This document shows positions 1 through 64,000 of a stretch of DNA of 64,000 nt, piece by piece (the first letter of the stretch is position 1; the number at the start of each line of letters is the position of its first letter). This stretch comes from Caldicellulosiruptor bescii DSM 6725. GTDB taxonomy: Bacteria; Bacillota; Thermoanaerobacteria; Caldicellulosiruptorales; Caldicellulosiruptoraceae. Both the position numbers and the translations under genes were made by a program. A model generated the notes under the pieces. It saw only the letters and a program-made list of their open reading frames with translations. It made no database searches and was not told the origin of the DNA. The stretch lies in the NCBI RefSeq assembly GCF_000022325.1, contig NC_012034.1, positions 1,983,501 through 2,047,500 on the forward strand. Direction: 5' to 3'.

Positions 1-91
1 GGTTAAATGCAATTCCAATTGGAACCAATATTATAGCAAATATAGCAACAGCAACTATAGCCTCTATTAACGAAAAACCCTTTAGCTTCAT
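1..91 (-). CDS. Type IV prepilin, N-terminal part only
   Basis: The 5' end of a minus-strand gene whose remainder lies beyond the window edge. It begins MKLKG followed by FSLIEAIVAVAIF, a class III prepilin signal: short basic leader, Gly at -1, Phe at +1, Glu at +5, then a hydrophobic helix. The prepilin peptidase encoded at 3803-4579 would cleave after the Gly. It starts 11 bases after the pilO stop codon, so it should be part of the same pilus operon. Pilin class (major or minor) cannot be told from about 30 residues. Confidence 0.85.
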   Translation of the reverse strand, partial: MKLKGFSLIEAIVAVAIFAIILVPIGIAFN

Positions 92-102
92 GTTAACTCA
101 CC

Positions 103-747
103 TTATTTAAATAAATTATTTTTTCCACTTGGACTTTTCTTAATTGTCTTATTCAAAACAAACTCACGCGCTGGGCTTTGCGGGTCGTTAAATCCATAAA
201 ATTTTATCACTGCATTTACCATTAACTTGTTTTCTGCCTTTGTCATGTTCAGAGAATCAATGGTAAATAAAGGCGCAAAATTCGGTTGTTTATCAAGAAT
301 TGTGTGTATATTTTCATATTCACAATTCCATGTTTGCCGTGATGACAAATAATATGGATAAAACTGGTCACCCATATTTTTTGTATTTCCAAGCTCAATT
401 TTCTGTGAAGGCTCAAACATATATGAAGAAGTACTAATCTTCACTGTTTCTAATAGTCTTTTTAAATCTACAACACAAAACAAAGCATTCTGATTTGGCG
501 GAATAATATCTTTTAATTTAGCATACTCCTTTTTTGCATTTTCTATTTCTCCCTTGTGTGCGTTATAATTGTTTATTATCATATTCAACCTTGAAAGCTC
601 TGCAGTAAGGGTTTCATACTGTGTTTTTAAATTCTCTAATCTTTGAGACAAGTTACTATATACAAATGAATAAAAAACAAATCCAATTATCACTATTAAC
701 CCAATAATCAGTAAATTTTTTTCTCTACGGCTCAATTTATAACTCAT
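103..747 (-). CDS. pilO: Type IV pilus inner-membrane assembly protein PilO-like
   Basis: A 214-residue protein with a short cytoplasmic N-terminus, one membrane helix at about residues 11-32, a coiled-coil stretch (about 33-80, rich in Leu, Glu and Lys) and a C-terminal globular domain. This is the layout of PilO, which pairs with PilN and links cytoplasmic PilM to the assembly machine in the membrane. Identity rests on layout and on the pilM-pilN-pilO gene order, since PilO sequences diverge strongly. The next gene downstream is a prepilin. Confidence 0.75.
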   Translation of the reverse strand: MSYKLSRREKNLLIIGLIVIIGFVFYSFVYSNLSQRLENLKTQYETLTAELSRLNMIINNYNAHKGEIENAKKEYAKLKDIIPPNQNALFCVVDLKRLLETVKISTSSYMFEPSQKIELGNTKNMGDQFYPYYLSSRQTWNCEYENIHTILDKQPNFAPLFTIDSLNMTKAENKLMVNAVIKFYGFNDPQSPAREFVLNKTIKKSPSGKNNLFK

Positions 748-798
748 TGCTACCTTTCACCACCTTCATTAAATTGATCTTAAAATTCTTAAAACTTC

Positions 799-1332
799 TT
801 ATCTTATATCAGCACTCACATCAGCTTTTTTGATACCTTCTACATCATTTGCACCATTAAATACTACATTTGCAAAGTGTGGATCATTAGATAGGCTGTA
901 AACAAACTGAACCACACTCTCAACATTCTTGCTTGCTACTCTGCAATTAAGTTTGTTATTTTCTATCTGCAGCATCTCAAATGTCAGATCTATTGGGGTT
1001 AACTTTTCAAGAGTTGTAAGTAATTCCTTTAATTTGAGGTTTTCATTCTTCTTTTGATTAATAAACCCAATTTTCATATCATATGCCTCTTTTATCCTTA
1101 AATCTTTTTGTATCTTGTTTACAATTATTTTTTTAGAGTTAATCTCGGTTATAGTGCTGCTGATCTTCATAGAATATGAAATTATCTGAATAAAGATAAA
1201 TACTGATATTAAAACACATATCCCAATTACCGATAATAAAGTAATTATCAATACACCGCTTACTTTTTCATTGTCTACTTTATATTGCTTACTATATGCC
1301 TCTAATAAATTTATATCTTTTAAAACTGGCAC
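799..1332 (-). CDS. pilN: Type IV pilus assembly protein PilN-like
   Basis: A 177-residue protein. The N-terminus carries a DINLLEAYSK segment resembling the conserved INLLP motif by which PilN tails bind PilM. One membrane helix follows at about residues 26-52, then a short coiled coil and a ferredoxin-like C-terminal half. It lies between pilM and pilO, as in other pilMNO sets. There is no PilQ secretin gene nearby, which fits a single-membrane cell. Confidence 0.75.
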   Translation of the reverse strand: MPVLKDINLLEAYSKQYKVDNEKVSGVLIITLLSVIGICVLISVFIFIQIISYSMKISSTITEINSKKIIVNKIQKDLRIKEAYDMKIGFINQKKNENLKLKELLTTLEKLTPIDLTFEMLQIENNKLNCRVASKNVESVVQFVYSLSNDPHFANVVFNGANDVEGIKKADVSADIR

Positions 1333-1377
1333 TACTTCTTGCCTCCTTTACCATATAATATCCATACCTTGTGTCTT

Positions 1378-2340
1378 TTAGATTAACCCACTGAAAACTG
1401 TTACATAACTAAACATTACACTTTTTTCTTGTGTTCCAATTTTCTTGATAGACTTAAACCCGCTTACAAGTTCTACATCCATATTAATTCTCTTTTTTAA
1501 AATATCACTGATATCAATATGTTGACATACCTCTCCTGTTAGATATACTTTTTTAATATTCGTTATCGGTTCTTCTCTCGTTCGTACAAAGTCATAAAAC
1601 TTGATTATACTTTCAGAAATAAGATCCTCAATATAGCTAAATTCATAATCATAAGATTGTTCTGAATTTTCCTTAAACATCTCTTCGAGCTGAACAAGCG
1701 GAAAAAGTTTTGTGGCACAGAGCTCGTTATTTGCAACAACTGATGTAGAAACCCCGTTTCGGGTGATATTTGCTATTAAATATGAATTATCATCTGTTTG
1801 TTTATTCAGCTTTCTTTCAATTTTGAATAATTTGACAATAGAATTTGGTTCAATATCAATCTTAGATATTTTTATTCCTGAATTTCTAAAAGCATTTATT
1901 ACTCCTTCGATTAAGAATCTATGTACACCAACAATTAGTACCTTTTGCTTTTTAATTTTTCCTTCATCAAATATTCTTAATTGCTTATAATCAAGTACAT
2001 AATTATCTATGTTAATTGGGAAATATTGTCTTGCCTCATGGCATATCATATTGTAGACTTTGTCATCGGTAACATAAGGCATCTCCAGTTCTCTTATCAA
2101 AATGTTAGAAATCCCTGAAAATATTACATTCACATTTTTCTTACCAACCTTATTTTGATTGAAAAAGCTTCTAAGCTCTATCTGCAAAAGTACATCATCA
2201 ACTTTAATATCTTCTCTAATTATATTATCGTCAAGATTTTTTTCAAAAAATCTATCAATTTCAATTACCTCATTGTGATATTTCCCCTCAACCACTCTAA
2301 TGTAGTTTTTTCCAATCTCAACAACAACTTTTTCGCTCAC
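1378..2340 (-). CDS. pilM: Type IV pilus assembly ATPase-fold protein PilM-like
   Basis: A 320-residue soluble protein of the actin/FtsA-like fold. The N-terminus (VVVEIGKNYIRVVEG) is the first phosphate-binding beta-hairpin seen in PilM, and YLIANITRNGVSTSVV near residue 187 fits the second. PilM binds the PilN cytoplasmic tail and couples the pilus motor to the membrane complex. It heads the pilM-pilN-pilO subset. The glycine pattern is less regular than in proteobacterial PilM, so nucleotide binding is inferred from the family. Confidence 0.75.
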   Translation of the reverse strand: MSEKVVVEIGKNYIRVVEGKYHNEVIEIDRFFEKNLDDNIIREDIKVDDVLLQIELRSFFNQNKVGKKNVNVIFSGISNILIRELEMPYVTDDKVYNMICHEARQYFPINIDNYVLDYKQLRIFDEGKIKKQKVLIVGVHRFLIEGVINAFRNSGIKISKIDIEPNSIVKLFKIERKLNKQTDDNSYLIANITRNGVSTSVVANNELCATKLFPLVQLEEMFKENSEQSYDYEFSYIEDLISESIIKFYDFVRTREEPITNIKKVYLTGEVCQHIDISDILKKRINMDVELVSGFKSIKKIGTQEKSVMFSYVTVFSGLI

Positions 2341-2391
2341 TATAAATCACCTCTACGATTCATATAAAATACATTATAAGCATTTTTCTGA

Positions 2392-2964
2392 CTAAAAATT
2401 CCTAAAAACATGTTCAACTTTGTACACTCTGGTTATTCGGTTAGCTCCACGTTTATTTATTACAACCTCATATTCTATTACTATCTTCAAATCTGAAACA
2501 TAGACACAATCAAATCTTTCTACAAGACCATTTAAGAAGATAAACGCTGCAGGTGACGGAACCGAAGAACCACTTGAGGATGTCAAATAAATCTTTTCAA
2601 TGCTAATGCTCCTTGAATTTGAATCATATATAAGCTTAATTCTAAAATCAGGTCGTGCAGTTAGTGCTGGCAAATCATTTTGATAAACATCCATTATTAC
2701 TTGTTTAGTTGTACCAACAACCATATACTTAATAGTAGACTGGTCAGACATTGACAGCCATTGTTTTACCTGATCATTCAATCTTTTCGCTTCACCTTCA
2801 ATCCTTGCTATATTAATGTTCTCCTGTGCAACTTTAAAGTTCTGAATAAAAAAGGAATAAATTGCACCGAGTATGATTGCTACAATTACAACAGCTATTA
2901 TTAACTCAACTAGGGTTAAACCCTTTAATTTTGTAATGCTTTTTATTTCTAAATTAAATCTCAT
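2392..2964 (-). CDS. Prepilin-like protein with long leader
   Basis: A 190-residue protein with a class III signal: a 15-residue leader ending KLKG, then LTLVELIIAVVIVAIIL with Glu at +5. The first mature residue is Leu rather than the usual Phe. The C-terminal part is beta-rich and lacks a cysteine pair, consistent with a minor pilin (PilW/GspJ-like size). Its start overlaps the stop of the preceding pilin gene by 4 bases (ATGA), indicating translational coupling. Confidence 0.8.
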   Translation of the reverse strand: MRFNLEIKSITKLKGLTLVELIIAVVIVAIILGAIYSFFIQNFKVAQENINIARIEGEAKRLNDQVKQWLSMSDQSTIKYMVVGTTKQVIMDVYQNDLPALTARPDFRIKLIYDSNSRSISIEKIYLTSSSGSSVPSPAAFIFLNGLVERFDCVYVSDLKIVIEYEVVINKRGANRITRVYKVEHVFRNF

Positions 2965-3515
2965 TTAACTTCAACACTCCCCGGAGGCAACGCTTTAATA
3001 ATAACTCTTTTCTGATAACCACTTGTTGCCCCTCTTATTTGTACCACTAATTCTTTATTTGCATTTTGATAATGACTTTCGTTTGCTCGTAAACCTGGTG
3101 AACCTGAGAATCGCCATAATGTTCCATTTTTGTCATAATACAAATATGTAGCAACTGCTCCTGCGCCTGTAACAATTATATCAGAATTTAACTCAACAGC
3201 TTTGCTTTTTAATTCCTTTAAAACTGTTTCTGTTCCCCCCACATATTTTATCAGTTGAATCTGTAAACACCTTTCACCTGTTGTTGGATCTGGTATAACA
3301 TAATTATTAATTTTAACAAAATATTTGTAATAAACTGCTTCTTTATCTTCGTACTCATACAGTATAGAAATCATATCTGACAACCCATTTGCAATATTTC
3401 GAACTTCTGCACGACGAACAGATGATAGATATGCAGGTATTCCAATAGCTATTAATATAGCAATTATAACTATTACAATTATCATTTCACTAAGAGAAAA
3501 TCCCCTACATTTCAT
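2961..3515 (-). CDS. Prepilin-like protein
   Basis: The ATG at 3515 gives the compact leader MKCRG followed by FSLSEMIIVIVIIAIL, a textbook prepilin signal with Glu at +5. An AAAGGGA Shine-Dalgarno sits about 9 bases upstream. An in-frame upstream ATG at 3536 would add seven residues but lies deeper inside comFB. The chosen start overlaps the comFB stop by 11 bases. The C-terminal domain has a Gly/Ala/Thr-rich stretch typical of pseudopilins. Probably a minor pilin. Confidence 0.8.
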   Translation of the reverse strand: MKCRGFSLSEMIIVIVIIAILIAIGIPAYLSSVRRAEVRNIANGLSDMISILYEYEDKEAVYYKYFVKINNYVIPDPTTGERCLQIQLIKYVGGTETVLKELKSKAVELNSDIIVTGAGAVATYLYYDKNGTLWRFSGSPGLRANESHYQNANKELVVQIRGATSGYQKRVIIKALPPGSVEVK

Positions 3516-3798
3516 CACTACAATCCCTTTCTTCATGTCTCACATTATTTTTTACAACATAAGCCGCTGCTGCCAGCGCAGCAATTATATCTACTTCAAA
3601 TTGAATTTCTAATTCTTTTAATTTCACAAACATCTTACCATCTTCAGTCACACAATACCGAGGTGGAAGCCTATTCAAAGCCAATGCCATTACATCGGCT
3701 TTGCATTTTTCGCATTTGCAAACACCCAATTCATCATTTATCTTCTCGTAGTATTTTTGAACAAGTTCCTCCATCAGATTTTTTATAACATACATCAT
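3505..3798 (-). CDS. comFB: Late competence protein ComFB family
   Basis: A 97-residue protein with the ComFB family signature: an N-terminal NLMEELVQKYY helix, then CKCEKCKADVMALALNRLPP and RYCVT. The Cys-x-Cys-x-x-Cys group (around residues 27-32) could bind a metal. In Bacillus, comFB lies in the comF operon and has no clear essential role; cyanobacterial homologues bind cyclic nucleotides. Here it sits inside the pilus operon between prepilin peptidase and a pilin, which suggests a role in pilus or DNA-uptake control (inference). Confidence 0.85.
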   Translation of the reverse strand: MMYVIKNLMEELVQKYYEKINDELGVCKCEKCKADVMALALNRLPPRYCVTEDGKMFVKLKELEIQFEVDIIAALAAAAYVVKNNVRHEERDCSDEM

Positions 3799-3802
3799 AA
3801 CT

Positions 3803-4579
3803 CTACCTCACTATTATTAGCTGATAGTAAAGATCAGCAATCCTTTCACCTGCCACTGTTGACACAAATATGCCAGTTGATATAAACGGACCAAACGGAA
3901 TCTCCCTCTTTTTCTTGTTTCCCTTTAAAATGCTTTGAATAAACTTCAAACCTAAAACATATAAAAATGCTATAAAAAATGCAACGAAATTGCACACAAT
4001 TGCCTGTCTTATTGTAAATCCTACACCTCCTGCCATCAAAAGCAAAACATCCCCTAACCCCATTGCATAACCACGGGTAAATAAGTATATAAGCCCTACC
4101 AAAAGCGCATTTAAAATTGGTCCAAGCACCACAAACGTCATTGAGGTTTTTGAAACCCCTTTTAAACTCACCTCAAACCCAAACTTTAAAATGGCAAGCA
4201 AAAGAATACTTGTTACGCACATCTCGTAAGTTTTGAAATCTACAACTGAAATGTATATCAGGATACAGCCTATCAAAAATAATAAAAAAGCTGATACACT
4301 CAAACCATACACTCTTGCGCTTGCTATTGCAAGCAAACAACACACAGTTTCAACAGCCGGGTATAAAGGTGAAATTGGACTTTTGCAATACCTGCACTTC
4401 CCTTTCAGGATAATAAAGCTTAAGACAGGGATTAAATCAAACCATCTTATCCTTTTTCCACAATTTGGACAATGACTCGAGGGGAATATAATTGATTCCC
4501 CTCGAGGTATTCTGTATATGCATACATTCAGGAAGCTACCAATAACCAATCCCAACGTTCCCACTATTGCCTCTAACAT
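3803..4579 (-). CDS. pilD: Prepilin peptidase / N-methyltransferase (A24 family)
   Basis: A 258-residue polytopic membrane aspartic protease that removes pilin leaders and methylates the new N-terminus. The cytoplasmic loop carries two CxxC pairs ([10 protein letters not shown] and [10 protein letters not shown], about residues 37-66) that bind zinc. The catalytic aspartates are in [10 protein letters not shown] and in the GLGD motif of [11 protein letters not shown] (about residue 177). Length and motif order match the family. Its substrates are the five pilins in this operon. Confidence 0.93.
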
Positions 4580-4631
4580 CTTTAGTATACTCCTTCAAAA
4601 TGAAATAAAGATTACAAACAATTAACATATA

Positions 4632-5069
4632 TTACTTGTAGTTTGGATCTGGAGACGGATAGAGCTCCACAATAGTACCAGAAGAATTTTCAGCACCTAT
4701 TCTCAATACTTGATTAGTCCCATCATATTTATAATAAAAATCTCCATTTTTTAATTTTGTCTTTGGAAGTCCACTGCCCAAGTAATCTACTATACCGTTA
4801 CCAGTGCTAACAGGGACTTTATTTTCTATTTTCACCCAGTCAGTTGTATCATTCAACACATTTCCCTCTGAAACCCACTGCTGAATAGCTGTTGCAATAT
4901 TCTTTGCATTTGCCTTATCAGCCTCAATTTTTGACTTGTTTATCTGTTTTAATACTTGAGGTACCGCAATTGCAATCAAGATTGCAATTATCGCAACAAC
5001 TATAACCATCTCAATTAATGTAAAACCTTTGTGCTTGCTGTTAACCTGCTTTACAAGCCAAGCCATCAT
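4632..5069 (-). CDS. Type IV pilin, probable major-type
   Basis: A 145-residue pilin with a 15-residue leader ending KHKG and a mature N-terminus FTLIEMVIVVAIIAILIAIAVPQ, with Glu at +5 and Pro at +22 as in major type IVa pilins. The remainder is an alternating KANAKNIATAIQQW helix and a small beta domain. It is a close paralogue of the pilin at 5103-5579 (shared AVPQVLK-INK- segment), suggesting tandem duplication. No cysteines form a D-region loop. Confidence 0.88.
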   Translation of the reverse strand: MMAWLVKQVNSKHKGFTLIEMVIVVAIIAILIAIAVPQVLKQINKSKIEADKANAKNIATAIQQWVSEGNVLNDTTDWVKIENKVPVSTGNGIVDYLGSGLPKTKLKNGDFYYKYDGTNQVLRIGAENSSGTIVELYPSPDPNYK

Positions 5070-5102
5070 CTTTCAAATCGCCTCCTCTTGTTTTTTAAAT
5101 TT

Positions 5103-5579
5103 TTAGTAACCAGGATCAACATTTGGAAAAAGCTCATAAAAGTTTGTTCCATCACCACTATAAACTCTTAGCACACTATCAAGTTTATAGTAGAAATAGT
5201 AGGAACGCCGGTAAACTGGTTTTGGCACGCCTCCTGAAATATAATCGCTGAGCTTTATACTATATGGAGGACTTAAACTTACAACATCTGAGTCAATTTT
5301 GTGAAAATTGTTATCAGGTATCAGCACATTTAAACTTTTCCCGCTATCTTCCTCGAAAAGGTAAAACGCATATGCAATATGCCTTGCATTTTGTATATCG
5401 GCTGACTTTCTTGCCTTATTTATATTCTTTAAAACCTGGGGAACGGCTATAGCAATAATCACACCCAGGATAGCAACCACTACCACCACCTCAATTAAGG
5501 TAAATCCTTTTCTTTTCAATTTAATTTCCCCTGCCTTTTTATACATCTTTAAGTTTTTTTTACGCACCAACGCTTCCAT
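5103..5579 (-). CDS. Type IV pilin, paralogue of the next gene
   Basis: A pilin of up to 158 residues with leader ending LKRKG and mature start FTLIEVVVVVAILGVIIAIAVPQ. It shares helix and tail features with its downstream neighbour. Two starts are possible: the ATG at 5579, inside the 3' end of pilC, or the ATG at 5546, which gives a 14-residue leader of more usual length. Neither has a strong Shine-Dalgarno, so translational coupling to pilC is likely. Confidence 0.85.
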   Translation of the reverse strand: MEALVRKKNLKMYKKAGEIKLKRKGFTLIEVVVVVAILGVIIAIAVPQVLKNINKARKSADIQNARHIAYAFYLFEEDSGKSLNVLIPDNNFHKIDSDVVSLSPPYSIKLSDYISGGVPKPVYRRSYYFYYKLDSVLRVYSGDGTNFYELFPNVDPGY

Positions 5580-6771
5580 ACAATTTGAATATCGGCAAGA
5601 TTATTGAAGCCAGCAAGAAACCAACCATGATAGCAAGCAACACAATCATTATTGGCTCAAATATTGATGTTAGCCTTGTTACCTGATTTTCAACTTCATT
5701 CTCATAGTAATCTGCTGCTTTGTTAAGCATGTATTCCAAATTACCACTTTCTTCCCCGGTTCTTATCATAATTTCAACAAGCCTTGGGAAAATCCCCACC
5801 TCAGCAATAGGATAACTCAAACCCTCTCCCCTCTGTACCCTTTCGATAACTTCTTCAAACTTCTTCTCAACAAATACATTTGTCATGACATTTTTTGTTG
5901 TCTCAAGAGCTATCACTATACTAACACCAGCTGCTGTCATCGTGCCAAGCGTTCTTGTAAACCTTGTTACAATTTGCCCAAGGATAATCTTACCTATGAC
6001 TGGAATTTGAAGTTTGAACTTATCAATATAAAATCCACCTTTGTCGGTTTTTCTAATTACATTGTAAGCTACCACTAACAAAATGCATACTATTATTATT
6101 AAAATAAAATTGTTTCTCATAAAATTGGAGCTGGAGATTATGAACCTTGTGGTTGCAGGCAGTTCAACATTAAGTTCGCTAAAAATCCCTACAAAAGTGG
6201 GTACAACAAATGTAAGCATTATTATCAATACACCTATTGCTACAAGAATAACAATTGCCGGGTATATCAAGGCATTTATAATTTTCTGACGTAATTTTAA
6301 CTCTTTTTCAAAGTGGGTAGCCATCCTGTCAAGTGCCTGATCAACAGAACCTGACATCTCACCAGCTTCAATCATGTTTACCAAAATTGATGGAAAACAT
6401 TCAGCTTTTTCTGCCAACGCTCTCGACAACATTGACCCACTTTGCACTTTCTTATGTATATCCTCTAATACCTTTCCAAAATATCTGTCTTTAAACTGCT
6501 CAGCAATGACATCTAATGCACTTACCATTGGTATACCCGCCATAAGCATTGTTGCAAACTGGCGACAAAACACTGCTAAGTCTTTTATAGGTATCTTTTT
6601 TCGCAACTGAACTGATATATCTTTCTGCCATACTCCTTTTTCTCTCAAGTCTATTATATACAGCTGACGTCTCTTAAGACTTTCTGCTGCAAGCTCAATT
6701 GTGTCTGCCAATATTGTCCCCTCAACATTTTTACCATTGCTATCTACCGCTTTGTAAACAAACTCTGGCAT
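5560..6771 (-). CDS. pilC: Type IV pilus platform protein PilC/GspF
   Basis: A 403-residue polytopic membrane protein with two T2SSF domains (about residues 67-190 and 270-395), each beginning with a FCRQFATML- or FTRTLGTM-type segment and ending in hydrophobic helices. It forms the inner-membrane platform on which PilB and PilT act. Gene order pilB-pilT-pilC is the classical one. The start MPEFVYKAVDSNGK is the usual GspF N-terminus. Length is normal. Confidence 0.93.
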   Translation of the reverse strand: MPEFVYKAVDSNGKNVEGTILADTIELAAESLKRRQLYIIDLREKGVWQKDISVQLRKKIPIKDLAVFCRQFATMLMAGIPMVSALDVIAEQFKDRYFGKVLEDIHKKVQSGSMLSRALAEKAECFPSILVNMIEAGEMSGSVDQALDRMATHFEKELKLRQKIINALIYPAIVILVAIGVLIIMLTFVVPTFVGIFSELNVELPATTRFIISSSNFMRNNFILIIIVCILLVVAYNVIRKTDKGGFYIDKFKLQIPVIGKIILGQIVTRFTRTLGTMTAAGVSIVIALETTKNVMTNVFVEKKFEEVIERVQRGEGLSYPIAEVGIFPRLVEIMIRTGEESGNLEYMLNKAADYYENEVENQVTRLTSIFEPIMIVLLAIMVGFLLASIILPIFKLYGSVGA

Positions 6772-6841
6772 TCCCCACTACTCTCCTTAACACACCAAAT
6801 TTATTAGTCACACTACGCAAACCTAAAAGCATTTGGAAAAC

Positions 6842-7897
6842 TTATGCACTGAGCAGTCTTTGCATAAAATCAAAGTCAGTAGCATAGTTGAACGCATCTT
6901 CACGGGTAATAAACCCTCGTTTGTACAAGTCTATGAGTGACTGCTCCATTGTTATCATGCCCTGTCGCTGATGCGTCTGAATAATTGATTGAATCTGATA
7001 CGTTTTAGCCTCCCTAATGAGGTTTCTTATGGCCGGATTTACTATCATTACCTCTGTTGCAACAACCCTGCCTTTACCATCACGACGGGTCAAAAGCTGC
7101 TGAGACACTACTCCCTGCAAAACAGTTGATAGCTGAATTCTTATCTGCTGCTGTTGATACGGTGGAAAAACGTCAATGATACGGTCTATTGTCTTTGCCG
7201 CTCCAATTGTGTGAAGTGTGGAAAACACTAGGTGTCCTGTTTCAGCAGCTGTTAAAGCTATTGCAATTGTCTCCAAATCTCTCATCTCACCAACAAGGAT
7301 TACGTCAGGATCTTCTCTCAAAGCCGCCCTCAGCGCGTCTGCAAAGCTGAGCGTGTCACTACCTATCTCTCTTTGATTGATAATACTCTTGTTGTGTCTA
7401 TGCAAATACTCTATTGGATCCTCTAATGTGATTATATGCACATCTCTTTCTTTGTTGATTATGTCAATCAGCGATGCTAGTGTTGTTGACTTACCCGAAC
7501 CGGTTGGACCTGTAACTAAAACAAGCCCTTTATTCAATTTTGTAAATTCTTTCAAAACTGGTGGAAGACCAAGTGTCTCAAATGGTGGTATATTTACTGG
7601 AATTATTCTAAAAGCTATAGAATATGACCCTCTTTGTTTATAAACATTTACTCTAAATCTGCTTACACCTTTTATGCCGTAAGAAAAGTCTATCTCACCT
7701 TTCTGCTCAAGAATTTTAAACTGGTTTTCGTTGGTGATCTGTCGCACGAACTCCTCCACCATCTCAGGGGTCAGAATTGAATCATCTGTCCGTACTAATC
7801 TGCCGTGTATTCGATAAATTGGAGGAACACCTGGTGTAATATGTATATCTGAAGCCTCCTTGAGAAATGCTTCTTTGAGAATTGAATTAATATCCAT
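6842..7897 (-). CDS. pilT: Pilus retraction ATPase PilT
   Basis: A 351-residue hexameric ATPase. Visible motifs are Walker A GPTGSGKST (about residue 131), the Asp box, Walker B VILVGEMRD (about 199), the His box STLHT, and the C-terminal AIRNLIRE motif needed specifically for retraction. The last motif separates PilT from PilB. It indicates that these pili retract, as required for twitching or DNA uptake. Confidence 0.95.
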   Translation of the reverse strand: MDINSILKEAFLKEASDIHITPGVPPIYRIHGRLVRTDDSILTPEMVEEFVRQITNENQFKILEQKGEIDFSYGIKGVSRFRVNVYKQRGSYSIAFRIIPVNIPPFETLGLPPVLKEFTKLNKGLVLVTGPTGSGKSTTLASLIDIINKERDVHIITLEDPIEYLHRHNKSIINQREIGSDTLSFADALRAALREDPDVILVGEMRDLETIAIALTAAETGHLVFSTLHTIGAAKTIDRIIDVFPPYQQQQIRIQLSTVLQGVVSQQLLTRRDGKGRVVATEVMIVNPAIRNLIREAKTYQIQSIIQTHQRQGMITMEQSLIDLYKRGFITREDAFNYATDFDFMQRLLSA

Positions 7898-7950
7898 GAG
7901 TATTTGCTTCCTCCTTCCCCTAATCTCCCCTCTTGTACTTACTCATAATA

Positions 7951-9663
7951 CTATTCAAGTGCGTAAGTAATCTTCAGATATTCTTCAACTGATGTAATTC
8001 CATTCAAAACTCTCTCTCTGCAAGCTTGTCGCAGTGTCTTCATCCCCTGTTTGACAGCAAGTTCCTTTATTTCCTCACTGCTGACATCTTTTTTGTTTAT
8101 AAGTTTTCTCAACTCTTTTGTCACAATCAGAATTTCATATACACCTGTTCTACCATAGTAACCTTTTCTATCACATATATGACATCCTCTCTTTCTGTAT
8201 AATTTTACATTCTCATCTTGCTTTATGTCAAGAAGAATTTTTTCTTCCTCTGATGGCTCATAAGGCTCTTTACAATATGAACACAGTTTTCTTACCAATC
8301 TCTGTGATATTACCCCTACCAACGACGAGCTTATCAAAAAGTTTTCTATCCCCATGTCAACCAACCTTGTAATTGCACTTGCTGCATCATTTGTATGAAT
8401 GGTTGACAACACTAAATGTCCTGTAATAGCAGCCCTGATTGCCATGTCAGCTGTCTCTCTGTCTCGGATCTCACCAATCATAATTATATCTGGGTCCTGT
8501 CGCAAGATTGATCTCAGCGCCGCTGCAAATGTTAGCCCTGCTTTGGTATTGACCTCTACTTGATTAATACCTTCTATGGTACTTTCGACAGGATCCTCAA
8601 CAGTTATTATGTTGCGTGTTCCTGTATTAAGTTCGTTTAAAATAGTATAAAGCGTAGTAGATTTACCACTACCGGTAGGACCACATACCAAGATTATTCC
8701 ATGTGGCGCAGCAATCAGCTTGTTAAATTTCTCTTCGTCCTCTTCAGTCAAGCCAAGCTCAGCTTTAGAACGCACAAATGCACTTTTGTCTATTACACGC
8801 ACAACTATCTTTTCACCATAAACACATGGTAAAGAGGAGATTCTCATGTCATATATTTTATCCGAAAAAATGTAAGTCGTTCGCCCATCCTGGGGTATTC
8901 TCTTTTCCGCAATGTCCATATTACCTATAATTTTAATTCTTGCCACCAATGATGATAATATCCCAATATCTAACTTCAACACATCATACAATACACCATC
9001 TATTCTGTATCTCACTTTTATCTCGTTCTCAAACGGTTCAATATGAATGTCGCTTGCACGCGATGTAATAGCTTGTTCAAAAATCGAATTGACAAGCCTT
9101 ACAATAGGTCCTTCAGTTCCATCTTCCAAACCAAGTTGGAATCGAGGAGTAATAGTAGCTCTTTTGGCTTGGCTGTCCTTTTCGCTACTTTCTTTTTGCA
9201 ACTCTTCAGCTGCTTTTAAAGCTTCTTGCTTACCATAGAATCTTTCAATTGCACGTTTAATATCGGATGCCTTGGCAATTCGTGGTCGCACTCTTCTGCC
9301 TGAATAAATCTCAATATCCTCCATTGCAAATATGTTGAGAGGATCAGCCATTGCTACAATTAAGTTACCATCTTCGTCAAAACTTACTGGCAAAACGGTA
9401 TGCCTTCGTGCAATTGACTCAGAAATCATTTCAACAGCCTTAGGATCAATTGGATATACATCTAATTTTATGTGAGGTATCCCTAACTGAAATTCTAAAA
9501 TCTCTATTAGCTCATCTTCTGTTATATAGCCTTTCTCAACCAGTATCTCGCCTAATTTTTTATTGGTCTGCTTTTGAATTTTAAGTGCTTCTTCCAGTTG
9601 CTGAGGTGTAATTATCTTTGCCTCTACTAAAACATCTCCAATTCTCTTTCTTTCACTTGGCAA
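7951..9663 (-). CDS. pilB: Pilus extension ATPase PilB/GspE
   Basis: A 570-residue ATPase with an N-terminal MshEN-type domain (about residues 1-150, with RIGDVLVEAKIIT and a second similar half), then the secretion ATPase core. Walker A is CGPTGSGKST, Walker B is IIMIGEIRD, followed by a STIHTNDA His box. A tetracysteine zinc motif is formed by CSYC and CHIC. MshEN domains of some relatives bind cyclic-di-GMP, so second-messenger control is possible but not shown. Confidence 0.94.
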   Translation of the reverse strand: MPSERKRIGDVLVEAKIITPQQLEEALKIQKQTNKKLGEILVEKGYITEDELIEILEFQLGIPHIKLDVYPIDPKAVEMISESIARRHTVLPVSFDEDGNLIVAMADPLNIFAMEDIEIYSGRRVRPRIAKASDIKRAIERFYGKQEALKAAEELQKESSEKDSQAKRATITPRFQLGLEDGTEGPIVRLVNSIFEQAITSRASDIHIEPFENEIKVRYRIDGVLYDVLKLDIGILSSLVARIKIIGNMDIAEKRIPQDGRTTYIFSDKIYDMRISSLPCVYGEKIVVRVIDKSAFVRSKAELGLTEEDEEKFNKLIAAPHGIILVCGPTGSGKSTTLYTILNELNTGTRNIITVEDPVESTIEGINQVEVNTKAGLTFAAALRSILRQDPDIIMIGEIRDRETADMAIRAAITGHLVLSTIHTNDAASAITRLVDMGIENFLISSSLVGVISQRLVRKLCSYCKEPYEPSEEEKILLDIKQDENVKLYRKRGCHICDRKGYYGRTGVYEILIVTKELRKLINKKDVSSEEIKELAVKQGMKTLRQACRERVLNGITSVEEYLKITYALE

Positions 9664-9683
9664 AATAATCTCCCCTCTTTTTC

Positions 9684-12600
9684 TTAATTTCTTTCTGCTT
9701 CTAACTCTCTCCCCACAAAATCGTTTCTCTTTGTATTTACTTTTATTATTACGTCATTATTGCTGATTTCTGACTCAAATGTCATGTTCAATTTGTATAA
9801 AACGTAAATTTTCCAAACTGTTTGATTTATGTCTTGCTCAACTGCAGTATATAAAACATTTTCTGAGTTAAATTTGATGGAATTAGAAGTTAGAAAAGCT
9901 GCATTCTGTGGTACTATTACAATCAGTAAACCATTGTCTTCAAATTTCAAGACTTGCACTTTATCACTTTCAACATTTTGTATTTTAATATATTCATCTT
10001 CTATTAAAATTTCACAGTGTTTCACCTCAAAAGTAAGTTTTATAACATTGTTTTCTGCGATTATTTGCCACAATGCATAAGCATGTTCTATGGATAAGAC
10101 AAGCACTTTTTCGTTAATTATATAGTCGATATTTCTAATAATTCTCCTTGATTCGGTATTCCAAACAATATTTTTATCCTTAGTTAATACTTCTCCTAAC
10201 AAGATTTCAAGTCTACCGTCAATTTTTTCAATCTTCTGAGGTTTAATTCCTCCTCTGTTAAAATACAAACTAACATGTACCAGTTCATCACTTTGTTCAT
10301 TAACTTCAACCTTTTCAAGAACAGGGCATTTTTCTATTACAAATAATATGTTACTCTCTTTCCTTTCTAAAGAGTATCTAATCTCGTCAGTAGTATCAAT
10401 TAATAGTTTATAACCATTTTCCTGAACTACTTGATACCTTTTGACAATCCCGGTTTGTAAATACTTGATCCCTTTTTCTATATAAATATCTCTCCTGTTC
10501 ACTTTAACAACCAACATGTTATTTTCTTCATTTTTTTCAATATCTATATCATCATAATTTATCAAAGGCAATTCAAATACAACCATATAATCTTCAATAA
10601 CTGGAGTAAATGTTACAACTTGTGCCTCAAACTCAACAATTATATCTGAATTTTCCAACCTTACATCAAAATCCTCTGCTTTACTAAAAATATTTATTAC
10701 AACATCTTCCTCCTGCTCATAAAACTCTATACGTTCAATACAGCCCTCTCTGAACTCAACTATTGGCTGTTCAATGTTGCACAATGAAGCAGTTAAAACT
10801 CTTATTGTAACAGCACCTTTTTCTTTGTCCCTTTCTGCAATATATTTTATTTCTCCTTCACCCTTGAGAGTTAAAAATGCCTTAGGACCACTTCCTTCAT
10901 ATTCAAATGCTTTGATTTTATTCAACTTTTTATATGGAATAACAAATAGATTTGTCGAATTTTTATCATTCGACAACGCAACTTCAATTTTGCTTTTGCT
11001 TTTGAGAACAATTGTTCCTATATATTTCATCCCTGTTTTCTCTACTTTTATGGAACTAAATGTATTATATTCTTCTTTGTCTAAAATAGGGTCTTTCAAT
11101 AAAATTACATATTTGTTATTAACTTGAAACTCGATTGTGTTTTGAATCTGGTTATGGTTAATTTCAATTTCTTCAGGAAGTATGTTTTGAAATACAATGC
11201 ATTCCTGAAACACATTATAGAGTATAAAAGCTTTTTTAGGCTTTATCGAAATAAATGTCTTGCCTTTTTCTTTTACTACTGAAATTCTTTTTACTGGTGA
11301 ATAAATAACAAGATACGATTGCCCCTTCTCCCTTTCTTCAACTATTTTAAGGCTTTCAAGATACTCCTCTTCAAATTCAAAGTTTTTCTCAAGTAACGAC
11401 TTTGATACATTATAACCTTGCAAATATACATAAGCAACACCATTCTCTGCATCATGTTCTAACACTACAGGTACACTATTTGAGTTTGTCACAAGTTCTA
11501 TTAATGTTTCCTGTTCAGAATGATGTACTACCACATCTTTCAAAATATTTACTTCCACAAATTTTATTCCAACCGATGTTCTTCCTTCAATAATTTCATA
11601 TCTTGCTTCCTTATATAAAACAATTTTCACATCATATCCGTTTGCACTCTTCTCTACTGTATATCTGTCTACTATTAAATCTTCTACTTTAGTTTCTCCC
11701 TCGTTATATACAACATCCTTAGTGGATATTCTAATGATGTATTCTTTCTCGGAAACAGTATCTACTTGAATATTAGAAGGTAGCACATTATCTATCATTA
11801 TGAATTTGTTATTTTTATTGTAAGAAATAACTCCTTTGCTCTTTTTGAAAATTATCGATATCTTTCCTTCCCTTTCACGTATATCAAATTTTTTAGCTTT
11901 AGTAAAAATCATAACGTATGCATTCTCATTTATTTCCTTTACTTCAACTTTCTCGATAAGACTATTCTCAAATATATATTCATGTTTGACACTCGACAAT
12001 ACAAAACATTCTTCGAGAGTAACTATTATTCCATTCCCTAATTTCATTCTACCTACATTGTAAGCTAATTCTTTATTTATACAAATTGAAAGAATATCTT
12101 CTCCACCCTTCTGCTCAAATTCTATATTAGTTACAACACCAACTTCTAACTCCTCACCTTTGTCTTCGTCGTAAAAAACACCTGTAGTACTTCCTTCTTT
12201 TTCATCCTCAAGAAACTCATCTGACACACCTACCTCTGTCTCTATCAAATCTGAAACTGTTTCGCTGATTTCTTGCTGATTATTTGTTTCATTTCTTTTT
12301 TCTGAGAGATCTTGGGTCAATTCTGAAGTATTTAAATTTTCAGTTGTATCAATTTTACTTTTACTATCTTTACTTTCAACTTTTGCAAATTTATCTATTT
12401 TAGCAACTTCTTCATTTTTGCTTTCATTCTCTACACCAAGTGTTTCAATTCTTGCTTGACTTAATTCTTTCTGACTTATACTTTTCTCGTCAGTCATATT
12501 TCTTTCAATTTGAGACAACGCTTGAATATTTTTTTCTACTTTCTTCAGAACCTCTTCAACTTTTTCACGGGAAAATGGTTTTGTGATATAATTTGTTGCT

Positions 12601-12884
12601 CCAACTTTCATCGCCTCTTTTACAACCTCATGATTACTAATTGCTGTAATCATTACAACCTGCGTAGAGGATGAAATTTCTTTTATCTTTTTTAAGAGTT
12701 CTAATCCACTCATATCCGGCAAAGTAATATCTAAAGTCACTACATCAGGTCTGTATTCTTTAACCATTCTTAAAGCTTCGTTTCCACTTGAAGCTTCTCC
12801 CACTACTTCTTCTCCTAATTCTTGTAATATTCCCCTTAAAACCTTTCGTATAAAAACAGCATCATCCACAATTAAGATTTTCAC
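9684..12884 (-). CDS. CheY-like receiver fused to a long AMIN-like beta-repeat region
   Basis: A 1066-residue protein. Residues 1-120 are a complete receiver domain: acidic pocket D7-D8, phospho-acceptor D52 in VVTLDITLPD, T80 and K102 in ITKPF. A low-complexity Ser/Glu/Lys linker (about 125-255) follows. The remaining 800 residues are beta-strand-rich and divide into about eight units of 95-105 residues with alternating charged and aliphatic residues. These resemble the AMIN domains of PilQ and amidases, though the match is by pattern only. There is no signal peptide or membrane helix, so the protein should be cytoplasmic, whereas AMIN domains normally act outside the membrane. It lies just upstream of pilB, so a pilus-related signalling scaffold is the best inference. 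Confidence 0.7.
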   Translation of the reverse strand: MKILIVDDAVFIRKVLRGILQELGEEVVGEASSGNEALRMVKEYRPDVVTLDITLPDMSGLELLKKIKEISSSTQVVMITAISNHEVVKEAMKVGATNYITKPFSREKVEEVLKKVEKNIQALSQIERNMTDEKSISQKELSQARIETLGVENESKNEEVAKIDKFAKVESKDSKSKIDTTENLNTSELTQDLSEKRNETNNQQEISETVSDLIETEVGVSDEFLEDEKEGSTTGVFYDEDKGEELEVGVVTNIEFEQKGGEDILSICINKELAYNVGRMKLGNGIIVTLEECFVLSSVKHEYIFENSLIEKVEVKEINENAYVMIFTKAKKFDIREREGKISIIFKKSKGVISYNKNNKFIMIDNVLPSNIQVDTVSEKEYIIRISTKDVVYNEGETKVEDLIVDRYTVEKSANGYDVKIVLYKEARYEIIEGRTSVGIKFVEVNILKDVVVHHSEQETLIELVTNSNSVPVVLEHDAENGVAYVYLQGYNVSKSLLEKNFEFEEEYLESLKIVEEREKGQSYLVIYSPVKRISVVKEKGKTFISIKPKKAFILYNVFQECIVFQNILPEEIEINHNQIQNTIEFQVNNKYVILLKDPILDKEEYNTFSSIKVEKTGMKYIGTIVLKSKSKIEVALSNDKNSTNLFVIPYKKLNKIKAFEYEGSGPKAFLTLKGEGEIKYIAERDKEKGAVTIRVLTASLCNIEQPIVEFREGCIERIEFYEQEEDVVINIFSKAEDFDVRLENSDIIVEFEAQVVTFTPVIEDYMVVFELPLINYDDIDIEKNEENNMLVVKVNRRDIYIEKGIKYLQTGIVKRYQVVQENGYKLLIDTTDEIRYSLERKESNILFVIEKCPVLEKVEVNEQSDELVHVSLYFNRGGIKPQKIEKIDGRLEILLGEVLTKDKNIVWNTESRRIIRNIDYIINEKVLVLSIEHAYALWQIIAENNVIKLTFEVKHCEILIEDEYIKIQNVESDKVQVLKFEDNGLLIVIVPQNAAFLTSNSIKFNSENVLYTAVEQDINQTVWKIYVLYKLNMTFESEISNNDVIIKVNTKRNDFVGRELEAERN

Positions 12885-12923
12885 TCTGATACACCTACCC
12901 CTCTATTTGAACTTTCGGTTATT

Positions 12924-13127
12924 TTAATTCTTATCTTTCAGAAGATCTCTTATTTTATCATACGTTATAAACTTTTTACCTAATATTATTCCAACAATGA
13001 CAACTACTGTTATCAGTATAGCTTTGACAATTCCAACTTCTAAAATAAACAGAATCAAAATAAGAGCTAAAGCTCCGCCTACCAACATTCCCACATTTTC
13101 TTTTATGAATTTTTCTAATTTATTCAA
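12924..13127 (-). CDS. Small two-helix membrane protein (DUF2273-like)
   Basis: A 67-residue protein with two membrane helices (about residues 13-31 and 34-52) separated by a short turn and followed by a basic GKKFITYDKIRDLLKDKN tail. It resembles the small DUF2273 membrane proteins of Firmicutes. The start is a TTG preceded by GGGGG and AGGTGA. It is the first gene after the operon promoter and precedes the receiver/AMIN-like gene by 39 bases. Its role is unknown. Confidence 0.65.
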   Translation of the reverse strand: MNKLEKFIKENVGMLVGGALALILILFILEVGIVKAILITVVVIVGIILGKKFITYDKIRDLLKDKN

Positions 13128-13206
13128 TCACCTGTACCCCCTCGAATATTTTTCATATATTTTTGTGAACCTTTTGCAAATAAATTTACACATTTTCTTA
13201 CTTTTT

Positions 13207-13235
13207 ATTATACTATGGTTAAATTAATTGTGCAA
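13207..13235 (-). promoter_or_regulatory. Sigma-A promoter of the pilus/competence operon
   Basis: On the minus strand, TTGCAC (-35), a 17-base spacer and a perfect TATAAT (-10). Transcription would begin near 13200, about 70 bases before the first start codon. No comparable promoter was noticed between the downstream genes, which are tightly packed, so this one may drive the whole 13-kb cluster. Confidence 0.65.
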
Positions 13236-13426
13236 TTAAAAAAAATTTGTGAGATCTCGAATAGGTGTAGAGATATCTACCACAGCGAAAGAATGTGCGA
13301 AAATAGTGAGGAGAAACTCATAAAAAGAATTGAGGCTGCCTCCATCCTGTTTGATATAATTAAAAAGTGTAATCTCCCATTCAAAAGAAAAATCAAAAAA
13401 CTACCAGGATGGGAGGACAGCCTACT

Positions 13427-14328
13427 ATGAATATTATATCATATCATGAAATGAGAAAAATATCTCCCGAAAAAGCAAGGGAATTAATCCGAAAAGTGTT
13501 TGAAAATAATAACAAAAACGTATCAAGAACTGCTAAAATATTAGGTGTATCAAGACATACTGTCAGAAGAGCAATATATGGTCCCCTTGAGGATAAATCA
13601 AGAAAACCTAAAACTTGCCCCAGAAAACTTTCTACTGAACTTGAAAATCTCATTATCGAGGAATCTAAAAGAACTGGCTTCAGATACAGACGTTTGTCTC
13701 TTTACCTGCTCAGAAAATATGGTATTAAAATAAGCGAAAATACAATAAAGTCTATTCTCAAAAGAAATGCTATACCAAAAAAATCAAGAAAGACAAAAAA
13801 GGGTGAAAGAAGTTTGTACGATTATGAAGCCCTCATTCCATTTTCTGAATTTCAACTTGATACAAAACATCTTTTAGATAAAGACAGTCTTCCTGAAGAG
13901 GTATATGAACATATGAAAAAACACAATTTACCTTGCTATGAGCGGAACATGATAGATATTGCAACAAGAGTAAAACATCTTATGGGATTAATTGAAAATT
14001 TACATAGAGCAGATGACAAATATTTTTTAATGATTCATGCCGAAAGATGTAAAAACAAAATGACTTTATTCAACGAGCTCAAAGGTGGCAGGATACGTGG
14101 AACTTTTTTAGACCTCATAATGGTAAAGGTATGAATGGGAGGACACCATTTGAAAAATTCATAGATTCTAAAACTCTGGTCTCCTCCCATGTGTTTCAGT
14201 TCCCTACTTTACTTCTTGAAGACTTATTAAAGAAAGTAGGAACTTTTTATTCTCTATTCTGTAATAAATTAGGTGGTAAATATGTCTTCACCAAATGCCT
14301 TTTTGATGAACAAAAAGTGGACATTTGA
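13427..14328 (+). pseudogene. Decayed DDE transposase (IS481-like), internal deletion plus frameshift
   Basis: The first part, from the ATG at 13427 (GGGAGG 10 bases upstream), has a helix-turn-helix (VSRTAKILGVSRHTVRRAI) and the start of an rve integrase core including QLDTKH with the first catalytic Asp. After about residue 220 the sequence jumps to the C-terminal end. In another frame from 14101 it reads NFFRPHNGKGMNGRTPFEKF, the usual end of such transposases. The middle of the catalytic domain, including the expected second Asp and Glu, is missing and the two parts are out of frame. Clear terminal inverted repeats were not found. The family name is by motif. Confidence 0.75.
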
Positions 14329-14569
14329 AAATAGAACAAAAGGACGTATAATAATACTAAAAGTAGCAAAGTCCGCCATTACAAATATTATCTCATTGCT
14401 ACTCTCAATTGTAATTATAAAACTTTCAAGGCTATATCTGTCAAATTCAATTATAATTACAAAAATATTTGCAACTTTATGTGCTCAAGTAGTAAACCAT
14501 ATTTTATATAAAATCTGGGTGATTACTAAAATGGAGACAAATAATGAAAGTATTCATAAAAACATGTAA
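14273..14569 (+). CDS. Uncertain small membrane ORF
   Basis: An open frame of 98 codons (an inner ATG at 14306 gives 87) overlapping the end of the transposase remnant in another frame. It contains two hydrophobic stretches (ITNIISLLLSIVIIKL and IIITKIFATLCAQVV). No good Shine-Dalgarno is seen and the composition is that of AT-rich DNA generally. It may be chance. It overlaps the 34-codon ORF at 14544. Confidence 0.22.
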   Translation: MVNMSSPNAFLMNKKWTFENRTKGRIIILKVAKSAITNIISLLLSIVIIKLSRLYLSNSIIITKIFATLCAQVVNHILYKIWVITKMETNNESIHKNM

Positions 14570-14648
14570 AAATATTTTTGAGTACATTGTTGTTTTATTA
14601 CTGGTATTTCTCTTTTTGTTATCTTATTACTATAGATTTTTGCTCTAA
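14544..14648 (+). CDS. Possible 34-residue single-helix membrane peptide
   Basis: An ATG preceded at 9 bases by GGAGA opens a 34-codon frame encoding MKVFIKTCKN, one long hydrophobic helix and YYYRFLL. A basic N-terminus, one transmembrane helix and no more is the pattern of small membrane peptides, including type I toxins. No antisense RNA partner could be established by eye. It lies beside a decayed transposon. Confidence 0.3.
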   Translation: MKVFIKTCKNIFEYIVVLLLVFLFLLSYYYRFLL

Positions 14649-14870
14649 CAAGAAAAAGTTTTAGGATATAGTTCCCGAAAGTGTTAATATTCTGTGTTTT
14701 CAGGGGATGTAATAGCTTGTTGAAAAAATGATTTTCCAATAATATAAAGGTTATTGCAAATTATATTAACATATTTGGGAGAAATATGCGACTTATCGTT
14801 TTTTGTTACATACCTCTCTTAATTGAGCAACCCACTTCCAACTTACATCCCTCTTATATGTCTTAATAAC

Positions 14871-15737
14871 CTACCCTATAACCTTATATATTCCCAAGCC
14901 AAAATTTTTCTCGGTATCATTTAGGATTTCAAGTAAAAAATTTGGAGAAAGATTTACAATATCAAACCAAATCATTTCAGCTTCAATTGCTTGGTATACA
15001 AGCATCTTAAGTCCATTTTCAATCTTTATCCCCTTTTTTTCAGCTTCTTTTAAAAAAGCAGTTTTAAGAGGATTATATATCATATCATATACAAAAACTG
15101 GTACACCAGCCACATAGTTTTCAAAGTCAAAAGGACTGCTTTCAATATTCGGAAACATTCCCACAGATGTTGTGTTAATAATTATATCGTATTTAAATTC
15201 ATATCTTCTTAGCCATTCTACTGGAAGGATTTTTAAAATGTCTTGAAAAACCTCTTTTAACTTTTCTGCCTTTTCATATGTCCTGTTTGCAACAAATACT
15301 TCTTTTGCTCCCATCCTGTAAAGTCCATAGATGCAAGCTTTTGCTGCACCACCGCTACCGAGTACCAATATCTTCTTGTCTTTCACATCAACCCCCCTAT
15401 CCTCCAAGCTTCTTTTAAAACCTATCCAGTCTGTATTGTAAGCCAAAAGCTTCCCATCTTCTTTTTTCACAGTGTTTGCCGCTTTTATTATTCTGACATC
15501 TTCTGAGACTTCATCACAAAACTCTAAAATATCTTCCTTGTATGGAATTGTTATGTTAAATCCAACAACATCCTCATCTTTTCTCACCATCTCAACAAAT
15601 TCTTTTAGCATTTCAGTGTCAAGAAGTTCTAAATTTGAATAAATTGCATCAATGTCAAACTCAGATAGAATCCTGTTATGAATAAAAGGTGAAATTGAGT
15701 GTTTTAAGCTCTTGCCAATCAAAAAAAGCTTTTTCAT
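14871..15737 (-). CDS. aroE: Shikimate dehydrogenase
   Basis: A 288-residue NADP-dependent enzyme reducing 3-dehydroshikimate to shikimate in aromatic amino-acid synthesis. The N-terminal substrate domain has SLKHSISPFIHN and FNITIPYK with the catalytic Lys. The nucleotide-binding glycine loop is LGSGGAAKA (about residue 127). Asn and Asp of the active site are present in AANTVK and YNTDWIGF. It overlaps yqeG by 4 bases (ATGA), so the two are co-translated, an arrangement known in Firmicutes. Confidence 0.95.
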   Translation of the reverse strand: MKKLFLIGKSLKHSISPFIHNRILSEFDIDAIYSNLELLDTEMLKEFVEMVRKDEDVVGFNITIPYKEDILEFCDEVSEDVRIIKAANTVKKEDGKLLAYNTDWIGFKRSLEDRGVDVKDKKILVLGSGGAAKACIYGLYRMGAKEVFVANRTYEKAEKLKEVFQDILKILPVEWLRRYEFKYDIIINTTSVGMFPNIESSPFDFENYVAGVPVFVYDMIYNPLKTAFLKEAEKKGIKIENGLKMLVYQAIEAEMIWFDIVNLSPNFLLEILNDTEKNFGLGIYKVIG

Positions 15738-16276
15738 TCCCTCTCATCCTTTTCGTAGTACTTTAATATTTTCTTTTCAAAAATCCTGTTTATCCTTGTT
15801 ACAAAAAACTCCTTTTCTTTCATTGGCCTTACCAAAATCACAAAGAGTTTTAACCTTTTTGCACCTATGACATCTGTAAAAAACTGGTCACCTATCACAG
15901 CTGTTTGATGATTTTTCTTGCCCTGATGAAGCAACTGCGATGCTTTTAAAAATCCAGATTTCAAAGGCTTTTTAGCATTATAGATGGCAGGAATGCCAAG
16001 CATACTTTCTATTTTTTTTACTCTATCTTTCTGGTTGTTCGAAACAAGGCAAATTTTAAATCCCATCTTTTGAGCCTTTTCAAGCCACTCAATAATCTCG
16101 TCTCTTACCTCAAATTCACCCCACGCAACTATGGTGTTGTCTATGTCGATAATGAGATAGTTTATTCCTTTTTTTATAAGAGTTTCAAGGTCAATATCCA
16201 ATATACTTTTGCATATCATATCAGGCTTGAACTTTTTTAGCATCTTCTCTGCCCTTTCTCTCCCTTTTACCATCAA
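15734..16276 (-). CDS. yqeG: YqeG family HAD IIIA-type phosphatase
   Basis: A 180-residue HAD-superfamily hydrolase. Motif I is DIDNTIVAW (two Asp, about residues 44-46), motif II is CLVSNN, motif III Lys is in KKPLKSG, and motif IV is AVIGDQFFTDV. The short insert and the N-terminal LKKFKPD segment fit the YqeG family. Its substrate is not known to me. A later Met at about residue 13 is an alternative start. Confidence 0.88.
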   Translation of the reverse strand: MMVKGRERAEKMLKKFKPDMICKSILDIDLETLIKKGINYLIIDIDNTIVAWGEFEVRDEIIEWLEKAQKMGFKICLVSNNQKDRVKKIESMLGIPAIYNAKKPLKSGFLKASQLLHQGKKNHQTAVIGDQFFTDVIGAKRLKLFVILVRPMKEKEFFVTRINRIFEKKILKYYEKDERE

Positions 16277-16325
16277 AAAATTGTCAAAGAAAAAATGAAT
16301 TTACACAACTTTTTTGTTTTTTGAT

Positions 16326-16355
16326 TTGTGAAAATACAACCTGATAAGGTATAAT
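16326..16355 (+). promoter_or_regulatory. Promoter of the mutarotase-like gene
   Basis: TTGTGA, an 18-base spacer and a perfect TATAAT. The predicted start of transcription is about 55 bases before the ATG at 16418. The region up to yqeG is divergent and otherwise featureless. Confidence 0.5.
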
Positions 16356-16417
16356 TTAATTATATTCTAACCCTGTATATTTTTCAAAATAAATTGAGAA
16401 GGGGGAAAAGGTTAAAA

Positions 16418-17317
16418 ATGGTTGAGGTAAAAAAAGTCGAATATATGGGCTGGGAAAACTGTTATAAAATCTCTAACGGCAAAGTTGAAGCGATTGTCAC
16501 AACAGATGTGGGTCCAAGAATAATTCATTTTTCATTTGAAGGTGACAAAAATGTCTTTTGCGTGGTAGAAGAACAGGCAGGAAAAGTTGGGGGTGATGAG
16601 TGGAGAATATATGGCGGAACAAGACTGTGGCACAGTCCGGAAGTTATTGAGCGCACATATTTCCCTGATAACCAAAAAATTGATTTTGAAATTGTTGAAA
16701 ACGGTATAATTCTAAAACAGCCCACAGAAACCACTACATTTTTGCAAAAAACTATTGAACTTAAGTTTCACCCAACCGAACCAGAAGCTTATGTAACGTA
16801 TAAAATCAAGAACAATGGTCTTTTTGAAGTTAAGTTCGCAATTTGGGCGCTTTCTGTAATGGCACCTGGTGGAGTTGAGGTCATGCCAATTCCAAAGATT
16901 GATACTGGACTTTTGCCAAGCTATTCTCTGGTCATGTGGCCATACACAAAACTTAACGACCACAGAGTCTTGTGGGGAGAGGATTTTATTATTCTAAAAC
17001 AGGACAAAAACTGCAAGCCACCGTTTAAGATTGGATATCCAAATTTGGATGGATGGGCTTGTTATTTAAACGATGGAAACTTGTTTATAAAACAATACAA
17101 ACACATAGACGGTGCAGAGTACCCTGACTTTGGATGTTCTTACGAAACATATACAACCGATTTCATGCTTGAGATGGAAACTTTAAGTCCACTTTACCTT
17201 GTTGCACCGGGCGAAGAAATTTCTCATAATGAGGTTTGGCAGCTCAAGAAAGTTGACGCTACCATTGAAAACGAGGAAGATGTCAAAAACCTGATTTTGC
17301 CTTTGATAAAAAAGTAA
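16418..17317 (+). CDS. Galactose-mutarotase-like/DUF4380-type protein
   Basis: About 299 residues, all beta, with an N-terminus (YKISNGKVEAIVTTDVGPRI) resembling aldose-1-epimerase-like carbohydrate-binding folds, followed by GGTRLWHSPE and a C-terminal APGEEISHNEVWQL segment typical of mutarotase-fold proteins. An in-frame TTG at 16394 would add eight residues. The ATG at 16418 is preferred because AAAAGG lies six bases before it. There is no signal peptide, so it should act on sugars or sugar phosphates in the cytoplasm. The true substrate is unknown. Monocistronic, with its own promoter and terminator. Confidence 0.65.
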   Translation: MVEVKKVEYMGWENCYKISNGKVEAIVTTDVGPRIIHFSFEGDKNVFCVVEEQAGKVGGDEWRIYGGTRLWHSPEVIERTYFPDNQKIDFEIVENGIILKQPTETTTFLQKTIELKFHPTEPEAYVTYKIKNNGLFEVKFAIWALSVMAPGGVEVMPIPKIDTGLLPSYSLVMWPYTKLNDHRVLWGEDFIILKQDKNCKPPFKIGYPNLDGWACYLNDGNLFIKQYKHIDGAEYPDFGCSYETYTTDFMLEMETLSPLYLVAPGEEISHNEVWQLKKVDATIENEEDVKNLILPLIKK

Positions 17318-17336
17318 AAAGCACTTTTAAACTTGA

Positions 17337-17380
17337 AAGGGGCTTCTTCCTTTCTGATTTTCAGGAAAAAGCCCCTTTTT
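17337..17380 (+). terminator. Rho-independent terminator
   Basis: GGGGCTTCTTCCT pairs with AGGAAAAAGCCCC around a short loop (one mismatch), followed by TTTTT. It ends the mutarotase-like transcript five bases before the stop codon of the convergent NlpC/P60 gene. Confidence 0.85.
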
Positions 17381-17384
17381 ACTT

Positions 17385-18344
17385 TCATCTTATGACTCTT
17401 TTTGCCATCATAAAAAATCTTCCATAATATGAATTTAGGTCAGTTTCTGTTACACGTCCCCTTGCACTTGATGCATGAATGAACTTGCCACCGCCTAAAT
17501 ATATGCCAACATGATTTATATAATTTTTCCCGCCATCTGTGTCAAAGAAAAGCAAATCTCCCGGTTTAATTTCACTATATGAAACTCTCACACCATTTGT
17601 TTTTGCCATGTCAGCTGCTGTTCTTTCTAAATTTATTCCAAAGTTTTTGAACACAAACTGAACAAATCCTGAACAGTCAAAACCAGTTGATGGCGATGTT
17701 CCACCGTATGAGTATCTTATACCACGAAATCTTTGAGCAAACTCCAAAATTCTCTGTGCCAAGCTAAGATTTGTAAAAGTTTCTGCTTGACTTCTTTCAA
17801 ACCCACCACGTGACACTGTTTTTGATACAAGCTGCGATGGCATCTTCAAAAGGTAATAAGCCATATATCCTACTGTGCCATCAAGCGTCTTTACCTTCAC
17901 CCAGCCATTTTGTTCTCTTGACAGGACATACACCTTGCTACCATTTTTTAATGTCTTTAGCACCTTTGATGTGGTTGACATATCACTTCTTAAGCGCGCA
18001 TTGTCTTTTAAAACTGTAGCTTGCGCAGCTTTAGCAGCCGTTTTTGCAACACTTGCCCTTGAAGTATTTGAAACTGCACTCCTTTTTTCATTTGTAATAG
18101 TTATGTAATCAGACTTTACATACCCAACAATTCCATCATACGAAATCTTTACCCATCCACCTGCATTTGACAAAACTTGGGCTTTAAACCCTTTGGGGAA
18201 AACTCCTAAAATCTTACTACTTGTTGAAGGTGCGCTTCTTATATTTATTGTAGATTTTGCCTGGGCTGACTGGGCAAAGACCTTTGCAGAAAAAAACATC
18301 AAAAAAATTCCAAGAATTATAGCTATTAAACTTTTTAGATTCAT
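17385..18344 (-). CDS. Secreted NlpC/P60 cell-wall endopeptidase with two SH3 domains
   Basis: A 319-residue protein. Residues 1-24 form a signal peptide (cleavage after VFAQ or nearby). Two bacterial SH3 repeats (about 27-80 and 105-165) would bind the wall. The NlpC/P60 catalytic domain spans about 190-319, with the nucleophile Cys in GFDCSGFVQF, His in NHVGIYLGGG and a further polar residue in FIHASS. It should cleave peptidoglycan stem peptides. A cyclic-di-AMP riboswitch precedes it, a known pairing for wall hydrolases, and AAGGGAG lies just before the ATG. Confidence 0.92.
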   Translation of the reverse strand: MNLKSLIAIILGIFLMFFSAKVFAQSAQAKSTINIRSAPSTSSKILGVFPKGFKAQVLSNAGGWVKISYDGIVGYVKSDYITITNEKRSAVSNTSRASVAKTAAKAAQATVLKDNARLRSDMSTTSKVLKTLKNGSKVYVLSREQNGWVKVKTLDGTVGYMAYYLLKMPSQLVSKTVSRGGFERSQAETFTNLSLAQRILEFAQRFRGIRYSYGGTSPSTGFDCSGFVQFVFKNFGINLERTAADMAKTNGVRVSYSEIKPGDLLFFDTDGGKNYINHVGIYLGGGKFIHASSARGRVTETDLNSYYGRFFMMAKRVIR

Positions 18345-18362
18345 ACAAAAACTCCCTTCTTG

Positions 18363-18501
18363 AGGCTTACGGGATTAGCTGACGGGTTCGGGACAAGAAG
18401 GCTATCCCTACGGCAAATTCTTTTTTGCCGATTCACCCCTGAATTACTTTGGTTCTCCCGCTGTCTGAGCAATTTTTACAATTTGCTCAGACATTCAGCC
18501 T
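18363..18501 (-). promoter_or_regulatory. Cyclic-di-AMP riboswitch (ydaO-yuaA type)
   Basis: Minus-strand leader with the conserved segments of the ydaO class in order: GCGGGAGAACCAA, GGGGTGAATC, TAGGGATAGCC, and CCGAACCCGTCAGCTAA with CGTAAGCC. P1 is closed by AGGCT at the 5' end and AGCCT at the 3' end. A variable arm GTCTGAGCAA/TTGCTCAGAC forms a perfect hairpin. The class binds cyclic-di-AMP and usually turns wall-hydrolase and osmolyte genes off. P1 ends only about five bases from the Shine-Dalgarno and there is no separate terminator hairpin, so translational or P1-coupled control is likely (inference). Confidence 0.93.
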
Positions 18502-18527
18502 ATGAAGTTTATTATTTTGATGGTATT

Positions 18528-18557
18528 ATTTTATTACAAGTAACTTTATTCTGTCAA
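18528..18557 (-). promoter_or_regulatory. Promoter of the riboswitch/NlpC transcript
   Basis: Minus strand: perfect TTGACA, an 18-base spacer and TAAAAT. Transcription would start near 18521, about 20 bases before the riboswitch P1 stem. Confidence 0.6.
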
Positions 18558-18611
18558 CCCTTTTTTACAGAATTGTTACACAAATATTTCTAAAATATTA
18601 CAACACCATCT

Positions 18612-19253
18612 TTAAAAACCCATGTCTTCTTTGACAAGCACAACCTTGATTCTTCCTTTTGCAGGAGATCTTCTTGTTACAACAATATGGCTGCAGATGC
18701 ACTCAAAACTTAAACAATCATGGCATTTTCCATCCTGAGTACATGGTGTGTTTCGAGAAAGTCTTTTTGAGTTCATAGGAGATGCTATGTTCCTTACCCT
18801 CAGCAAACCTTGCTCTTCGTTTAAAACAAGCTTGTTCTTACCGGCAATCACTATTACATTTTTAGGACCAAAAAGAAGCGCTGCAAGTCTGTTGCCATTT
18901 CCATCTATGTTTATGAGTTTTCCGTCAAGTGTTATTGCGTTTGTTGACATAAGATAGTAGTCAGCCCAGAAAGATTTTCTGTAAATCTCACCAAGCTCCT
19001 CAGGTGTTATACCTTCTTTGTATCTGTCCAAAAAGTTGTAATTGCCATTTCTCAGAAAATCTATCACACCACACTCAAAAAGTGTCATCGACCCGCCACA
19101 AGATACCACACTGCCTTTTGAAATGAGCTTTTCTAAAAGAGGCACAACATCTTCTTTTTTCTCGATAACAAAACATTCAAAGTTTCTTGCTTCCAAGTTT
19201 TTCTTTACAGTTTCAAAGTTTGTATCTATCCACCATGCCTTGTGTGGATTCAT
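18612..19253 (-). CDS. LUD-domain (LutC/YkgG-like) protein
   Basis: A 213-residue protein of the LUD family (lactate utilisation domain, DUF162). Visible features are the N-terminal helix NFETVKKNLEARNF, the GGSMTLFECGV turn, YYLMSTNAITLDGKLINIDGNGNR and KNVIVIAGKNKLV. The C-terminal CTQDGKCHDC and CIC cysteines are typical of the clostridial subgroup. The partner LutA and LutB proteins are absent here, so a role in lactate oxidation cannot be assumed. Its start overlaps the ABC ATPase stop by 4 bases, placing it at the end of that operon. Confidence 0.8.
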   Translation of the reverse strand: MNPHKAWWIDTNFETVKKNLEARNFECFVIEKKEDVVPLLEKLISKGSVVSCGGSMTLFECGVIDFLRNGNYNFLDRYKEGITPEELGEIYRKSFWADYYLMSTNAITLDGKLINIDGNGNRLAALLFGPKNVIVIAGKNKLVLNEEQGLLRVRNIASPMNSKRLSRNTPCTQDGKCHDCLSFECICSHIVVTRRSPAKGRIKVVLVKEDMGF

Positions 19254-20512
19254 TTTAAATCACCCCTTGACATTTTATCGTTTGTCTCTTTTAAGATATA
19301 ATCTTGCAAGCTCTCAATGCTTGAAAAAACTAACGCTTTTTCCCTCAAGCAATTGTAAAGTTTAGTTGCCAAACCACCTGTGAAATCACGTTTTGAAATA
19401 TCCTCTTCTTCAATTATACAAAGATGATTAGCAAATTTAAGTGCCTCTAAGTTTTTTAAGTTTTGAACACCAAATGGAATGTTGCACAGCACACACAGGT
19501 CTGCTTTCTTGATAAGCTGAATGTTTTCGATGTACTCTTTTTCTCCAATTGGCATAAAAGGTTTTGTAAAAACTGTATAGATGGAAAAAAGTTGAGCTGT
19601 TTCAAAGTCTGTATCGTTTGTGGAAAGAACACCTGTTGTCACCCTGCATCCCATTTCAATTAGCATCTTATAAAGAAGCTGTGCACTTCCACCTCCTGAT
19701 ACAACATGTACATGAAAAGTTTTTGGAACGTCTGTCTGGATAAGCTCTATGTCAAATATACCGAAAGGATTTTTGTAAACAACTGCATCAACTTCATATA
19801 CTTTTCTTATATTCTCCTGAGTTAAAACCTCATCAGGTCTTCCAATATCCACAACTCTGCCATCTTTCATCATAATGATGCTATCACACACTTTTGCTGC
19901 CATCTTCAGATTATGAATTGCCATTATGACTATCTTCCCAGAAAACGCTTCTTCTCTTACAAGCCTAAGTATCTTTTCCTGATGAGAGATGTCTAAATTT
20001 GAGTTCGGCTCGTCCAAAAGTAAAACTTTAGTATCCTGAGCAAGTACACGAGCAAAAGAAGTTCTTTGCCTCTCACCACCTGATATCCTTAATATGCTCG
20101 AAAATTTTTTACTGGAAAGTTCAACCTGTTTTATTTTCTTCTCTGCAATTGTTCTACTTTCTTTGCTGTTTAAAAATTTACTCTTTTCATAAGGAAATCT
20201 CCCCATCATAACAACATCAAGGACTGTAAAAGGAAAGTTTGAAAATACATGTTGTGGCATATACGAGATATGCTTAGCCCTTTCTATATCAGAAAGTTGG
20301 CTAAGCTGCATATTATCAAAATAGATTTTTCCTTCAAAAATTTTGACAAGTCCTGCTAAAGCCTTTATCAGTGTACTTTTACCACTTCCGTTTGGTCCAA
20401 CAAATCCATAGACTTTCCCTTCTTCGAACTTAAGCCTTCCGTCTACCTCAACAATGGGATAAGAGTAGCCGCATTTAAGGTTCTCAACAAAAAGAGGCAT
20501 TATTCTATACAC
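19250..20512 (-). CDS. ABC importer ATPase (FecE/BtuD class) with an extra C-terminal domain
   Basis: A 420-residue protein. Residues about 1-255 are a complete ATPase: Walker A GPNGSGKST, Q-loop MPQHV, signature ISGGERQR, Walker B VLLLDEPNSNLD and the switch His in IMAIHN. About 160 further residues (from TDVPKTFHVHVVSGGG onward) form an alpha/beta, Rossmann-like domain not found in ordinary FecE or BtuD. It could bind a ligand or regulate transport (unknown). The start may be the GTG at 20512 or the ATG at 20500. It is coupled to the upstream permease and the downstream LUD gene. Confidence 0.85.
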   Translation of the reverse strand: MYRIMPLFVENLKCGYSYPIVEVDGRLKFEEGKVYGFVGPNGSGKSTLIKALAGLVKIFEGKIYFDNMQLSQLSDIERAKHISYMPQHVFSNFPFTVLDVVMMGRFPYEKSKFLNSKESRTIAEKKIKQVELSSKKFSSILRISGGERQRTSFARVLAQDTKVLLLDEPNSNLDISHQEKILRLVREEAFSGKIVIMAIHNLKMAAKVCDSIIMMKDGRVVDIGRPDEVLTQENIRKVYEVDAVVYKNPFGIFDIELIQTDVPKTFHVHVVSGGGSAQLLYKMLIEMGCRVTTGVLSTNDTDFETAQLFSIYTVFTKPFMPIGEKEYIENIQLIKKADLCVLCNIPFGVQNLKNLEALKFANHLCIIEEEDISKRDFTGGLATKLYNCLREKALVFSSIESLQDYILKETNDKMSRGDLK

Positions 20513-21515
20513 TCACCTCATTTTCATGCTTTTTCAGAAGGTACAGAAAGTATGGTACCCCCACTAAAGAGGTTATAATCCCAACCTTTACTTCAACCGG
20601 TGAAAACAATACTCTTGCAATTGTATCACACACAATCAAAAATATTCCACCACTTAAAATTGAAGCAGGTATCAGCCTTCTATAATCGCTTCCAACAATA
20701 AGTCTGAGCATGTGGGGGACAATTAGCCCAACAAAGCTGATTGGTCCTGAGACAGAAACCGCTATTCCTGTTATGAGCGAAACAAGAAAAAGCAAGGTTT
20801 TTTTCAGCTTTTCTGGATTTACTCCAATTGTAAAGCTTTCTTCCTCTCCAAGTATCAAAATGTTTATCCTCTTTGCAAATAGCAATGAGCACAGTATCAA
20901 AATACAAAGAGGAACTAAGCTAATCTTCACATGCACCCAGCTTCGACCGTCTAAACTACCGAGCATCCAAAAAATATATTCGCTTACCTGATACTGATTT
21001 ATGTTTGAAAGAATCAAAGAGTTTATGGAAGACACAAAGGTTGAAACTGCAATACCAATTAAAATGAGGTTTGTAATGGGCGTTTTGTTGTTCTTGGTTG
21101 AAAGCCTATACACTAAAAACGAAATCAAAAGCGCACCTGCAAAAGCAAACAATGGTAAATAAAATATGTTTATGGTGTTGAGCGAAAAGGCTATGCAAAC
21201 AATAGCACCTAAACTTGCACCACTTGATGTCCCAATAATACCTGAATCTGCCATAGGATTTCTGTAAAGTCCTTGAACCAATGCACCTGCTACGCTTAAG
21301 CTCATCCCGACAACCATTGCAATTAATATTCTTGGTAGTCTTATCTGACTTACAATAGTCAAATCAAGGCTGTTTACAGAACCTTTATTTAATCCTATCA
21401 TAAATAAAAGCGCCTTTAAAACACGAAGGGGAGGGATAAAAACACTTCCCACCCCTATGGATATTATAAATACTGCAAAAAGCAGAAAAGCTAAAATAAT
21501 CAAAACCTTTTTCAA
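20505..21515 (-). CDS. FecCD-family ABC importer permease
   Basis: A 336-residue polytopic protein of the iron-siderophore/haem/cobalamin permease family. It shows the family's conserved RLPRILIAMVVGMSLSVAG and GLYRNPMADSGIIGTSSGA segments, and SFVGLIVPHMLRLIVGSDYR, the coupling-helix region that docks onto the ATPase. About nine to ten membrane helices are apparent. It overlaps the ATPase start and follows the binding-protein gene by 23 bases. Confidence 0.92.
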   Translation of the reverse strand: MKKVLIILAFLLFAVFIISIGVGSVFIPPLRVLKALLFMIGLNKGSVNSLDLTIVSQIRLPRILIAMVVGMSLSVAGALVQGLYRNPMADSGIIGTSSGASLGAIVCIAFSLNTINIFYLPLFAFAGALLISFLVYRLSTKNNKTPITNLILIGIAVSTFVSSINSLILSNINQYQVSEYIFWMLGSLDGRSWVHVKISLVPLCILILCSLLFAKRINILILGEEESFTIGVNPEKLKKTLLFLVSLITGIAVSVSGPISFVGLIVPHMLRLIVGSDYRRLIPASILSGGIFLIVCDTIARVLFSPVEVKVGIITSLVGVPYFLYLLKKHENEVSV

Positions 21516-21538
21516 CTATACCACCACTTATAAAAACC

Positions 21539-22489
21539 TTATTTAAAAAGATACGGATATGCAGCTTTTGCTAAGTCATAAATACCTTCAACAATATAGT
21601 GCGAAACTGTTTGAACGTGCCTATCATCAAGAATAATTACGCTGTTGTTCTTCACAGCTTTCAAGTTTTTGAAAGCAGGGTCTTTTTTGAACTCCTCTAC
21701 ATACTGCTGAGAAGTCTTTTTGGGATTGTACGACGCAGATGGAATAACAATGATGTCAGGGTCCCATTCCAAAATTTGCTCTTTTGAAATAGTTGGCCAA
21801 CCTTTCAATCCCGCAACAGCAGCTATATTTATAACCCCTGCATATTTTGCTATCTCATGCTGAGTCGTATTTTTACCATATGTGGAATTGAAGTAGTATG
21901 TGTAGAAAAGCACATATTTTTTCTTTCTCAAGTATTTTACCTTTTTCTGGACAAAATTTATTTTATCGTCCATGTACTTTATAAGAGCCTGGCCTTTCTG
22001 GATTTCACCAGTTAGCTTTGAAAGATTTATTATCTCCTGTTTAATATTTTCAATTGAATTTGGATTTAAGCTGACATATATAGGACACTTAAGACCTTTC
22101 TTCAAAAGGTCGTACTTTGACTTGTCAATGTAATAAGGCACTATCACAAGGTCAGGTTTTGCCGCAATTATTTTTTCAATGTCGTTGCTCGAATATCTGC
22201 CTTTTACATTCTTAGCAAGATTCACAACATTCGAATTGTTCTTGTCATCAGCAAATATAGAAAGTCCTACAATTCTGTTAGCAGACACCATATTGAGCAA
22301 AATCTCATCTGTCTGAAGCGCAAGCGACAAAATCCTTTGAGGTTTTTGCTTTACAGTTATGCTATATCCTTTTCCATCCTTGACTGTGACAGGGAAGTCG
22401 GCAGCATGTGAATAAAATGGAATTAAAGCTACAGCAAATGTAATTAAAACAACTATTGCAATTAGCTTTTTAGAAAACTTCATCGGCAT
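21539..22489 (-). CDS. Substrate-binding protein of the FecCD-type importer
   Basis: A protein of about 316 residues with a signal peptide (KFSKKLIAIVVLITFAVALI, cleavage near SHA-AD) and a TroA/BtuF-type two-domain fold (PQRILSLALQTDEILL; KPDLVIVPYY; WDPDIIVIPS). The cargo is likely iron chelate, haem or a corrinoid; the sequence does not decide. There is no lipobox cysteine, unusual for a Gram-positive binding protein. The ATG at 22489 is preferred because AAAGGGG lies six bases before it. Confidence 0.88.
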   Translation of the reverse strand: MPMKFSKKLIAIVVLITFAVALIPFYSHAADFPVTVKDGKGYSITVKQKPQRILSLALQTDEILLNMVSANRIVGLSIFADDKNNSNVVNLAKNVKGRYSSNDIEKIIAAKPDLVIVPYYIDKSKYDLLKKGLKCPIYVSLNPNSIENIKQEIINLSKLTGEIQKGQALIKYMDDKINFVQKKVKYLRKKKYVLFYTYYFNSTYGKNTTQHEIAKYAGVINIAAVAGLKGWPTISKEQILEWDPDIIVIPSASYNPKKTSQQYVEEFKKDPAFKNLKAVKNNSVIILDDRHVQTVSHYIVEGIYDLAKAAYPYLFK

Positions 22490-22531
22490 ATTCAACCCCT
22501 TTGTATGTAATAATTTGCTTGCATTATTATA

Positions 22532-22852
22532 TCACACAAGTTGCTGGATGTCTATACTAATTATTTCTGTTTCTTCTGGTAATAAATTTAATAAGGTAGG
22601 ATCAAAAGGAAGCTCACGGTTTACCCACCTTATATAACCACTCACTGGGGATTTCAAGGTGTACGTCTTGTAGATTGACTCAATTCTTGCAAACTCTTCT
22701 CCTTCTTGAATATACCCTGACGTCTTGAAAAACTCAAATATAACAATATCACCAAGTTCTATTTCCAAATTTTTAGTTATTCCCACTGAAGCAAGCGAAC
22801 CATTAACTTCAACCCACATATTCCCAAAAAGAAGCCTCTCACCATACAGCAT
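22532..22852 (-). CDS. GcvH-like lipoyl-domain protein lacking the lipoyl lysine
   Basis: About 106 residues with the glycine-cleavage H-protein fold: VGITKNLEIELGDIV, then IESIYKTYTLKSPVSG and NREL. In GcvH the modified residue is the Lys of ESVK, seven residues before SPVSG. Here that position is Tyr (residue 61) with a Lys immediately after, so normal lipoylation is doubtful. No glycine-cleavage genes are nearby. It follows the TlpA-like gene. The ATG at 22852 is chosen over the ATG at 22861 for its Shine-Dalgarno spacing. Confidence 0.75.
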   Translation of the reverse strand: MLYGERLLFGNMWVEVNGSLASVGITKNLEIELGDIVIFEFFKTSGYIQEGEEFARIESIYKTYTLKSPVSGYIRWVNRELPFDPTLLNLLPEETEIISIDIQQLV

Positions 22853-22882
22853 CTTTTCCATTCCCTTTTTAAAAATATTTTT

Positions 22883-23383
22883 TTACTTTCCAGCAAATTT
22901 TTTTAGTTGATCATAAGTCATCATACCAACATTTTTCGCTATTACCTTGCCTTTTTCGTCAATCAAAAATGTTGTGGGTATTCCTTCAATCCCAAATTGT
23001 GCAGAAATCTTTCCATCTCTGTCAAGAAGTACTGGGTACGTCACTCCCATTGAACTTAAGAACTCTTCAACTGTTGTTTTATCTTCTTGAATATTAATGC
23101 CAATCAAAACAACATCTTCGTTTTCGCGATAAAATCTTTCAAAATCGGGTATCTCAGCCCTGCAGGGTGGACACCATGTCGCAAAAAAGTTGAGCACAAC
23201 CTTTTTACCCCTAAAATCTGATAATGAATACTCTTTGCCATCCACTGATACAAGCTTGAAATTGACTATACCTTCGGCAGCTGCGTTCTCTTTTGAGCGC
23301 GACATAATCTGGTATACTAAAAGCCCAATCAAAATGGCGCTTATCAATATAAAGATAACATTTTTGATTTTATTATTCAACAT
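22883..23383 (-). CDS. Membrane-anchored TlpA/ResA-like thiol-disulfide oxidoreductase
   Basis: A 166-residue protein with an N-terminal signal anchor (about residues 8-25) and an extracellular thioredoxin fold. The active site is WCPPC in FFATWCPPCRAEIP (about residue 74), and the cis-proline is in EGIPTTFLID. Such proteins reduce or isomerise disulfides outside the membrane using electrons passed by CcdA, whose gene is directly upstream. Confidence 0.92.
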   Translation of the reverse strand: MLNNKIKNVIFILISAILIGLLVYQIMSRSKENAAAEGIVNFKLVSVDGKEYSLSDFRGKKVVLNFFATWCPPCRAEIPDFERFYRENEDVVLIGINIQEDKTTVEEFLSSMGVTYPVLLDRDGKISAQFGIEGIPTTFLIDEKGKVIAKNVGMMTYDQLKKFAGK

Positions 23384-23417
23384 GAAATATTCACCTCTTC
23401 TTGAAATTTTCTATTTT

Positions 23418-24065
23418 TTACCTGAAAAAATTTATCTTATCAAAAAATGCAAGCATGCCAAATGCAATCAAAAGCGCACCTGTAAAATACTCTATTGCCC
23501 TGCTGTACCTATTCAACATGCCAAAAGAAGCTTTTAACCTATCTATTAAAAAGCTTGAGATCAAAAACGGCACGGCAAAACCCATCGAATAGATAAAAAG
23601 CAGCATCGCTCCTTTTAAAAGAGTCTTTGAAATAGCCGCCATACTCAAAATAGAGGTTAAAACTGGTCCCACACATGGGCTCCAGCTTATACTCAAAACC
23701 ATTCCTAAGATTAATGGTGAAGCGTTAATATTCAAATTACTTTTACCCTGTATAGGTATAAAAATCCTTTTTAAAAAATCTGGTGACAAGTCAAGCATCA
23801 CCAGACCCATCAAAACAATAACTATTGCTGCTATCTTTTTTAGCACAAAACTGTACCCAGAAAAAACACTGCCTACCACTGCAGCAAGCACTCCAAGTAC
23901 AACAAAGACAATTGAAAATCCCAGAACAAACAAAAGGCTATTTTTTAACCTGCTACCCTTTTGAGAAAAAAGATATAGGACATACACAGGAATAAGCGGC
24001 AAAATACAGGGTGAGAAAAAAGACAAAAAACCGGCTGTTGCCGCAACAAAAATATCTATTTTCAT
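23418..24065 (-). CDS. ccdA: CcdA-family transmembrane electron transporter
   Basis: About 215 residues and six membrane helices. The two redox cysteines sit in SPCILPLIPVYVL (helix 1) and SWSPCVGPVLTS (helix 4). CcdA moves reducing equivalents from cytoplasmic thioredoxin to extracytoplasmic thioredoxin-like proteins, here probably the TlpA-like product next door. The ATG at 24065 (GGGGAAG upstream) is preferred. An upstream in-frame start would place 18 hydrophilic residues before helix 1. Confidence 0.93.
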   Translation of the reverse strand: MKIDIFVAATAGFLSFFSPCILPLIPVYVLYLFSQKGSRLKNSLLFVLGFSIVFVVLGVLAAVVGSVFSGYSFVLKKIAAIVIVLMGLVMLDLSPDFLKRIFIPIQGKSNLNINASPLILGMVLSISWSPCVGPVLTSILSMAAISKTLLKGAMLLFIYSMGFAVPFLISSFLIDRLKASFGMLNRYSRAIEYFTGALLIAFGMLAFFDKINFFR

Positions 24066-24082
24066 AATATTCTTCCCCTTTT

Positions 24083-24730
24083 TTATTTGATTTTGTACCC
24101 ACCATTTACAATTACCCACACATCATCCAGTGCTTTTAATCCTCTGCCATCACTTCTTGCTACTAAATAAAAATGGTTAAATAAAAGTTGCTGGTTTGCT
24201 CCTATATCTTTTGCGCTTGTCAAATCAATAATTGTTGCACCTTTTGGCAAAACTGAAATAGCTTTTCCAACCCGCACCACAAACTCTGTTGATGCATCAA
24301 ACAAGATGGTTTTGTTTTTCGGAACCTTTATAACCTCATAACCTTTGGTATATATAAAGTCACCTTTTTTTACTCCTGAAGAACTTGAGATATTTTTTAA
24401 TTGGGCATCAAGCTGTGCAGTTTGCAATTTTAACTTTTCAATCTCAGAAGACAAATTCGCAACGCGGCTTTGAAGCTTTGAAATATCCTGTGCTTGATCT
24501 GAAGAAGTATTTGTATCTTTAATCTTTTTATCTAATTCATTTATTTTATTGTCTATGTACGCCTTTAACTGGTCAACCTGCTTTTTTAAAAAACCGTATG
24601 TGACAAGAGCATTGCTGTCAATTGACTGTGTAGATGCAAATATAACCCCCAGGCTCAGCACTCCTGCGACCAGAACAAGTATCAAAAAATTTACGCCTTT
24701 TTTAAACCTGCACTTTCTTTCTTTTTCCAA
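24083..24730 (-). CDS. Secreted or anchored coiled-coil protein, unknown function
   Basis: A 215-residue protein that I cannot name. It has a basic start, one membrane helix (about residues 14-31), a long coiled coil (about 45-110, with the heptad run [19 protein letters not shown]), and a compact C-terminal domain with [15 protein letters not shown] and [21 protein letters not shown]. The C-terminal domain reads like a small beta-sheet module that may bind something at the surface. The TTG start has GGAGGGA just upstream and overlaps mazF by 40 bases, so it is probably co-transcribed with mazF and ccdA. Confidence 0.65.
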
Positions 24731-25134
24731 TCATATCCCTCCGCTGTCCATTCAATTAACCCAAGGCTTATAAGAATTGCCTGATTTACTTTTTCCATAA
24801 CCTCATCAGAAAGCTTGCCAACCTTATTTTTGAGCCGCACTTTGTCAATTGTTCTGATCTGCTCAAGTAAAATGACAGAGTCACGGCTGAGACCAAACTC
24901 ACCCGCACGAATCTCAACATGGGTTGGAAACTTGGCTTTGCCAATCTGTGAAGTTATCGCAGCCACAATCACAGTTGGGCTGTATTTGTTCCCTATATCA
25001 TTTTGAATTACCAGAACTGGTCTTATGCCACCCTGCTCAGAACCAACATGAGGAGCAAGGTCAGCATAAAATATGTCTCCCCTTTTGATTTCAAGTGGTG
25101 GTTGATTTTGATTTTGTTGTATCACTTTCGCCAC
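24691..25134 (-). CDS. mazF: MazF/NdoA endoribonuclease toxin
   Basis: Up to 147 residues, of the PemK/MazF family: [20 protein letters not shown], then [27 protein letters not shown] and [14 protein letters not shown]. The conserved Arg and Thr of the RNA-cutting site are present. The N-terminus is about ten residues longer than usual; a GTG at 25125 is an alternative start. It follows the antitoxin with an overlap and sits downstream of alr, as in Bacillus subtilis (alr-ndoAI-ndoA). Confidence 0.93.
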
Positions 25135-25405
25135 TCTCCGCTATCCTACTTTCTTCTATTCTATAAAAATCATACCCAAAATCATCATAAATTATATTCT
25201 CATATTTTAAAAGTCCTTCAAAATCAAGTGCAAGCCATTCGTTTGCAATGCTTCTATTTAGCTCTGCATATTTTTTATAACAACTTTCAAGTTCTCTTTC
25301 AATCTTTTTCTGCTTTCTTTTTTCAAAAGCTGTCCTCGTAAAACCATCATCATAAGAATTACTTTTATACTGCAAAAGGAATTTTACAAATCGTATTTGC
25401 GGCAT
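25091..25405 (-). CDS. Probable MazE/NdoAI-type antitoxin, divergent N-terminus
   Basis: About 104 residues. The middle and C-terminal part ([20 protein letters not shown] and the following NRSIANEW) matches the toxin-binding tail of NdoAI-type ribbon-helix-helix antitoxins. The expected DNA-binding start (a short strand followed by two helices) is not clearly recognisable in [16 protein letters not shown]. The position immediately upstream of mazF makes the antitoxin role likely, while DNA binding is uncertain. The ATG at 25405 has GGGGG seven bases upstream. Confidence 0.7.
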
Positions 25406-25511
25406 CTCATTTCCCCCTTGCAAAACAAAATATAAAAAACATGTAGGAATAAGCGGATGAGCTTATTATCAATTATACGGTTTTTGAAAAGAATAAATCA
25501 ATGTAAATTTT

Positions 25512-26684
25512 TCATAAGATATAGTTTAATATTTTGACAACTCGCCCATCCTTTATATAAACCCGTGGGATTCGTTTGCTAAATGAACACACAATCTCAT
25601 AGTTTATAGTGCCAATCTGCTCAGCCAAATGGTCAGCCAAAATCTCATTTTTTCCTTGTTTTCCTATAATGACAACCTCATCGCCAATCTTGACATCCTC
25701 AATATCGGTCACATCTACCATGCATTGGTCCATACATATATTCCCAATAACCTTGGCAAACTCACCTTTTATGAGAACATATCTTTGACTACTTCCAATA
25801 CGCGTAAAACCATCTGCATAACCAATAGGTATGGTAGCAATTTTGCTTTTGCGTGTAGTTATATATCTTCTGTTGTAGCTTATTGGGAAACCTTCCGGCA
25901 CCTCTTTTACATTGATAACTCTTGCCTTGACAGACATCACAGGCTTGATACTTATGTGCTCTTTCAAGCTACTGTTTGGATAAAGCCCGTATAGGATAAG
26001 ACCAAGCCTTACAACATCAAGTTGATACTGGGGGAAACGGATTGCCGCACTGCTATTTGCAATGTGCTTATATTTAAAGTATACCCCATTTTTATTGAGT
26101 TCTTTCACAAATTTTTCAAATTTCATAAACTGCTCATGCGTAAAATCATCAGAATCTGGATCGTCTGCAGATGAAAAATGAGAGAATATTCCTTCAAGTT
26201 CGATGTTTGGTAACTTTGCTATATTTAGAACTGTCTGTATACTTTCATCACAGCATAGAAATCCAATTCTTCCCATTCCAGTATCAACTTTGATATGTAT
26301 CTTAGCATTTTTTCCTATCTTCTGTGCTGCCTGGCTAAGATAATATGCCTGCTCATACGTGTAAACTGTCTGGCTAATATCATTTTCAACAACCTGCTCA
26401 GAAAGTTCAAAAGGAGTAAAACCTAAAATTAAAATTGGAACATCAAAATTGAAATGTCTCAACTGCAATGCCTCGTCAATTATTGCCACAGCAAGCATAC
26501 TAACACCATTTTTTACAAGTACTCTTGAAATTTCAACCGCTCCGTGCCCATATGCATCAGCTTTTACAACAGCCATTATTTTTGTTTGAGGTAAAATCTT
26601 TTTTTTGATATTTTCAAGATTGTACACCAAATTGTCAAGGTCAATCTCTGCCCACACCCTGTTGTAGAGCGACAATTTGTTCAT
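25512..26684 (-). CDS. alr: Alanine racemase
   Basis: A 390-residue PLP enzyme converting L- to D-alanine for peptidoglycan. The PLP lysine is in AVVKADAYGHGAV (about residue 40). The catalytic Tyr region is PISYNRRYIT, and GYADGF and CMDQCMVDVTD are also conserved. Normal length. Its ATG overlaps the stop of the upstream lipoprotein by 4 bases. Together with acpS, the lipoprotein and mazEF it forms a block conserved in Bacillus-type Firmicutes. Confidence 0.96.
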   Translation of the reverse strand: MNKLSLYNRVWAEIDLDNLVYNLENIKKKILPQTKIMAVVKADAYGHGAVEISRVLVKNGVSMLAVAIIDEALQLRHFNFDVPILILGFTPFELSEQVVENDISQTVYTYEQAYYLSQAAQKIGKNAKIHIKVDTGMGRIGFLCCDESIQTVLNIAKLPNIELEGIFSHFSSADDPDSDDFTHEQFMKFEKFVKELNKNGVYFKYKHIANSSAAIRFPQYQLDVVRLGLILYGLYPNSSLKEHISIKPVMSVKARVINVKEVPEGFPISYNRRYITTRKSKIATIPIGYADGFTRIGSSQRYVLIKGEFAKVIGNICMDQCMVDVTDIEDVKIGDEVVIIGKQGKNEILADHLAEQIGTINYEIVCSFSKRIPRVYIKDGRVVKILNYIL

Positions 26685-27202
26685 CCCTTTCTATACTTTT
26701 TGTATTCTTTCAAGTAAATGGTTTTCATAAACCTTTTATCATGATATATTACTCCTATTTTTTCCAGTTTGTCGTATACAAAGTAGAAATGGAGGTACCT
26801 TATATCATCTTTCAGTTCTAACGTAACAATTGTTTGATTCTGCTGAACTACAATTGAGTACTTTTCGGCATTTATCAGCTTATCTATATAGTAGTCCAAA
26901 AATATGTCCTGGGCAATACTTTTTATGTTTTTGCCATCCATCAAAACATTTCCGTCCTCTTTTGTCAATTTTATCTTTCTTGTGCCGTTTACAAACTCCG
27001 CCTCAACCCTCCCATCAATTCTCTTTTCTAAAAACGAGTACTTTGAAACACCATCTTTTGAAGAGATTTCCACATAACCTTTTGCAATATAGTCGGAAAA
27101 AATTTTTAAAGCAGGACGTTGAACAGTATTTTTGCATCCAGAAAGTTCAAAAAGCAGCATAACTACTATACACAGCCAGAGTTTTTTATACAAAAACCTC
27201 AT
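26681..27202 (-). CDS. YdcC/GerS-like lipoprotein
   Basis: A 173-residue lipoprotein: a signal peptide ending in the lipobox LSGC (about residue 23), then a beta-rich LolA-like domain (YVEISSKDGVSKYSF; RKIKLTKEDGNVLMDGK; IVTLELKDD). Its place directly upstream of alr matches ydcC in Bacillus and gerS in Clostridioides, where GerS acts in spore germination. Caldicellulosiruptor-type organisms are not known to sporulate, so another envelope role is likely (inference). Sequence similarity itself is weak. Confidence 0.65.
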   Translation of the reverse strand: MRFLYKKLWLCIVVMLLFELSGCKNTVQRPALKIFSDYIAKGYVEISSKDGVSKYSFLEKRIDGRVEAEFVNGTRKIKLTKEDGNVLMDGKNIKSIAQDIFLDYYIDKLINAEKYSIVVQQNQTIVTLELKDDIRYLHFYFVYDKLEKIGVIYHDKRFMKTIYLKEYKKYRKG

Positions 27203-27211
27203 TCTTTATAT

Positions 27212-28747
27212 TTAACCTTCAATTAGTCTCCTAATAGCACTATTGAGCCCCTCTATAATATCTGAGGGCAAAATTGTCTGCATTGTCTTTTTTTCAAGCA
27301 AGATATCTGCCGAAAGAGAATGAAGATATACCGACAGTTTTGCCGCCTCAAAAGCAGAATATCCTTGAGCAATCATAGACAAAATAATACCCGTGAGAAC
27401 ATCTCCGCTTCCGCCTTTTGCCATGCCAGGATTGCCAAGGACGTTTATAAAAACCATATCACCATCTGTAATTATTGTCCTTGAACCTTTTAGGACGCAT
27501 ATAGCTCTAAATTCACTTGCAATCTTCTTTGCAGCATCAATGGGACTTTTAGCAACATCTTTTACATCAACATCAAGTACTCTTGCAGCTTCCATATAAT
27601 GCGGAGTTAAAACTTTTTGAGATTTATAGCTTGCCAAAAGTTCTCTTGCTTTTGGGCTTGATGAAAGAGTATTTAGTCCATCTGCATCTATTACAATAGG
27701 TATTTGGAAATTTTCTAAAATATGAATCAATATCTTTTCAACTTCTAAATCCCTTGTAAGCCCACAGCCAAACCCCAAAACATCAAGCTTGGCAAGGTAT
27801 TCGTTAAATTTTACAAAACTATCAAAAGATATAACACCTTCTTTGCCCTCAAGAGGCAGCACTATTATCTCCGGTTTTCTTAAATTCTGAAAATAAAGCG
27901 CTTCTTGGGGTGTTATTAAGTAGCAAAGTCCACAGCCGCTTTGTACTGCAGCATTGCTGCACAGAACCGCCGCACCAGGATAATACTTTGACCCGGCAAC
28001 TATTCCCACCTTGCCATAATCGCCTTTGTGAGAGTCGGGAAACCTGTAAAATCTGGATATATCTAAATCCTCAGCTGTTAGAATTTTTACCTTGATATCT
28101 TTGATAATCTTTTCAGGGATACCTATATCTTTAACAATTACCTTTCCACAATAATAGCTACCTGGGTACAAAATATTCCCTATCTTAGGGTAAACAAACG
28201 TTACTGTCTTGTTAGCCTTAACAGCACAGCCTTTAACTTGAGCTGAATCAGAGCAAATTCCACTTGGAATGTCAACCGAATATACATAAGCGCCGCTACC
28301 ATTTATATACTCAATTGCCTCTTTATAAAGTCCATCAATCTCCTTTGAAAGACCTATTCCAAAGATTGCGTCAACTATTATGTCAAATCTCTGGGTTTTG
28401 AGAGATAATAATAGTTCTTCTGACAAAATGCTAACATCGACTTCCAGCCTTTTCAATATATCAAGGAAAACTTTGGATGTCAAAGTCACATTCTCATCGA
28501 ATAAGAATACCTTTACATTTGGACAAACCTGGGCAAGATACCTTGCAACAACAAATCCATCGCCGCCATTGTTGCCTTTTCCGCAAAAAACTGCAATGTT
28601 TTTGTCATCAAGAGTTTCAAAATCCTTTCTTATCTCTTCAAAAACACAAAAACCAGCATTCTCCATCAACACAACTTCAGGTATCCCTATTTCTTGCGAA
28701 GCTTTCCTGTCAATTTCCTTCATCTGGGATGAGTTCAAAATAAACAT
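27212..28747 (-). CDS. nnr: Bifunctional NAD(P)H-hydrate epimerase/dehydratase
   Basis: A 511-residue metabolite-repair enzyme. The N-terminal YjeF_N epimerase domain (about 1-210) has GKGNNGGDGFVVAR and VDAIFGIGL. The C-terminal ADP-dependent dehydratase domain (about 220-511) has KGDYGKVGIVAGS, LTPHYMEAARVL and GNPGMAKGGSGDVLTGII. It restores damaged hydrated NADH and NADPH. The fused order (E then D) is the usual bacterial one. It lies 20 bases after acpS. Confidence 0.95.
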   Translation of the reverse strand: MFILNSSQMKEIDRKASQEIGIPEVVLMENAGFCVFEEIRKDFETLDDKNIAVFCGKGNNGGDGFVVARYLAQVCPNVKVFLFDENVTLTSKVFLDILKRLEVDVSILSEELLLSLKTQRFDIIVDAIFGIGLSKEIDGLYKEAIEYINGSGAYVYSVDIPSGICSDSAQVKGCAVKANKTVTFVYPKIGNILYPGSYYCGKVIVKDIGIPEKIIKDIKVKILTAEDLDISRFYRFPDSHKGDYGKVGIVAGSKYYPGAAVLCSNAAVQSGCGLCYLITPQEALYFQNLRKPEIIVLPLEGKEGVISFDSFVKFNEYLAKLDVLGFGCGLTRDLEVEKILIHILENFQIPIVIDADGLNTLSSSPKARELLASYKSQKVLTPHYMEAARVLDVDVKDVAKSPIDAAKKIASEFRAICVLKGSRTIITDGDMVFINVLGNPGMAKGGSGDVLTGIILSMIAQGYSAFEAAKLSVYLHSLSADILLEKKTMQTILPSDIIEGLNSAIRRLIEG

Positions 28748-28767
28748 TTATCATCCCTTCTTTTTTT

Positions 28768-29133
28768 TTATTTTTCAGCAATGGCAACTGCAACTGCAAC
28801 TGATTTTTGGTGAGATATACTCACCACAATATTTTTAATTCCAAGCTCAAAACAAAGAGCCTCTGCCCTGTTATAAAGCTTCACCATTGGACAACCAGTT
28901 TTTCCTTTTTGTATTTCTATGTCTTTAAAGCAAAAAACAACTCCTGTTGAAAGTGCTTTGGCAACTGCTTCTTTTGCAGCAAAATACCCTGCTATTGTCT
29001 CAGGATTATATCTTTTCTGTTTTATATATTCAAGCTCACAGGAAGTAAACACCCTTTTTAAAAATTCATCAAATCTCTTCATATCTTTGAATCTGTCCAC
29101 TTCAACAACATCAATACCAATATTAAATATCAT
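28768..29133 (-). CDS. acpS: Holo-[acyl-carrier-protein] synthase
   Basis: A 121-residue protein transferring 4'-phosphopantetheine from CoA to ACP. The two magnesium-binding motifs are GIDVVEVDRF near the start and the Glu of FAAKEAVAKAL (about residue 58). The C-terminal VSISHQKSVAVAVAI is also conserved. It is the first gene of the acpS-nnr-lipoprotein-alr-mazEF block. The short divergent region upstream also serves the cysteine-rich ORF. Confidence 0.95.
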   Translation of the reverse strand: MIFNIGIDVVEVDRFKDMKRFDEFLKRVFTSCELEYIKQKRYNPETIAGYFAAKEAVAKALSTGVVFCFKDIEIQKGKTGCPMVKLYNRAEALCFELGIKNIVVSISHQKSVAVAVAIAEK

Positions 29134-29218
29134 AAACTATTTTCCCCTTCTAAGTTAAATATTGCATAATTTTTGCTTAAAAAACAACAAAAAATATAAA
29201 TGAAAGGAGGGACTAAAC

Positions 29219-29383
29219 ATGAGTTTTATAAGCTGCTGGTATCCCTGCAAATATCAAAAAGAAGGATACTGCTTAAAAACTCACGTTTGTCCACCATCAA
29301 AATACTGTACTGATTTTTGTCTGTTTTTTGAACCAATAGAAAGTATTAAAAGAAAAAAAGAGAAAGAAAAAGAAAACCTTTAG
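29219..29383 (+). CDS. 54-residue cysteine-rich protein, unknown
   Basis: An ATG preceded at 8 bases by a perfect AAAGGAGG opens 54 codons. The first 40 residues carry six cysteines (positions 6, 10, 18, 24, 30 and 34) with aromatic residues between them, for example SCWYPCKY and SKYCTDFCLFF. A highly charged KRKKEKEKEN tail follows. The spacing suggests metal binding (zinc or iron-sulfur) or disulfides; I do not recognise the family. It is the only plus-strand gene between acpS and pdxT, and its stop lies four bases from the pdxT stop. Confidence 0.7.
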   Translation: MSFISCWYPCKYQKEGYCLKTHVCPPSKYCTDFCLFFEPIESIKRKKEKEKENL

Positions 29384-29386
29384 AAA

Positions 29387-29953
29387 TTATTTTACCATAT
29401 TCTCCACAAAGAAAGAATGCCAATAATTTTGAGATGTGAGCTCCGGATGAAATGTTGTAGCCAAGATATTTTTTTGCAAAACTGCAATTGGAGTTTCAAG
29501 CTCTGCTAAGACCTCAACACCCTCTGCTACCTCAACAATCCTCGGCGCTCTTATAAAAATGCACTCTGTGGCTATGTTGAATCTTGGGACAAAAACTTCT
29601 TTTTTGAAACTGTCAAGCTGGCTTCCATAGGCATTTCTTTCTATCACTATGTTAAGAACGGGAAGAACACCACTTCCCTGGTTTTTGATATTTTTAGAAA
29701 GCAAAATTGCACCGGCACATGTTCCCCAAACTGGCATACCTTCATATATTAAGTTTAAAATCTGATCTTTTAAGCCTGTTTCAATCAAAAATTTTCCAAT
29801 TGTAGTACTTTCTCCCCCAGGCAAAATTAAACCATCAAGGTCTTTTAAATCCTCTTTTTTCTTGACAAGCTGAGGCTTTGCCCCAAGCTCTTCTATCTTT
29901 TTCACATGTTCTATAACTCCGCCTTGAAAAGCTAATACTCCTATTGTCTTCAA
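29387..29953 (-). CDS. pdxT: Pyridoxal 5'-phosphate synthase glutaminase subunit
   Basis: A 188-residue class I glutaminase that feeds ammonia to PdxS. Visible are the LPGGESTTI substrate loop, the nucleophile Cys in WGTCAGAILL (about residue 78), and the His-Glu pair in TTFHPEL near the C-terminus. It lies 3 bases after pdxS. Length is normal. Confidence 0.96.
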   Translation of the reverse strand: MKTIGVLAFQGGVIEHVKKIEELGAKPQLVKKKEDLKDLDGLILPGGESTTIGKFLIETGLKDQILNLIYEGMPVWGTCAGAILLSKNIKNQGSGVLPVLNIVIERNAYGSQLDSFKKEVFVPRFNIATECIFIRAPRIVEVAEGVEVLAELETPIAVLQKNILATTFHPELTSQNYWHSFFVENMVK

Positions 29954-29956
29954 TTT

Positions 29957-30847
29957 TTAATTCCCCCTGAGACTCAAAAGTTCATGCTCAGAAAGACTTC
30001 TCAAATCTATACCTTCCATCTCTTCGCCAAGGTCGTATGATATTTCTGCCAAGATTTTTGGGTCATTGTAATATGTTGTTGCCATCACAATTGCCCTTGC
30101 TCTTTTCTCAGGATTTTTGCTCTTGAAAATGCCAGAGCCGACAAATACGCCATCTGCACCAAGCTGCATCATCAAAGCTGCATCAGCTGGTGTTGCAATT
30201 CCACCCGCCGCAAAGTTGACAACAGGAAGACGTTTGAGCTCGGCTGTTTTTTTCAAAAGTTCATAGGACACTCCAAGTTCCTTTGCATATGCATAAAGCT
30301 CATCTCTATTTAGCGATGCAGCATAGCTAATTTGTTTATTTATTCTGCGAAGGTGTCTTACCGCCTCAACTACATTTCCTGTCCCAGCTTCACCTTTTGT
30401 TCTTATCATAGAAGCTCCCTCTTGAATTCTCCTCAGAGCTTCGCCTAAATCCCTTGCACCGCACACGAACGCAGCTTTGAACTTCCACTTATCAATGTGA
30501 TGCTCCTCATCAGCAGGAGTTAAAACTTCACTTTCGTCAATATAATCTATACCAAGTGCTTCTAAAATCTGTGCTTCAACAAAGTGTCCAATTCTTACCT
30601 TTGCCATAACAGGTATTGAAACAGCACTTTTAATTTCCAATATTATTTTCGGGTCAGCCATTCTTGCTACTTTGCCTTCTTTGCGCAGATCTGCCGGAAC
30701 TTTTTGAAGAGCCATAACAGCAACAGCACCTGCTTTTTCAGCAATCTCAGCCTCTTTTGGAGATGTCACATCCATGATGACACCGCCTTTTAGCATCTGC
30801 GCAAGGTTTTTGTTGAGCTCATATCTCTCATTTACAACCTCGCTCAT
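29957..30847 (-). CDS. pdxS: Pyridoxal 5'-phosphate synthase lyase subunit
   Basis: A 296-residue TIM-barrel enzyme making PLP from ribose 5-phosphate, glyceraldehyde 3-phosphate and ammonia. Conserved segments include [16 protein letters not shown], the catalytic-lysine region [26 protein letters not shown], and [23 protein letters not shown] Shine-Dalgarno precedes the ATG. Divergent from a MocR regulator, with overlapping promoters between them. Confidence 0.97.
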
Positions 30848-30866
30848 AATTTAGCACCTCCGTATC

Positions 30867-30906
30867 GATATAATTTGTTGAAGTCTTTTGTCCACTTTAT
30901 TATAAT
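30867..30906. promoter_or_regulatory. Overlapping divergent promoters of pdxST and the MocR gene, with candidate operator
   Basis: Plus strand: TTGAAG (30878-30883), 17-base spacer, TATAAT (30901-30906), serving the MocR gene. Minus strand: TGGACA (30889-30894), 16-base spacer, TATATC (30867-30872), serving pdxS. Between and across them, 30881-30897 is an AAGT-N9-ACTT inverted repeat. A protein bound there would cover both -35 regions. That the adjacent MocR protein binds it is inference. Confidence 0.55.
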
Positions 30907-30936
30907 TAAAATAAACTGTGTGTAAAGACGGGATGA

Positions 30937-32328
30937 ATGATGAGTGTATCGATACAGATTGACAAGAATTTAAAAAAGCCTCTTTACCTTCAGCTTTATG
31001 AAGATATAAAGCAAAAGATTTTGTCAGGTGAGATTAGTTATATGCAGAGGCTTCCGTCTGTGAGAAATCTTTGCAAGACGTTAAATGTGAATCTTTCAAC
31101 TGTTACAAAGGCGCTGAGCAAGCTTGAAAATGAAGGCTATATCAAAGCAACCCCTGGAAGTGGTTATTACGTTGTATACAGTGAGTATCAAGATAAAATC
31201 ATTTTTGAGGAAGAAAACCTTGTAGATGCTCAAGGTTATATCAATTTGGCTTCATCAAAGCTTCCATATAACCTATATCCTATCGAATGGTTCAAAGATT
31301 CTTTAAACTGCGCAATCGAAGAGTATTCACCACAGATTTTCGATTATATCGAACATTTTAAAAATCCTCTAAAGGAGTACTTGGTAGAGACATATCTTAA
31401 AAAGCTTGGGATTGTTACAAGCCCTCAAGAGCTCACAATTGTATCAGGTGCTCAGCAGGGAATTGAGATTACAACAAAAAGTTTTTTAAAGCCCGGCGAT
31501 ACAATATTTTTAGAAAATCCTTCGTATCTCGGTGCATACCATATATTTAGCAATATGCACCTGAACATTGTTAGTCTTGACATTGACCAGATGCTAAATA
31601 TAGAAGATTACATTAAAAAGTTTTTACCAAAGGCCATATACATTATTCCTTTTTCGCAAAATCCAACCGGGATTTCATACAGCAAAGAGTACAAGGAGTA
31701 TCTGTGTGAGATTTCACAAAAATATGACTTTTATATCATTGAAGATGATTTTTTAAGCGATATAGGGGTGGATGAAGGAATTTTACCAATCAAAGCATAT
31801 GACAAACACGACAGGGTGTTTTACATAAAGAGCTTTTCAACCGTTACAATGCCTGCACTGAGAATTGGATTTGTTGTGGCACCAAGGCATCTTTCCGAAG
31901 AGGTTGCATACTACAAGTCAATGGCAGATATCTCAACATCGCTTTTGATACAGGTATCTTTTTATTATTTTTTGAAAAACTTCTTTGACAAGCACATAGA
32001 AAACTTGAAAGTATACATAAACCAAAGACAAAAGCTATTTTTAAGATTGGCAAAAGACCTGCAAATAGACGACAGACTATTTACTCAAGATGTTCAGGGA
32101 ATATTTGTTTCTTTCTATCTTCCACCAACGATATCATCTGCTACTGTTTATAATAAACTTAAATCACAAAAGGTTTTAGTGCAGCCCCATACATGTTTTT
32201 ATCACAAACCTGCCTCTACAAACTTTTTTAGAATAAGTTTTTTAGATTGCAGTGAAGATGAACTTCAAATAGCTATGCAGAAAATTCAAAAGGTTTTGAA
32301 TTCAGCTTACCAAAAAGAGGAGGTATGA
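30937..32328 (+). CDS. MocR/GabR-type regulator lacking the PLP lysine
   Basis: A 463-residue GntR winged helix (about 10-80, with LPSVRNLCKTLNVNLSTVTKA) fused to a fold-type I aminotransferase domain. The usual SFSK motif holding the PLP lysine reads SFST here (Thr302, in YIKSFSTVTMPALRIG), so no Schiff base can form at the normal position. Lys298 lies four residues earlier. The cofactor-contacting Asp271 (IIEDDF) and the NPTG loop remain. The downstream M20 gene follows after 3 bases, so it may control amino-acid salvage rather than, or as well as, pdxST. Confidence 0.85.
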   Translation: MMSVSIQIDKNLKKPLYLQLYEDIKQKILSGEISYMQRLPSVRNLCKTLNVNLSTVTKALSKLENEGYIKATPGSGYYVVYSEYQDKIIFEEENLVDAQGYINLASSKLPYNLYPIEWFKDSLNCAIEEYSPQIFDYIEHFKNPLKEYLVETYLKKLGIVTSPQELTIVSGAQQGIEITTKSFLKPGDTIFLENPSYLGAYHIFSNMHLNIVSLDIDQMLNIEDYIKKFLPKAIYIIPFSQNPTGISYSKEYKEYLCEISQKYDFYIIEDDFLSDIGVDEGILPIKAYDKHDRVFYIKSFSTVTMPALRIGFVVAPRHLSEEVAYYKSMADISTSLLIQVSFYYFLKNFFDKHIENLKVYINQRQKLFLRLAKDLQIDDRLFTQDVQGIFVSFYLPPTISSATVYNKLKSQKVLVQPHTCFYHKPASTNFFRISFLDCSEDELQIAMQKIQKVLNSAYQKEEV

Positions 32329-32331
32329 AAA

Positions 32332-33459
32332 GTGGAGTTTTGTACTGAAAAACTTAAAGATACTATCAGAAAAAATATGGAGCTTTTCATTAACATCAGA
32401 AGAGATTTAAATAGACTTGCCGAACTTTCGTATGAAGAATTTAAGACACAAAAATATATAACGGAAAGACTTTCAGAGTGGGGCATTGAAAACTTTCCAA
32501 CAGCAAAAACAGGCGTGATTGGAATTATAAATAGGTCTGATGAGTGCATTGGAATAAGAAGTGACATGGATGCAATTTTAGTAGAAGGCCAGCCAAGACA
32601 CTGCTGCGGTCATGACTTTCATATGGCAGTGGTACTGGGGACAGCAAAGGTTCTTGCTGATATGGGATTTGAAAGATGTGTCAAATTTATATTTCAGCCT
32701 GCTGAGGAAGGACCAGGAGGTGCAAAAAGAGTAATCCAAGAAGGCGGGCTTGAAAATCCAAAGGTGATAAAGCTATTGGGATTTCACGTATGGCCAGGTG
32801 TTGATGTTGGAACAATTGAGGTTTCAAGTGGAGCTATAATGGCAAGCGTGGATGATTTTGAGATTGAGTTTATTGGAAAAGGCGGTCATGCTGCAATGCC
32901 AGAAGTAACTAAAAATCCAATTTATCCTGCTGTTGATTTTATTCAAAGTGGCAACAACTTCTTCAGTGCATTCTCTAACAAACTATCTCCTTTTCACATT
33001 TCGTTTTCTTCAATAAACAGTGGAGAAACATTTAACGTCATTTCAGAAACATGTAAAATAAAAGGAACTGTAAGAACATTTGATAGCAATATGCAGGATT
33101 TTATCTGCAAAAACATAAAAAACCTTGCAAAATCTTCTGCACAAAAATATAATTGTCAGGTAAATATCAATTATCAATTCCAATATCCACCTTTAATAAA
33201 TAACCAGCAAATTACAGAAGAATTCATTGATGTAGCAAAAAAACTTCTTGGTCCTGAAAATGTAAAAAAAGCAATCCCAAGCTTTACAGCGGAAGACTTT
33301 GCATTTTACTGTCAAAAAGTTCCTTCGGTTTATTTCAGGCTCGGTATAAAAGAAAAAAGCAAAGGAGAAAATCCTTTGCACTCACCATACTTTGATGCAT
33401 CAGAAAACAGTATCTTTTACGGTATATTTCTTTTGGCAGGGTATTTACTTGCTATTTAA
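32332..33459 (+). CDS. M20-family amidohydrolase (aminoacylase/hippurate-hydrolase type)
   Basis: A 375-residue metal-dependent amidohydrolase. Metal-binding motifs are HCCGHDFHMAV (about residue 87), QPAEEGPGGA, HVWPG and the C-terminal HSPYFDASE. The inserted dimerisation domain has GGHAAMPEVTKNP. It probably removes acyl groups from N-acyl amino acids or related compounds; the exact substrate is unknown. The start is a GTG with GGAGG nine bases upstream. It overlaps the convergent lipoprotein gene by 15 bases at the end. Confidence 0.87.
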   Translation: MEFCTEKLKDTIRKNMELFINIRRDLNRLAELSYEEFKTQKYITERLSEWGIENFPTAKTGVIGIINRSDECIGIRSDMDAILVEGQPRHCCGHDFHMAVVLGTAKVLADMGFERCVKFIFQPAEEGPGGAKRVIQEGGLENPKVIKLLGFHVWPGVDVGTIEVSSGAIMASVDDFEIEFIGKGGHAAMPEVTKNPIYPAVDFIQSGNNFFSAFSNKLSPFHISFSSINSGETFNVISETCKIKGTVRTFDSNMQDFICKNIKNLAKSSAQKYNCQVNINYQFQYPPLINNQQITEEFIDVAKKLLGPENVKKAIPSFTAEDFAFYCQKVPSVYFRLGIKEKSKGENPLHSPYFDASENSIFYGIFLLAGYLLAI

Positions 33460-34041
33460 AAGAGCTAACAGGACTTTTTGTGCACGTGAGAACTTGTTGC
33501 TTCTGACATAAATGGCTATATACTTATTCTTGGTTTCAAACCCGTATTTTTTGAGCAATAAAACTTGGTCTGCTTGAAGACCATATAAATCTTTTGTTGA
33601 TTTGTCTTTCTCTTTAACATAACATGTATCATCTACAAATTTATCCAGTTTATTTTTGCTCACAAAAGACTTTAAGGAGTAAAACGCTCCATTTTGGGCA
33701 TAGTTTGTAAATAGTTTTTTGTCAAGAATATAAATATCTCCCTCGCCCGCAGCAAGCATTACCATAAGTTTTTGCATAAACGCAAACTCCTGCTCGGATT
33801 TAGGAGTGTTTCCTGTGTAAAGTATCTGATCAATGTAAACTTTATCACCAGATTTTTTCTCAAGCTCTGAAATCAGCTTTTGAGCGTTTTCATCACCAAT
33901 GAAATTTCCAACAAGTACAATTCTAACTTTTTTGTTTATATCATCACTGCTGCTTGAACATCCTGCTAACGTAAATACAAGAAATATTGCCAAAGTAATA
34001 ACTGCAGAGATTCTTACTAACTTACATGTTTGTTTCATCAT
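33445..34041 (-). CDS. Small lipoprotein, possibly solute-binding-like
   Basis: About 198 residues: a signal peptide with lipobox LAGC (about residue 27 from this start), Ser/Asp linker, then an alpha/beta domain (VRIVLVGNFIGDENAQKLIS; VMLAAGEGDIYILDK; FYSLKSFV). The phrase pattern resembles one lobe of extracellular solute-binding proteins, but the length is half of normal. It follows no transporter in its own operon; the opp cluster lies just upstream behind a terminator. The ATG at 34041 has GGAGGTGA upstream. Confidence 0.65.
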   Translation of the reverse strand: MMKQTCKLVRISAVITLAIFLVFTLAGCSSSSDDINKKVRIVLVGNFIGDENAQKLISELEKKSGDKVYIDQILYTGNTPKSEQEFAFMQKLMVMLAAGEGDIYILDKKLFTNYAQNGAFYSLKSFVSKNKLDKFVDDTCYVKEKDKSTKDLYGLQADQVLLLKKYGFETKNKYIAIYVRSNKFSRAQKVLLALLNSK

Positions 34042-34084
34042 ACAAATCACCTCCATTGTACTGCAAATATTGGCGTTTTTCCAA

Positions 34085-34120
34085 ATAAAAAGGGAAGGGT
34101 AAATATATTGCCCTTCCCTT
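34085..34120 (-). terminator. Rho-independent terminator of the opp operon
   Basis: Minus strand: AAGGGAAGGG and CCCTTCCCTT form a perfect 10-bp stem around an AT-rich loop, followed by TTTATTT. It lies 21 bases after the oppA stop. Confidence 0.85.
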
Positions 34121-34141
34121 ATAATTTTACTCTATTTTTTC

Positions 34142-35755
34142 TTACTTTACAATCTTGGCATACATGAAGTAGTTAAATCCAAGTGGAGAAATATAGTAAT
34201 TCTTTACATAGTCTCTCAGAAGATAAACTTTTGTATAGAAATAGATTGGAATTATTGCATGGTCTTGCATCAATATTTTTTCTGCTTGTATCATATACTG
34301 CATTCTTTGTTTAGCATCAATGGTCTTCTTAGCCTTATCTATTAGAGAATCATATTGCTTATTGCTCCAATTTGTGTTATTATTGCCACTATATGAGGTA
34401 AACAAATCTAAGAAAGTCATCGGATCGTTATAATCGCCAACCCATCCATCTCTTGCTACTATATAGTCTTTTTTCTGTCTTCTTTCAAGCAATACTTTCC
34501 ATTCCATATTAGAAAGTTTAACATTTATTCCAAGTTGTTTCCACATATTTTGAATAGCTTCGGCAACTTTTTTATGTCCTTCATCAGTATTATAAATAAT
34601 CTCAATATCTGGGAAATTCTTTCCGTTTGGATACCCTGCTTCAGCTAACAGTTTCTTTGCTTTTGCTAAATCAGCATTCACTGGTAAGTAATTACCTGCT
34701 TCACTTCTGAAATCTTTAGAAATTCCTTTAACACCATATGGAACAAAACCTGTTGCTGGCTTTTGTTCACCTTTTAGAAGAGCTACAATACGTGTCCTAT
34801 CAATAGCAAGTGATAAAGCCTCTCTTACTCTCTTATCATTAAAAGGTGCTTTCTTGCAATTTACATCATAGTAGTATGTTCCTAATAAAGGTGCTATTTT
34901 AAGTTTTCCTTCTTTTTTAAGTCTTGGAATTTCTTCGGTTGGTATACCTTCGGCACCATCAACTTGCCCTGCAGTAAAAGCCATCAAATTAGCATTGTTA
35001 TCAGATGATAATTTAAGCACCATCTTTTGTAAAGTAATTGACTTTGCATCCCAGTAATTGGTGTTCTTAGTAAGTTCAATATAAGAATTATGAACCCATT
35101 TTGTCATTTTAAATGGACCATTTCCAATATATGTCTTTGGATCTGTTTGCCATTTATCACCATACTTCTCAACAATATCTTTTCTTACTGGGAAGTATGT
35201 TGGGAAGTTTGTAAGATCAATAAAGTATGGTGTTGGTGCTTCCAATGTAACCCGTAAAGTTGTAGCATTTAAAGCTTTGACACCAACATCAGATGCTTTT
35301 GCTTTACCTTCATAGAATTTTTGACCATTTTTGATGTAGAAAAGCTGATAAGCATATTCTGAACCTGTTTTCGGATCTAATGCTCTTTTCCAAGCATACT
35401 CAAAATCGTATGCTGTAACAGGTTTACCGTCTGACCACTTTGCATTCTTTCTTATATAGAAAGTATAAGTAAGTCCATCCTTTGATACTGTCCATTTTTC
35501 TGCCATTCCTGGGACAGTTCTTCCTTTTACATCAACCCTTGTCAAGCCTTCAAAAACATTAATAATAATATTTGCTGCATCAAGCGCAGTATTTAAAGCT
35601 GGGTCAAGATATCTTGGTTCAGCACCATTAATATAAGTAAGCACCTGTTTAGATGAAGCAGCTGTTGCATTTTTGTAATTTGTACCTAAAAATAACCCTG
35701 TCACAAGGAACGCAACTAAAATAAAAGTAGCCACAATACGCTTTTTCATAAACAA
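34142..35755 (-). CDS. oppA: Oligopeptide ABC importer binding protein
   Basis: A 537-residue family 5 extracellular solute-binding protein. The signal peptide (MKKRIVATFILVAFLVTGLF) probably ends near ATA-AS. Conserved parts include LTYINGAEPRYLDPALNTA, KWSDGKPVTAYDFEYAWKRALDP and VREALSLAIDRT. There is no cysteine in the first 70 residues, so it is not a lipoprotein by sequence, unlike most Gram-positive OppA. It is the last and probably most abundant gene of oppBCDFA, with a terminator behind it. Confidence 0.93.
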   Translation of the reverse strand: MFMKKRIVATFILVAFLVTGLFLGTNYKNATAASSKQVLTYINGAEPRYLDPALNTALDAANIIINVFEGLTRVDVKGRTVPGMAEKWTVSKDGLTYTFYIRKNAKWSDGKPVTAYDFEYAWKRALDPKTGSEYAYQLFYIKNGQKFYEGKAKASDVGVKALNATTLRVTLEAPTPYFIDLTNFPTYFPVRKDIVEKYGDKWQTDPKTYIGNGPFKMTKWVHNSYIELTKNTNYWDAKSITLQKMVLKLSSDNNANLMAFTAGQVDGAEGIPTEEIPRLKKEGKLKIAPLLGTYYYDVNCKKAPFNDKRVREALSLAIDRTRIVALLKGEQKPATGFVPYGVKGISKDFRSEAGNYLPVNADLAKAKKLLAEAGYPNGKNFPDIEIIYNTDEGHKKVAEAIQNMWKQLGINVKLSNMEWKVLLERRQKKDYIVARDGWVGDYNDPMTFLDLFTSYSGNNNTNWSNKQYDSLIDKAKKTIDAKQRMQYMIQAEKILMQDHAIIPIYFYTKVYLLRDYVKNYYISPLGFNYFMYAKIVK

Positions 35756-35804
35756 ATCTCCTCCTCACATAAAATTTTGTTTATATATCTTTACGCAGCC
35801 TGCC

Positions 35805-36779
35805 TTATTTTCTGTCCATCAAATGGCAGGCTACGTAATGACCAGAACCTACATCCTTAAGTACTGGTTCTTCCTCTTTGCACCTGTCAAACGCATACCT
35901 GCATCTTGTTCTAAACCTGCAACCACTTGGAGGATTTAGAGGGCTTGGAACATCTCCCTCCAATATAATCCTTGTCCTCTCTTTAGAGACTTTCGGGTCA
36001 GGTATTGGTATTGCAGAAAGCAGTGCTTGTGTATACGGATGCAAAGGATTACTGTATAGTTCATTACTTTCTGCAAGTTCTACAAGTTTTCCTAAATACA
36101 TTACTCCTACTCTGCTGCTTATATGTTTTACCATCGACAAATCATGTGCAATGAACAAATATGTCAAACCAAGTTGCTGTTGTAAATCCTCTAACATGTT
36201 TACAATCTGTGCTTGAATAGACACGTCAAGTGCCGAAATAGGCTCATCACATATAATGAACTCTGGTTCAACAGCTAAAGCCCTTGCAATACCAATTCTC
36301 TGTCTCTGTCCTCCAGAAAACTCGTGCGGATATCTGCTTGCGTGTTCACTACTGAGTCCTACAAGTCTTAAAAGTTCTTGAACTCTTTCTTTTTTTTCAT
36401 TGCCCCTAGCAATATTGTGTATTTCAAGTGGCTCGCCTATAATATCACCAACTGTCATTCTTGGATTTAGTGAGGCATACGGGTCCTGGAAAATCATCTG
36501 CATGGATTTTCTATAAGGAAGCATGTCCTTTTTTGTTATATCTTCTCCTTTGAATATAATCTGCCCGCCTGTTGGCTCATAAAGCCTTATGATGGTTCTT
36601 CCTGTTGTAGACTTGCCGCAGCCGCTTTCACCAACAAGTCCCAGCGTCTCACCCTTTTTTATGAAAAAGCTCACGTTATCTACCGCTTTTATATATGCTT
36701 TTTTCCCCAATCCCATCTTTACTGAAAAATATTTTTTTAGATTTTTTATTTCAATCAAAACCTCATTCAACTTTTCCAC
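35805..36779 (-). CDS. oppF: Oligopeptide importer ATPase
   Basis: A 324-residue ATPase with Walker [10 protein letters not shown], signature [15 protein letters not shown] and Walker [13 protein letters not shown]. The C-terminal oligopeptide-transporter extension has the iron-sulfur-type cysteines [14 protein letters not shown] and CHL. The long N-terminus and [20 protein letters not shown] fit OppF. Its start is a GTG at 36779 or a TTG at 36770. It follows oppD in the operon. Confidence 0.94.
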
Positions 36780-36802
36780 CTACCTCTAAAATTGCAACTT
36801 AC

Positions 36803-37819
36803 TTATTCATTTGCAGCTTTTGCCTTTTCCAGCAAGCTCTGCGGAGCATACTGGTGATTAAGCCAGCACCTTGACATATGACCATCCTCAACTTCGAAAA
36901 GTGGTGGTCTTACTTCCAAACACACTCTCATTGCATATTCACATCTTGGCGCAAACGGACATCCTTTTGGAGGCTTCAATAAATCTGGTGGCTGTCCTTC
37001 TATTGGCACAAGCCTTTTTTTAAGCCCTAAATGCATCTTGGGAACAGACCTCAAAAGCCCCCATGTATACGGATGCTTGGGGTTGTAAAATATATCATCA
37101 ACAGTTCCTTCCTCTACAATAATTCCACCATACATTACAATCACCTTTTGGCATATGTCTGCCACAACACCAAGGTCATGAGTAATAAGTATAATTGACA
37201 TCTTAAGCTGCTGTTGAAGTTTTTTCAAAAGGTCCAATATCTGAGCCTGGATGGTAACGTCAAGTGCAGTTGTTGGCTCATCTGCAATTAAAAGCTTGGG
37301 GTTGCACGAAAGAGCCATCGCTATCATAACTCTCTGGCGCATACCACCCGAAAACTCGTGCGGGTACTGTGAAAGTCTTCGCTCAGGACTTGGAATACCA
37401 ACAAGCTTTAACATCTCAACCGCTCTTTTTTTAGCCTGAGCTGTTGAAACTTTGTTGTGTATCTTTATCGCTTCTATTAACTGATTTCCGATTGTAAAAA
37501 CAGGATTTAAAGATGTCATAGGGTCCTGAAATATCATACTGATTTTGTTTCCTCTTATGTCTCTCATTTCTTTTTCAGAAAGTTTAAGTAAGTCCTTACC
37601 TTCAAATATTATCTGACCGTCAACTATTTTTCCAGGCGGTGCAATAAGTCTCATGATGGACATTGAGGTAACACTTTTACCGCTTCCAGATTCACCTACA
37701 ATACCTACAGTCTGTCCCTCATATACATCAAACGAAACATCGTTTACTGCCTTAACCTCTCCAACATGAGTAAAAAATGACGTTTTCAAATTCTTTACTT
37801 CTAACAATTTTTCAGCCAA
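36803..37819 (-). CDS. oppD: Oligopeptide importer ATPase
   Basis: A 338-residue ATPase pairing with OppF. Walker A is GESGSGKS, the signature is FSGGMRQRVMIAMAL, and Walker B is LLIADEPTTALD. The C-terminal extension has CPFAPRCEYAMRVC and a late RCWLNH cysteine. N-terminal VKNLKTSFFTHVGEVKAVNDV is OppD-like. Confidence 0.94.
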   Translation of the reverse strand: MAEKLLEVKNLKTSFFTHVGEVKAVNDVSFDVYEGQTVGIVGESGSGKSVTSMSIMRLIAPPGKIVDGQIIFEGKDLLKLSEKEMRDIRGNKISMIFQDPMTSLNPVFTIGNQLIEAIKIHNKVSTAQAKKRAVEMLKLVGIPSPERRLSQYPHEFSGGMRQRVMIAMALSCNPKLLIADEPTTALDVTIQAQILDLLKKLQQQLKMSIILITHDLGVVADICQKVIVMYGGIIVEEGTVDDIFYNPKHPYTWGLLRSVPKMHLGLKKRLVPIEGQPPDLLKPPKGCPFAPRCEYAMRVCLEVRPPLFEVEDGHMSRCWLNHQYAPQSLLEKAKAANE

Positions 37820-37861
37820 CTCTTTTCACCTCAAATTCTGGAAAATTATGTTTGAAAAAAG

Positions 37862-38839
37862 TTACTTTCTCATTCTTGGATCAAGTGCATCTCTGAGCCC
37901 ATCCCCAAACAAGTTGAATGCAAGTATTATCAAACACAACAAAAGCGATGGGAAAAATAGCCTATAAGGGTATGATATAAAACCGTTAACACCATCTGAT
38001 GCCAAAGAACCAAGTGATGGAACAGGTGCATCAACACCAAGACCAATGAAGCTCAAAAAAGACTCAGTAAAAATGGCACTTGGAATCTGCAGCGTAGCAG
38101 TGACTATAATTGACCCCATGCTGTTTGGAATCAGGTGCCTGAGCAAAATCCTCCAACCACTTGCACCAATTGTTTTTGCGGCTGTAACATATTCTTGCTG
38201 TTTTAAGCTTAATATCTCTCCACGCACAATCCTCGCCATCGAAATCCAGTAAGTAAGTCCCAATGCAATGTATATACAAACAAGTGGTGCACCCACTGTC
38301 TGAAGTCCGCTCAAAAATGAATACTTATCAAAAAGAGCTTCCAAAGCAGGCTTTAACGATACTGAAAGAAGAATTACGTAAATCATCAAAGGTATACTGT
38401 ACAGGATATCAACTATTCTCATCATTATATTGTCAACTCTGCCACCTATATACCCCGAGATGCCCCCATATAAAACACCAATCACAATATTTATAATTGT
38501 TGCAACAATTCCTATGGAAAGAGAGATTCTCATACCATACAAGCATCTTACAAACAAATCTCTACCAAGCTCATCAGTTCCAAATAAATGAGTAAGTGAC
38601 GGTGGCAGTGCTTCATGCCCTCTAATCTGCTGATCATATTTGTATGGCATAACTATTGGACCAATTATGGCAAGCAAAATAAAAAACACTATTGTCCACA
38701 TTGATGCCATTGCTACTTTATTAGCCTTAAGTCTTCTCCATGCATCCTGCCAGTAGCTCATGCTTGGCCTGACAATTGTCTCTTGCTGCCTCTCTTCTTT
38801 CGGAACTGGTACAAAAAGTTCTTTTGATACGCTCTCCAT
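37862..38839 (-). CDS. oppC: Oligopeptide importer permease
   Basis: About 325 residues, six membrane helices, with the OppC N-terminal region (SYWQDAWRRLKANKVAM) and the coupling motif EYVTAAKTIGASGWRILLRHLIPN. The HLFGTDELGRDLFVR segment is conserved in OppC and DppC. The ATG at 38839 is preferred; an in-frame TTG at 38872 would overlap oppB. Confidence 0.93.
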   Translation of the reverse strand: MESVSKELFVPVPKEERQQETIVRPSMSYWQDAWRRLKANKVAMASMWTIVFFILLAIIGPIVMPYKYDQQIRGHEALPPSLTHLFGTDELGRDLFVRCLYGMRISLSIGIVATIINIVIGVLYGGISGYIGGRVDNIMMRIVDILYSIPLMIYVILLSVSLKPALEALFDKYSFLSGLQTVGAPLVCIYIALGLTYWISMARIVRGEILSLKQQEYVTAAKTIGASGWRILLRHLIPNSMGSIIVTATLQIPSAIFTESFLSFIGLGVDAPVPSLGSLASDGVNGFISYPYRLFFPSLLLCLIILAFNLFGDGLRDALDPRMRK

Positions 38840-38861
38840 TATCTTCTTTTCCCCCTTAAAA

Positions 38862-39788
38862 TCAGTCCTCAAGTTTTATACGCGGGTCTATAAATACATA
38901 GATAATGTCAACAATTAGGTTCATAAATATCAAAAATGCTGCATAAAATATTGTGGTTCCCATCACAAGCGAATAGTCCCTGTTAGATATACTATCAACA
39001 TAGAACCTCCCCATTCCTGGGATTGAGAAAATCTTTTCAACAACAAAACTACCAGTAAGTATACCTGCAATTAAAGGACCCAAATACGTAACAACAGGTA
39101 TCAAAGAATTTTTCAGCGCATGTTTGTATATGACTATGAAATCTGAAAGTCCTTTTGCGCGTGCAGTTCTAATATAGTCCTGTGATAAACTTTCAAGCAT
39201 ACTGCTTCGAATAAGCCTTGCAATAAAAGATATTGGATATGCTGCCAGTGTAACAACAGGAAGAACATAGCTTTTAGGTTCATCTAATCCCATTATAGGT
39301 ACAAGTTGAAGCTTTACACCAAAGATATACATTAAAATTACAGCAAGTACAAATCCAGGTATCGTAATGAAAATGGTTGCTATAATCATAGACAAATTAT
39401 CCTGCCATTTACCTTGATGTACGGCAGACCAGATACCAAGCGGTATCCCTATCAGCAAACTCAAAATTATAGCCAAAATACCCACCTTAGCAGAAATGGG
39501 AAACGTTTCTGCAATAATCTCATTAACTGTTCTACCTTGATTTCTCATTGAAATTCCCAAATCACCGTGTAAAAGGCTATTTAAATATTTGAAATATTGC
39601 ACTCCAAGCGGTTTGTTAAGTCCATATTTCTCGTTCAGGTTTTGCAAAATCTGCTCAGGCAAAGTCTTTTCACCCGTGAATGGACCACCTGGTATCATTC
39701 TCATAAGAAAAAATGTAACAGTAACTATGACGAATAATGATACAATAGACCACACTATCCTTTTGAGTATGTATCTTGCCACGTACAA
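38862..39788 (-). CDS. oppB: Oligopeptide importer permease
   Basis: A 308-residue protein with six membrane helices and the OppB signature: a RYILKRIVWSIVSLFVIVTV start, FFLMRMIPGGPF, and the coupling region DYIRTARAKGLSDFIVIYKHALKN. First gene of the operon, about 100 bases downstream of the promoter. Confidence 0.94.
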   Translation of the reverse strand: MYVARYILKRIVWSIVSLFVIVTVTFFLMRMIPGGPFTGEKTLPEQILQNLNEKYGLNKPLGVQYFKYLNSLLHGDLGISMRNQGRTVNEIIAETFPISAKVGILAIILSLLIGIPLGIWSAVHQGKWQDNLSMIIATIFITIPGFVLAVILMYIFGVKLQLVPIMGLDEPKSYVLPVVTLAAYPISFIARLIRSSMLESLSQDYIRTARAKGLSDFIVIYKHALKNSLIPVVTYLGPLIAGILTGSFVVEKIFSIPGMGRFYVDSISNRDYSLVMGTTIFYAAFLIFMNLIVDIIYVFIDPRIKLED

Positions 39789-40192
39789 TCTCTCCTTCAG
39801 TAATTAATTTATTAAACAATTAATGAACATTTATGCAATTGTTTGAATATTTATAAAATTATTAATTTCAAAATTCTCGTTGATAATTATAGCACTATGT
39901 GCTTGCATAATCAATACATTTATGTGCGTTTAATTTTCTGAAAATATCAATTTTTTGTCAATCGTTTGAATTGTATGCATGTATCTGTTTATACTTATTA
40001 AAGTTTTTCTCAAATTTTCGGCTGGTGCATTGCTCAAAATGAAGGATAATATCTTGAAGTTTTCATTTTAGTACATTTTGGTTCATTAATATTTATTCTA
40101 TTGAGCGGCATAAAAATTTTTGTGTGTTTTGAACTATCTTTTTGAGGGTAAAATTATGATAGAAAACAAATGGGCTTGGGAGGAAAAACTTT
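39789..40192. other. 404-base divergent intergenic region between opp and ldh
   Basis: Very AT-rich, with no open frame I would support. It contains the opp promoter listed separately. On the ldh side, only a GGGAGG Shine-Dalgarno ten bases before the ldh ATG and a weak TTTTGA/TAAAAT promoter candidate near 40125-40155 are visible. No riboswitch or long hairpin was found. Confidence 0.5.
39886..39914 (-). promoter_or_regulatory. Promoter of the opp operon
   Basis: Minus strand: TTGATT, a 17-base spacer and a perfect TATAAT. Transcription would start near 39879, leaving a leader of about 90 bases before oppB. Confidence 0.6.
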
Positions 40193-41137
40193 ATGAGAAA
40201 ACCGGGTAAAATTGTAATTATTGGAACTGGCTTTGTAGGCTCATCAACTGCTTTTGCTCTTGTAGATGCCGGGCTTGCAACAGAACTTGTTTTAATTGAT
40301 GTAAACCGTGCAAAAGCCGAAGGTGAAGCCATGGATTTAAATCACGGAATATCCTTTGTAAAACCCGTCAAGATATGGGCAGGTGATTATGAAGATTGCA
40401 AAGATGCTGATATAATAATAATCACTGCTGGTGCCAACCAAAAGCCTGGTGAAACAAGGCTTGATTTGACTTATAAAAATGCACAAATTACAAAGTCGAT
40501 AATTGAAAATATTATCAAATATACGCATGATGCAATACTTTTAATGGTAACAAACCCTGTTGATGTTCTCACGTATGTAATGTATAAAGTTTCAGGCCTG
40601 CCAAAAAATCAGGTTATAGGTTCTGGAACAGTCTTAGACTCATCACGATTTAGATACCTTTTGGCACAACACTGCCAGGTTGATGTGAGAAATGTTCATG
40701 CATATATATTGGGCGAACATGGAGACAGTGAAATTGCTGCCTGGTCTCTTACAAATATAGGCGGCGTGAATTTTATGCAGGAGTGTCTATTATGCGGGAA
40801 AAATTGCTCACCTGAAGTAAAAGAGCAAATATTCAACAAAGTAAAAAATGCTGCATACGAAATAATTGAAAGAAAAGGAGCAACATATTACGCCATTGCA
40901 TTGGCTGTTAGAAGAATTGTTGAAGCTATAATCAGAGATGAAAATTCTATACTGCCTGTATCATCAATAGTTGATGACGTATATGGTGTAAAAGACGTTG
41001 CAATTTCCCTTCCTGCAATTATCAACAAAAGCGGAGTTGTAAAAGTATTTGATATACCACTGACAGATGAGGAAAAAGAAAAGCTTAAAAACTCTGCTCA
41101 GGTAATAAAAAGTGTGATAGAGTCTTTAAAACTATAA
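40193..41137 (+). CDS. ldh: L-lactate dehydrogenase
   Basis: A 314-residue NAD-dependent enzyme reducing pyruvate to L-lactate, the fermentation end step. Visible are the nucleotide-binding loop [26 protein letters not shown] (substrate-loop Gln and Arg, marking LDH rather than malate dehydrogenase), [18 protein letters not shown] and the catalytic His in LGEHGDSE. Monocistronic, with a terminator behind it. Confidence 0.96.
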
Positions 41138-41227
41138 TAGGAGGCTGTCTAAAAACAAAATTTTAAAATTCTTATTTCGCAATATATAGGTAAACTAAAT
41201 AAATCAAAAACTATATATTTTAAGAAA

Positions 41228-41263
41228 GGGGCTATCCAATTATCTTTTTGGACAGCCCCTTTT
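41228..41263 (+). terminator. Rho-independent terminator after ldh
   Basis: GGGGCTATCCAA pairs with TTGGACAGCCCC (one mismatch), followed by TTTT. The 85 bases before it also contain a weaker AATATATAG/CTATATATT inverted repeat. Confidence 0.85.
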
Positions 41264-41291
41264 GCTTTATTTTCTTTGCTACTTTGAGCTG

Positions 41292-41320
41292 TTGCAATTT
41301 TGTTTTTGTCGTGATAAAAT
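41292..41320 (+). promoter_or_regulatory. Promoter of rpsT
   Basis: TTGCAA, a 17-base spacer and TAAAAT, with the predicted transcript start about 30 bases before the rpsT start codon. Confidence 0.55.
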
Positions 41321-41358
41321 AGCAATTAGTCTTAAATTTTGAGTGGAGGTGAAAAGTT

Positions 41359-41658
41359 TTGGCAAACACAAAGTCTGCTAAAAAGAAGATAAAGGTTATA
41401 AGACGTAGAACTATTGAAAATAAGATTCAAAAATTTAAAATGAAAAAGGCTATAAAAGAGGTCAAAAAAGCACTGCTTAGCGGTGACATCGAAAAGGCAA
41501 AAGAACTTTACTCAAAAGCTGCAAAGCTCATTGACCAAACAGCTGCAAAAGGCGTAATTCATAAGAACAATGCTTCAAGAAAGAAATCAAGACTTATGAA
41601 ACTAATCAACAAGTACGCTGCTCTGTCTTCACCACAGCCAGAATCAAAAGCTCAATAA
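41359..41658 (+). CDS. rpsT: 30S ribosomal protein S20
   Basis: A 99-residue basic helical protein: ANTKSAKKKIKVIRRRTIEN, then KGVIHKNNASRKKSRLMKLI, the conserved S20 core binding 16S rRNA. The start codon is TTG, preceded by GGAGGTGA; TTG or other weak starts are common for autoregulated rpsT. It has about ten more C-terminal residues than usual. It lies convergent to holA-comEC, a neighbourhood typical of Firmicutes. Confidence 0.96.
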   Translation: MANTKSAKKKIKVIRRRTIENKIQKFKMKKAIKEVKKALLSGDIEKAKELYSKAAKLIDQTAAKGVIHKNNASRKKSRLMKLINKYAALSSPQPESKAQ

Positions 41659-41665
41659 CAAAAAA

Positions 41666-41703
41666 GGGCTGTCCAGTCTCTTTTCAATGGATAGCCTTTT
41701 TAT
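41666..41703 (+). terminator. Rho-independent terminator after rpsT
   Basis: GGCTGTCCA pairs with TGGATAGCC (one G-U pair), followed by a run of Ts. The stem is a variant of the ldh terminator stem. Confidence 0.85.
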
Positions 41704-41706
41704 ATT

Positions 41707-42714
41707 TTATTTTACAATTTGATACAAAAGCACTTCAAGCGCTGTCTCATCATCAATTTGCCCTCTTTTTATCATGTACTCGTATTCTATGGTCTTTTGA
41801 ATTATAGTTTTTATTTTATCAAGGGTAAAGGTTTCTGCTTGTTTTTTGTACTTGTCAACAAAGAACTCTAAAATACCAAGCTGCTTTGCAATCTGTTTTT
41901 TGTTTGTCTCCTGCATCTCTTTTAACATTCCAAGTATCTTAAAATGTCGTAAAATCAAAGCCAAAATCTTGCTGACACTTGTCCTGAGCTGATACAGCTC
42001 TCTCAGGTACTTATACCCACTTTCTAAATCCTTTGTCGCAAAAGCATCAAGCATCTGGAATATATGGTCTTGTGGGTTGTCTGTCAAGGTCTTTAATATA
42101 TCATCATGAGTAACCTTGCTTCTTTTGCCAAGATATGAAATGAGAACTTGTAAATAGTTATAAATTAGCATCATATCTTTGTTGTAATGAAGAATAATCT
42201 CCTGGGCCATATTATCAGAGATTGTTTTTCCTTCTTTAGACATTACATTTTGAACCCACTTTACTAAATCTGGCATAGAAGGTTGCACAAACTCTGCAGA
42301 AAATGCTATTTGTTTGAGGGCTGAAAATAGCTTGTTTTCTTTTGCTTCGTATTCTTTAAAGATTATATAAGTACTGTCACTTTTAAAATTCTTGAGATTA
42401 TCTATGATAGCAGAAAGATTTAAGCTGGAGTTTGTAGATGTATACTTGAAAAAGTTTTTAAAGATTAGCACTCTTGGCTCTAAATCAAAAGATATTGAAA
42501 ACATTTCGTTTATTATATCGTTATAATTTGCAGTTTCGCCGTCAAATCTTACTATGTTGTTTAAATTTCCACCTACTATGGCATGGCTAAAACGCTTGGT
42601 ATATTCATCAATCAAAAATATCTCTTGTCCATAAAAAAGGTAAATCTTCTTAAAATCTTTTTTCAATAGTTGCGAATTTAATTCTTTTATAATCTCTTTT
42701 GTTTTCTCAGCCAT
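41707..42714 (-). CDS. holA: DNA polymerase III delta subunit
   Basis: A 335-residue clamp-loader subunit that opens the beta clamp. The N-terminus has IYLFYGQEIFLIDEYTKRF. The middle shows the RVLIFKNFF and STYIIFKEYE strands, and the C-terminal helical collar has MLDAFATKDLESGYKYL. It follows comEC by 10 bases, a common pairing. Length is normal. Confidence 0.93.
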   Translation of the reverse strand: MAEKTKEIIKELNSQLLKKDFKKIYLFYGQEIFLIDEYTKRFSHAIVGGNLNNIVRFDGETANYNDIINEMFSISFDLEPRVLIFKNFFKYTSTNSSLNLSAIIDNLKNFKSDSTYIIFKEYEAKENKLFSALKQIAFSAEFVQPSMPDLVKWVQNVMSKEGKTISDNMAQEIILHYNKDMMLIYNYLQVLISYLGKRSKVTHDDILKTLTDNPQDHIFQMLDAFATKDLESGYKYLRELYQLRTSVSKILALILRHFKILGMLKEMQETNKKQIAKQLGILEFFVDKYKKQAETFTLDKIKTIIQKTIEYEYMIKRGQIDDETALEVLLYQIVK

Positions 42715-42724
42715 TTTAAATATT

Positions 42725-44983
42725 TCACCTCACAATATACGGATTTACCATCATCTTATTTCTGTCAACTATAATGTCTATGGTTCCATTTAAATCTGTT
42801 CTATACACCTTAATGTTTCTGTCTTTGAGTCTTTGTAAGACCTCATTCGAAGGATGCCCAAAGATGTTGTCTTTCCCTACAGAAATTACTGCAAATGTTG
42901 GCTTTACATTTTCCAAAAACTCTTCAGATGTTGCTGTGCTGCTTCCATGGTGTCCCACCTTTAAGATCTTTGTCTGCAAGTTATATTTCTTTACGTATTC
43001 CTTTTCAGACTCATATGAGGCATCACCTGTAAATAGCATAGAAAAATTGCCAAGGGTCAGCTTCACAACAACAGAACTATTTTCATCTTCCTCTACTGGT
43101 GGGATAAAATAGGCTTTTAAATCCTTGTAGCGATAAACTTTCAAGCTATCTACTAACACAACCTTTTGCCCTTTGAACTTTTGAGCATTTTCAAAATATA
43201 CCTCTTTTGATGTTACAATTGTGTCCACTTTCATCTCATAAAGCAGATACTCAAAGTCCCCCATATGGTCGCTGTGCTTGTGTGTCAAGACTAAAACATC
43301 AAGTTTTGCTACTCCTCTTTTGAGTATATACGGAAGAACAATTCTTTTCAAGCTGCTAAAATCTTCATATTCAGGCCCTGTGTCAATCAGCATTGAAAAT
43401 CCCTTGTATGTAATAAAGCTACTGTCTCCCTGCCCTACGTCTATCACGTTTATGATGAGCCTGTTGTAATTTATAAGTGTCTGTAAGATAAATGCCACAA
43501 GCAGTCCACAAATACTCAAATATATCACATATTTTAGTTGCCTGTTTATAAATTTTCTAAAAATTAAAGATGCCACAACAAGATAGTAACAAAATATTAG
43601 CTTTTCATCCCATAAAATGACCTTTACATGCGAAAATCCTACATAAGATAATCTTGAAAGGTACATTAGCACGTTCACACAGACTTCTAAAAACCATTTA
43701 AATGGTAATATATCTATATTGAAAACCAATAATAGACAATACAGCAGCCCAGCCGGTACAACAGCACCTGCAACTGGTACAGCAACTATGTTTGTCAAGA
43801 ATGAAATAACTGAGATCTCAGAAAAATAATAAGCTATCAACGGCAATATTAAAATCTGAGCAGAAATTGAAACTGCAATAAGTGAAGATATACCTCTTGG
43901 TATCTTTAACTTCGCAAAATATTCATATATCCCTTTACAAAACAGAATTATTGAAAGAACACTCAAAAAAGACAGCTGGAACCCAATGTCAAAAAGAAAA
44001 AGCGGATTTACAAGCAGCATCAAAACGCTTGATACAGATAGGCTATTGAGCGTATCAGGATTTCTGTAAATAATCCTTCCAGCATAGAAGATTATCGCCA
44101 TAATCGAAGCCCTAACAACTGATGCTGACATCCCTGTGACAATAGCAAAAATAACTATGACACCTATTATTAAAAAGTTTACTCCTTTACCATATATCTT
44201 TAATATTCTTCTGAACAAAATCTCAACAAAAGCGCAAAGCACCCCTACATTTCCACCAGAGACTGCAAGAAGGTGAGCAAGTCCGCTTCGCTGAAAGTCT
44301 TTGTACACATCATCTGGAATTGTAGATTTGTTGCCAAGAATCAAACCTTTTAAAAGCGAAGATATATCATTTTCAAAAGAGCTATCTATGAGGTTATTTA
44401 ACTGTGTAGAAAATCTATTGAGAAGATTGAGAACATTTTTTCCTTGATAGATAACCTCTATGTCTTTTGAGTAAAGTGTATAAATAGCACCTTTGCCTTT
44501 CAAATATTCTCTGTAATCAAAACCAAATTTACTTGTCTTTCCTTTTGGAATTTTAAGTTTTCCAGAAACTTTTACAGTATCTCCATAAAAAATACTTTTT
44601 TTAGACTCTGTTGTGACTCTAATAACAACAGCCTTTGAATTTAGTTTTGTTTTAAGGTAAAAGGAAGTCTTTTTATCGCTTATCTCGGGAAATGAGCAGA
44701 TATTGCCAACAATATAAACATGTTTCCCATCCAGATTTTTTTGAGGCTCAAGAATATTGAAAATGTAATAAGTCCTGAAAAGCTGCAGCGTGAGAAAAAG
44801 AAAACATAAAATAAACATAAACTTTTCCTTTTTAAAGTACTGAGGAAGAAAATAGTAGGTAGCACACAGCGCTCCTAAAATTAGCAAAAGGCAAAATACA
44901 AGTACCTCAATTTTTTTTATATTTCTGCCCAGAACAATTCCTATCATCATAAAACTGGCAACAAATAACGCCTTTCTTGTCAT
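42725..44983 (-). CDS. comEC: ComEC/Rec2 DNA uptake channel
   Basis: A 752-residue polytopic protein. The N-terminal domain (about 1-190) precedes the competence membrane domain (HLLAVSGGNVGVLCAFVEI through about residue 480). The C-terminal metallo-beta-lactamase domain has DVGQGDSSFI, LTHKHSDHMGDFEYLL and KVGHHGSSTATS. ComEC carries single-stranded DNA into the cytoplasm in transformation. With the pilus operon and comFB in the same window this supports natural competence potential. No comEA gene is visible here. Confidence 0.93.
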   Translation of the reverse strand: MTRKALFVASFMMIGIVLGRNIKKIEVLVFCLLLILGALCATYYFLPQYFKKEKFMFILCFLFLTLQLFRTYYIFNILEPQKNLDGKHVYIVGNICSFPEISDKKTSFYLKTKLNSKAVVIRVTTESKKSIFYGDTVKVSGKLKIPKGKTSKFGFDYREYLKGKGAIYTLYSKDIEVIYQGKNVLNLLNRFSTQLNNLIDSSFENDISSLLKGLILGNKSTIPDDVYKDFQRSGLAHLLAVSGGNVGVLCAFVEILFRRILKIYGKGVNFLIIGVIVIFAIVTGMSASVVRASIMAIIFYAGRIIYRNPDTLNSLSVSSVLMLLVNPLFLFDIGFQLSFLSVLSIILFCKGIYEYFAKLKIPRGISSLIAVSISAQILILPLIAYYFSEISVISFLTNIVAVPVAGAVVPAGLLYCLLLVFNIDILPFKWFLEVCVNVLMYLSRLSYVGFSHVKVILWDEKLIFCYYLVVASLIFRKFINRQLKYVIYLSICGLLVAFILQTLINYNRLIINVIDVGQGDSSFITYKGFSMLIDTGPEYEDFSSLKRIVLPYILKRGVAKLDVLVLTHKHSDHMGDFEYLLYEMKVDTIVTSKEVYFENAQKFKGQKVVLVDSLKVYRYKDLKAYFIPPVEEDENSSVVVKLTLGNFSMLFTGDASYESEKEYVKKYNLQTKILKVGHHGSSTATSEEFLENVKPTFAVISVGKDNIFGHPSNEVLQRLKDRNIKVYRTDLNGTIDIIVDRNKMMVNPYIVR

Positions 44984-45819
44984 GGTTTGAGTACCCTGCT
45001 TTCTAACATGTAGAAAATTTCATCATCTATCTTTAAATTTCCCTTCCCAACTCCTATACAAATCTCTGGTTTGTTTTCCCCGTGAAAGTCGCTTCCACCA
45101 CTGATAGCAAGGTCAAGTTTTTTGGCAATTTCCAAAAGCATATTTGTTTCTTTTTGGCTGTGATCTGAGTGGAAAACCTCAAGCCCGTCAAGCCCATATT
45201 CTTTTAGCTCCAAAAATACATTTTCACTTCCCTCATCCAGATATAAATACTTGTGAGGATGTGCCAGTATAGCAAGTCCGCCTGCTTTTTTTATTGCCTC
45301 AATAGCCTCCTGAGGTTTTAACTTATCCTTTTTCACATAAGCAGGTTTGCCAAAACCTAAAAGCTTTTCAAACACCTCTTTTGTGGTGGAAAAGTATCCT
45401 TTCTTGACAAGTACCTGGGCAATATGAGGTCTTCCTATCATCTCACCCGAAGATAACTTTTCTACTTCATCCATCGAAATGTCATATCCCATTTTCCTGA
45501 GCTTTTCAATTATCTTAGGGTTTCTTTCTTTCCTGAACCTTTCAAGCATCTTTAGCTTTTGCTGCAAGAATTCATTGTTAATATCTACAAAAAGCCCTAA
45601 AATGTGCATTTCTATCTCAAAATCAGCGCTTATTTCAACACCGCTCACCACTTTAATCCCAAGCCTGTTTCCCTCATCGATGGCATGTATTACACCATCT
45701 GTTGTATCATGGTCGGTTATTGCAATAGCAAAAAGCCCTTTTTCTTTAGCAAGCTTTACAACCTCTTGAGGAGTAAGCGTTCCATCCGAAAATGTTGTGT
45801 GAACATGAAGGTCAACCAT
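44980..45819 (-). CDS. PHP-domain phosphoesterase (YciV/RNase AM-like)
   Basis: About 279 residues. Metal-binding motifs of the PHP family are DLHVHTTFSDG, AITDHDTTDG, AILAHPHKYL and SGGSDFHGENKP. The size and motif set match the YciV group (nucleoside 3',5'-bisphosphate phosphatase or 5'-3' exoribonuclease). Its stop overlaps the comEC start by 4 bases. The ATG at 45819 is preferred; a GTG at 45831 is possible. Confidence 0.87.
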   Translation of the reverse strand: MVDLHVHTTFSDGTLTPQEVVKLAKEKGLFAIAITDHDTTDGVIHAIDEGNRLGIKVVSGVEISADFEIEMHILGLFVDINNEFLQQKLKMLERFRKERNPKIIEKLRKMGYDISMDEVEKLSSGEMIGRPHIAQVLVKKGYFSTTKEVFEKLLGFGKPAYVKKDKLKPQEAIEAIKKAGGLAILAHPHKYLYLDEGSENVFLELKEYGLDGLEVFHSDHSQKETNMLLEIAKKLDLAISGGSDFHGENKPEICIGVGKGNLKIDDEIFYMLESRVLKP

Positions 45820-45875
45820 TCTGAGCAGCACTTCCTTTCTCTATTTATTATATCTTAATCTAAATAAATTAACAA

Positions 45876-45913
45876 AACAAAAAGGTGGCCTTTTAGCTCT
45901 TTTAAGACCACCT
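45876..45913 (-). terminator. Rho-independent terminator of the FAD-dehydrogenase gene
   Basis: Minus strand: AGGTGGTCTT and AAGGCCACCT form a stem around an A-rich loop, followed by TTTTTGTTTTG. It separates the FAD-protein transcript from the PHP-comEC-holA group. Confidence 0.75.
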
Positions 45914-45934
45914 CAAAAACTTAAACAAATGAAC

Positions 45935-47323
45935 TTATAATTTGCTTGCAATCTCGCGGGCAATCAAAACTCCGTTCACGCTCGCCTGCATAAGTCCTCT
46001 TGTAATACCTGCTCCATCGCCACCAAAATAAAGGTTTTGAATTGTCAAACACTCAAAATTGTTCTTGACTTTTACCTCGTTTGAATAAAACTTAACCTCA
46101 ACACCGTAAAGCAGCGTATCAAACGATGCAACACCCTGCACGACATAGTCCAAAGCTTCAATCATCTCTTTTATATCAAGCATTATTCTGTAGGGCAAAA
46201 CCAAACTCAAATCACCGGCAACAGCATCAGTAAGTGTTGGTACAACAGAGTTTCTTTTTATCCTCTCCTCGTTTGATCTTCTACCTCTTATAAAATCACC
46301 ATACCTTTGAACAAGTACTTTGCCTCCTGAGAGCATGTTTGCAAGTTCTGCAATGTATTTGCCATACTTTATACTATCTTTGAATGGGTCTGTAAAATGT
46401 TTTGATACAAGCAGAGCAAAGTTTGTGTTGTCGCTCTTTATATTCTTGTAGCTGTGACCGTTAACTACTGCCAGGTTGTCATAGTGCTCAACAGCAACAT
46501 ACCCACCCGGGTTCATGCAAAATGTTCTTACCTTGTCATCAAATGTTTTTGTATAGTATATGAACTTGCTCTCATAAAGATGCTCAGTTATACCCTTCCA
46601 TATATGATTTGGTGTCTCTACTCTCACACCTATGTCAACCCTGTTATTCTCACACGGGATATTGTACTTTTCTATTATCTTCGAAAGCCAGCTCGCACCC
46701 TCACGTCCCACACATATAACAACATTTTTTGCATAGTATATACTGCCATCCTCAGCAACAACCCCTGCCGCTTTTCCATCTTCCACAATCAAGTCTTTTA
46801 CAGGTGTTCTGAATTTTATCTCAATGTTATTGCTGAGGAGAAAATCCTGGAGTCTTTTGTATATCTTTTTTGCCTCTTCGGTGCCAAGATGTCTTATTGG
46901 ACTTTCAACAAGCATGAGGTTCGCAACAGTTGCCTTCCTTTTTATTTCCTCAATCACCTGACTATTTGTACCATATACCTTAGTGTCTGCCCCATTTTCA
47001 AGGTATATGCTATCTACGTACTTTATGAGCTCTACTGCCTTGCTTTGCCCAACAAATTCTTGAATTCTGCCACCAACGTTTGGTGAAAGCGACAACTTCC
47101 CATCTGAAAATGCACCTGCACCCGAAAATCCAGTTGTTATATTGCAGGGTTTGCAGCCACTACAAACATTTGTAACTCTCTTTGGACACTCTCTTGACTC
47201 GATATCTCTTCCTTTCTCAAATATCACAACTTTTGCCACAGAAGAAGTTTTCACAAGCTCATATGCCGTAAATATCCCACATGGTCCTGCCCCTACAATA
47301 ATGACATCATACTTTGTGTTCAT
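45935..47323 (-). CDS. FAD-dependent dehydrogenase (NAD(P)/FAD oxidoreductase family)
   Basis: About 462 residues. The N-terminus has the FAD-binding loop VIIVGAGPCGIFTAYEL and an acidic strand end VVIFEKG. A cluster CPKRVTNVCSGCKPC, then GFSGAGAFSDGKLSL, follows. The second nucleotide motif is VVICVGREGASWL, and the C-terminal FAD segment is LYFGGDGAGITRGLMQASVNG. This is the COG2509-type family, whose substrate is unknown to me. The ATG at 47323 is preferred over a GTG nine bases earlier. Its own terminator lies downstream. Confidence 0.83.
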   Translation of the reverse strand: MNTKYDVIIVGAGPCGIFTAYELVKTSSVAKVVIFEKGRDIESRECPKRVTNVCSGCKPCNITTGFSGAGAFSDGKLSLSPNVGGRIQEFVGQSKAVELIKYVDSIYLENGADTKVYGTNSQVIEEIKRKATVANLMLVESPIRHLGTEEAKKIYKRLQDFLLSNNIEIKFRTPVKDLIVEDGKAAGVVAEDGSIYYAKNVVICVGREGASWLSKIIEKYNIPCENNRVDIGVRVETPNHIWKGITEHLYESKFIYYTKTFDDKVRTFCMNPGGYVAVEHYDNLAVVNGHSYKNIKSDNTNFALLVSKHFTDPFKDSIKYGKYIAELANMLSGGKVLVQRYGDFIRGRRSNEERIKRNSVVPTLTDAVAGDLSLVLPYRIMLDIKEMIEALDYVVQGVASFDTLLYGVEVKFYSNEVKVKNNFECLTIQNLYFGGDGAGITRGLMQASVNGVLIAREIASKL

Positions 47324-47499
47324 ATTCCTCACCCTCTTGGCCTTTGCAAAATTAAATTTCCCTTTGAAATGTTACACCAAATTATAAAATTTGTCTATTA
47401 AAAATTTACACACTTTTTTAATAATTGAGAAACGAAAAATCTAAACAAATGAGGTAATATAAAAATAGAAGAAAAAATTTACAAGGAGGCAATAAAAAA

Positions 47500-48546
47500 A
47501 TGAAAAGAAAACTGATAAGCTTAATTTTAGTTTTCGTCTTTACTTTTCTCTTATTAGTTCCGGTATATGCTGACCAAGATACATCAGCTACTTCATCTTC
47601 TCAGACTGTAACAAGCTCAGCCTATAGCACAACTCAAGTACAAACTTATCAAACCACTGAGAACACTACTTACTCTCAGACTTACAATACTCAAAATTCG
47701 ACAACCACAACCACAACATATTCTTCAACTTACAGTACAAATTCAACTACTGAAGTAATTCCACCTATTTCAAATGATAATGTAAATATCCAAGAAGTAC
47801 AGAAACTTTCAAAAGAGCAGAAAAAGGCTATTAATAACTTCATTTTGCAAATCAATCAACTAAGAACAAAGTTTAACAAGATTAATGCTGAGGTAAATCA
47901 TCTTAGGGCAAAGATAAATGCTTACATTCAAGCTGCTAAAAGATATGATAAGAACTTCTTTACTCAGGAAATGAACAAGATAATTAATGATGTAAACAAG
48001 GCAATATCACAACTTCAAAAGGAACTCAAAAAGAAGAATTTCTCGTCATCCAAAGTAGCAGAGCTTAACAATCAACTAACTCAAAAACTCAATGAACTAA
48101 AAGTATATGAAGAAGTCTATAAAAACCAGCAGCAACAGGCAGTTGACCAGGCTGTATATCAAATAAAACAACTTGTCGACCAGATTCAACCAACAGTAAG
48201 CCAAAAGGTGTACCAGATAAATACCATCGATAAGCAGATAAAAGTCAAACTCTACGAATATCATCAGATAGCTAAGAGCAGTGATTACAATAAAATAGTC
48301 AGCTTATTGAATGAAGTTGTAGGCTTGTATCAGGCAAAAGTTAATACTATCTCCGAAATAAAAAGTCTTTACACAGATGTTCTTTCAAAAATTGAAAACA
48401 TTATTAAAAACTCTCTCAATATGCCCAAAAAGTATGTTCAGCCAATGCAAGAAAAGAAAATCACAATTCCTGGCAAAGGTAACTCTAAAATAGAAATAGA
48501 GATAAAAAAGATTCCTCAGCAGCCTCACAAAGGAAAGAAGAAATAA
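47500..48546 (+). CDS. Secreted Ser/Thr/Gln-rich coiled-coil protein
   Basis: A 348-residue protein. The signal peptide is residues 1-25 (cleavage near VYA-DQ). About 65 residues of Ser/Thr/Tyr/Gln low-complexity linker follow, possibly glycosylated. About 215 residues of nearly continuous coiled coil (KAINNFILQINQLRTKF onward) and a basic KIEIEIKKIPQQPHKGKKK tail complete it. No enzymatic motif is visible. A surface, adhesion or spacer role is inference only. Good AAGGAGG upstream, and a strong terminator downstream. Confidence 0.75.
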   Translation: MKRKLISLILVFVFTFLLLVPVYADQDTSATSSSQTVTSSAYSTTQVQTYQTTENTTYSQTYNTQNSTTTTTTYSSTYSTNSTTEVIPPISNDNVNIQEVQKLSKEQKKAINNFILQINQLRTKFNKINAEVNHLRAKINAYIQAAKRYDKNFFTQEMNKIINDVNKAISQLQKELKKKNFSSSKVAELNNQLTQKLNELKVYEEVYKNQQQQAVDQAVYQIKQLVDQIQPTVSQKVYQINTIDKQIKVKLYEYHQIAKSSDYNKIVSLLNEVVGLYQAKVNTISEIKSLYTDVLSKIENIIKNSLNMPKKYVQPMQEKKITIPGKGNSKIEIEIKKIPQQPHKGKKK

Positions 48547-48573
48547 AATTTTAAGCTTATGTTCAAAACAAAA

Positions 48574-48614
48574 AGGTGTACATCCGAAAAGAAGGATGTA
48601 CACCTAATTTTTTT
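48574..48614. terminator. Bidirectional rho-independent terminator
   Basis: A perfect 12-bp stem, AGGTGTACATCC with GGATGTACACCT, around GAAAAGAA. Ts follow on the plus side and the mirror A-run gives Ts on the minus side. It ends both the secreted-protein gene and the convergent repair gene, whose stop codon lies inside the hairpin. Confidence 0.92.
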
Positions 48615-49347
48615 CTACAAGATACTTCCAATATCTTTTGGGCATGTTCTGCTGCTGAAGTTTTAGATTTTTTCGCTCTTCGATTGCCATAGATTTGAAA
48701 TACTTCTTCCACAGCATCTGAAACATCTCTTCTTGATGAGTTACTTTTAATTTTAAGTTATTGCAAATTAAAAACTGGACTTTTTTTCTATCGTAAATAG
48801 CAACTTTGTTTCGCTTCACATCATGGATGACCCAGCAAAATTCATTCAGCCTATTTTTAAAAAAATATGCAATTGGTTTTATAATGTCGTTTTTGGGTTC
48901 AAACTTGGCATAAAGAAATCCTTCATTTGTCTCACAAAACCTCATAAGCCCCATGTATTTTCCTATTTCCCTGCTAACGTTTTTTGCCATCTTTTCAACT
49001 GCGTTTGCTATATCATCACTGTAAAGATACTTTATCTTTTTGCCATGGGTAAGTAACAAAAATAGATATCTCAAAATATAACTCTCTTTGTCTTCAGTAT
49101 CTGACAAAAATGCATAGTAAATCTTTTTGAAAACACTGCAATCAGTTTTTTCAATTATGCCTTTCCTCATTTCCAAAAACGTTTTGAAATCATTTTGAAC
49201 CTCTCTTACACTATCTATAAACATCGGTTGGTATTCATTTTTTGAAACAATTATAGCTCTATCTTTATCTATACCTTCAGAAATTATATGAAATGCCGCA
49301 CACATAAAACCTTCGAATGTTCCGTCATACAAAAATATTTTGTACAC
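48604..49347 (-). CDS. Putative DNA repair protein (TIGR03915/DUF4130 type)
   Basis: A 247-residue protein with the family features: the YDGTFEGFMCAAFHII start, a central helical part, then RFCETNEGFLYAKFEP, FCWVIHDVKRNKVAIYDRKK and the C-terminal MPKRYWKYL. It is regularly encoded next to a radical-SAM protein, as here (3-base gap), and the pair is predicted to repair or modify DNA. The biochemical function is not established to my knowledge. Confidence 0.85.
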   Translation of the reverse strand: MYKIFLYDGTFEGFMCAAFHIISEGIDKDRAIIVSKNEYQPMFIDSVREVQNDFKTFLEMRKGIIEKTDCSVFKKIYYAFLSDTEDKESYILRYLFLLLTHGKKIKYLYSDDIANAVEKMAKNVSREIGKYMGLMRFCETNEGFLYAKFEPKNDIIKPIAYFFKNRLNEFCWVIHDVKRNKVAIYDRKKVQFLICNNLKLKVTHQEEMFQMLWKKYFKSMAIEERKNLKLQQQNMPKRYWKYLVEKN

Positions 49348-49350
49348 CTT

Positions 49351-50598
49351 TTAAATCTCCCCTGTTATCACAGATGTAAATACTTCCCTATCAAAAAACG
49401 AAAGCTGCTGAGGTTTTTGCAAAGAATTTTTATCTGTAAGTTTTTGCCTTATTTTCTCAGGTGGCAAATCAATTAAAAACCTTTCAAATGCCTTGCCGTT
49501 GCAAGTTATAAAATATTTTGCTCTTTTTAGAACAACACCCATCTTTTTTAAATCCTCAAAATCCAAAGAATGAAATACCCTGTTTTTAATTATTCTCTTT
49601 GCACTTTTTATTCCAATGCCAGGCACTCTTATCAGCTGTTCATAACTTGCTTTATTTATCTCAATTGGGAATTTATCAAGGTTTCTCAGCGCCCACATCA
49701 CTTTTGGGTCAACCTCAAGGTCAAGGTTCTCATCCTTGCTTTTAAAAAGCTCATCAGCAGAAAAGTTGTAAACTCTAATCAGCCAGTCTGCCTGATAAAG
49801 TCTGTGTTCACGCAAAAGCGGTGGACTGTCCACTTTCAATATCCTTGGATCGTGATTTACAGGCGTGTATGCAGAATAGTATACCCTTTTGAGCTTAAAC
49901 TTTTTGTAAAGGTGCTGGCTTAAGTTGATTATTTTATAATCACTGTCATCTGTTGCACCAATTATCATCTGAGTGCTTTGACCAGCCGATACAAAATTTT
50001 TCTCTTCTTCAGCTACTTTTGTTATAAACTCCATAGGCTTTAATATACTCTCTTTTGTTTTATTGGGACACAAAAGCCTTAAGCTCTTTTCAGATGGAAG
50101 TTCAATATTGACACTCATTCTGTCAACCAAAAATCCAGTTTTTTTTATTAAATCAAGTGATGCATAGGGAATAGCTTTAACGTGTATATATCCATTGAAC
50201 TGATATTTATATCTCAAAAGCCAAACTGTTCGAAAAAGCATCTCCATTGTCCAGTCAGGAGAATTTTTGATGGCAGAGCTCAGAAAAAGACCCTCTATAT
50301 AGTTTCTCTTATAAAAGTTTATGGTCAGCTCAGCAATTTCCTGGGGTGTAAATGTTGCTCTTTTTATATCATTGCTCCTTCTGTTAATACAGTAAGCACA
50401 GTCAAAAATACATTCATTTGTAAATAGAACTTTCAAAAGGGAGATACAACGCCCATCATCTGTCCAGCTGTGGCAAATACCTGCAGAAAATGTTGAGCCA
50501 ATTCCAAAATGTTTTTCCCTTTTGCTTCCGCTTGACGCGCACGAAACATCATACTTTGCAGCAGCACCAAGAACCTCAAGTTTTTCAAGTATATCCAT
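49351..50598 (-). CDS. Putative DNA repair/modification radical-SAM protein (TIGR03916 type)
   Basis: About 415 residues. The radical-SAM cluster motif CIFDCAYC (CxxxCxxC) is at about residue 63. A C-terminal helix-hairpin-helix DNA-binding motif is INKASYEQLIRVPGIGIKSAKRI (about residues 312-335). The partner of the gene above; together they form a two-gene unit in many Firmicutes. The N-terminal DVSCASSGS and GICHSWTDDGRCISL are also conserved in the family. The ATG at 50598 is preferred. Confidence 0.86.
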   Translation of the reverse strand: MDILEKLEVLGAAAKYDVSCASSGSKREKHFGIGSTFSAGICHSWTDDGRCISLLKVLFTNECIFDCAYCINRRSNDIKRATFTPQEIAELTINFYKRNYIEGLFLSSAIKNSPDWTMEMLFRTVWLLRYKYQFNGYIHVKAIPYASLDLIKKTGFLVDRMSVNIELPSEKSLRLLCPNKTKESILKPMEFITKVAEEEKNFVSAGQSTQMIIGATDDSDYKIINLSQHLYKKFKLKRVYYSAYTPVNHDPRILKVDSPPLLREHRLYQADWLIRVYNFSADELFKSKDENLDLEVDPKVMWALRNLDKFPIEINKASYEQLIRVPGIGIKSAKRIIKNRVFHSLDFEDLKKMGVVLKRAKYFITCNGKAFERFLIDLPPEKIRQKLTDKNSLQKPQQLSFFDREVFTSVITGEI

Positions 50599-50678
50599 AT
50601 AAATCACTTCTTTTTTAAAAAACTATGTGTAGTTGATTTATACCTATATAATAACCGAATATATATTCTATTTCAAGA

Positions 50679-50728
50679 AAAAAATAAGAGACCCCCCTCC
50701 CTCAGCTATAAAGAGAAAAGGACCTCTT
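50679..50728 (-). terminator. Probable terminator of the beta-galactosidase gene
   Basis: Minus strand: AAGAGGTCC and GGGGTCTCTT pair imperfectly over a short internal hairpin, then ATTTTTTT. It lies about 95 bases after the stop. The stem is imperfect, so confidence is moderate. Confidence 0.5.
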
Positions 50729-50822
50729 ACTATTCTTTGTGGCCTCAATATTGGAATACTTTTGCAACATCCATACACCTGACATCTCTACTGTAAGTTA
50801 TCAAGGGAGACATCTGCAGTTT

Positions 50823-52862
50823 TTAATCTTTTAATCTTCTCAGTATCATAACCTCCTTCGGGGCAAGAGTAGCTTTTCCGCCCAAAATCTTCTGTGTTAT
50901 AAGCTCATAATACTCATCTTTAAGCTCAATATTTACATCATAACCATTGAAATTCAAAAGAAACACATATTCATTCCCATTCTTTTCTCTTTTTGTTACT
51001 TCAACACCTTCCGGCACAAGTAATATTGGTTGTACACCAGCCTTTTCAGCGTAGAACTTAACAAGACCTTCTATAAACCTTTGTTCTGGTCTTGTTCCAA
51101 TATAAATCGCCTTTCCATTTCCATAATTATTTTCAACAACAGCTGGCATTCCGCGGTAATAATCCTGCTCATAGTAAGCAAGCGCCCTTGCACCCTCAAG
51201 GTGAATAACGTCACAGATAAAATCACATTCGTATTTGCCATCAAGCATGCCAATAGGTTTTTCAAGTATAATTGCATTTTTCATATCAGGGAAAAGCGCA
51301 TCAATCTCCTCAACCCAGATACCACAGAGTTTCCTAAACCAACCCGGATAGCCGCCAAGAATTACTCTGTCATTTTCATCAACAAGTCCTGATAAATATG
51401 TTGTAATAAATATTCCACCGTTTTTTACATAATTTTCTATATTCTTTGCAGTCTCTTTATCAAGAAGATACAAAAGTGGTGCAACAACAAGTTTGTACCT
51501 TGTTAAATCTTCTTTCGGGTCAACAACATCCACATTTGTTTTTAGCTTATACAGCGCTTTATAGTAAGCATCTATATGTTCAAGGTAAGATATATCATTT
51601 CTAAATCCCATACTCTCTTCAAGCGCCCACCAGTTTTCCCAGTCAAATAATAGTGCAACCTCGCTCTTAGTTGTTGACTCCAAAATCTCATCTAAGCGCA
51701 AAAGTTCATCGCCAATCTTTTTAAGCTCTTTGCTCACCCTCGTCTCAAGGTGTCCAACATGCGGAACCATCGCAGAGTGAAACTTTTCGCACGAAGCAAC
51801 TGACTGTCTCCACTGGAAATACAGCACAGAGTCAGCTCCATGTGCAATTGCATGATAGCTCAAAAGCCTTATCATACCAGGTCTTTTTGCAGAGTTGTAC
51901 CAATGCCAATTTGTCTGGCTCGGTGTTTGTTCCATCAAAATCCACGATTGGTCTCTTTTGAGCCCTCTCATGAGGTCATGCTTGAAAGCAATAGAACTTG
52001 GAGAATCTTTTATCGATGGGTAATTGTCCCATGATACAATATCCATATGTTTTGCCCATTTGTGATAGTCAAGAGGCTTAAATGGGCCCATCAGGTTTGT
52101 TGTAACAGGGATATCTGGCATGTATTTTTTGATAATCTCAACTTCCATTTTATAAAGATTCAGAAGGCTGTCTGACATAAACCTCTTGTAATCAAGCGAA
52201 GGTCCCTGGAATGAGCTTTTCTGCCTTCCAGGCATATATTCAAACTCTTCGTTCAGATATGAGGGAACTTCTATCTCATCCCAATCATAAAATGTATGTC
52301 CCCAGAAAGCTGTGTTCCATCTTTTGTTGAGCTCATCCAATGTTTTATATCTTTCTTTTAGCCACTCTCTAAAGGCTTTTGCACAGTTTTCACAGTAGCA
52401 GTAAGGACCATATTCGTTACTGATATGCCACATTATAACTGCAGGATGGTCTTTATACCTTTTTACCATCTCCTCAACAATTCTTCTTGCTGCATTTTTG
52501 AAGTTTGGACTGTTTGGGCAGTAATTCTGCCTTGCTCCATGTTTTCTCTTTCTTCCATGAATATCAACAGGAAGCACATCAGGATACTTTTTAGAAAGCC
52601 ATGCTGGCTGAGAAGCCGTAGGTGTTGCCAAGATAACATGAATACCATTTGAATAGAGCTTATCAATTATTTTGTCAAGCCATTCAAATGTAAATTCATC
52701 TTCATTTGGCTGAAGCTGTGCCCATGAAAATATTGGCATAGAAACTGCATTTACATTATAGTATTTCATATATTCAATGTCCTTTTCCCACACATCCTCT
52801 GTCCACTGGTCTGGATTGTAGTCTCCACCATGCAAAAATTTTTTCAGCTTTATTTTGCCCAT
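50823..52862 (-). CDS. GH42 beta-galactosidase
   Basis: About 679 residues in the three-domain GH42 layout: a TIM barrel with acid/base Glu in HISNEYGPYC and nucleophile Glu in ILMEQTPSQTNWHW, a trimerisation domain (KLVVAPLLYLLDKETAKNI), and a small C-terminal beta domain. A CYCENC cysteine group near the acid/base would bind zinc. There is no signal peptide, so it acts on imported galactosides. The ATG at 52862 (MGKIKLKKFLHGGDYNPDQW) is the family start. Its native Shine-Dalgarno has been cut away by an IS607 insertion. Confidence 0.95.
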   Translation of the reverse strand: MGKIKLKKFLHGGDYNPDQWTEDVWEKDIEYMKYYNVNAVSMPIFSWAQLQPNEDEFTFEWLDKIIDKLYSNGIHVILATPTASQPAWLSKKYPDVLPVDIHGRKRKHGARQNYCPNSPNFKNAARRIVEEMVKRYKDHPAVIMWHISNEYGPYCYCENCAKAFREWLKERYKTLDELNKRWNTAFWGHTFYDWDEIEVPSYLNEEFEYMPGRQKSSFQGPSLDYKRFMSDSLLNLYKMEVEIIKKYMPDIPVTTNLMGPFKPLDYHKWAKHMDIVSWDNYPSIKDSPSSIAFKHDLMRGLKRDQSWILMEQTPSQTNWHWYNSAKRPGMIRLLSYHAIAHGADSVLYFQWRQSVASCEKFHSAMVPHVGHLETRVSKELKKIGDELLRLDEILESTTKSEVALLFDWENWWALEESMGFRNDISYLEHIDAYYKALYKLKTNVDVVDPKEDLTRYKLVVAPLLYLLDKETAKNIENYVKNGGIFITTYLSGLVDENDRVILGGYPGWFRKLCGIWVEEIDALFPDMKNAIILEKPIGMLDGKYECDFICDVIHLEGARALAYYEQDYYRGMPAVVENNYGNGKAIYIGTRPEQRFIEGLVKFYAEKAGVQPILLVPEGVEVTKREKNGNEYVFLLNFNGYDVNIELKDEYYELITQKILGGKATLAPKEVMILRRLKD

Positions 52863-52872
52863 TATAAAAGCC

Positions 52873-53120
52873 TGGTCAACCAAACTGTGCAAAATTGCAC
52901 AGTATTGGCGGCTGGGGTATTTGTAGTCCGCCTTTCAGGCTTTCCCAGCCCCAGCAGGCGGTATTTGGGAAAGCCATAGCCCCTGCCCCAAGAAGCAGGA
53001 ACTTACGCCCTTACAGGTCTTCCCCACTTGCCCTGAAATCAAAAGCGATTTCAAGACAGACATATCACGCAGGACTCTGTCAGGGGAGAGTGGCGTTACC
53101 ACCGCTACCCTAAGAACTTG
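52873..53120 (-). ncRNA. Candidate omegaRNA (reRNA) overlapping the tnpB 3' end
   Basis: The right end of the element is GC-rich in an AT-rich chromosome and dense in hairpins. A perfect GGCTTTCCCA/TGGGAAAGCC stem lies at 52938-52975, GGCGG/CCGCC at 52907-52932, and the palindrome CTGTGCAA-AA-TTGCACAG at 52885-52902. TnpB proteins use an RNA made from this region, with the guide read from DNA just beyond the right end. Here the guide would be the first bases of the GH42 leader and gene. The 5' limit is a guess. Confidence 0.5.
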
Positions 53121-54473
53121 CCAGGGATTGTGTTTTTTGCCACGACTACCCGCGCTTGTTCCATCCAGAGGCACGGATAGCCTCCCTGGCTCACTCCCAG
53201 AGCTTTGTAAAAACTTTATCGCTCTATCTATCGCTTTGAGTTGTTTTTTCCTCAGATGTTTGTTCTTGACTACCTTCCTTACATACTCTTTTAGCTCTTC
53301 CAGGTTGTTTACATCAAGCCTACTAAGAAGCAGCATATAATTGTGCGGTATCCTTTCTCTCAAACCAAGTCCTCTTCGCGCTATTACATACGCTGCCGCA
53401 ATATCCTTGCTCACCATATACTGCGGTGCATACTTCAACATCCCTATCACAGAAGTATACGCCGGGTCTACTTCTATAACCTCTACTCCTTCCCGTTTTG
53501 CCAGAAGTTTTACCTTCTCCAAAAGTAATCTGCTTCCAAAATAGTGCCTTATCCGTCTTGATTTTCTACCTGAAAAGTCGCCTCTTCTGCCCCTGTCCTG
53601 TATGCTAAGGTTCTCAATCACTATCGCTTTTTGCTTCTCTTTCGCCATTTGTACTATCATGTGTGCATACTGCCACCTGTAATACTCTCTCTTGCTTGAG
53701 CTTCCACTCTCAAGCTTCTCAAGTGGTATTCTGCCATATCCCAGAAACTGTCCGTACTCATCTGTTTCTGCCCATGCAACATTCTTTGGATATGCGTTAG
53801 TGTCTATCCCTATAACTCCATTTGCTCTCGTTATCGCAGGCTTGGGGAAAACTTCTTCAACGGTGAAGTAGGCATATACTACACCGTTTTTGAGTTTCAG
53901 TTCTACAGAATAAGGTCCACTAAAGCTGCTTATTGCTTGTAGCAGTAGGTTCCTATCCATGTATGTCTTACCTTTCATCTTCCATCCAGCTTGTATCGTC
54001 GCATATACGTACTCTCTTTTTCCTACGTTAATCCTGAGTTTTGTGAAGTTCCCGTCTATCTCAATCCTTGTATTGAGATTCCCCTTTTTGCTCCTGTCTC
54101 CTCTTGAGTACAGATTCCCCTTCCTTTTCTCCTGCCACTCTCGTTGAAGTTTCCTATATACCTTGCCGTTTATGTGCCGCCTCTTTAGTTTTTCAAAAAG
54201 TTGCCTGCCACCAAAAATGACCTTTTCAGGATTTTCTCCTCTTTCTTTGCATGAGTTTAAAACACTGTTTGCTTTCATTATTGCATCATCAACGTATCGG
54301 GAATTAAGATTAAAAATTCCTTGCAGTTCTCTTTTGAGTTCATTCCTTTTATGCCCTTCCAGTAACCTCTTGTATGCATACCTCATACAAGAGGACCATC
54401 TTCTCATAAGATCTAATACTGCCTTTTTGTCTTCCTCTCTATCGAACACTAACTTCGCCTGAACTGTTACCAT
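52935..54473 (-). CDS. tnpB: TnpB RNA-guided nuclease, RuvC triad intact, no zinc ribbon
   Basis: 512 residues from the ATG at 54473 (GAGGTG upstream). An N-terminal helical/OB-like region precedes the RuvC domain. RuvC-I is VIGIDTN with Asp224, RuvC-II is AIVIENLSI with Glu287, and RuvC-III is SKDIAAAYVIARRG with Asp357. The zinc ribbon CxxC pairs that normally lie between II and III are absent; that stretch reads VDPAYTSVIGMLKYAPQY. The last 85 residues have a different, GC-rich composition because they overlap the candidate omegaRNA. Confidence 0.88.
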   Translation of the reverse strand: MVTVQAKLVFDREEDKKAVLDLMRRWSSCMRYAYKRLLEGHKRNELKRELQGIFNLNSRYVDDAIMKANSVLNSCKERGENPEKVIFGGRQLFEKLKRRHINGKVYRKLQREWQEKRKGNLYSRGDRSKKGNLNTRIEIDGNFTKLRINVGKREYVYATIQAGWKMKGKTYMDRNLLLQAISSFSGPYSVELKLKNGVVYAYFTVEEVFPKPAITRANGVIGIDTNAYPKNVAWAETDEYGQFLGYGRIPLEKLESGSSSKREYYRWQYAHMIVQMAKEKQKAIVIENLSIQDRGRRGDFSGRKSRRIRHYFGSRLLLEKVKLLAKREGVEVIEVDPAYTSVIGMLKYAPQYMVSKDIAAAYVIARRGLGLRERIPHNYMLLLSRLDVNNLEELKEYVRKVVKNKHLRKKQLKAIDRAIKFLQSSGSEPGRLSVPLDGTSAGSRGKKHNPWQVLRVAVVTPLSPDRVLRDMSVLKSLLISGQVGKTCKGVSSCFLGQGLWLSQIPPAGAGKA

Positions 54474-54992
54474 GTCTTTTAGCACCTCTTTGTCCATAAA
54501 TCCTCGCTGCAAAAGATGTTACTATCGCTATTAAGTCCTCTGCCAGTTCTCTGTTTATATCTTCTTCATTTTCTCTGCCATTTAACACTACCAGTTCTAC
54601 CCCAAAGCTCTCCATGAAAAACTTAAGATATTTAAATCCAATTTTGTAACTTCTCCTCTTTTGATTCTGTTCAAAAGTTTTAATAGTCCTCTCCTGTTTT
54701 CATCTACTTTGCTGGCTATTTCAGATATAACTTCATACTGCCAACCTTGAGACTTGGCGTATTCCTCAAGTCTTCTAATTTGGTTTTTAGTGGAGACTCT
54801 TGCATACAAAACAACGGTTGGTTTTGGTTTTTCCTTTATCATGCCAAGTAGTTTTTCTATGTCTTCTTTTTTATACCTTCTCCTTCCCTTCGGTGTCCTG
54901 AGAGGTGTTATTAACCCTTCCTTCTCCCAGTTTATTAGTGTTCTTCGGCAGATAGAATATATCTCTTTAACTTTTTGCACACTTAGCAACAT
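54439..54992 (-). pseudogene. tnpA: IS607 serine recombinase TnpA, inactivated by deletions
   Basis: A MerR-type helix-turn-helix (SVQKVKEIYSICRRTLINWE) is followed by the serine recombinase domain with the catalytic Ser in LYARVSTKNQ. Compared with the family, a few residues are missing just after VSTK. After GEVTKL the frame breaks, and the continuation GFKYLKFFMESFGVELVVLN is found in the next frame, losing the VIEYPDRLARF-type segment (about 34 bases). The first frame stops at 54597; the continued frame stops at 54439 inside tnpB. The recombinase should be inactive. Confidence 0.85.
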
Positions 54993-55070
54993 TCAATATC
55001 ACCTGGTCAAAATTATACCTTTTTTGCATTGTTATTTTCAACTGTTGTGACCTCCTCTCATTTGAAGATT

Positions 55071-56195
55071 TTATAAATTCCTTGACATAAACTCCAAAGC
55101 ATCTTTTTGCATATTTAAATTAAATTCATGCCCATTTGGATAAAATTTGTATTCAAATTGGTTACCACAATCAAAATTCATAAAGTAACTTTTTATTCTT
55201 TCTACAGAAGACTGCATTGCATCTTTTGGAAAGAGACTATCATACTCACACTGCATAATAAAGAGTTTTCTTGGAGCAATCAAAGCTGCAACATCAGGCA
55301 GGTCAAGAACCCTTGTAAAACCAGGAATATGAACCATAAAAGTATGTCTCGCAGTTTTGCCAAGCATTCTTCTAAACTCTGACATGAATGCAATGATGAT
55401 GCTACATTTTATTTCATTTCTGAGGCTACTTAAAAAAAGTGTCCTAAAACCCCCTAAGGAAAATCCCATGAGACCAATTCTGTTTTTGTCTACATCCTCT
55501 CTTTGCAAGAGATAGTTAAACCATGCCAAGTCTTCGTTTAACAAAATACTTGGCCAGTTTGTACCATATAGATTGATATTCTTAAACATCATAGGTTCAA
55601 GCTGTGAGGATATTTTATTGAAAATCCGGATGTACTCATAAGAACCTTTTTCATAATTCAAAAGATTATCTATTAAGTTGTCATCTGTTAAAAGACTAAT
55701 TAACTCAGCAGGAAGCCTTCTTTTTCCAAAATAAAATGCATCGGGAGAAAATACAGCAAATCCGTTTTTTACAAACTCTAACGCCCACGGCAATGATGAA
55801 TAAAATTTTTTCTGGTATTCATTGACAAAAGTCTGGGTATTGTCTTGCCTGTATATTCTTTCTTTACCATAATAATAAAATCCACCATGGTCATGCAAAA
55901 TAACCACCACAGGATAAGGTGGATTCAAATTCATTGGTTTTAAAAATACAGCTTCTGAGTGAATACCATTTAAATTTCCAGCTATAATCTCTTCTTTAAA
56001 TTCACCATGGTCACTCTCAAATTTTTTAGCTTCCTTGAATATTAGGCTTAAATTCAGGTAAAGAAGTGACGACAATTTATCTACAATTTCTCTTTGCTCA
56101 TCAAAAGTTTTCTGATTTGAAACTTCTTCTCCCCACTTGGTGTTTTCAGACAAGCTGGTATGCTTTCCAAAGTATTTCTCAAAAATTTCTAACAT
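55071..56195 (-). CDS. Alpha/beta hydrolase, acetylxylan-esterase/Abhydrolase_7-like
   Basis: A 374-residue cytoplasmic serine hydrolase. The oxyanion region is VVILHDHGGFYYYGKERI, the nucleophile Ser is in GLMGFSLGGFRTL (about residue 247), the acid Asp is in CEYDSLFP and the catalytic His in YPNGHEFN. It probably deacetylates sugars or oligosaccharides, which fits its original operon with the GH42 gene; the exact substrate is unknown. Before the IS607 insertion the two genes were about 28 bases apart. Confidence 0.83.
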   Translation of the reverse strand: MLEIFEKYFGKHTSLSENTKWGEEVSNQKTFDEQREIVDKLSSLLYLNLSLIFKEAKKFESDHGEFKEEIIAGNLNGIHSEAVFLKPMNLNPPYPVVVILHDHGGFYYYGKERIYRQDNTQTFVNEYQKKFYSSLPWALEFVKNGFAVFSPDAFYFGKRRLPAELISLLTDDNLIDNLLNYEKGSYEYIRIFNKISSQLEPMMFKNINLYGTNWPSILLNEDLAWFNYLLQREDVDKNRIGLMGFSLGGFRTLFLSSLRNEIKCSIIIAFMSEFRRMLGKTARHTFMVHIPGFTRVLDLPDVAALIAPRKLFIMQCEYDSLFPKDAMQSSVERIKSYFMNFDCGNQFEYKFYPNGHEFNLNMQKDALEFMSRNL

Positions 56196-56257
56196 TTATT
56201 ATCCCCTCAAGAATATCATTTTTTTATGCGTTGTTAATTAACGTTGAACTTGTTCTT

Positions 56258-56286
56258 ATTATACTACAACTTTTCTTTGGATTGAA
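56258..56286 (-). promoter_or_regulatory. Promoter of the esterase-GH42 operon, with nearby palindrome
   Basis: Minus strand: TTCAAT, a 17-base spacer and TATAAT. Just downstream, at 56233-56242, the perfect palindrome GTTAATTAAC lies in the early leader where a sugar-responsive repressor could bind (inference). No regulator gene is adjacent. Confidence 0.55.
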
Positions 56287-56396
56287 TGATTTTGATGTTT
56301 TGCAAATTAAGATTAATATCAATATTTTAAGATATTTAAAAAGGTTGCAAATTCATTGATTTGATTTTATAATTTAAATTGTGTTATAAAATATAT

Positions 56397-56472
56397 GCGC
56401 CCGTAGCTCAGAGGATAGAGCGTAGGACTTCGAATCCTGTGGTCGGGGGTTCGACTCCCCCCGGGCGTGCCA
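56397..56472 (+). tRNA. tRNA-Arg (anticodon TCG)
   Basis: 76 bases folding as a complete cloverleaf. The acceptor is GCGCCCG/CGGGCGT with a G-U closing pair, the D arm is GCTC/GAGC, and the anticodon loop CTTCGAA gives anticodon TCG. The T arm is GGGGG-TTCGACT-CCCCC, and CCA is encoded. Confidence 0.96.
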
Positions 56473-56642
56473 AGTGGGATGTATCAAGGATTGAAAGGTG
56501 GTAGTAAAAGTTGGAAATCGGGATTAAAAAGCACCAAGTCCTTTGGTGAATGTATACCACAGGATTTGCACATTGCCACAGGACTACCAAACGGCAAGCC
56601 ATAGCCACCAATCGCAATAAAAATGCGAGAGGTGGTTTTATT

Positions 56643-56774
56643 ATGTCCAAAAGAAGCGTTATTAAAATGGATTGGCGGGAAGCCTTACAGCAATTCCTGT
56701 TTTACAAGCGTGCTGAAGGGAGAAGTGAATTAACGCTTAGAGATTATGAATACCATGTAACACACTTTTTTTGA
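56643..56774 (+). pseudogene. N-terminal fragment of a tyrosine recombinase/integrase
   Basis: 43 residues from the ATG at 56643 (GAGAGGTGG upstream). The segment WREALQQFLFYKRAEGRSEL and the following TLRDYEYHVTHFF matches the SAM-like core-binding domain that begins phage/XerC-type integrases. It ends at a TGA inside a run of seven Ts; the next frame stops soon after, so nothing of the catalytic domain remains. It lies just downstream of tRNA-Arg, a usual integration site. Confidence 0.7.
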
Positions 56775-57089
56775 ACTTACTCCTATGAGCAAGACTTTTT
56801 AGCTATAAGAAGTAATATACTATGATAAACCAATAAAGCTTTAAAAAAATTTTTGTGCCATTGATTTTTGCTATACTATTGTAAAACATTTTGTTCCTTC
56901 TTTGAGTTTGTCTTTAGCTTTTTGTTTTTCTTTTTTGATCATCTTATATTATTCTCTTATTCTTCACATTGCAAGGATGTATTTTCTATTTTAAGTTCTA
57001 TGAAAATTTTATACTATGTTTTATATTCTTTGCACACATACTAAAGAAATATTTTTCCTCTCTATTAAATTCTTTTACCACATTTTATA
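56775..57089. other. AT-rich non-coding stretch
   Basis: About 315 bases with no supportable open frame, RNA fold or repeat. Probably debris of the integrated element plus the upstream region of the arsenic operon. Confidence 0.4.
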
Positions 57090-57118
57090 TTGACAAAAAA
57101 GTGTCAATCTTGTATTAT
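57090..57118 (+). promoter_or_regulatory. arsR promoter with overlapping operator
   Basis: Perfect TTGACA, a 17-base spacer and TATTAT. The inverted repeat TTGACA-N6-TGTCAA (57090-57107) covers the -35 and spacer, where ArsR would block RNA polymerase until it binds arsenite. Autoregulation of ars operons in this way is established for the family. Confidence 0.75.
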
Positions 57119-57163
57119 ATATGAGTGTAGTTGCATATAATCATAGAATGAGGAGAGGTAATT

Positions 57164-57535
57164 ATGAACTTAGCTGAAATTTTAAAAATTCTTGGTGATG
57201 AGTGCAGACTTCGAATAATCAATCTACTTTTGGAACAGAGGCTTTGTGTGTGCGACATAGAAAAAATATTGGGCACAACACAGTCTAATACTTCAAGGCA
57301 TCTAAACAAACTGAAAGTGGCTGGTGTTTTATCGGCTTCAAAAAAATCACAGTGGATATATTACAGTATGAACGAAAGGTTTTTACAAGAAAATGAAAAG
57401 TTAATTGAATTTCTAAAGGAAAAGTTTTCTCAGCAAGAGATTTTCGGAAAGGATCTAATTCGGTTAAAAGAGTTGAAAGAAAAAGGCAAAGAGTGTGAGC
57501 ATGTTTTAACAAAAGTGCAAAGGAGTGATATTTAA
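57164..57535 (+). CDS. arsR: ArsR-family arsenic repressor
   Basis: A 123-residue winged-helix repressor. The metal site is the Cys-Val-Cys in QRLCVCDIEKIL (about residue 28). The recognition helix is TQSNTSRHLNKLKVAGVL. The C-terminal tail is long and charged with one more Cys. It starts the arsR-arsC-acr3 operon. GAGGAGAGG precedes the ATG. Confidence 0.93.
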   Translation: MNLAEILKILGDECRLRIINLLLEQRLCVCDIEKILGTTQSNTSRHLNKLKVAGVLSASKKSQWIYYSMNERFLQENEKLIEFLKEKFSQQEIFGKDLIRLKELKEKGKECEHVLTKVQRSDI

Positions 57536-57536
57536 A

Positions 57537-57950
57537 ATGAAACCAAGTGTTGCTTTTGTATGTGTTGGCAATTCATGTCGAAGCCAGATGGCAGAAGGTT
57601 TTGCTAAACACTATGGAAAAGATTTGATTGAAGTATACAGTGCAGGAACAGATATCGCAAAAGAGGTAAACCCGCTTGCCATTGAGGTCATGAAAGAGGT
57701 TGGAATTGATATCTCTTCACATTTCCCAAAGACAATATTCGATATCCCCAAAGAGGTAGACTTTTTAATCACAATGGGATGTGGTGTTGAGTGTCCGTTT
57801 ATCCCATGCAAGGTCAAAGAAGATTGGGGACTACCTGACCCAGCAGGAAAGCCTATTGAAGAATTTAGAAAAGTAAGAGATGAAATAGAAAAAAAGGTAT
57901 TGGAGCTGCTTGAACGAATTAAAAAAGAATATTATGGGGAGGGAAAATAA
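57537..57950 (+). CDS. arsC: Arsenate reductase (low-molecular-weight phosphatase type)
   Basis: About 137 residues reducing arsenate to arsenite. The catalytic loop CVGNSCRS (CX5R, about residue 8-15) and the second cysteines in TMGCGVECP form the three-cysteine relay of thioredoxin-coupled Ars[12 protein letters not shown] holds the general-acid Asp. It begins 1 base after the arsR stop; the ATG at 57537 (AAGGAG upstream) is preferred over an earlier in-frame codon. Confidence 0.94.
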
Positions 57951-57952
57951 AA

Positions 57953-58999
57953 ATGGAGCAGAAAAAAGGTTTGTCATTTCTGGACAGATTTTTGACAGTT
58001 TGGATTTTGCTTGCTATGATTGTAGGTGTTCTGATAGGGTACTTTTTCCCAAACTTTGCAAATGTGTTAAATAGACTTAGCATTGGAACAACGTCAATTC
58101 CAATTGCTATTGGGTTAATTTTGATGATGTATCCTCCTCTTGCAAAAGTAAGATATGAAGAGATAGGAAAGACAAAAGCAGGTAAAAAACCTTTTGGAAT
58201 AGCAATCTTATATAACTGGTTTATAGGACCTATTGTCATGTTTTTGCTTGCCATCTTGCTTTTGAGAGATTATCCACATTATATGATAGGAGTAATATTG
58301 GTAGGCTTGGCTCGATGCATTGCAATGGTCCTTGTGTGGAATGACCTTGCAGATGGTGACAGGGATTTTGTTGCAGGGCTTGTTGCTCTCAATGCAATCT
58401 GGCAGGTTCTGACCTATTCAGTACTTGCATATGTGTTTATAAAGATACTTCCTCCACTTTTTGGAATAAGCACATCTGCAATTGCTTTGCATATTTCAAT
58501 GAAAGAAATAGCAATTTCGGTGTTTATTTATCTTGGTATTCCTTTTATAGCTGGAGTATTGACAAGAATTTTTTTGGTCAGAAAAAACGGCAGAGAATGG
58601 TACGAAAAGAATTTTGTGCCCAAGATAAGTCCAATAACCTTGGTAGCACTGCTTTTTACAGTCATTGTGATGTTCTCATTAAAAGGAAAGTATATTGTTA
58701 CACTTCCACTTCATGTATTGAGAATAGCAATACCACTTTCGCTGTATTTTGTTATAATGTTTTTGATAACATTCTTTACATCATATAAAAGAAAATATCC
58801 TTATCCTGAGAGTGCAACTGTTGGTCTGACAGCAGCAAGCAATGACTTTGAACTTGCAATTGCAGTTGCTGTTGCAACCTTTGGTTTAGGGTCTGGTGAA
58901 GCCTTTGCAACAGTTATTGGTCCTCTGATTGAAGTTCCTGTTATGCTTCTTTTGGTAAATGTTGCTCTATTTTTGAAAAAGAAACTTTATGCTAAATAA
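57953..58999 (+). CDS. acr3: Arsenite efflux permease, ACR3 family
   Basis: A 348-residue protein with ten membrane helices. The essential Cys of ACR3 lies in [19 protein letters not shown] (helix 4), and [20 protein letters not shown] (helix 9) is the conserved unwound region. It exports arsenite made by ArsC. It follows arsC by 2 bases. Confidence 0.95.
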
Positions 59000-59022
59000 A
59001 AGAGGAATTATTAAAGTTAGTG

Positions 59023-59056
59023 ACATCCCTACAAACAGTAGGGATGTTTTTATTTT
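59023..59056 (+). terminator. Terminator of the arsenic operon
   Basis: ACATCCCTAC and GTAGGGATGT form a perfect 10-bp stem with a five-base loop, followed by TTTTATTTT. Confidence 0.9.
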
Positions 59057-59065
59057 GAAATTCAA

Positions 59066-59099
59066 AAAATAAGCTGTCCGCTCTTTTTTCGGACAGCTT
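59066..59099 (-). terminator. Terminator of the ferredoxin/HdrA-like operon
   Basis: Minus strand: AAGCTGTCCG and CGGACAGCTT form a perfect 10-bp stem, followed by ATTTTTT. The core resembles the ldh and rpsT terminators. Confidence 0.88.
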
Positions 59100-59112
59100 G
59101 TTAATAAAATTT

Positions 59113-59478
59113 TTATTTATTTTCTTCAACCGCTTTTTTAATGGCATCAATTGCTTGTTGAGTGTCCATATTCCTAATTTCAACACCTATATGTTTTTCT
59201 TTTGGAAAACCTATCGCCTCAAAAGCATCACGGTACATTTTCTTTTGCATTGTTGGATCGCAGCCTGCCACATAAAGCTGATCTATCTCGGCACCTTTGA
59301 GTAGTTCTCTCAAATACTTATCACCATCATCAGAGCAAAGCTGTGGATGCAATCCTACCCATTCAAATATGCCTTCTCTTCTTAAACTGTTTAACACCTC
59401 GAAAATATCCATCTTATGAAATGAAGGACATGTTCCTTGGCAAACACAAAGCAACAAACCTCTTTTCATATCTTTCAC
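59113..59478 (-). CDS. HdrA N-terminal-domain-like iron-sulfur protein
   Basis: About 119-121 residues. Cysteine motifs match the N-terminal domain of heterodisulfide reductase subunit A without its FAD part: LCVCQGTCPSF near the start, LCSDDG in the middle, and YVAGCDPTMQKKMYRDAFEAIG. In HdrA such cysteines bind a [4Fe-4S] cluster. It may form an electron-transfer unit with the ferredoxin just upstream. It begins with a GTG overlapping the ferredoxin stop (GTGA), or with the ATG at 59469. Confidence 0.72.
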   Translation of the reverse strand: MKDMKRGLLLCVCQGTCPSFHKMDIFEVLNSLRREGIFEWVGLHPQLCSDDGDKYLRELLKGAEIDQLYVAGCDPTMQKKMYRDAFEAIGFPKEKHIGVEIRNMDTQQAIDAIKKAVEENK

Positions 59479-59690
59479 CTCTCCTCTCCAAAATACTTTA
59501 TAGCCTCATTAGGGCAGATTTTTTGACATCCTCTACAAAACTCAACACAATTATCAGGATTTTTTACATTTGGATATCCATCTTGACCTATCTCATAGAC
59601 ATCATGAGGGCAAAAATTTACGCACTGATAACACTGAATACATTTTTCTTTGTCTATGATAGGATACCAATTCTTAGCCAAAATTATCAT
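59475..59690 (-). CDS. Two-cluster [4Fe-4S] ferredoxin
   Basis: A 71-residue ferredoxin. Cluster I ligands come from CIQCYQCVNFCP and cluster II from CVEFCRGCQKICP, the latter with an extra residue before the second Cys. The GGGAG lies directly before the ATG; a TTG three codons later (giving AKNWYPIID) has better spacing. It heads the two-gene operon with the HdrA-like gene. Confidence 0.88.
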   Translation of the reverse strand: MIILAKNWYPIIDKEKCIQCYQCVNFCPHDVYEIGQDGYPNVKNPDNCVEFCRGCQKICPNEAIKYFGEER

Positions 59691-59743
59691 CTCCCTTCGA
59701 AAACTTAAAAATTTCTGAGTTTTTAAATATGCGAATTATAAGT

Positions 59744-59763
59744 ATATTTGAATAATCAAATAT
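59744..59763. promoter_or_regulatory. ArsR-type operator of the ferredoxin operon
   Basis: Perfect inverted repeat ATATTTGA-N4-TCAAATAT within the minus-strand promoter region (TTGACA lies at its upstream edge). It has the same half-site pattern and spacing as the site in front of the neighbouring ArsR gene. Confidence 0.65.
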
Positions 59764-59789
59764 ATTTGTCAAAAAAAATCACTCAGTTT

Positions 59790-60071
59790 CTAATCAAAAA
59801 ACTTTTTCTTAACAGTCTGTATCAAATCCAAACTTTCTCTATCTTTTAGATTGTAAAAAACTCTATTGCCTTCTCTTCTGTCTTCTACTATTTCCATACT
59901 TCTCAAAATAGTTAAATGACGGGAAATGTGAGATTGATCAAGGTTTAATATCTCCATCATTTCACATACACATCTCTCTTTTTCTGCTACTAACTCTATT
60001 ATCTTTATTCGTGTTGGATGAGAAAGTGCCTTAAAATACTCTGCCATTTTTTTGTAACTTTTTTCTAACAT
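59790..60071 (-). CDS. ArsR/SmtB-family metal- or redox-sensing repressor
   Basis: About 93 residues: a winged-helix repressor with LSHPTRIKIIELVAE, a Cys-x-Cys in KERCVCEMMEIL, the recognition helix DQSHISRHLTILRSMEIV and the wing RREGNRVFYNL. The CVC site suggests arsenite-, cadmium- or thiol-type sensing. A matching operator lies just upstream of its own gene and another before the ferredoxin gene. The ATG at 60071 has AAAGGGG upstream. Confidence 0.88.
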   Translation of the reverse strand: MLEKSYKKMAEYFKALSHPTRIKIIELVAEKERCVCEMMEILNLDQSHISRHLTILRSMEIVEDRREGNRVFYNLKDRESLDLIQTVKKKFFD

Positions 60072-60096
60072 ACCAAAACCCCTTTCAAACAAATTA

Positions 60097-60114
60097 TATT
60101 CGATTATTCGAATA
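60097..60114. promoter_or_regulatory. ArsR-type operator between the ArsR gene and the C_GCAxxG_C_C gene
   Basis: Perfect inverted repeat TATTCGA-TTAT-TCGAATA, the same layout as the site at 59744-59763 (TATTTGA-N4-TCAAATA). It lies in the short divergent region and could act on both flanking genes. Confidence 0.65.
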
Positions 60115-60196
60115 ATGTCAAGAGCTGTTTTTTAAAAATGTGTATGCTATAATATAACAAAATATAGCAAATCTTTGATGAAGGTGCAGCATTTAA

Positions 60197-60643
60197 ATGA
60201 ACAGAAGTGAACTTGCCAAGGAAAAATTCCTAAGTGGATTTACTTGTTCTCAGGCAGTCTTTTCCACTTACAGTACTGAGCTCGGCCTGGACGAAAAAAA
60301 CGCAGCAAAGATTGCTTGCCCTTTTGGTGGCGGTTTAGGAAGCTTAGGCCATGTATGCGGAGCAGTTACAGGCGCTTTGATGTTGATTGGATTAAAATAC
60401 GGAAGTTCGGAGCCTCAAGACAAAGAATCAAAAGCAAATGCATACTCAAAGGTTAGGGAATTCGTAAAAAAGTTTGAAGAAAGAAACAAGACTATAATAT
60501 GCAAAGAATTATTGGATTGTGATATCAGCACACCTGAGGGAAGAAAGTATGCCGAAGAAAATGGTTTATTTAAAAAGGTTTGCCCCAAATTTGTAAAAGA
60601 TGCAGCTGAGATAATTGAGGAAATGTTATTTAAAAAAGAATAA
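60197..60643 (+). CDS. C_GCAxxG_C_C family redox-type protein
   Basis: A 148-residue protein with the family's cysteine pattern: FTCSQAVF, IACPFGGGLG, HVCGAVTGALMLIG, IICKELLDCDI and KVCPKFV. These proteins are often near electron-transfer or metal-related genes; the exact activity is not known to me. Divergent from the ArsR gene, and thus a likely member of its regulon. A TATAAT at about 60149-60154 may be its -10. Confidence 0.87.
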   Translation: MNRSELAKEKFLSGFTCSQAVFSTYSTELGLDEKNAAKIACPFGGGLGSLGHVCGAVTGALMLIGLKYGSSEPQDKESKANAYSKVREFVKKFEERNKTIICKELLDCDISTPEGRKYAEENGLFKKVCPKFVKDAAEIIEEMLFKKE

Positions 60644-60648
60644 TGGCA

Positions 60649-60679
60649 GGGTTGGGATTTCTTAGCCCCAACCCCTTTT
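60649..60679 (+). terminator. Terminator after the C_GCAxxG_C_C gene
   Basis: GGGTTGGG pairs with CCCAACCC around ten bases, followed by TTTT. Confidence 0.85.
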
Positions 60680-60725
60680 ATATTCTAATTTTAAGCCATC
60701 CTATTATATCCCTATAAGAAATTCA

Positions 60726-63191
60726 TTAAATTTTAATGTAAAATCCCGTCCTTTCAAAAAATTCATCTGATATTTTTTTTAAAATTTCTTCCTGTACCCC
60801 TTCACTTAGTTTTATCTTTACCTCTCTTGTTGAAGGATAAATGCTGGGATTTTTTTGAATCTCTATACTGTATTTCGACAATATCTCTTTTAGTATATTT
60901 ATCATCTCAACCTGATTTATTGACTGAGACACTTTTATATCCCAGCCGGTTTTCTCTGAGAGTTCCTCAATCTTGTCTTTATACCTCTCACCCACAAAAG
61001 GTGTCACAAACGAAAGTTCTATATATTTTCCACCTTCTTTAATACTTTTTTTGTAAATTTTATCTTTTTCATTTTCAAAATAGAGGTCAATCAAAAGAAG
61101 TGCTTTGTTTTGCTCCATCCTTGGCTTTTGCAAATCTATCTTTTCTTCTTGTTTTTTGCCCTCCACATCAAATATCAGGCTAACTCCAGTTTCTTCTAAA
61201 AATTTCTCAGATACTGTCTTCATTTCTTCAAAATCTTCTTTTATTCTTGCCACAATAGCGTTTATAACTGGATTATATGAAAATTTCAACAAATTTACAT
61301 TATAACCTTTTAGAACATTTTTAATATATTCTGAAGCATACGTGAGATTGACATTAGGATTTATATCAACCTTCCAGAGTGTCAAGTTTTCAAATTCTTT
61401 TATTTTTTCTTCAATCTTTTTTGAAACTGCTGGAAAGTGAAAGTAAAATGTAACCACTTTGTTTTCAATATCCATACCAACCTTATACAGTCCATATTCT
61501 GAAAACATTCCAAATGCAAGCTCTCGCATTTTGTTCTGCTCCATAGGCTTTGGCTTTAACCTTTCTTCTACCTCTTGGGCAGATAAAATTCTAAATAGGT
61601 AGGGTTTTCTGGGGTTTTGTTCAAAATAAACCGACTTCTTTAAGAGTTCAAATACCCTATTTACTTCATCTTTTTCTAAAAATTCTTTTCCATTCCAAAT
61701 CAAAATGGCATGTTCAGCAGTTATGTGATTTGACTCTTGTTTATTCTCTACAAGGTACTGCCACAAAAGTTTCAAGTTCTCTTCATTTAAAAGTTCTTGA
61801 TTGTTCAGTTTCTTAACATTGAAAAATGATAGCTGCTTTCTTGGCTTTTCAATTGAAATTGAATTTATCTCACCATTTTGCGGAACAATTATATTTGCTT
61901 CAAGCTCCTTTACTGCCATATCCGAAATCTGCAAAATTGCATCTTCACTGCCATGTGCAAAAATGACCGTCCTTGGTCTGAGCGTTGCCAAAAATCCAAG
62001 TATTCTATCTCTGTCGCTATGTGCTGAAAGCCCATACTTTTCAACCCTGCACTTTACTTCATATTCTTTGCCATTTAGCTCAATCTTTCTCTCATTCTCC
62101 GGAAGTTCGGCAAGTTCAAGAAGTTTTCTTCCAGGCGCTTCTTCGTCTTGATACCCTGTTATTGCAATCAGCGCATTTTGACTCTGTACAATCTTTTCAG
62201 CATAAAAAACAGAAGGTCCTCCTGTGAGCATACCCGAGCTTGAGATTATAACACATGGGTCTGAAGAAGAAATTATTTCCTCTCTTTGTTTTTTGTCAGA
62301 TACAACATTTATATTATCTGCGAAAAATATTTCTTCTCCTTTTAACACTCTCTTGTAATATCGCGAAGACAAATAAGTAGGGTTATTTCTATAAACTCTT
62401 ATAACTTCCCTTACCATTCCATCAATGAAAACATTAAAACTGACCTTTCTTTTTTTCATATAGTTTCTGAGGATAAGAATAATCTCCTGAGCTCTTCCAA
62501 TCGCAAAAGCAGGAATTAAAACCTTTCCACCTTGAGATATAACCTCTGCTACTGTGTTAAAAAGCCTTTCTTCTTCAAAATTTCTGTTTGTGTGAAGCCT
62601 GTCACCATAGGTTGATTCACATATGACAACATCAGGTCTAATTTTGGGAACTGAAGCTTTGTCAACAGTCAACTGTCTGTCTGCTGAAAAGTCGCCTGTG
62701 TAAAGTATGCTGCCTTCTTGAGTCTGAATAAATATCATGGAAGCACCAAGGATATGGCCTGCCGGGAAAAATGTTACCTTAATCCCTTCAATGGGTTCAA
62801 ATGTATAGTTAAATCCATAGGTAAGGGTTCTATCAAGCAAATCTTCTACATTTTTCTCAGCATAAATAGGTATTTCATCCTCTGCAATCTCCATTATCCT
62901 CAAGCTATCATACAAAAGTACCTTTATCAAATCTTTTGTTGGCTGATTTGCATAAAAGAAAATATGAGGATACTCTCTTGCAATTAGAGGAAGGCTTCCT
63001 ATATGGTCAAGGTGAGCATGCGAAATAAGACAAACATCAACACCGCCAAGCTCGCGAAGAAGTTGCAAGTTTGGGAGCTTGTCTTCTTTCATTCTTATAC
63101 CAGAGTCAATTAAGATGTTCTTGCCACCAGCTTTTATTAAAACACAAGACGCACCAACCTCTTTAGCACCACCTAAGAAAACTATCTCCAT
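60726..63191 (-). CDS. Beta-CASP metallo-beta-lactamase nuclease with long C-terminal extension
   Basis: An 821-residue protein. Residues 1-450 form an RNA-processing metallo-beta-lactamase/beta-CASP nuclease: SHAHLDHIGSLPL, AGHILGAS, LYTGDFSADRQ, ESTYGDRLH, the beta-CASP insert with PAFAIGRAQEIILIL, ISSSGMLTGGP, SAHSDRDRI and FAHGSEDA. The further 370 residues include repeated alpha/beta segments (VKIKLSEGV, KVVTFYFHFP) that I do not recognise. It resembles archaeal CPSF/YSH1-type enzymes rather than RNase J. It follows the EamA gene by 3 bases. Confidence 0.85.
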   Translation of the reverse strand: MEIVFLGGAKEVGASCVLIKAGGKNILIDSGIRMKEDKLPNLQLLRELGGVDVCLISHAHLDHIGSLPLIAREYPHIFFYANQPTKDLIKVLLYDSLRIMEIAEDEIPIYAEKNVEDLLDRTLTYGFNYTFEPIEGIKVTFFPAGHILGASMIFIQTQEGSILYTGDFSADRQLTVDKASVPKIRPDVVICESTYGDRLHTNRNFEEERLFNTVAEVISQGGKVLIPAFAIGRAQEIILILRNYMKKRKVSFNVFIDGMVREVIRVYRNNPTYLSSRYYKRVLKGEEIFFADNINVVSDKKQREEIISSSDPCVIISSSGMLTGGPSVFYAEKIVQSQNALIAITGYQDEEAPGRKLLELAELPENERKIELNGKEYEVKCRVEKYGLSAHSDRDRILGFLATLRPRTVIFAHGSEDAILQISDMAVKELEANIIVPQNGEINSISIEKPRKQLSFFNVKKLNNQELLNEENLKLLWQYLVENKQESNHITAEHAILIWNGKEFLEKDEVNRVFELLKKSVYFEQNPRKPYLFRILSAQEVEERLKPKPMEQNKMRELAFGMFSEYGLYKVGMDIENKVVTFYFHFPAVSKKIEEKIKEFENLTLWKVDINPNVNLTYASEYIKNVLKGYNVNLLKFSYNPVINAIVARIKEDFEEMKTVSEKFLEETGVSLIFDVEGKKQEEKIDLQKPRMEQNKALLLIDLYFENEKDKIYKKSIKEGGKYIELSFVTPFVGERYKDKIEELSEKTGWDIKVSQSINQVEMINILKEILSKYSIEIQKNPSIYPSTREVKIKLSEGVQEEILKKISDEFFERTGFYIKI

Positions 63192-63194
63192 TTT

Positions 63195-64000
63195 TTAACT
63201 CAACTCCATATCAAGATTTTTGTCAAAGTTCAGTTCAGCTACAACCATCCCAATTAAGATTAAACCACATCCTACATAAGAAATCAAAGGTAAAATCTCA
63301 GTTGTGTTGTTTGGTCCAGACGGTATTATGGCAGAAAAAATTGCACCAAAAACAGGCTCAGCAGAAAAAATGAGTGCTGTATGAGTGGGTGTTGTGTATT
63401 TCTGGACAAACACTTGAGCAGTAAACGCCAACGCTGTCCCTAAAATACCTGTTATCAAAATAGTAACAATAGCTATTAGATTTATTTTAATATTTGTAAG
63501 GTTGAGACCAAATATCATTGAAAATATTATATATAAAAAAGCTGCGCTCATCAGCTGAAAAATTGCAATGTTTATTGTATTTATATTATCTTTTGCGGTG
63601 AATATGTCAATAAAGATAATTTGAAACACAAACCCAAGGTCAGCAAGAAGGGTAAGAAAATCACCAAAATTAAAATTTGAAAACTTTGCACCGCTTAAAA
63701 GCCAAAGTCCAGCAAAAGCCAATATTACACCAACTGTTACGTTAATTTTGGGTATCTTTTTCTCAATCAGAGCTACAAATACAGGAACCAAGATGACAGT
63801 CAGCCCAGTTACAAAAGCTGATTTTGACGCATATGTAAACTTTAAGCCTATAACCTGCAATAACATCCCAGCAAATAGAAAAAATCCAATGATACTACCA
63901 TAAAGAACTTCCCTTAATTTCAACTCTCTTAGATTTTTCCAGAATATTGCTAAAACTATCAGCCAGGCAAGTGTAAATCTTATAGCCAAAAATGCCACTG
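63195..64000 (-). CDS. EamA/DMT-family transporter, N-terminus cut by the window edge
   Basis: At least 267 residues with nine visible hydrophobic helices in two EamA repeats (LAIRFTLAWLIVLAI; THTALIFSAEPVFGAIFSAI). The family has ten helices, and the first (about 30 residues) lies beyond the window. A drug/metabolite exporter with unknown substrate, co-transcribed with the beta-CASP gene. Confidence 0.82.
   Translation of the reverse strand, partial: VAFLAIRFTLAWLIVLAIFWKNLRELKLREVLYGSIIGFFLFAGMLLQVIGLKFTYASKSAFVTGLTVILVPVFVALIEKKIPKINVTVGVILAFAGLWLLSGAKFSNFNFGDFLTLLADLGFVFQIIFIDIFTAKDNINTINIAIFQLMSAAFLYIIFSMIFGLNLTNIKINLIAIVTILITGILGTALAFTAQVFVQKYTTPTHTALIFSAEPVFGAIFSAIIPSGPNNTTEILPLISYVGCGLILIGMVVAELNFDKNLDMELS

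Follow-up and report, generated by a model that had tools for sequence, protein, structure and literature searches.

The window, the whole stretch of 64,000 nucleotides that was analysed, contains between acpS and pdxT a short open reading frame (ORF) that starts with an ATG at position 29219, stops with a TAG at 29381–29383 and encodes 54 residues (MSFISCWYPCKYQKEGYCLKTHVCPPSKYCTDFCLFFEPIESIKRKKEKEKENL). The ORF is preceded by AAAGGAGG, is the sole plus-strand gene of the acpS–pdxT interval and ends 3 bp short of the pdxT stop codon. The features of the locus are the following:

28768–29133, minus strand: acpS, divergent from the ORF
29134–29218, no strand: 85-bp intergenic region that separates the ORF from the divergent acpS, to which no plus-strand promoter is assignable
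29203–29210, plus strand: Shine–Dalgarno sequence AAAGGAGG, largely conserved in the aligned upstream regions of the genus orthologues
29219–29383, plus strand: the 54-residue ORF, stop codon included, backed by orthologues and purifying selection
29234–29320, plus strand: four-cysteine core, codons C6 to C34, from alignments, the codon table and a count of spacings
29321–29380, plus strand: charged tail, present in the genus, with no family conservation in the alignment
29387–29953, minus strand: pdxT, convergent with the ORF

The original prediction had described a perfect AAAGGAGG Shine–Dalgarno sequence and an ORF standing alone on the plus strand between acpS and pdxT. We confirmed the motif at its position, separated from the ATG by a gap of 8 nt, and both flanking genes were found on the minus strand. 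Judged by layout, the ORF has no operon partner in the window. A simple promoter and terminator scan of 29050–29480 detected neither a plus-strand promoter nor a terminator; it returned two promoter-like sites on the minus strand, which do not exceed chance. Rfam yielded no match over 28000–31000. The encoded protein contains cysteines at positions 6, 10, 18, 24, 30 and 34, which span 29 residues and are followed by a Lys/Glu-rich tail. Inspection by eye revealed no signal peptide or membrane segment, and the product is probably soluble.

Conservation of the ORF and a predicted four-cysteine family

We found that the ORF is a real gene under purifying selection. An orthologue is located at the same place in all 12 genomes of the genus (its own included), with 74–98% identity in the 11 other genomes examined, and the order of nnr, acpS, pdxT and pdxS around it is constant across the genus. 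The single other genus of the same taxonomic family that we examined (G012) has an orthologue with 51% identity that adjoins acpS. These identities in two genera, together with the constant gene order, place the ORF beyond chance. Lack of conservation of the frame in close relatives had been named as the outcome that would speak against the original prediction, and the orthologues in 11/11 other genus genomes are the reverse of it. Codon changes within the genus were synonymous for the most part, and dN/dS ranged from 0.062 to 0.147 in 12 of the 15 pairs formed by six sequences (undefined in 3). At the G012 locus, acpS and nnr are both present, and what comes next is, as judged by eye, similar to the MocR-like gene at 30937–32328. 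Among the 61 genomes of the orthologue search, 20 further genomes matched only weakly (E 0.007 to 0.65), most of them by chance.

The cysteines are conserved to different degrees. Within the genus, C6, C10, C18, C24 and C34 never vary, and C30 is replaced by Asn in 4 of the 12 genus genomes; the orthologue of the second genus lacks both C24 and C30. Because C30 varies and both residues are absent from the second genus, six cysteines are not the conserved feature, which reduces to four. Thus, the six cysteines in 29 residues noted originally are present in the window protein, but only four persist family-wide, and the spacing check among orthologues that had been proposed showed C6, C10, C18 and C34 to be kept and C24 and C30 to vary. 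The charged tail of that description is likewise present and kept in the genus, but is not conserved outside it.

On the basis of profile comparisons, the ORF product is a member of an uncatalogued clostridial four-cysteine family that remotely resembles DUF1540. The window protein alone had no match in Pfam or NCBIfam, and a search of genome contigs with this single protein returned 343 stretches, of which 0 were confirmed. A family profile seeded from weak matches in the class detected the family in 29/37 class genomes at E 0.05 and in 28/398 phylum genomes at E 0.01. A narrower alignment led to 61 loci with record titles, from Thermoanaerobacter, Caldanaerobacter and many bins of gut and other Clostridia, with two bins contributing two loci each. 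A 55-row profile, consisting of the window protein and 54 of the 58 distinct locus proteins, identified the family in 36/398 phylum genomes at E 0.001.

The family pattern is C-x3-C-x7-C-x13..32-C, with the core TNINCxxxCIYQKDGKCT and the consensus MTNINCTxNCIYQKDGKCT...CAYF. In the 55 aligned sequences, I4, C6, C10, Y12, G16, C18 and C34 are invariant. The first two cysteine gaps are 3 and 7 residues in 61/61 loci and the last ranges from 13 to 32; exactly four cysteines are present in 39/61 relatives. In a Pfam scan, 6 of the 55 rows matched DUF1540 at E 0.1 (best 5.2e-4), nine further names came up in no more than two rows apiece, and the NCBIfam scan of the same rows gave one stray match. 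A PDB sequence search found no solved relative, and two AlphaFold2 models (pLDDT 54.4 and 50.2) were too poor to show a site. We found no paper on the family in a literature search that had most subscription papers outside its reach. 'Hydroxymyristoyl-ACP dehydratase' is a database label given to such small proteins.

The gene neighbourhoods of the relatives differ, so that the neighbourhood alone gives no function. In 34/61 loci, nth (endonuclease III, HhH-GPD) precedes the family gene on the same strand at a distance of no more than 400 bp, and in 42/61 it does so within 1.5 kb; in the window genome, it is located elsewhere on the chromosome, far away. splB was found near 7/61 loci (within 1.5 kb in 5/61) and abuts the family gene in G041, and SpoIIP was near 7/61 loci, always within 1.5 kb. 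The family gene also stands beside radA-like genes (G104 and G401) and recR-like genes (G264, G393 and G411), all named by eye. In Thermoanaerobacter and its neighbours, it faces an amidase–rph–rdgB–phosphoesterase block, either full or partial. A tblastn search at 1e-3 found no acpS, nnr, alr, pdxT or pdxS near the 61 relatives.

Sigma-G-type motifs and sporulation genes among the relatives

We scanned 69 upstream regions with five sigma consensus types, using a 12-position score. Sigma-G matches of at least 11/12 occurred in 26/69 upstreams, compared with about 1 expected from shuffles. The corresponding counts for the same upstreams were 4 versus 1.8 expected for sigma-F, 22 versus 15.4 for sigma-K, 0 versus 0 for sigma-E and 0 versus 0.2 for sigma-A. 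Among the 61 relatives, 25 had a sigma-G-type motif of at least 11/12; of 695 other ORFs that served as controls from these loci, 11 did. Two of these controls reached 12/12, and by eye one of them resembles SpoVT. Genes of the neighbourhood, examined as 117 copies from six families (nth, c1, rpe, prkC, splB and spoIIP), never reached this score, and 0 of 300 permuted motifs gave 25 matches, the maximum being 15. The spacer was 17 in 24/25 matches. Under a looser rule (10/12, spacer 17, −22 to −50), 36/61 relatives and 35/695 controls matched. A point against these motifs is that, in many matches, about 19 nt separate the end of the −10 element from the start codon, which would leave a leader of only some 12 nt.

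When the relatives were clustered by protein identity, a match was present in 20/48 clusters at 90%, 15/32 at 75% and 3/9 at 65%, and the last figure indicates that the signal comes mainly from one large clostridial group. Many members in this group have, as judged from upstream motifs, their own predicted forespore sigma-G-type promoter. In PMC3789822, the forespore consensus of C. difficile is described as very similar to that of B. subtilis. The best sigma-G score of the window gene was 9/12, which equals background. Scores were 8–9 for the window gene, the nine scored genus loci, the second genus and the genome's own DUF1540 gene, and 8 for four Thermoanaerobacter loci, and none of 21 more distant family members exceeded 10. 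The promoter data therefore support a forespore compartment for only part of the family, and the proposed sporulation link for the window gene itself comes from its relatives.

As far as profile matches indicate, the family is widespread among clostridial genomes carrying sporulation genes. All 36 family-positive phylum genomes, seven of them from the window's genus, were SpoIVA-positive, compared with 340/398 overall; this is a raw count that includes kinship, obtained by comparing the lists by eye. Within the genus, we detected sigG relatives in 11/12 genomes (below the curated cut-off, with E near 1e-125), SpoIVA in 11/12, SpoIIIAH in 11/12 and SASP in 12/12. Judging by gene content, the organism of the window is very probably a Caldicellulosiruptor. 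In PMC3533761, Caldicellulosiruptor is termed non-sporogenous; marker genes are reported to be present, and the SASP copies number three each.

The genus genome without sigG, SpoIVA and SpoIIIAH matches (G007) is also the one of the 12 that has an in-frame TAG, at ORF codon 8. We considered this genome as a natural knockout. However, 2 of 21 other window genes matched near the ORF in G007 also hold a stop (counting the best aligned piece per gene), which makes the coincidence weak and weakens this idea. The stops in G007 (L011 and L221) may reflect sporulation loss, general decay or sequencing errors. The same genome retains DUF1540 and two SASP genes.

Resemblance to DUF1540 and candidate functions

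The nearest named family is DUF1540 (PF07561), and the resemblance is weak and remote. Both families have four cysteines, small size, a C-x-Y-x-K-D-like stretch between the second and third cysteines, an aromatic residue past the last cysteine and, upstream of many of their genes, a sigma-G-type motif. By contrast, the first cysteine gap is C-x4-C in the DUF1540 rows and C-x3-C in the family. The window protein did not match the DUF1540 model at E 10, and two relatives scored 14.0 and 19.2 bits, under the gathering cut-off of 22.1. An hhalign comparison of the two families gave a probability of 69% and an E value of 4.3e-5 over 33 columns, with only five rows on the DUF1540 side. The two families coexist within single genomes, at separate loci. 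For DUF1540 in related genomes, 20 loci (L068–L087) were fetched, the spurious second frame of one locus being left out; of the 18 readable upstreams, 13 scored 11–12, nine of these coming from one genus, in a sample without its own control set. The window genome's own DUF1540 gene (L180:3173-3364) lies one gene from a radA-like gene, which was named by eye.

According to PMC2955703, DUF1540 clusters with sporulation domains, and PMC7677010 (2020) states that it has been assigned no function. DUF1540 proteins encoded beside bd oxidase genes are described, in PMC5322542, as having a membrane segment, which is a poor fit with a soluble cousin, the window protein having none by eye. CdeA of Clostridioides difficile, which PMC7677010 presents as an exosporium protein with a DUF1540 domain, resembles the family in being cysteine-rich and is a spore protein; unlike the family, it has a mass of 11.4 kDa and is placed in the exosporium, and the likeness is one of description.

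Another point of comparison is CsfB/Gin (PF10764), the zinc-containing anti-sigma factor of Bacillus, which offers an analogy of action in being very small, forespore-located and cysteine-based; in PMC4383634, it is described as a tiny protein that contains zinc and controls forespore sigma factors. The Gin Pfam model matched neither the window protein nor the family rows. Gin was detected in 24/24 class genomes outside the window's taxonomic family and in 0/13 inside it (G000–G012); the B. subtilis control gave no match, so the absences are weak. The 13 genomes without a Gin match include 12 with sigG relatives. We considered the four-cysteine family as a substitute for Gin and rejected this idea, as other genomes of the class have both.

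With four invariant cysteines, a variable loop before the fourth and no signal peptide or membrane segment by eye, a small metal-binding protein appears to be the likeliest reading of the ORF, its unit being four cysteines and not six. The original suggestion of a small metal-binding or iron–sulfur protein thus receives partial support. We would give roughly even chances to the fuller proposal that the product is a small metal-binding protein of the forespore, with zinc the most likely metal, from a four-cysteine clostridial family. The four cysteines would hold one metal ion, and the protein would be made late in the forespore and act there, either as a small regulator working like the unrelated CsfB/Gin or as a spore-core protein. 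The window's genus is reported to be non-sporulating but retains sigG, spoIVA and SASP genes, and selection maintains the protein there although its gene has no visible sigma-G motif. What is new in this proposal, and open to testing, is the predicted sporulation link; the metal idea is plausible. Beyond this, the family and its probable cousin DUF1540 could, both under the control of sigma-G, make up a class of tiny forespore metalloproteins with four cysteines that has gone unnoticed in Clostridia. These proteins would supply bound metal to the spore core or serve as metal-sensing switches of late forespore gene expression, and the window's genus would keep its protein through a cryptic or reduced spore programme. 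We consider this extension less likely than not.

In many genomes, small spore proteins remain nameless when no Pfam or NCBIfam model covers them, and with a four-cysteine family that has sigma-G-type promoters the clostridial forespore programme would gain a concrete member that can be tested. DUF1540 would gain a predicted compartment, the forespore. The question also becomes sharper of why a genus reported to be non-sporulating keeps sigG, SASP genes and the ORF under selection.

One alternative to a forespore metalloprotein is a vegetative housekeeping protein, a small zinc or Fe–S protein with a metal or redox role in growing cells, which one gut lineage came to express in the forespore as well. 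Such a protein would explain the persistence of purifying selection in a genus reported not to sporulate and the lack of a sigma-G motif in that genus and in Thermoanaerobacter. We nevertheless regard it as unlikely, given the presence of SpoIVA in every family-positive phylum genome and the stop in the ORF of the sole genus genome that lacks sigG, SpoIVA and SpoIIIAH, the latter point being tempered by the stops in two of its 21 nearby genes. A cysteine-rich, DUF1540-like protein might also be cross-linked by disulfides into the spore coat or exosporium, where CdeA provides a precedent. Proteins of the coat and exosporium are generally made in the mother cell. The motif that we found is of the forespore type, and the cysteine count is low, with exactly four in most relatives, both of which make a structural role of this kind improbable.

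The neighbours listed above also suggest a partner of spore DNA-repair enzymes (endonuclease III, spore photoproduct lyase, RadA and RecR), since nth so often lies upstream and splB, radA-like and recR-like genes adjoin the family gene in single genomes. However, the nth loci belong mostly to one related group, in which the family gene has its own promoter motif and nth has none (0/43), and on the window genome's chromosome nth lies elsewhere. Moreover, the 'repair' grouping was set after the neighbours had been seen and without a background count. We therefore judge a repair partnership highly improbable, and favour the metal-binding forespore protein.

There are two further minor observations. 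The start codons assigned in the 61 relatives (L088–L148) comprise 36 TTG, 11 GTG and 14 ATG, an unusually high frequency of non-ATG starts. In G011, the SpoIVA match is split into two pieces that overlap, and a TAG in one of them may point to a broken gene; the family gene of this genome is intact.
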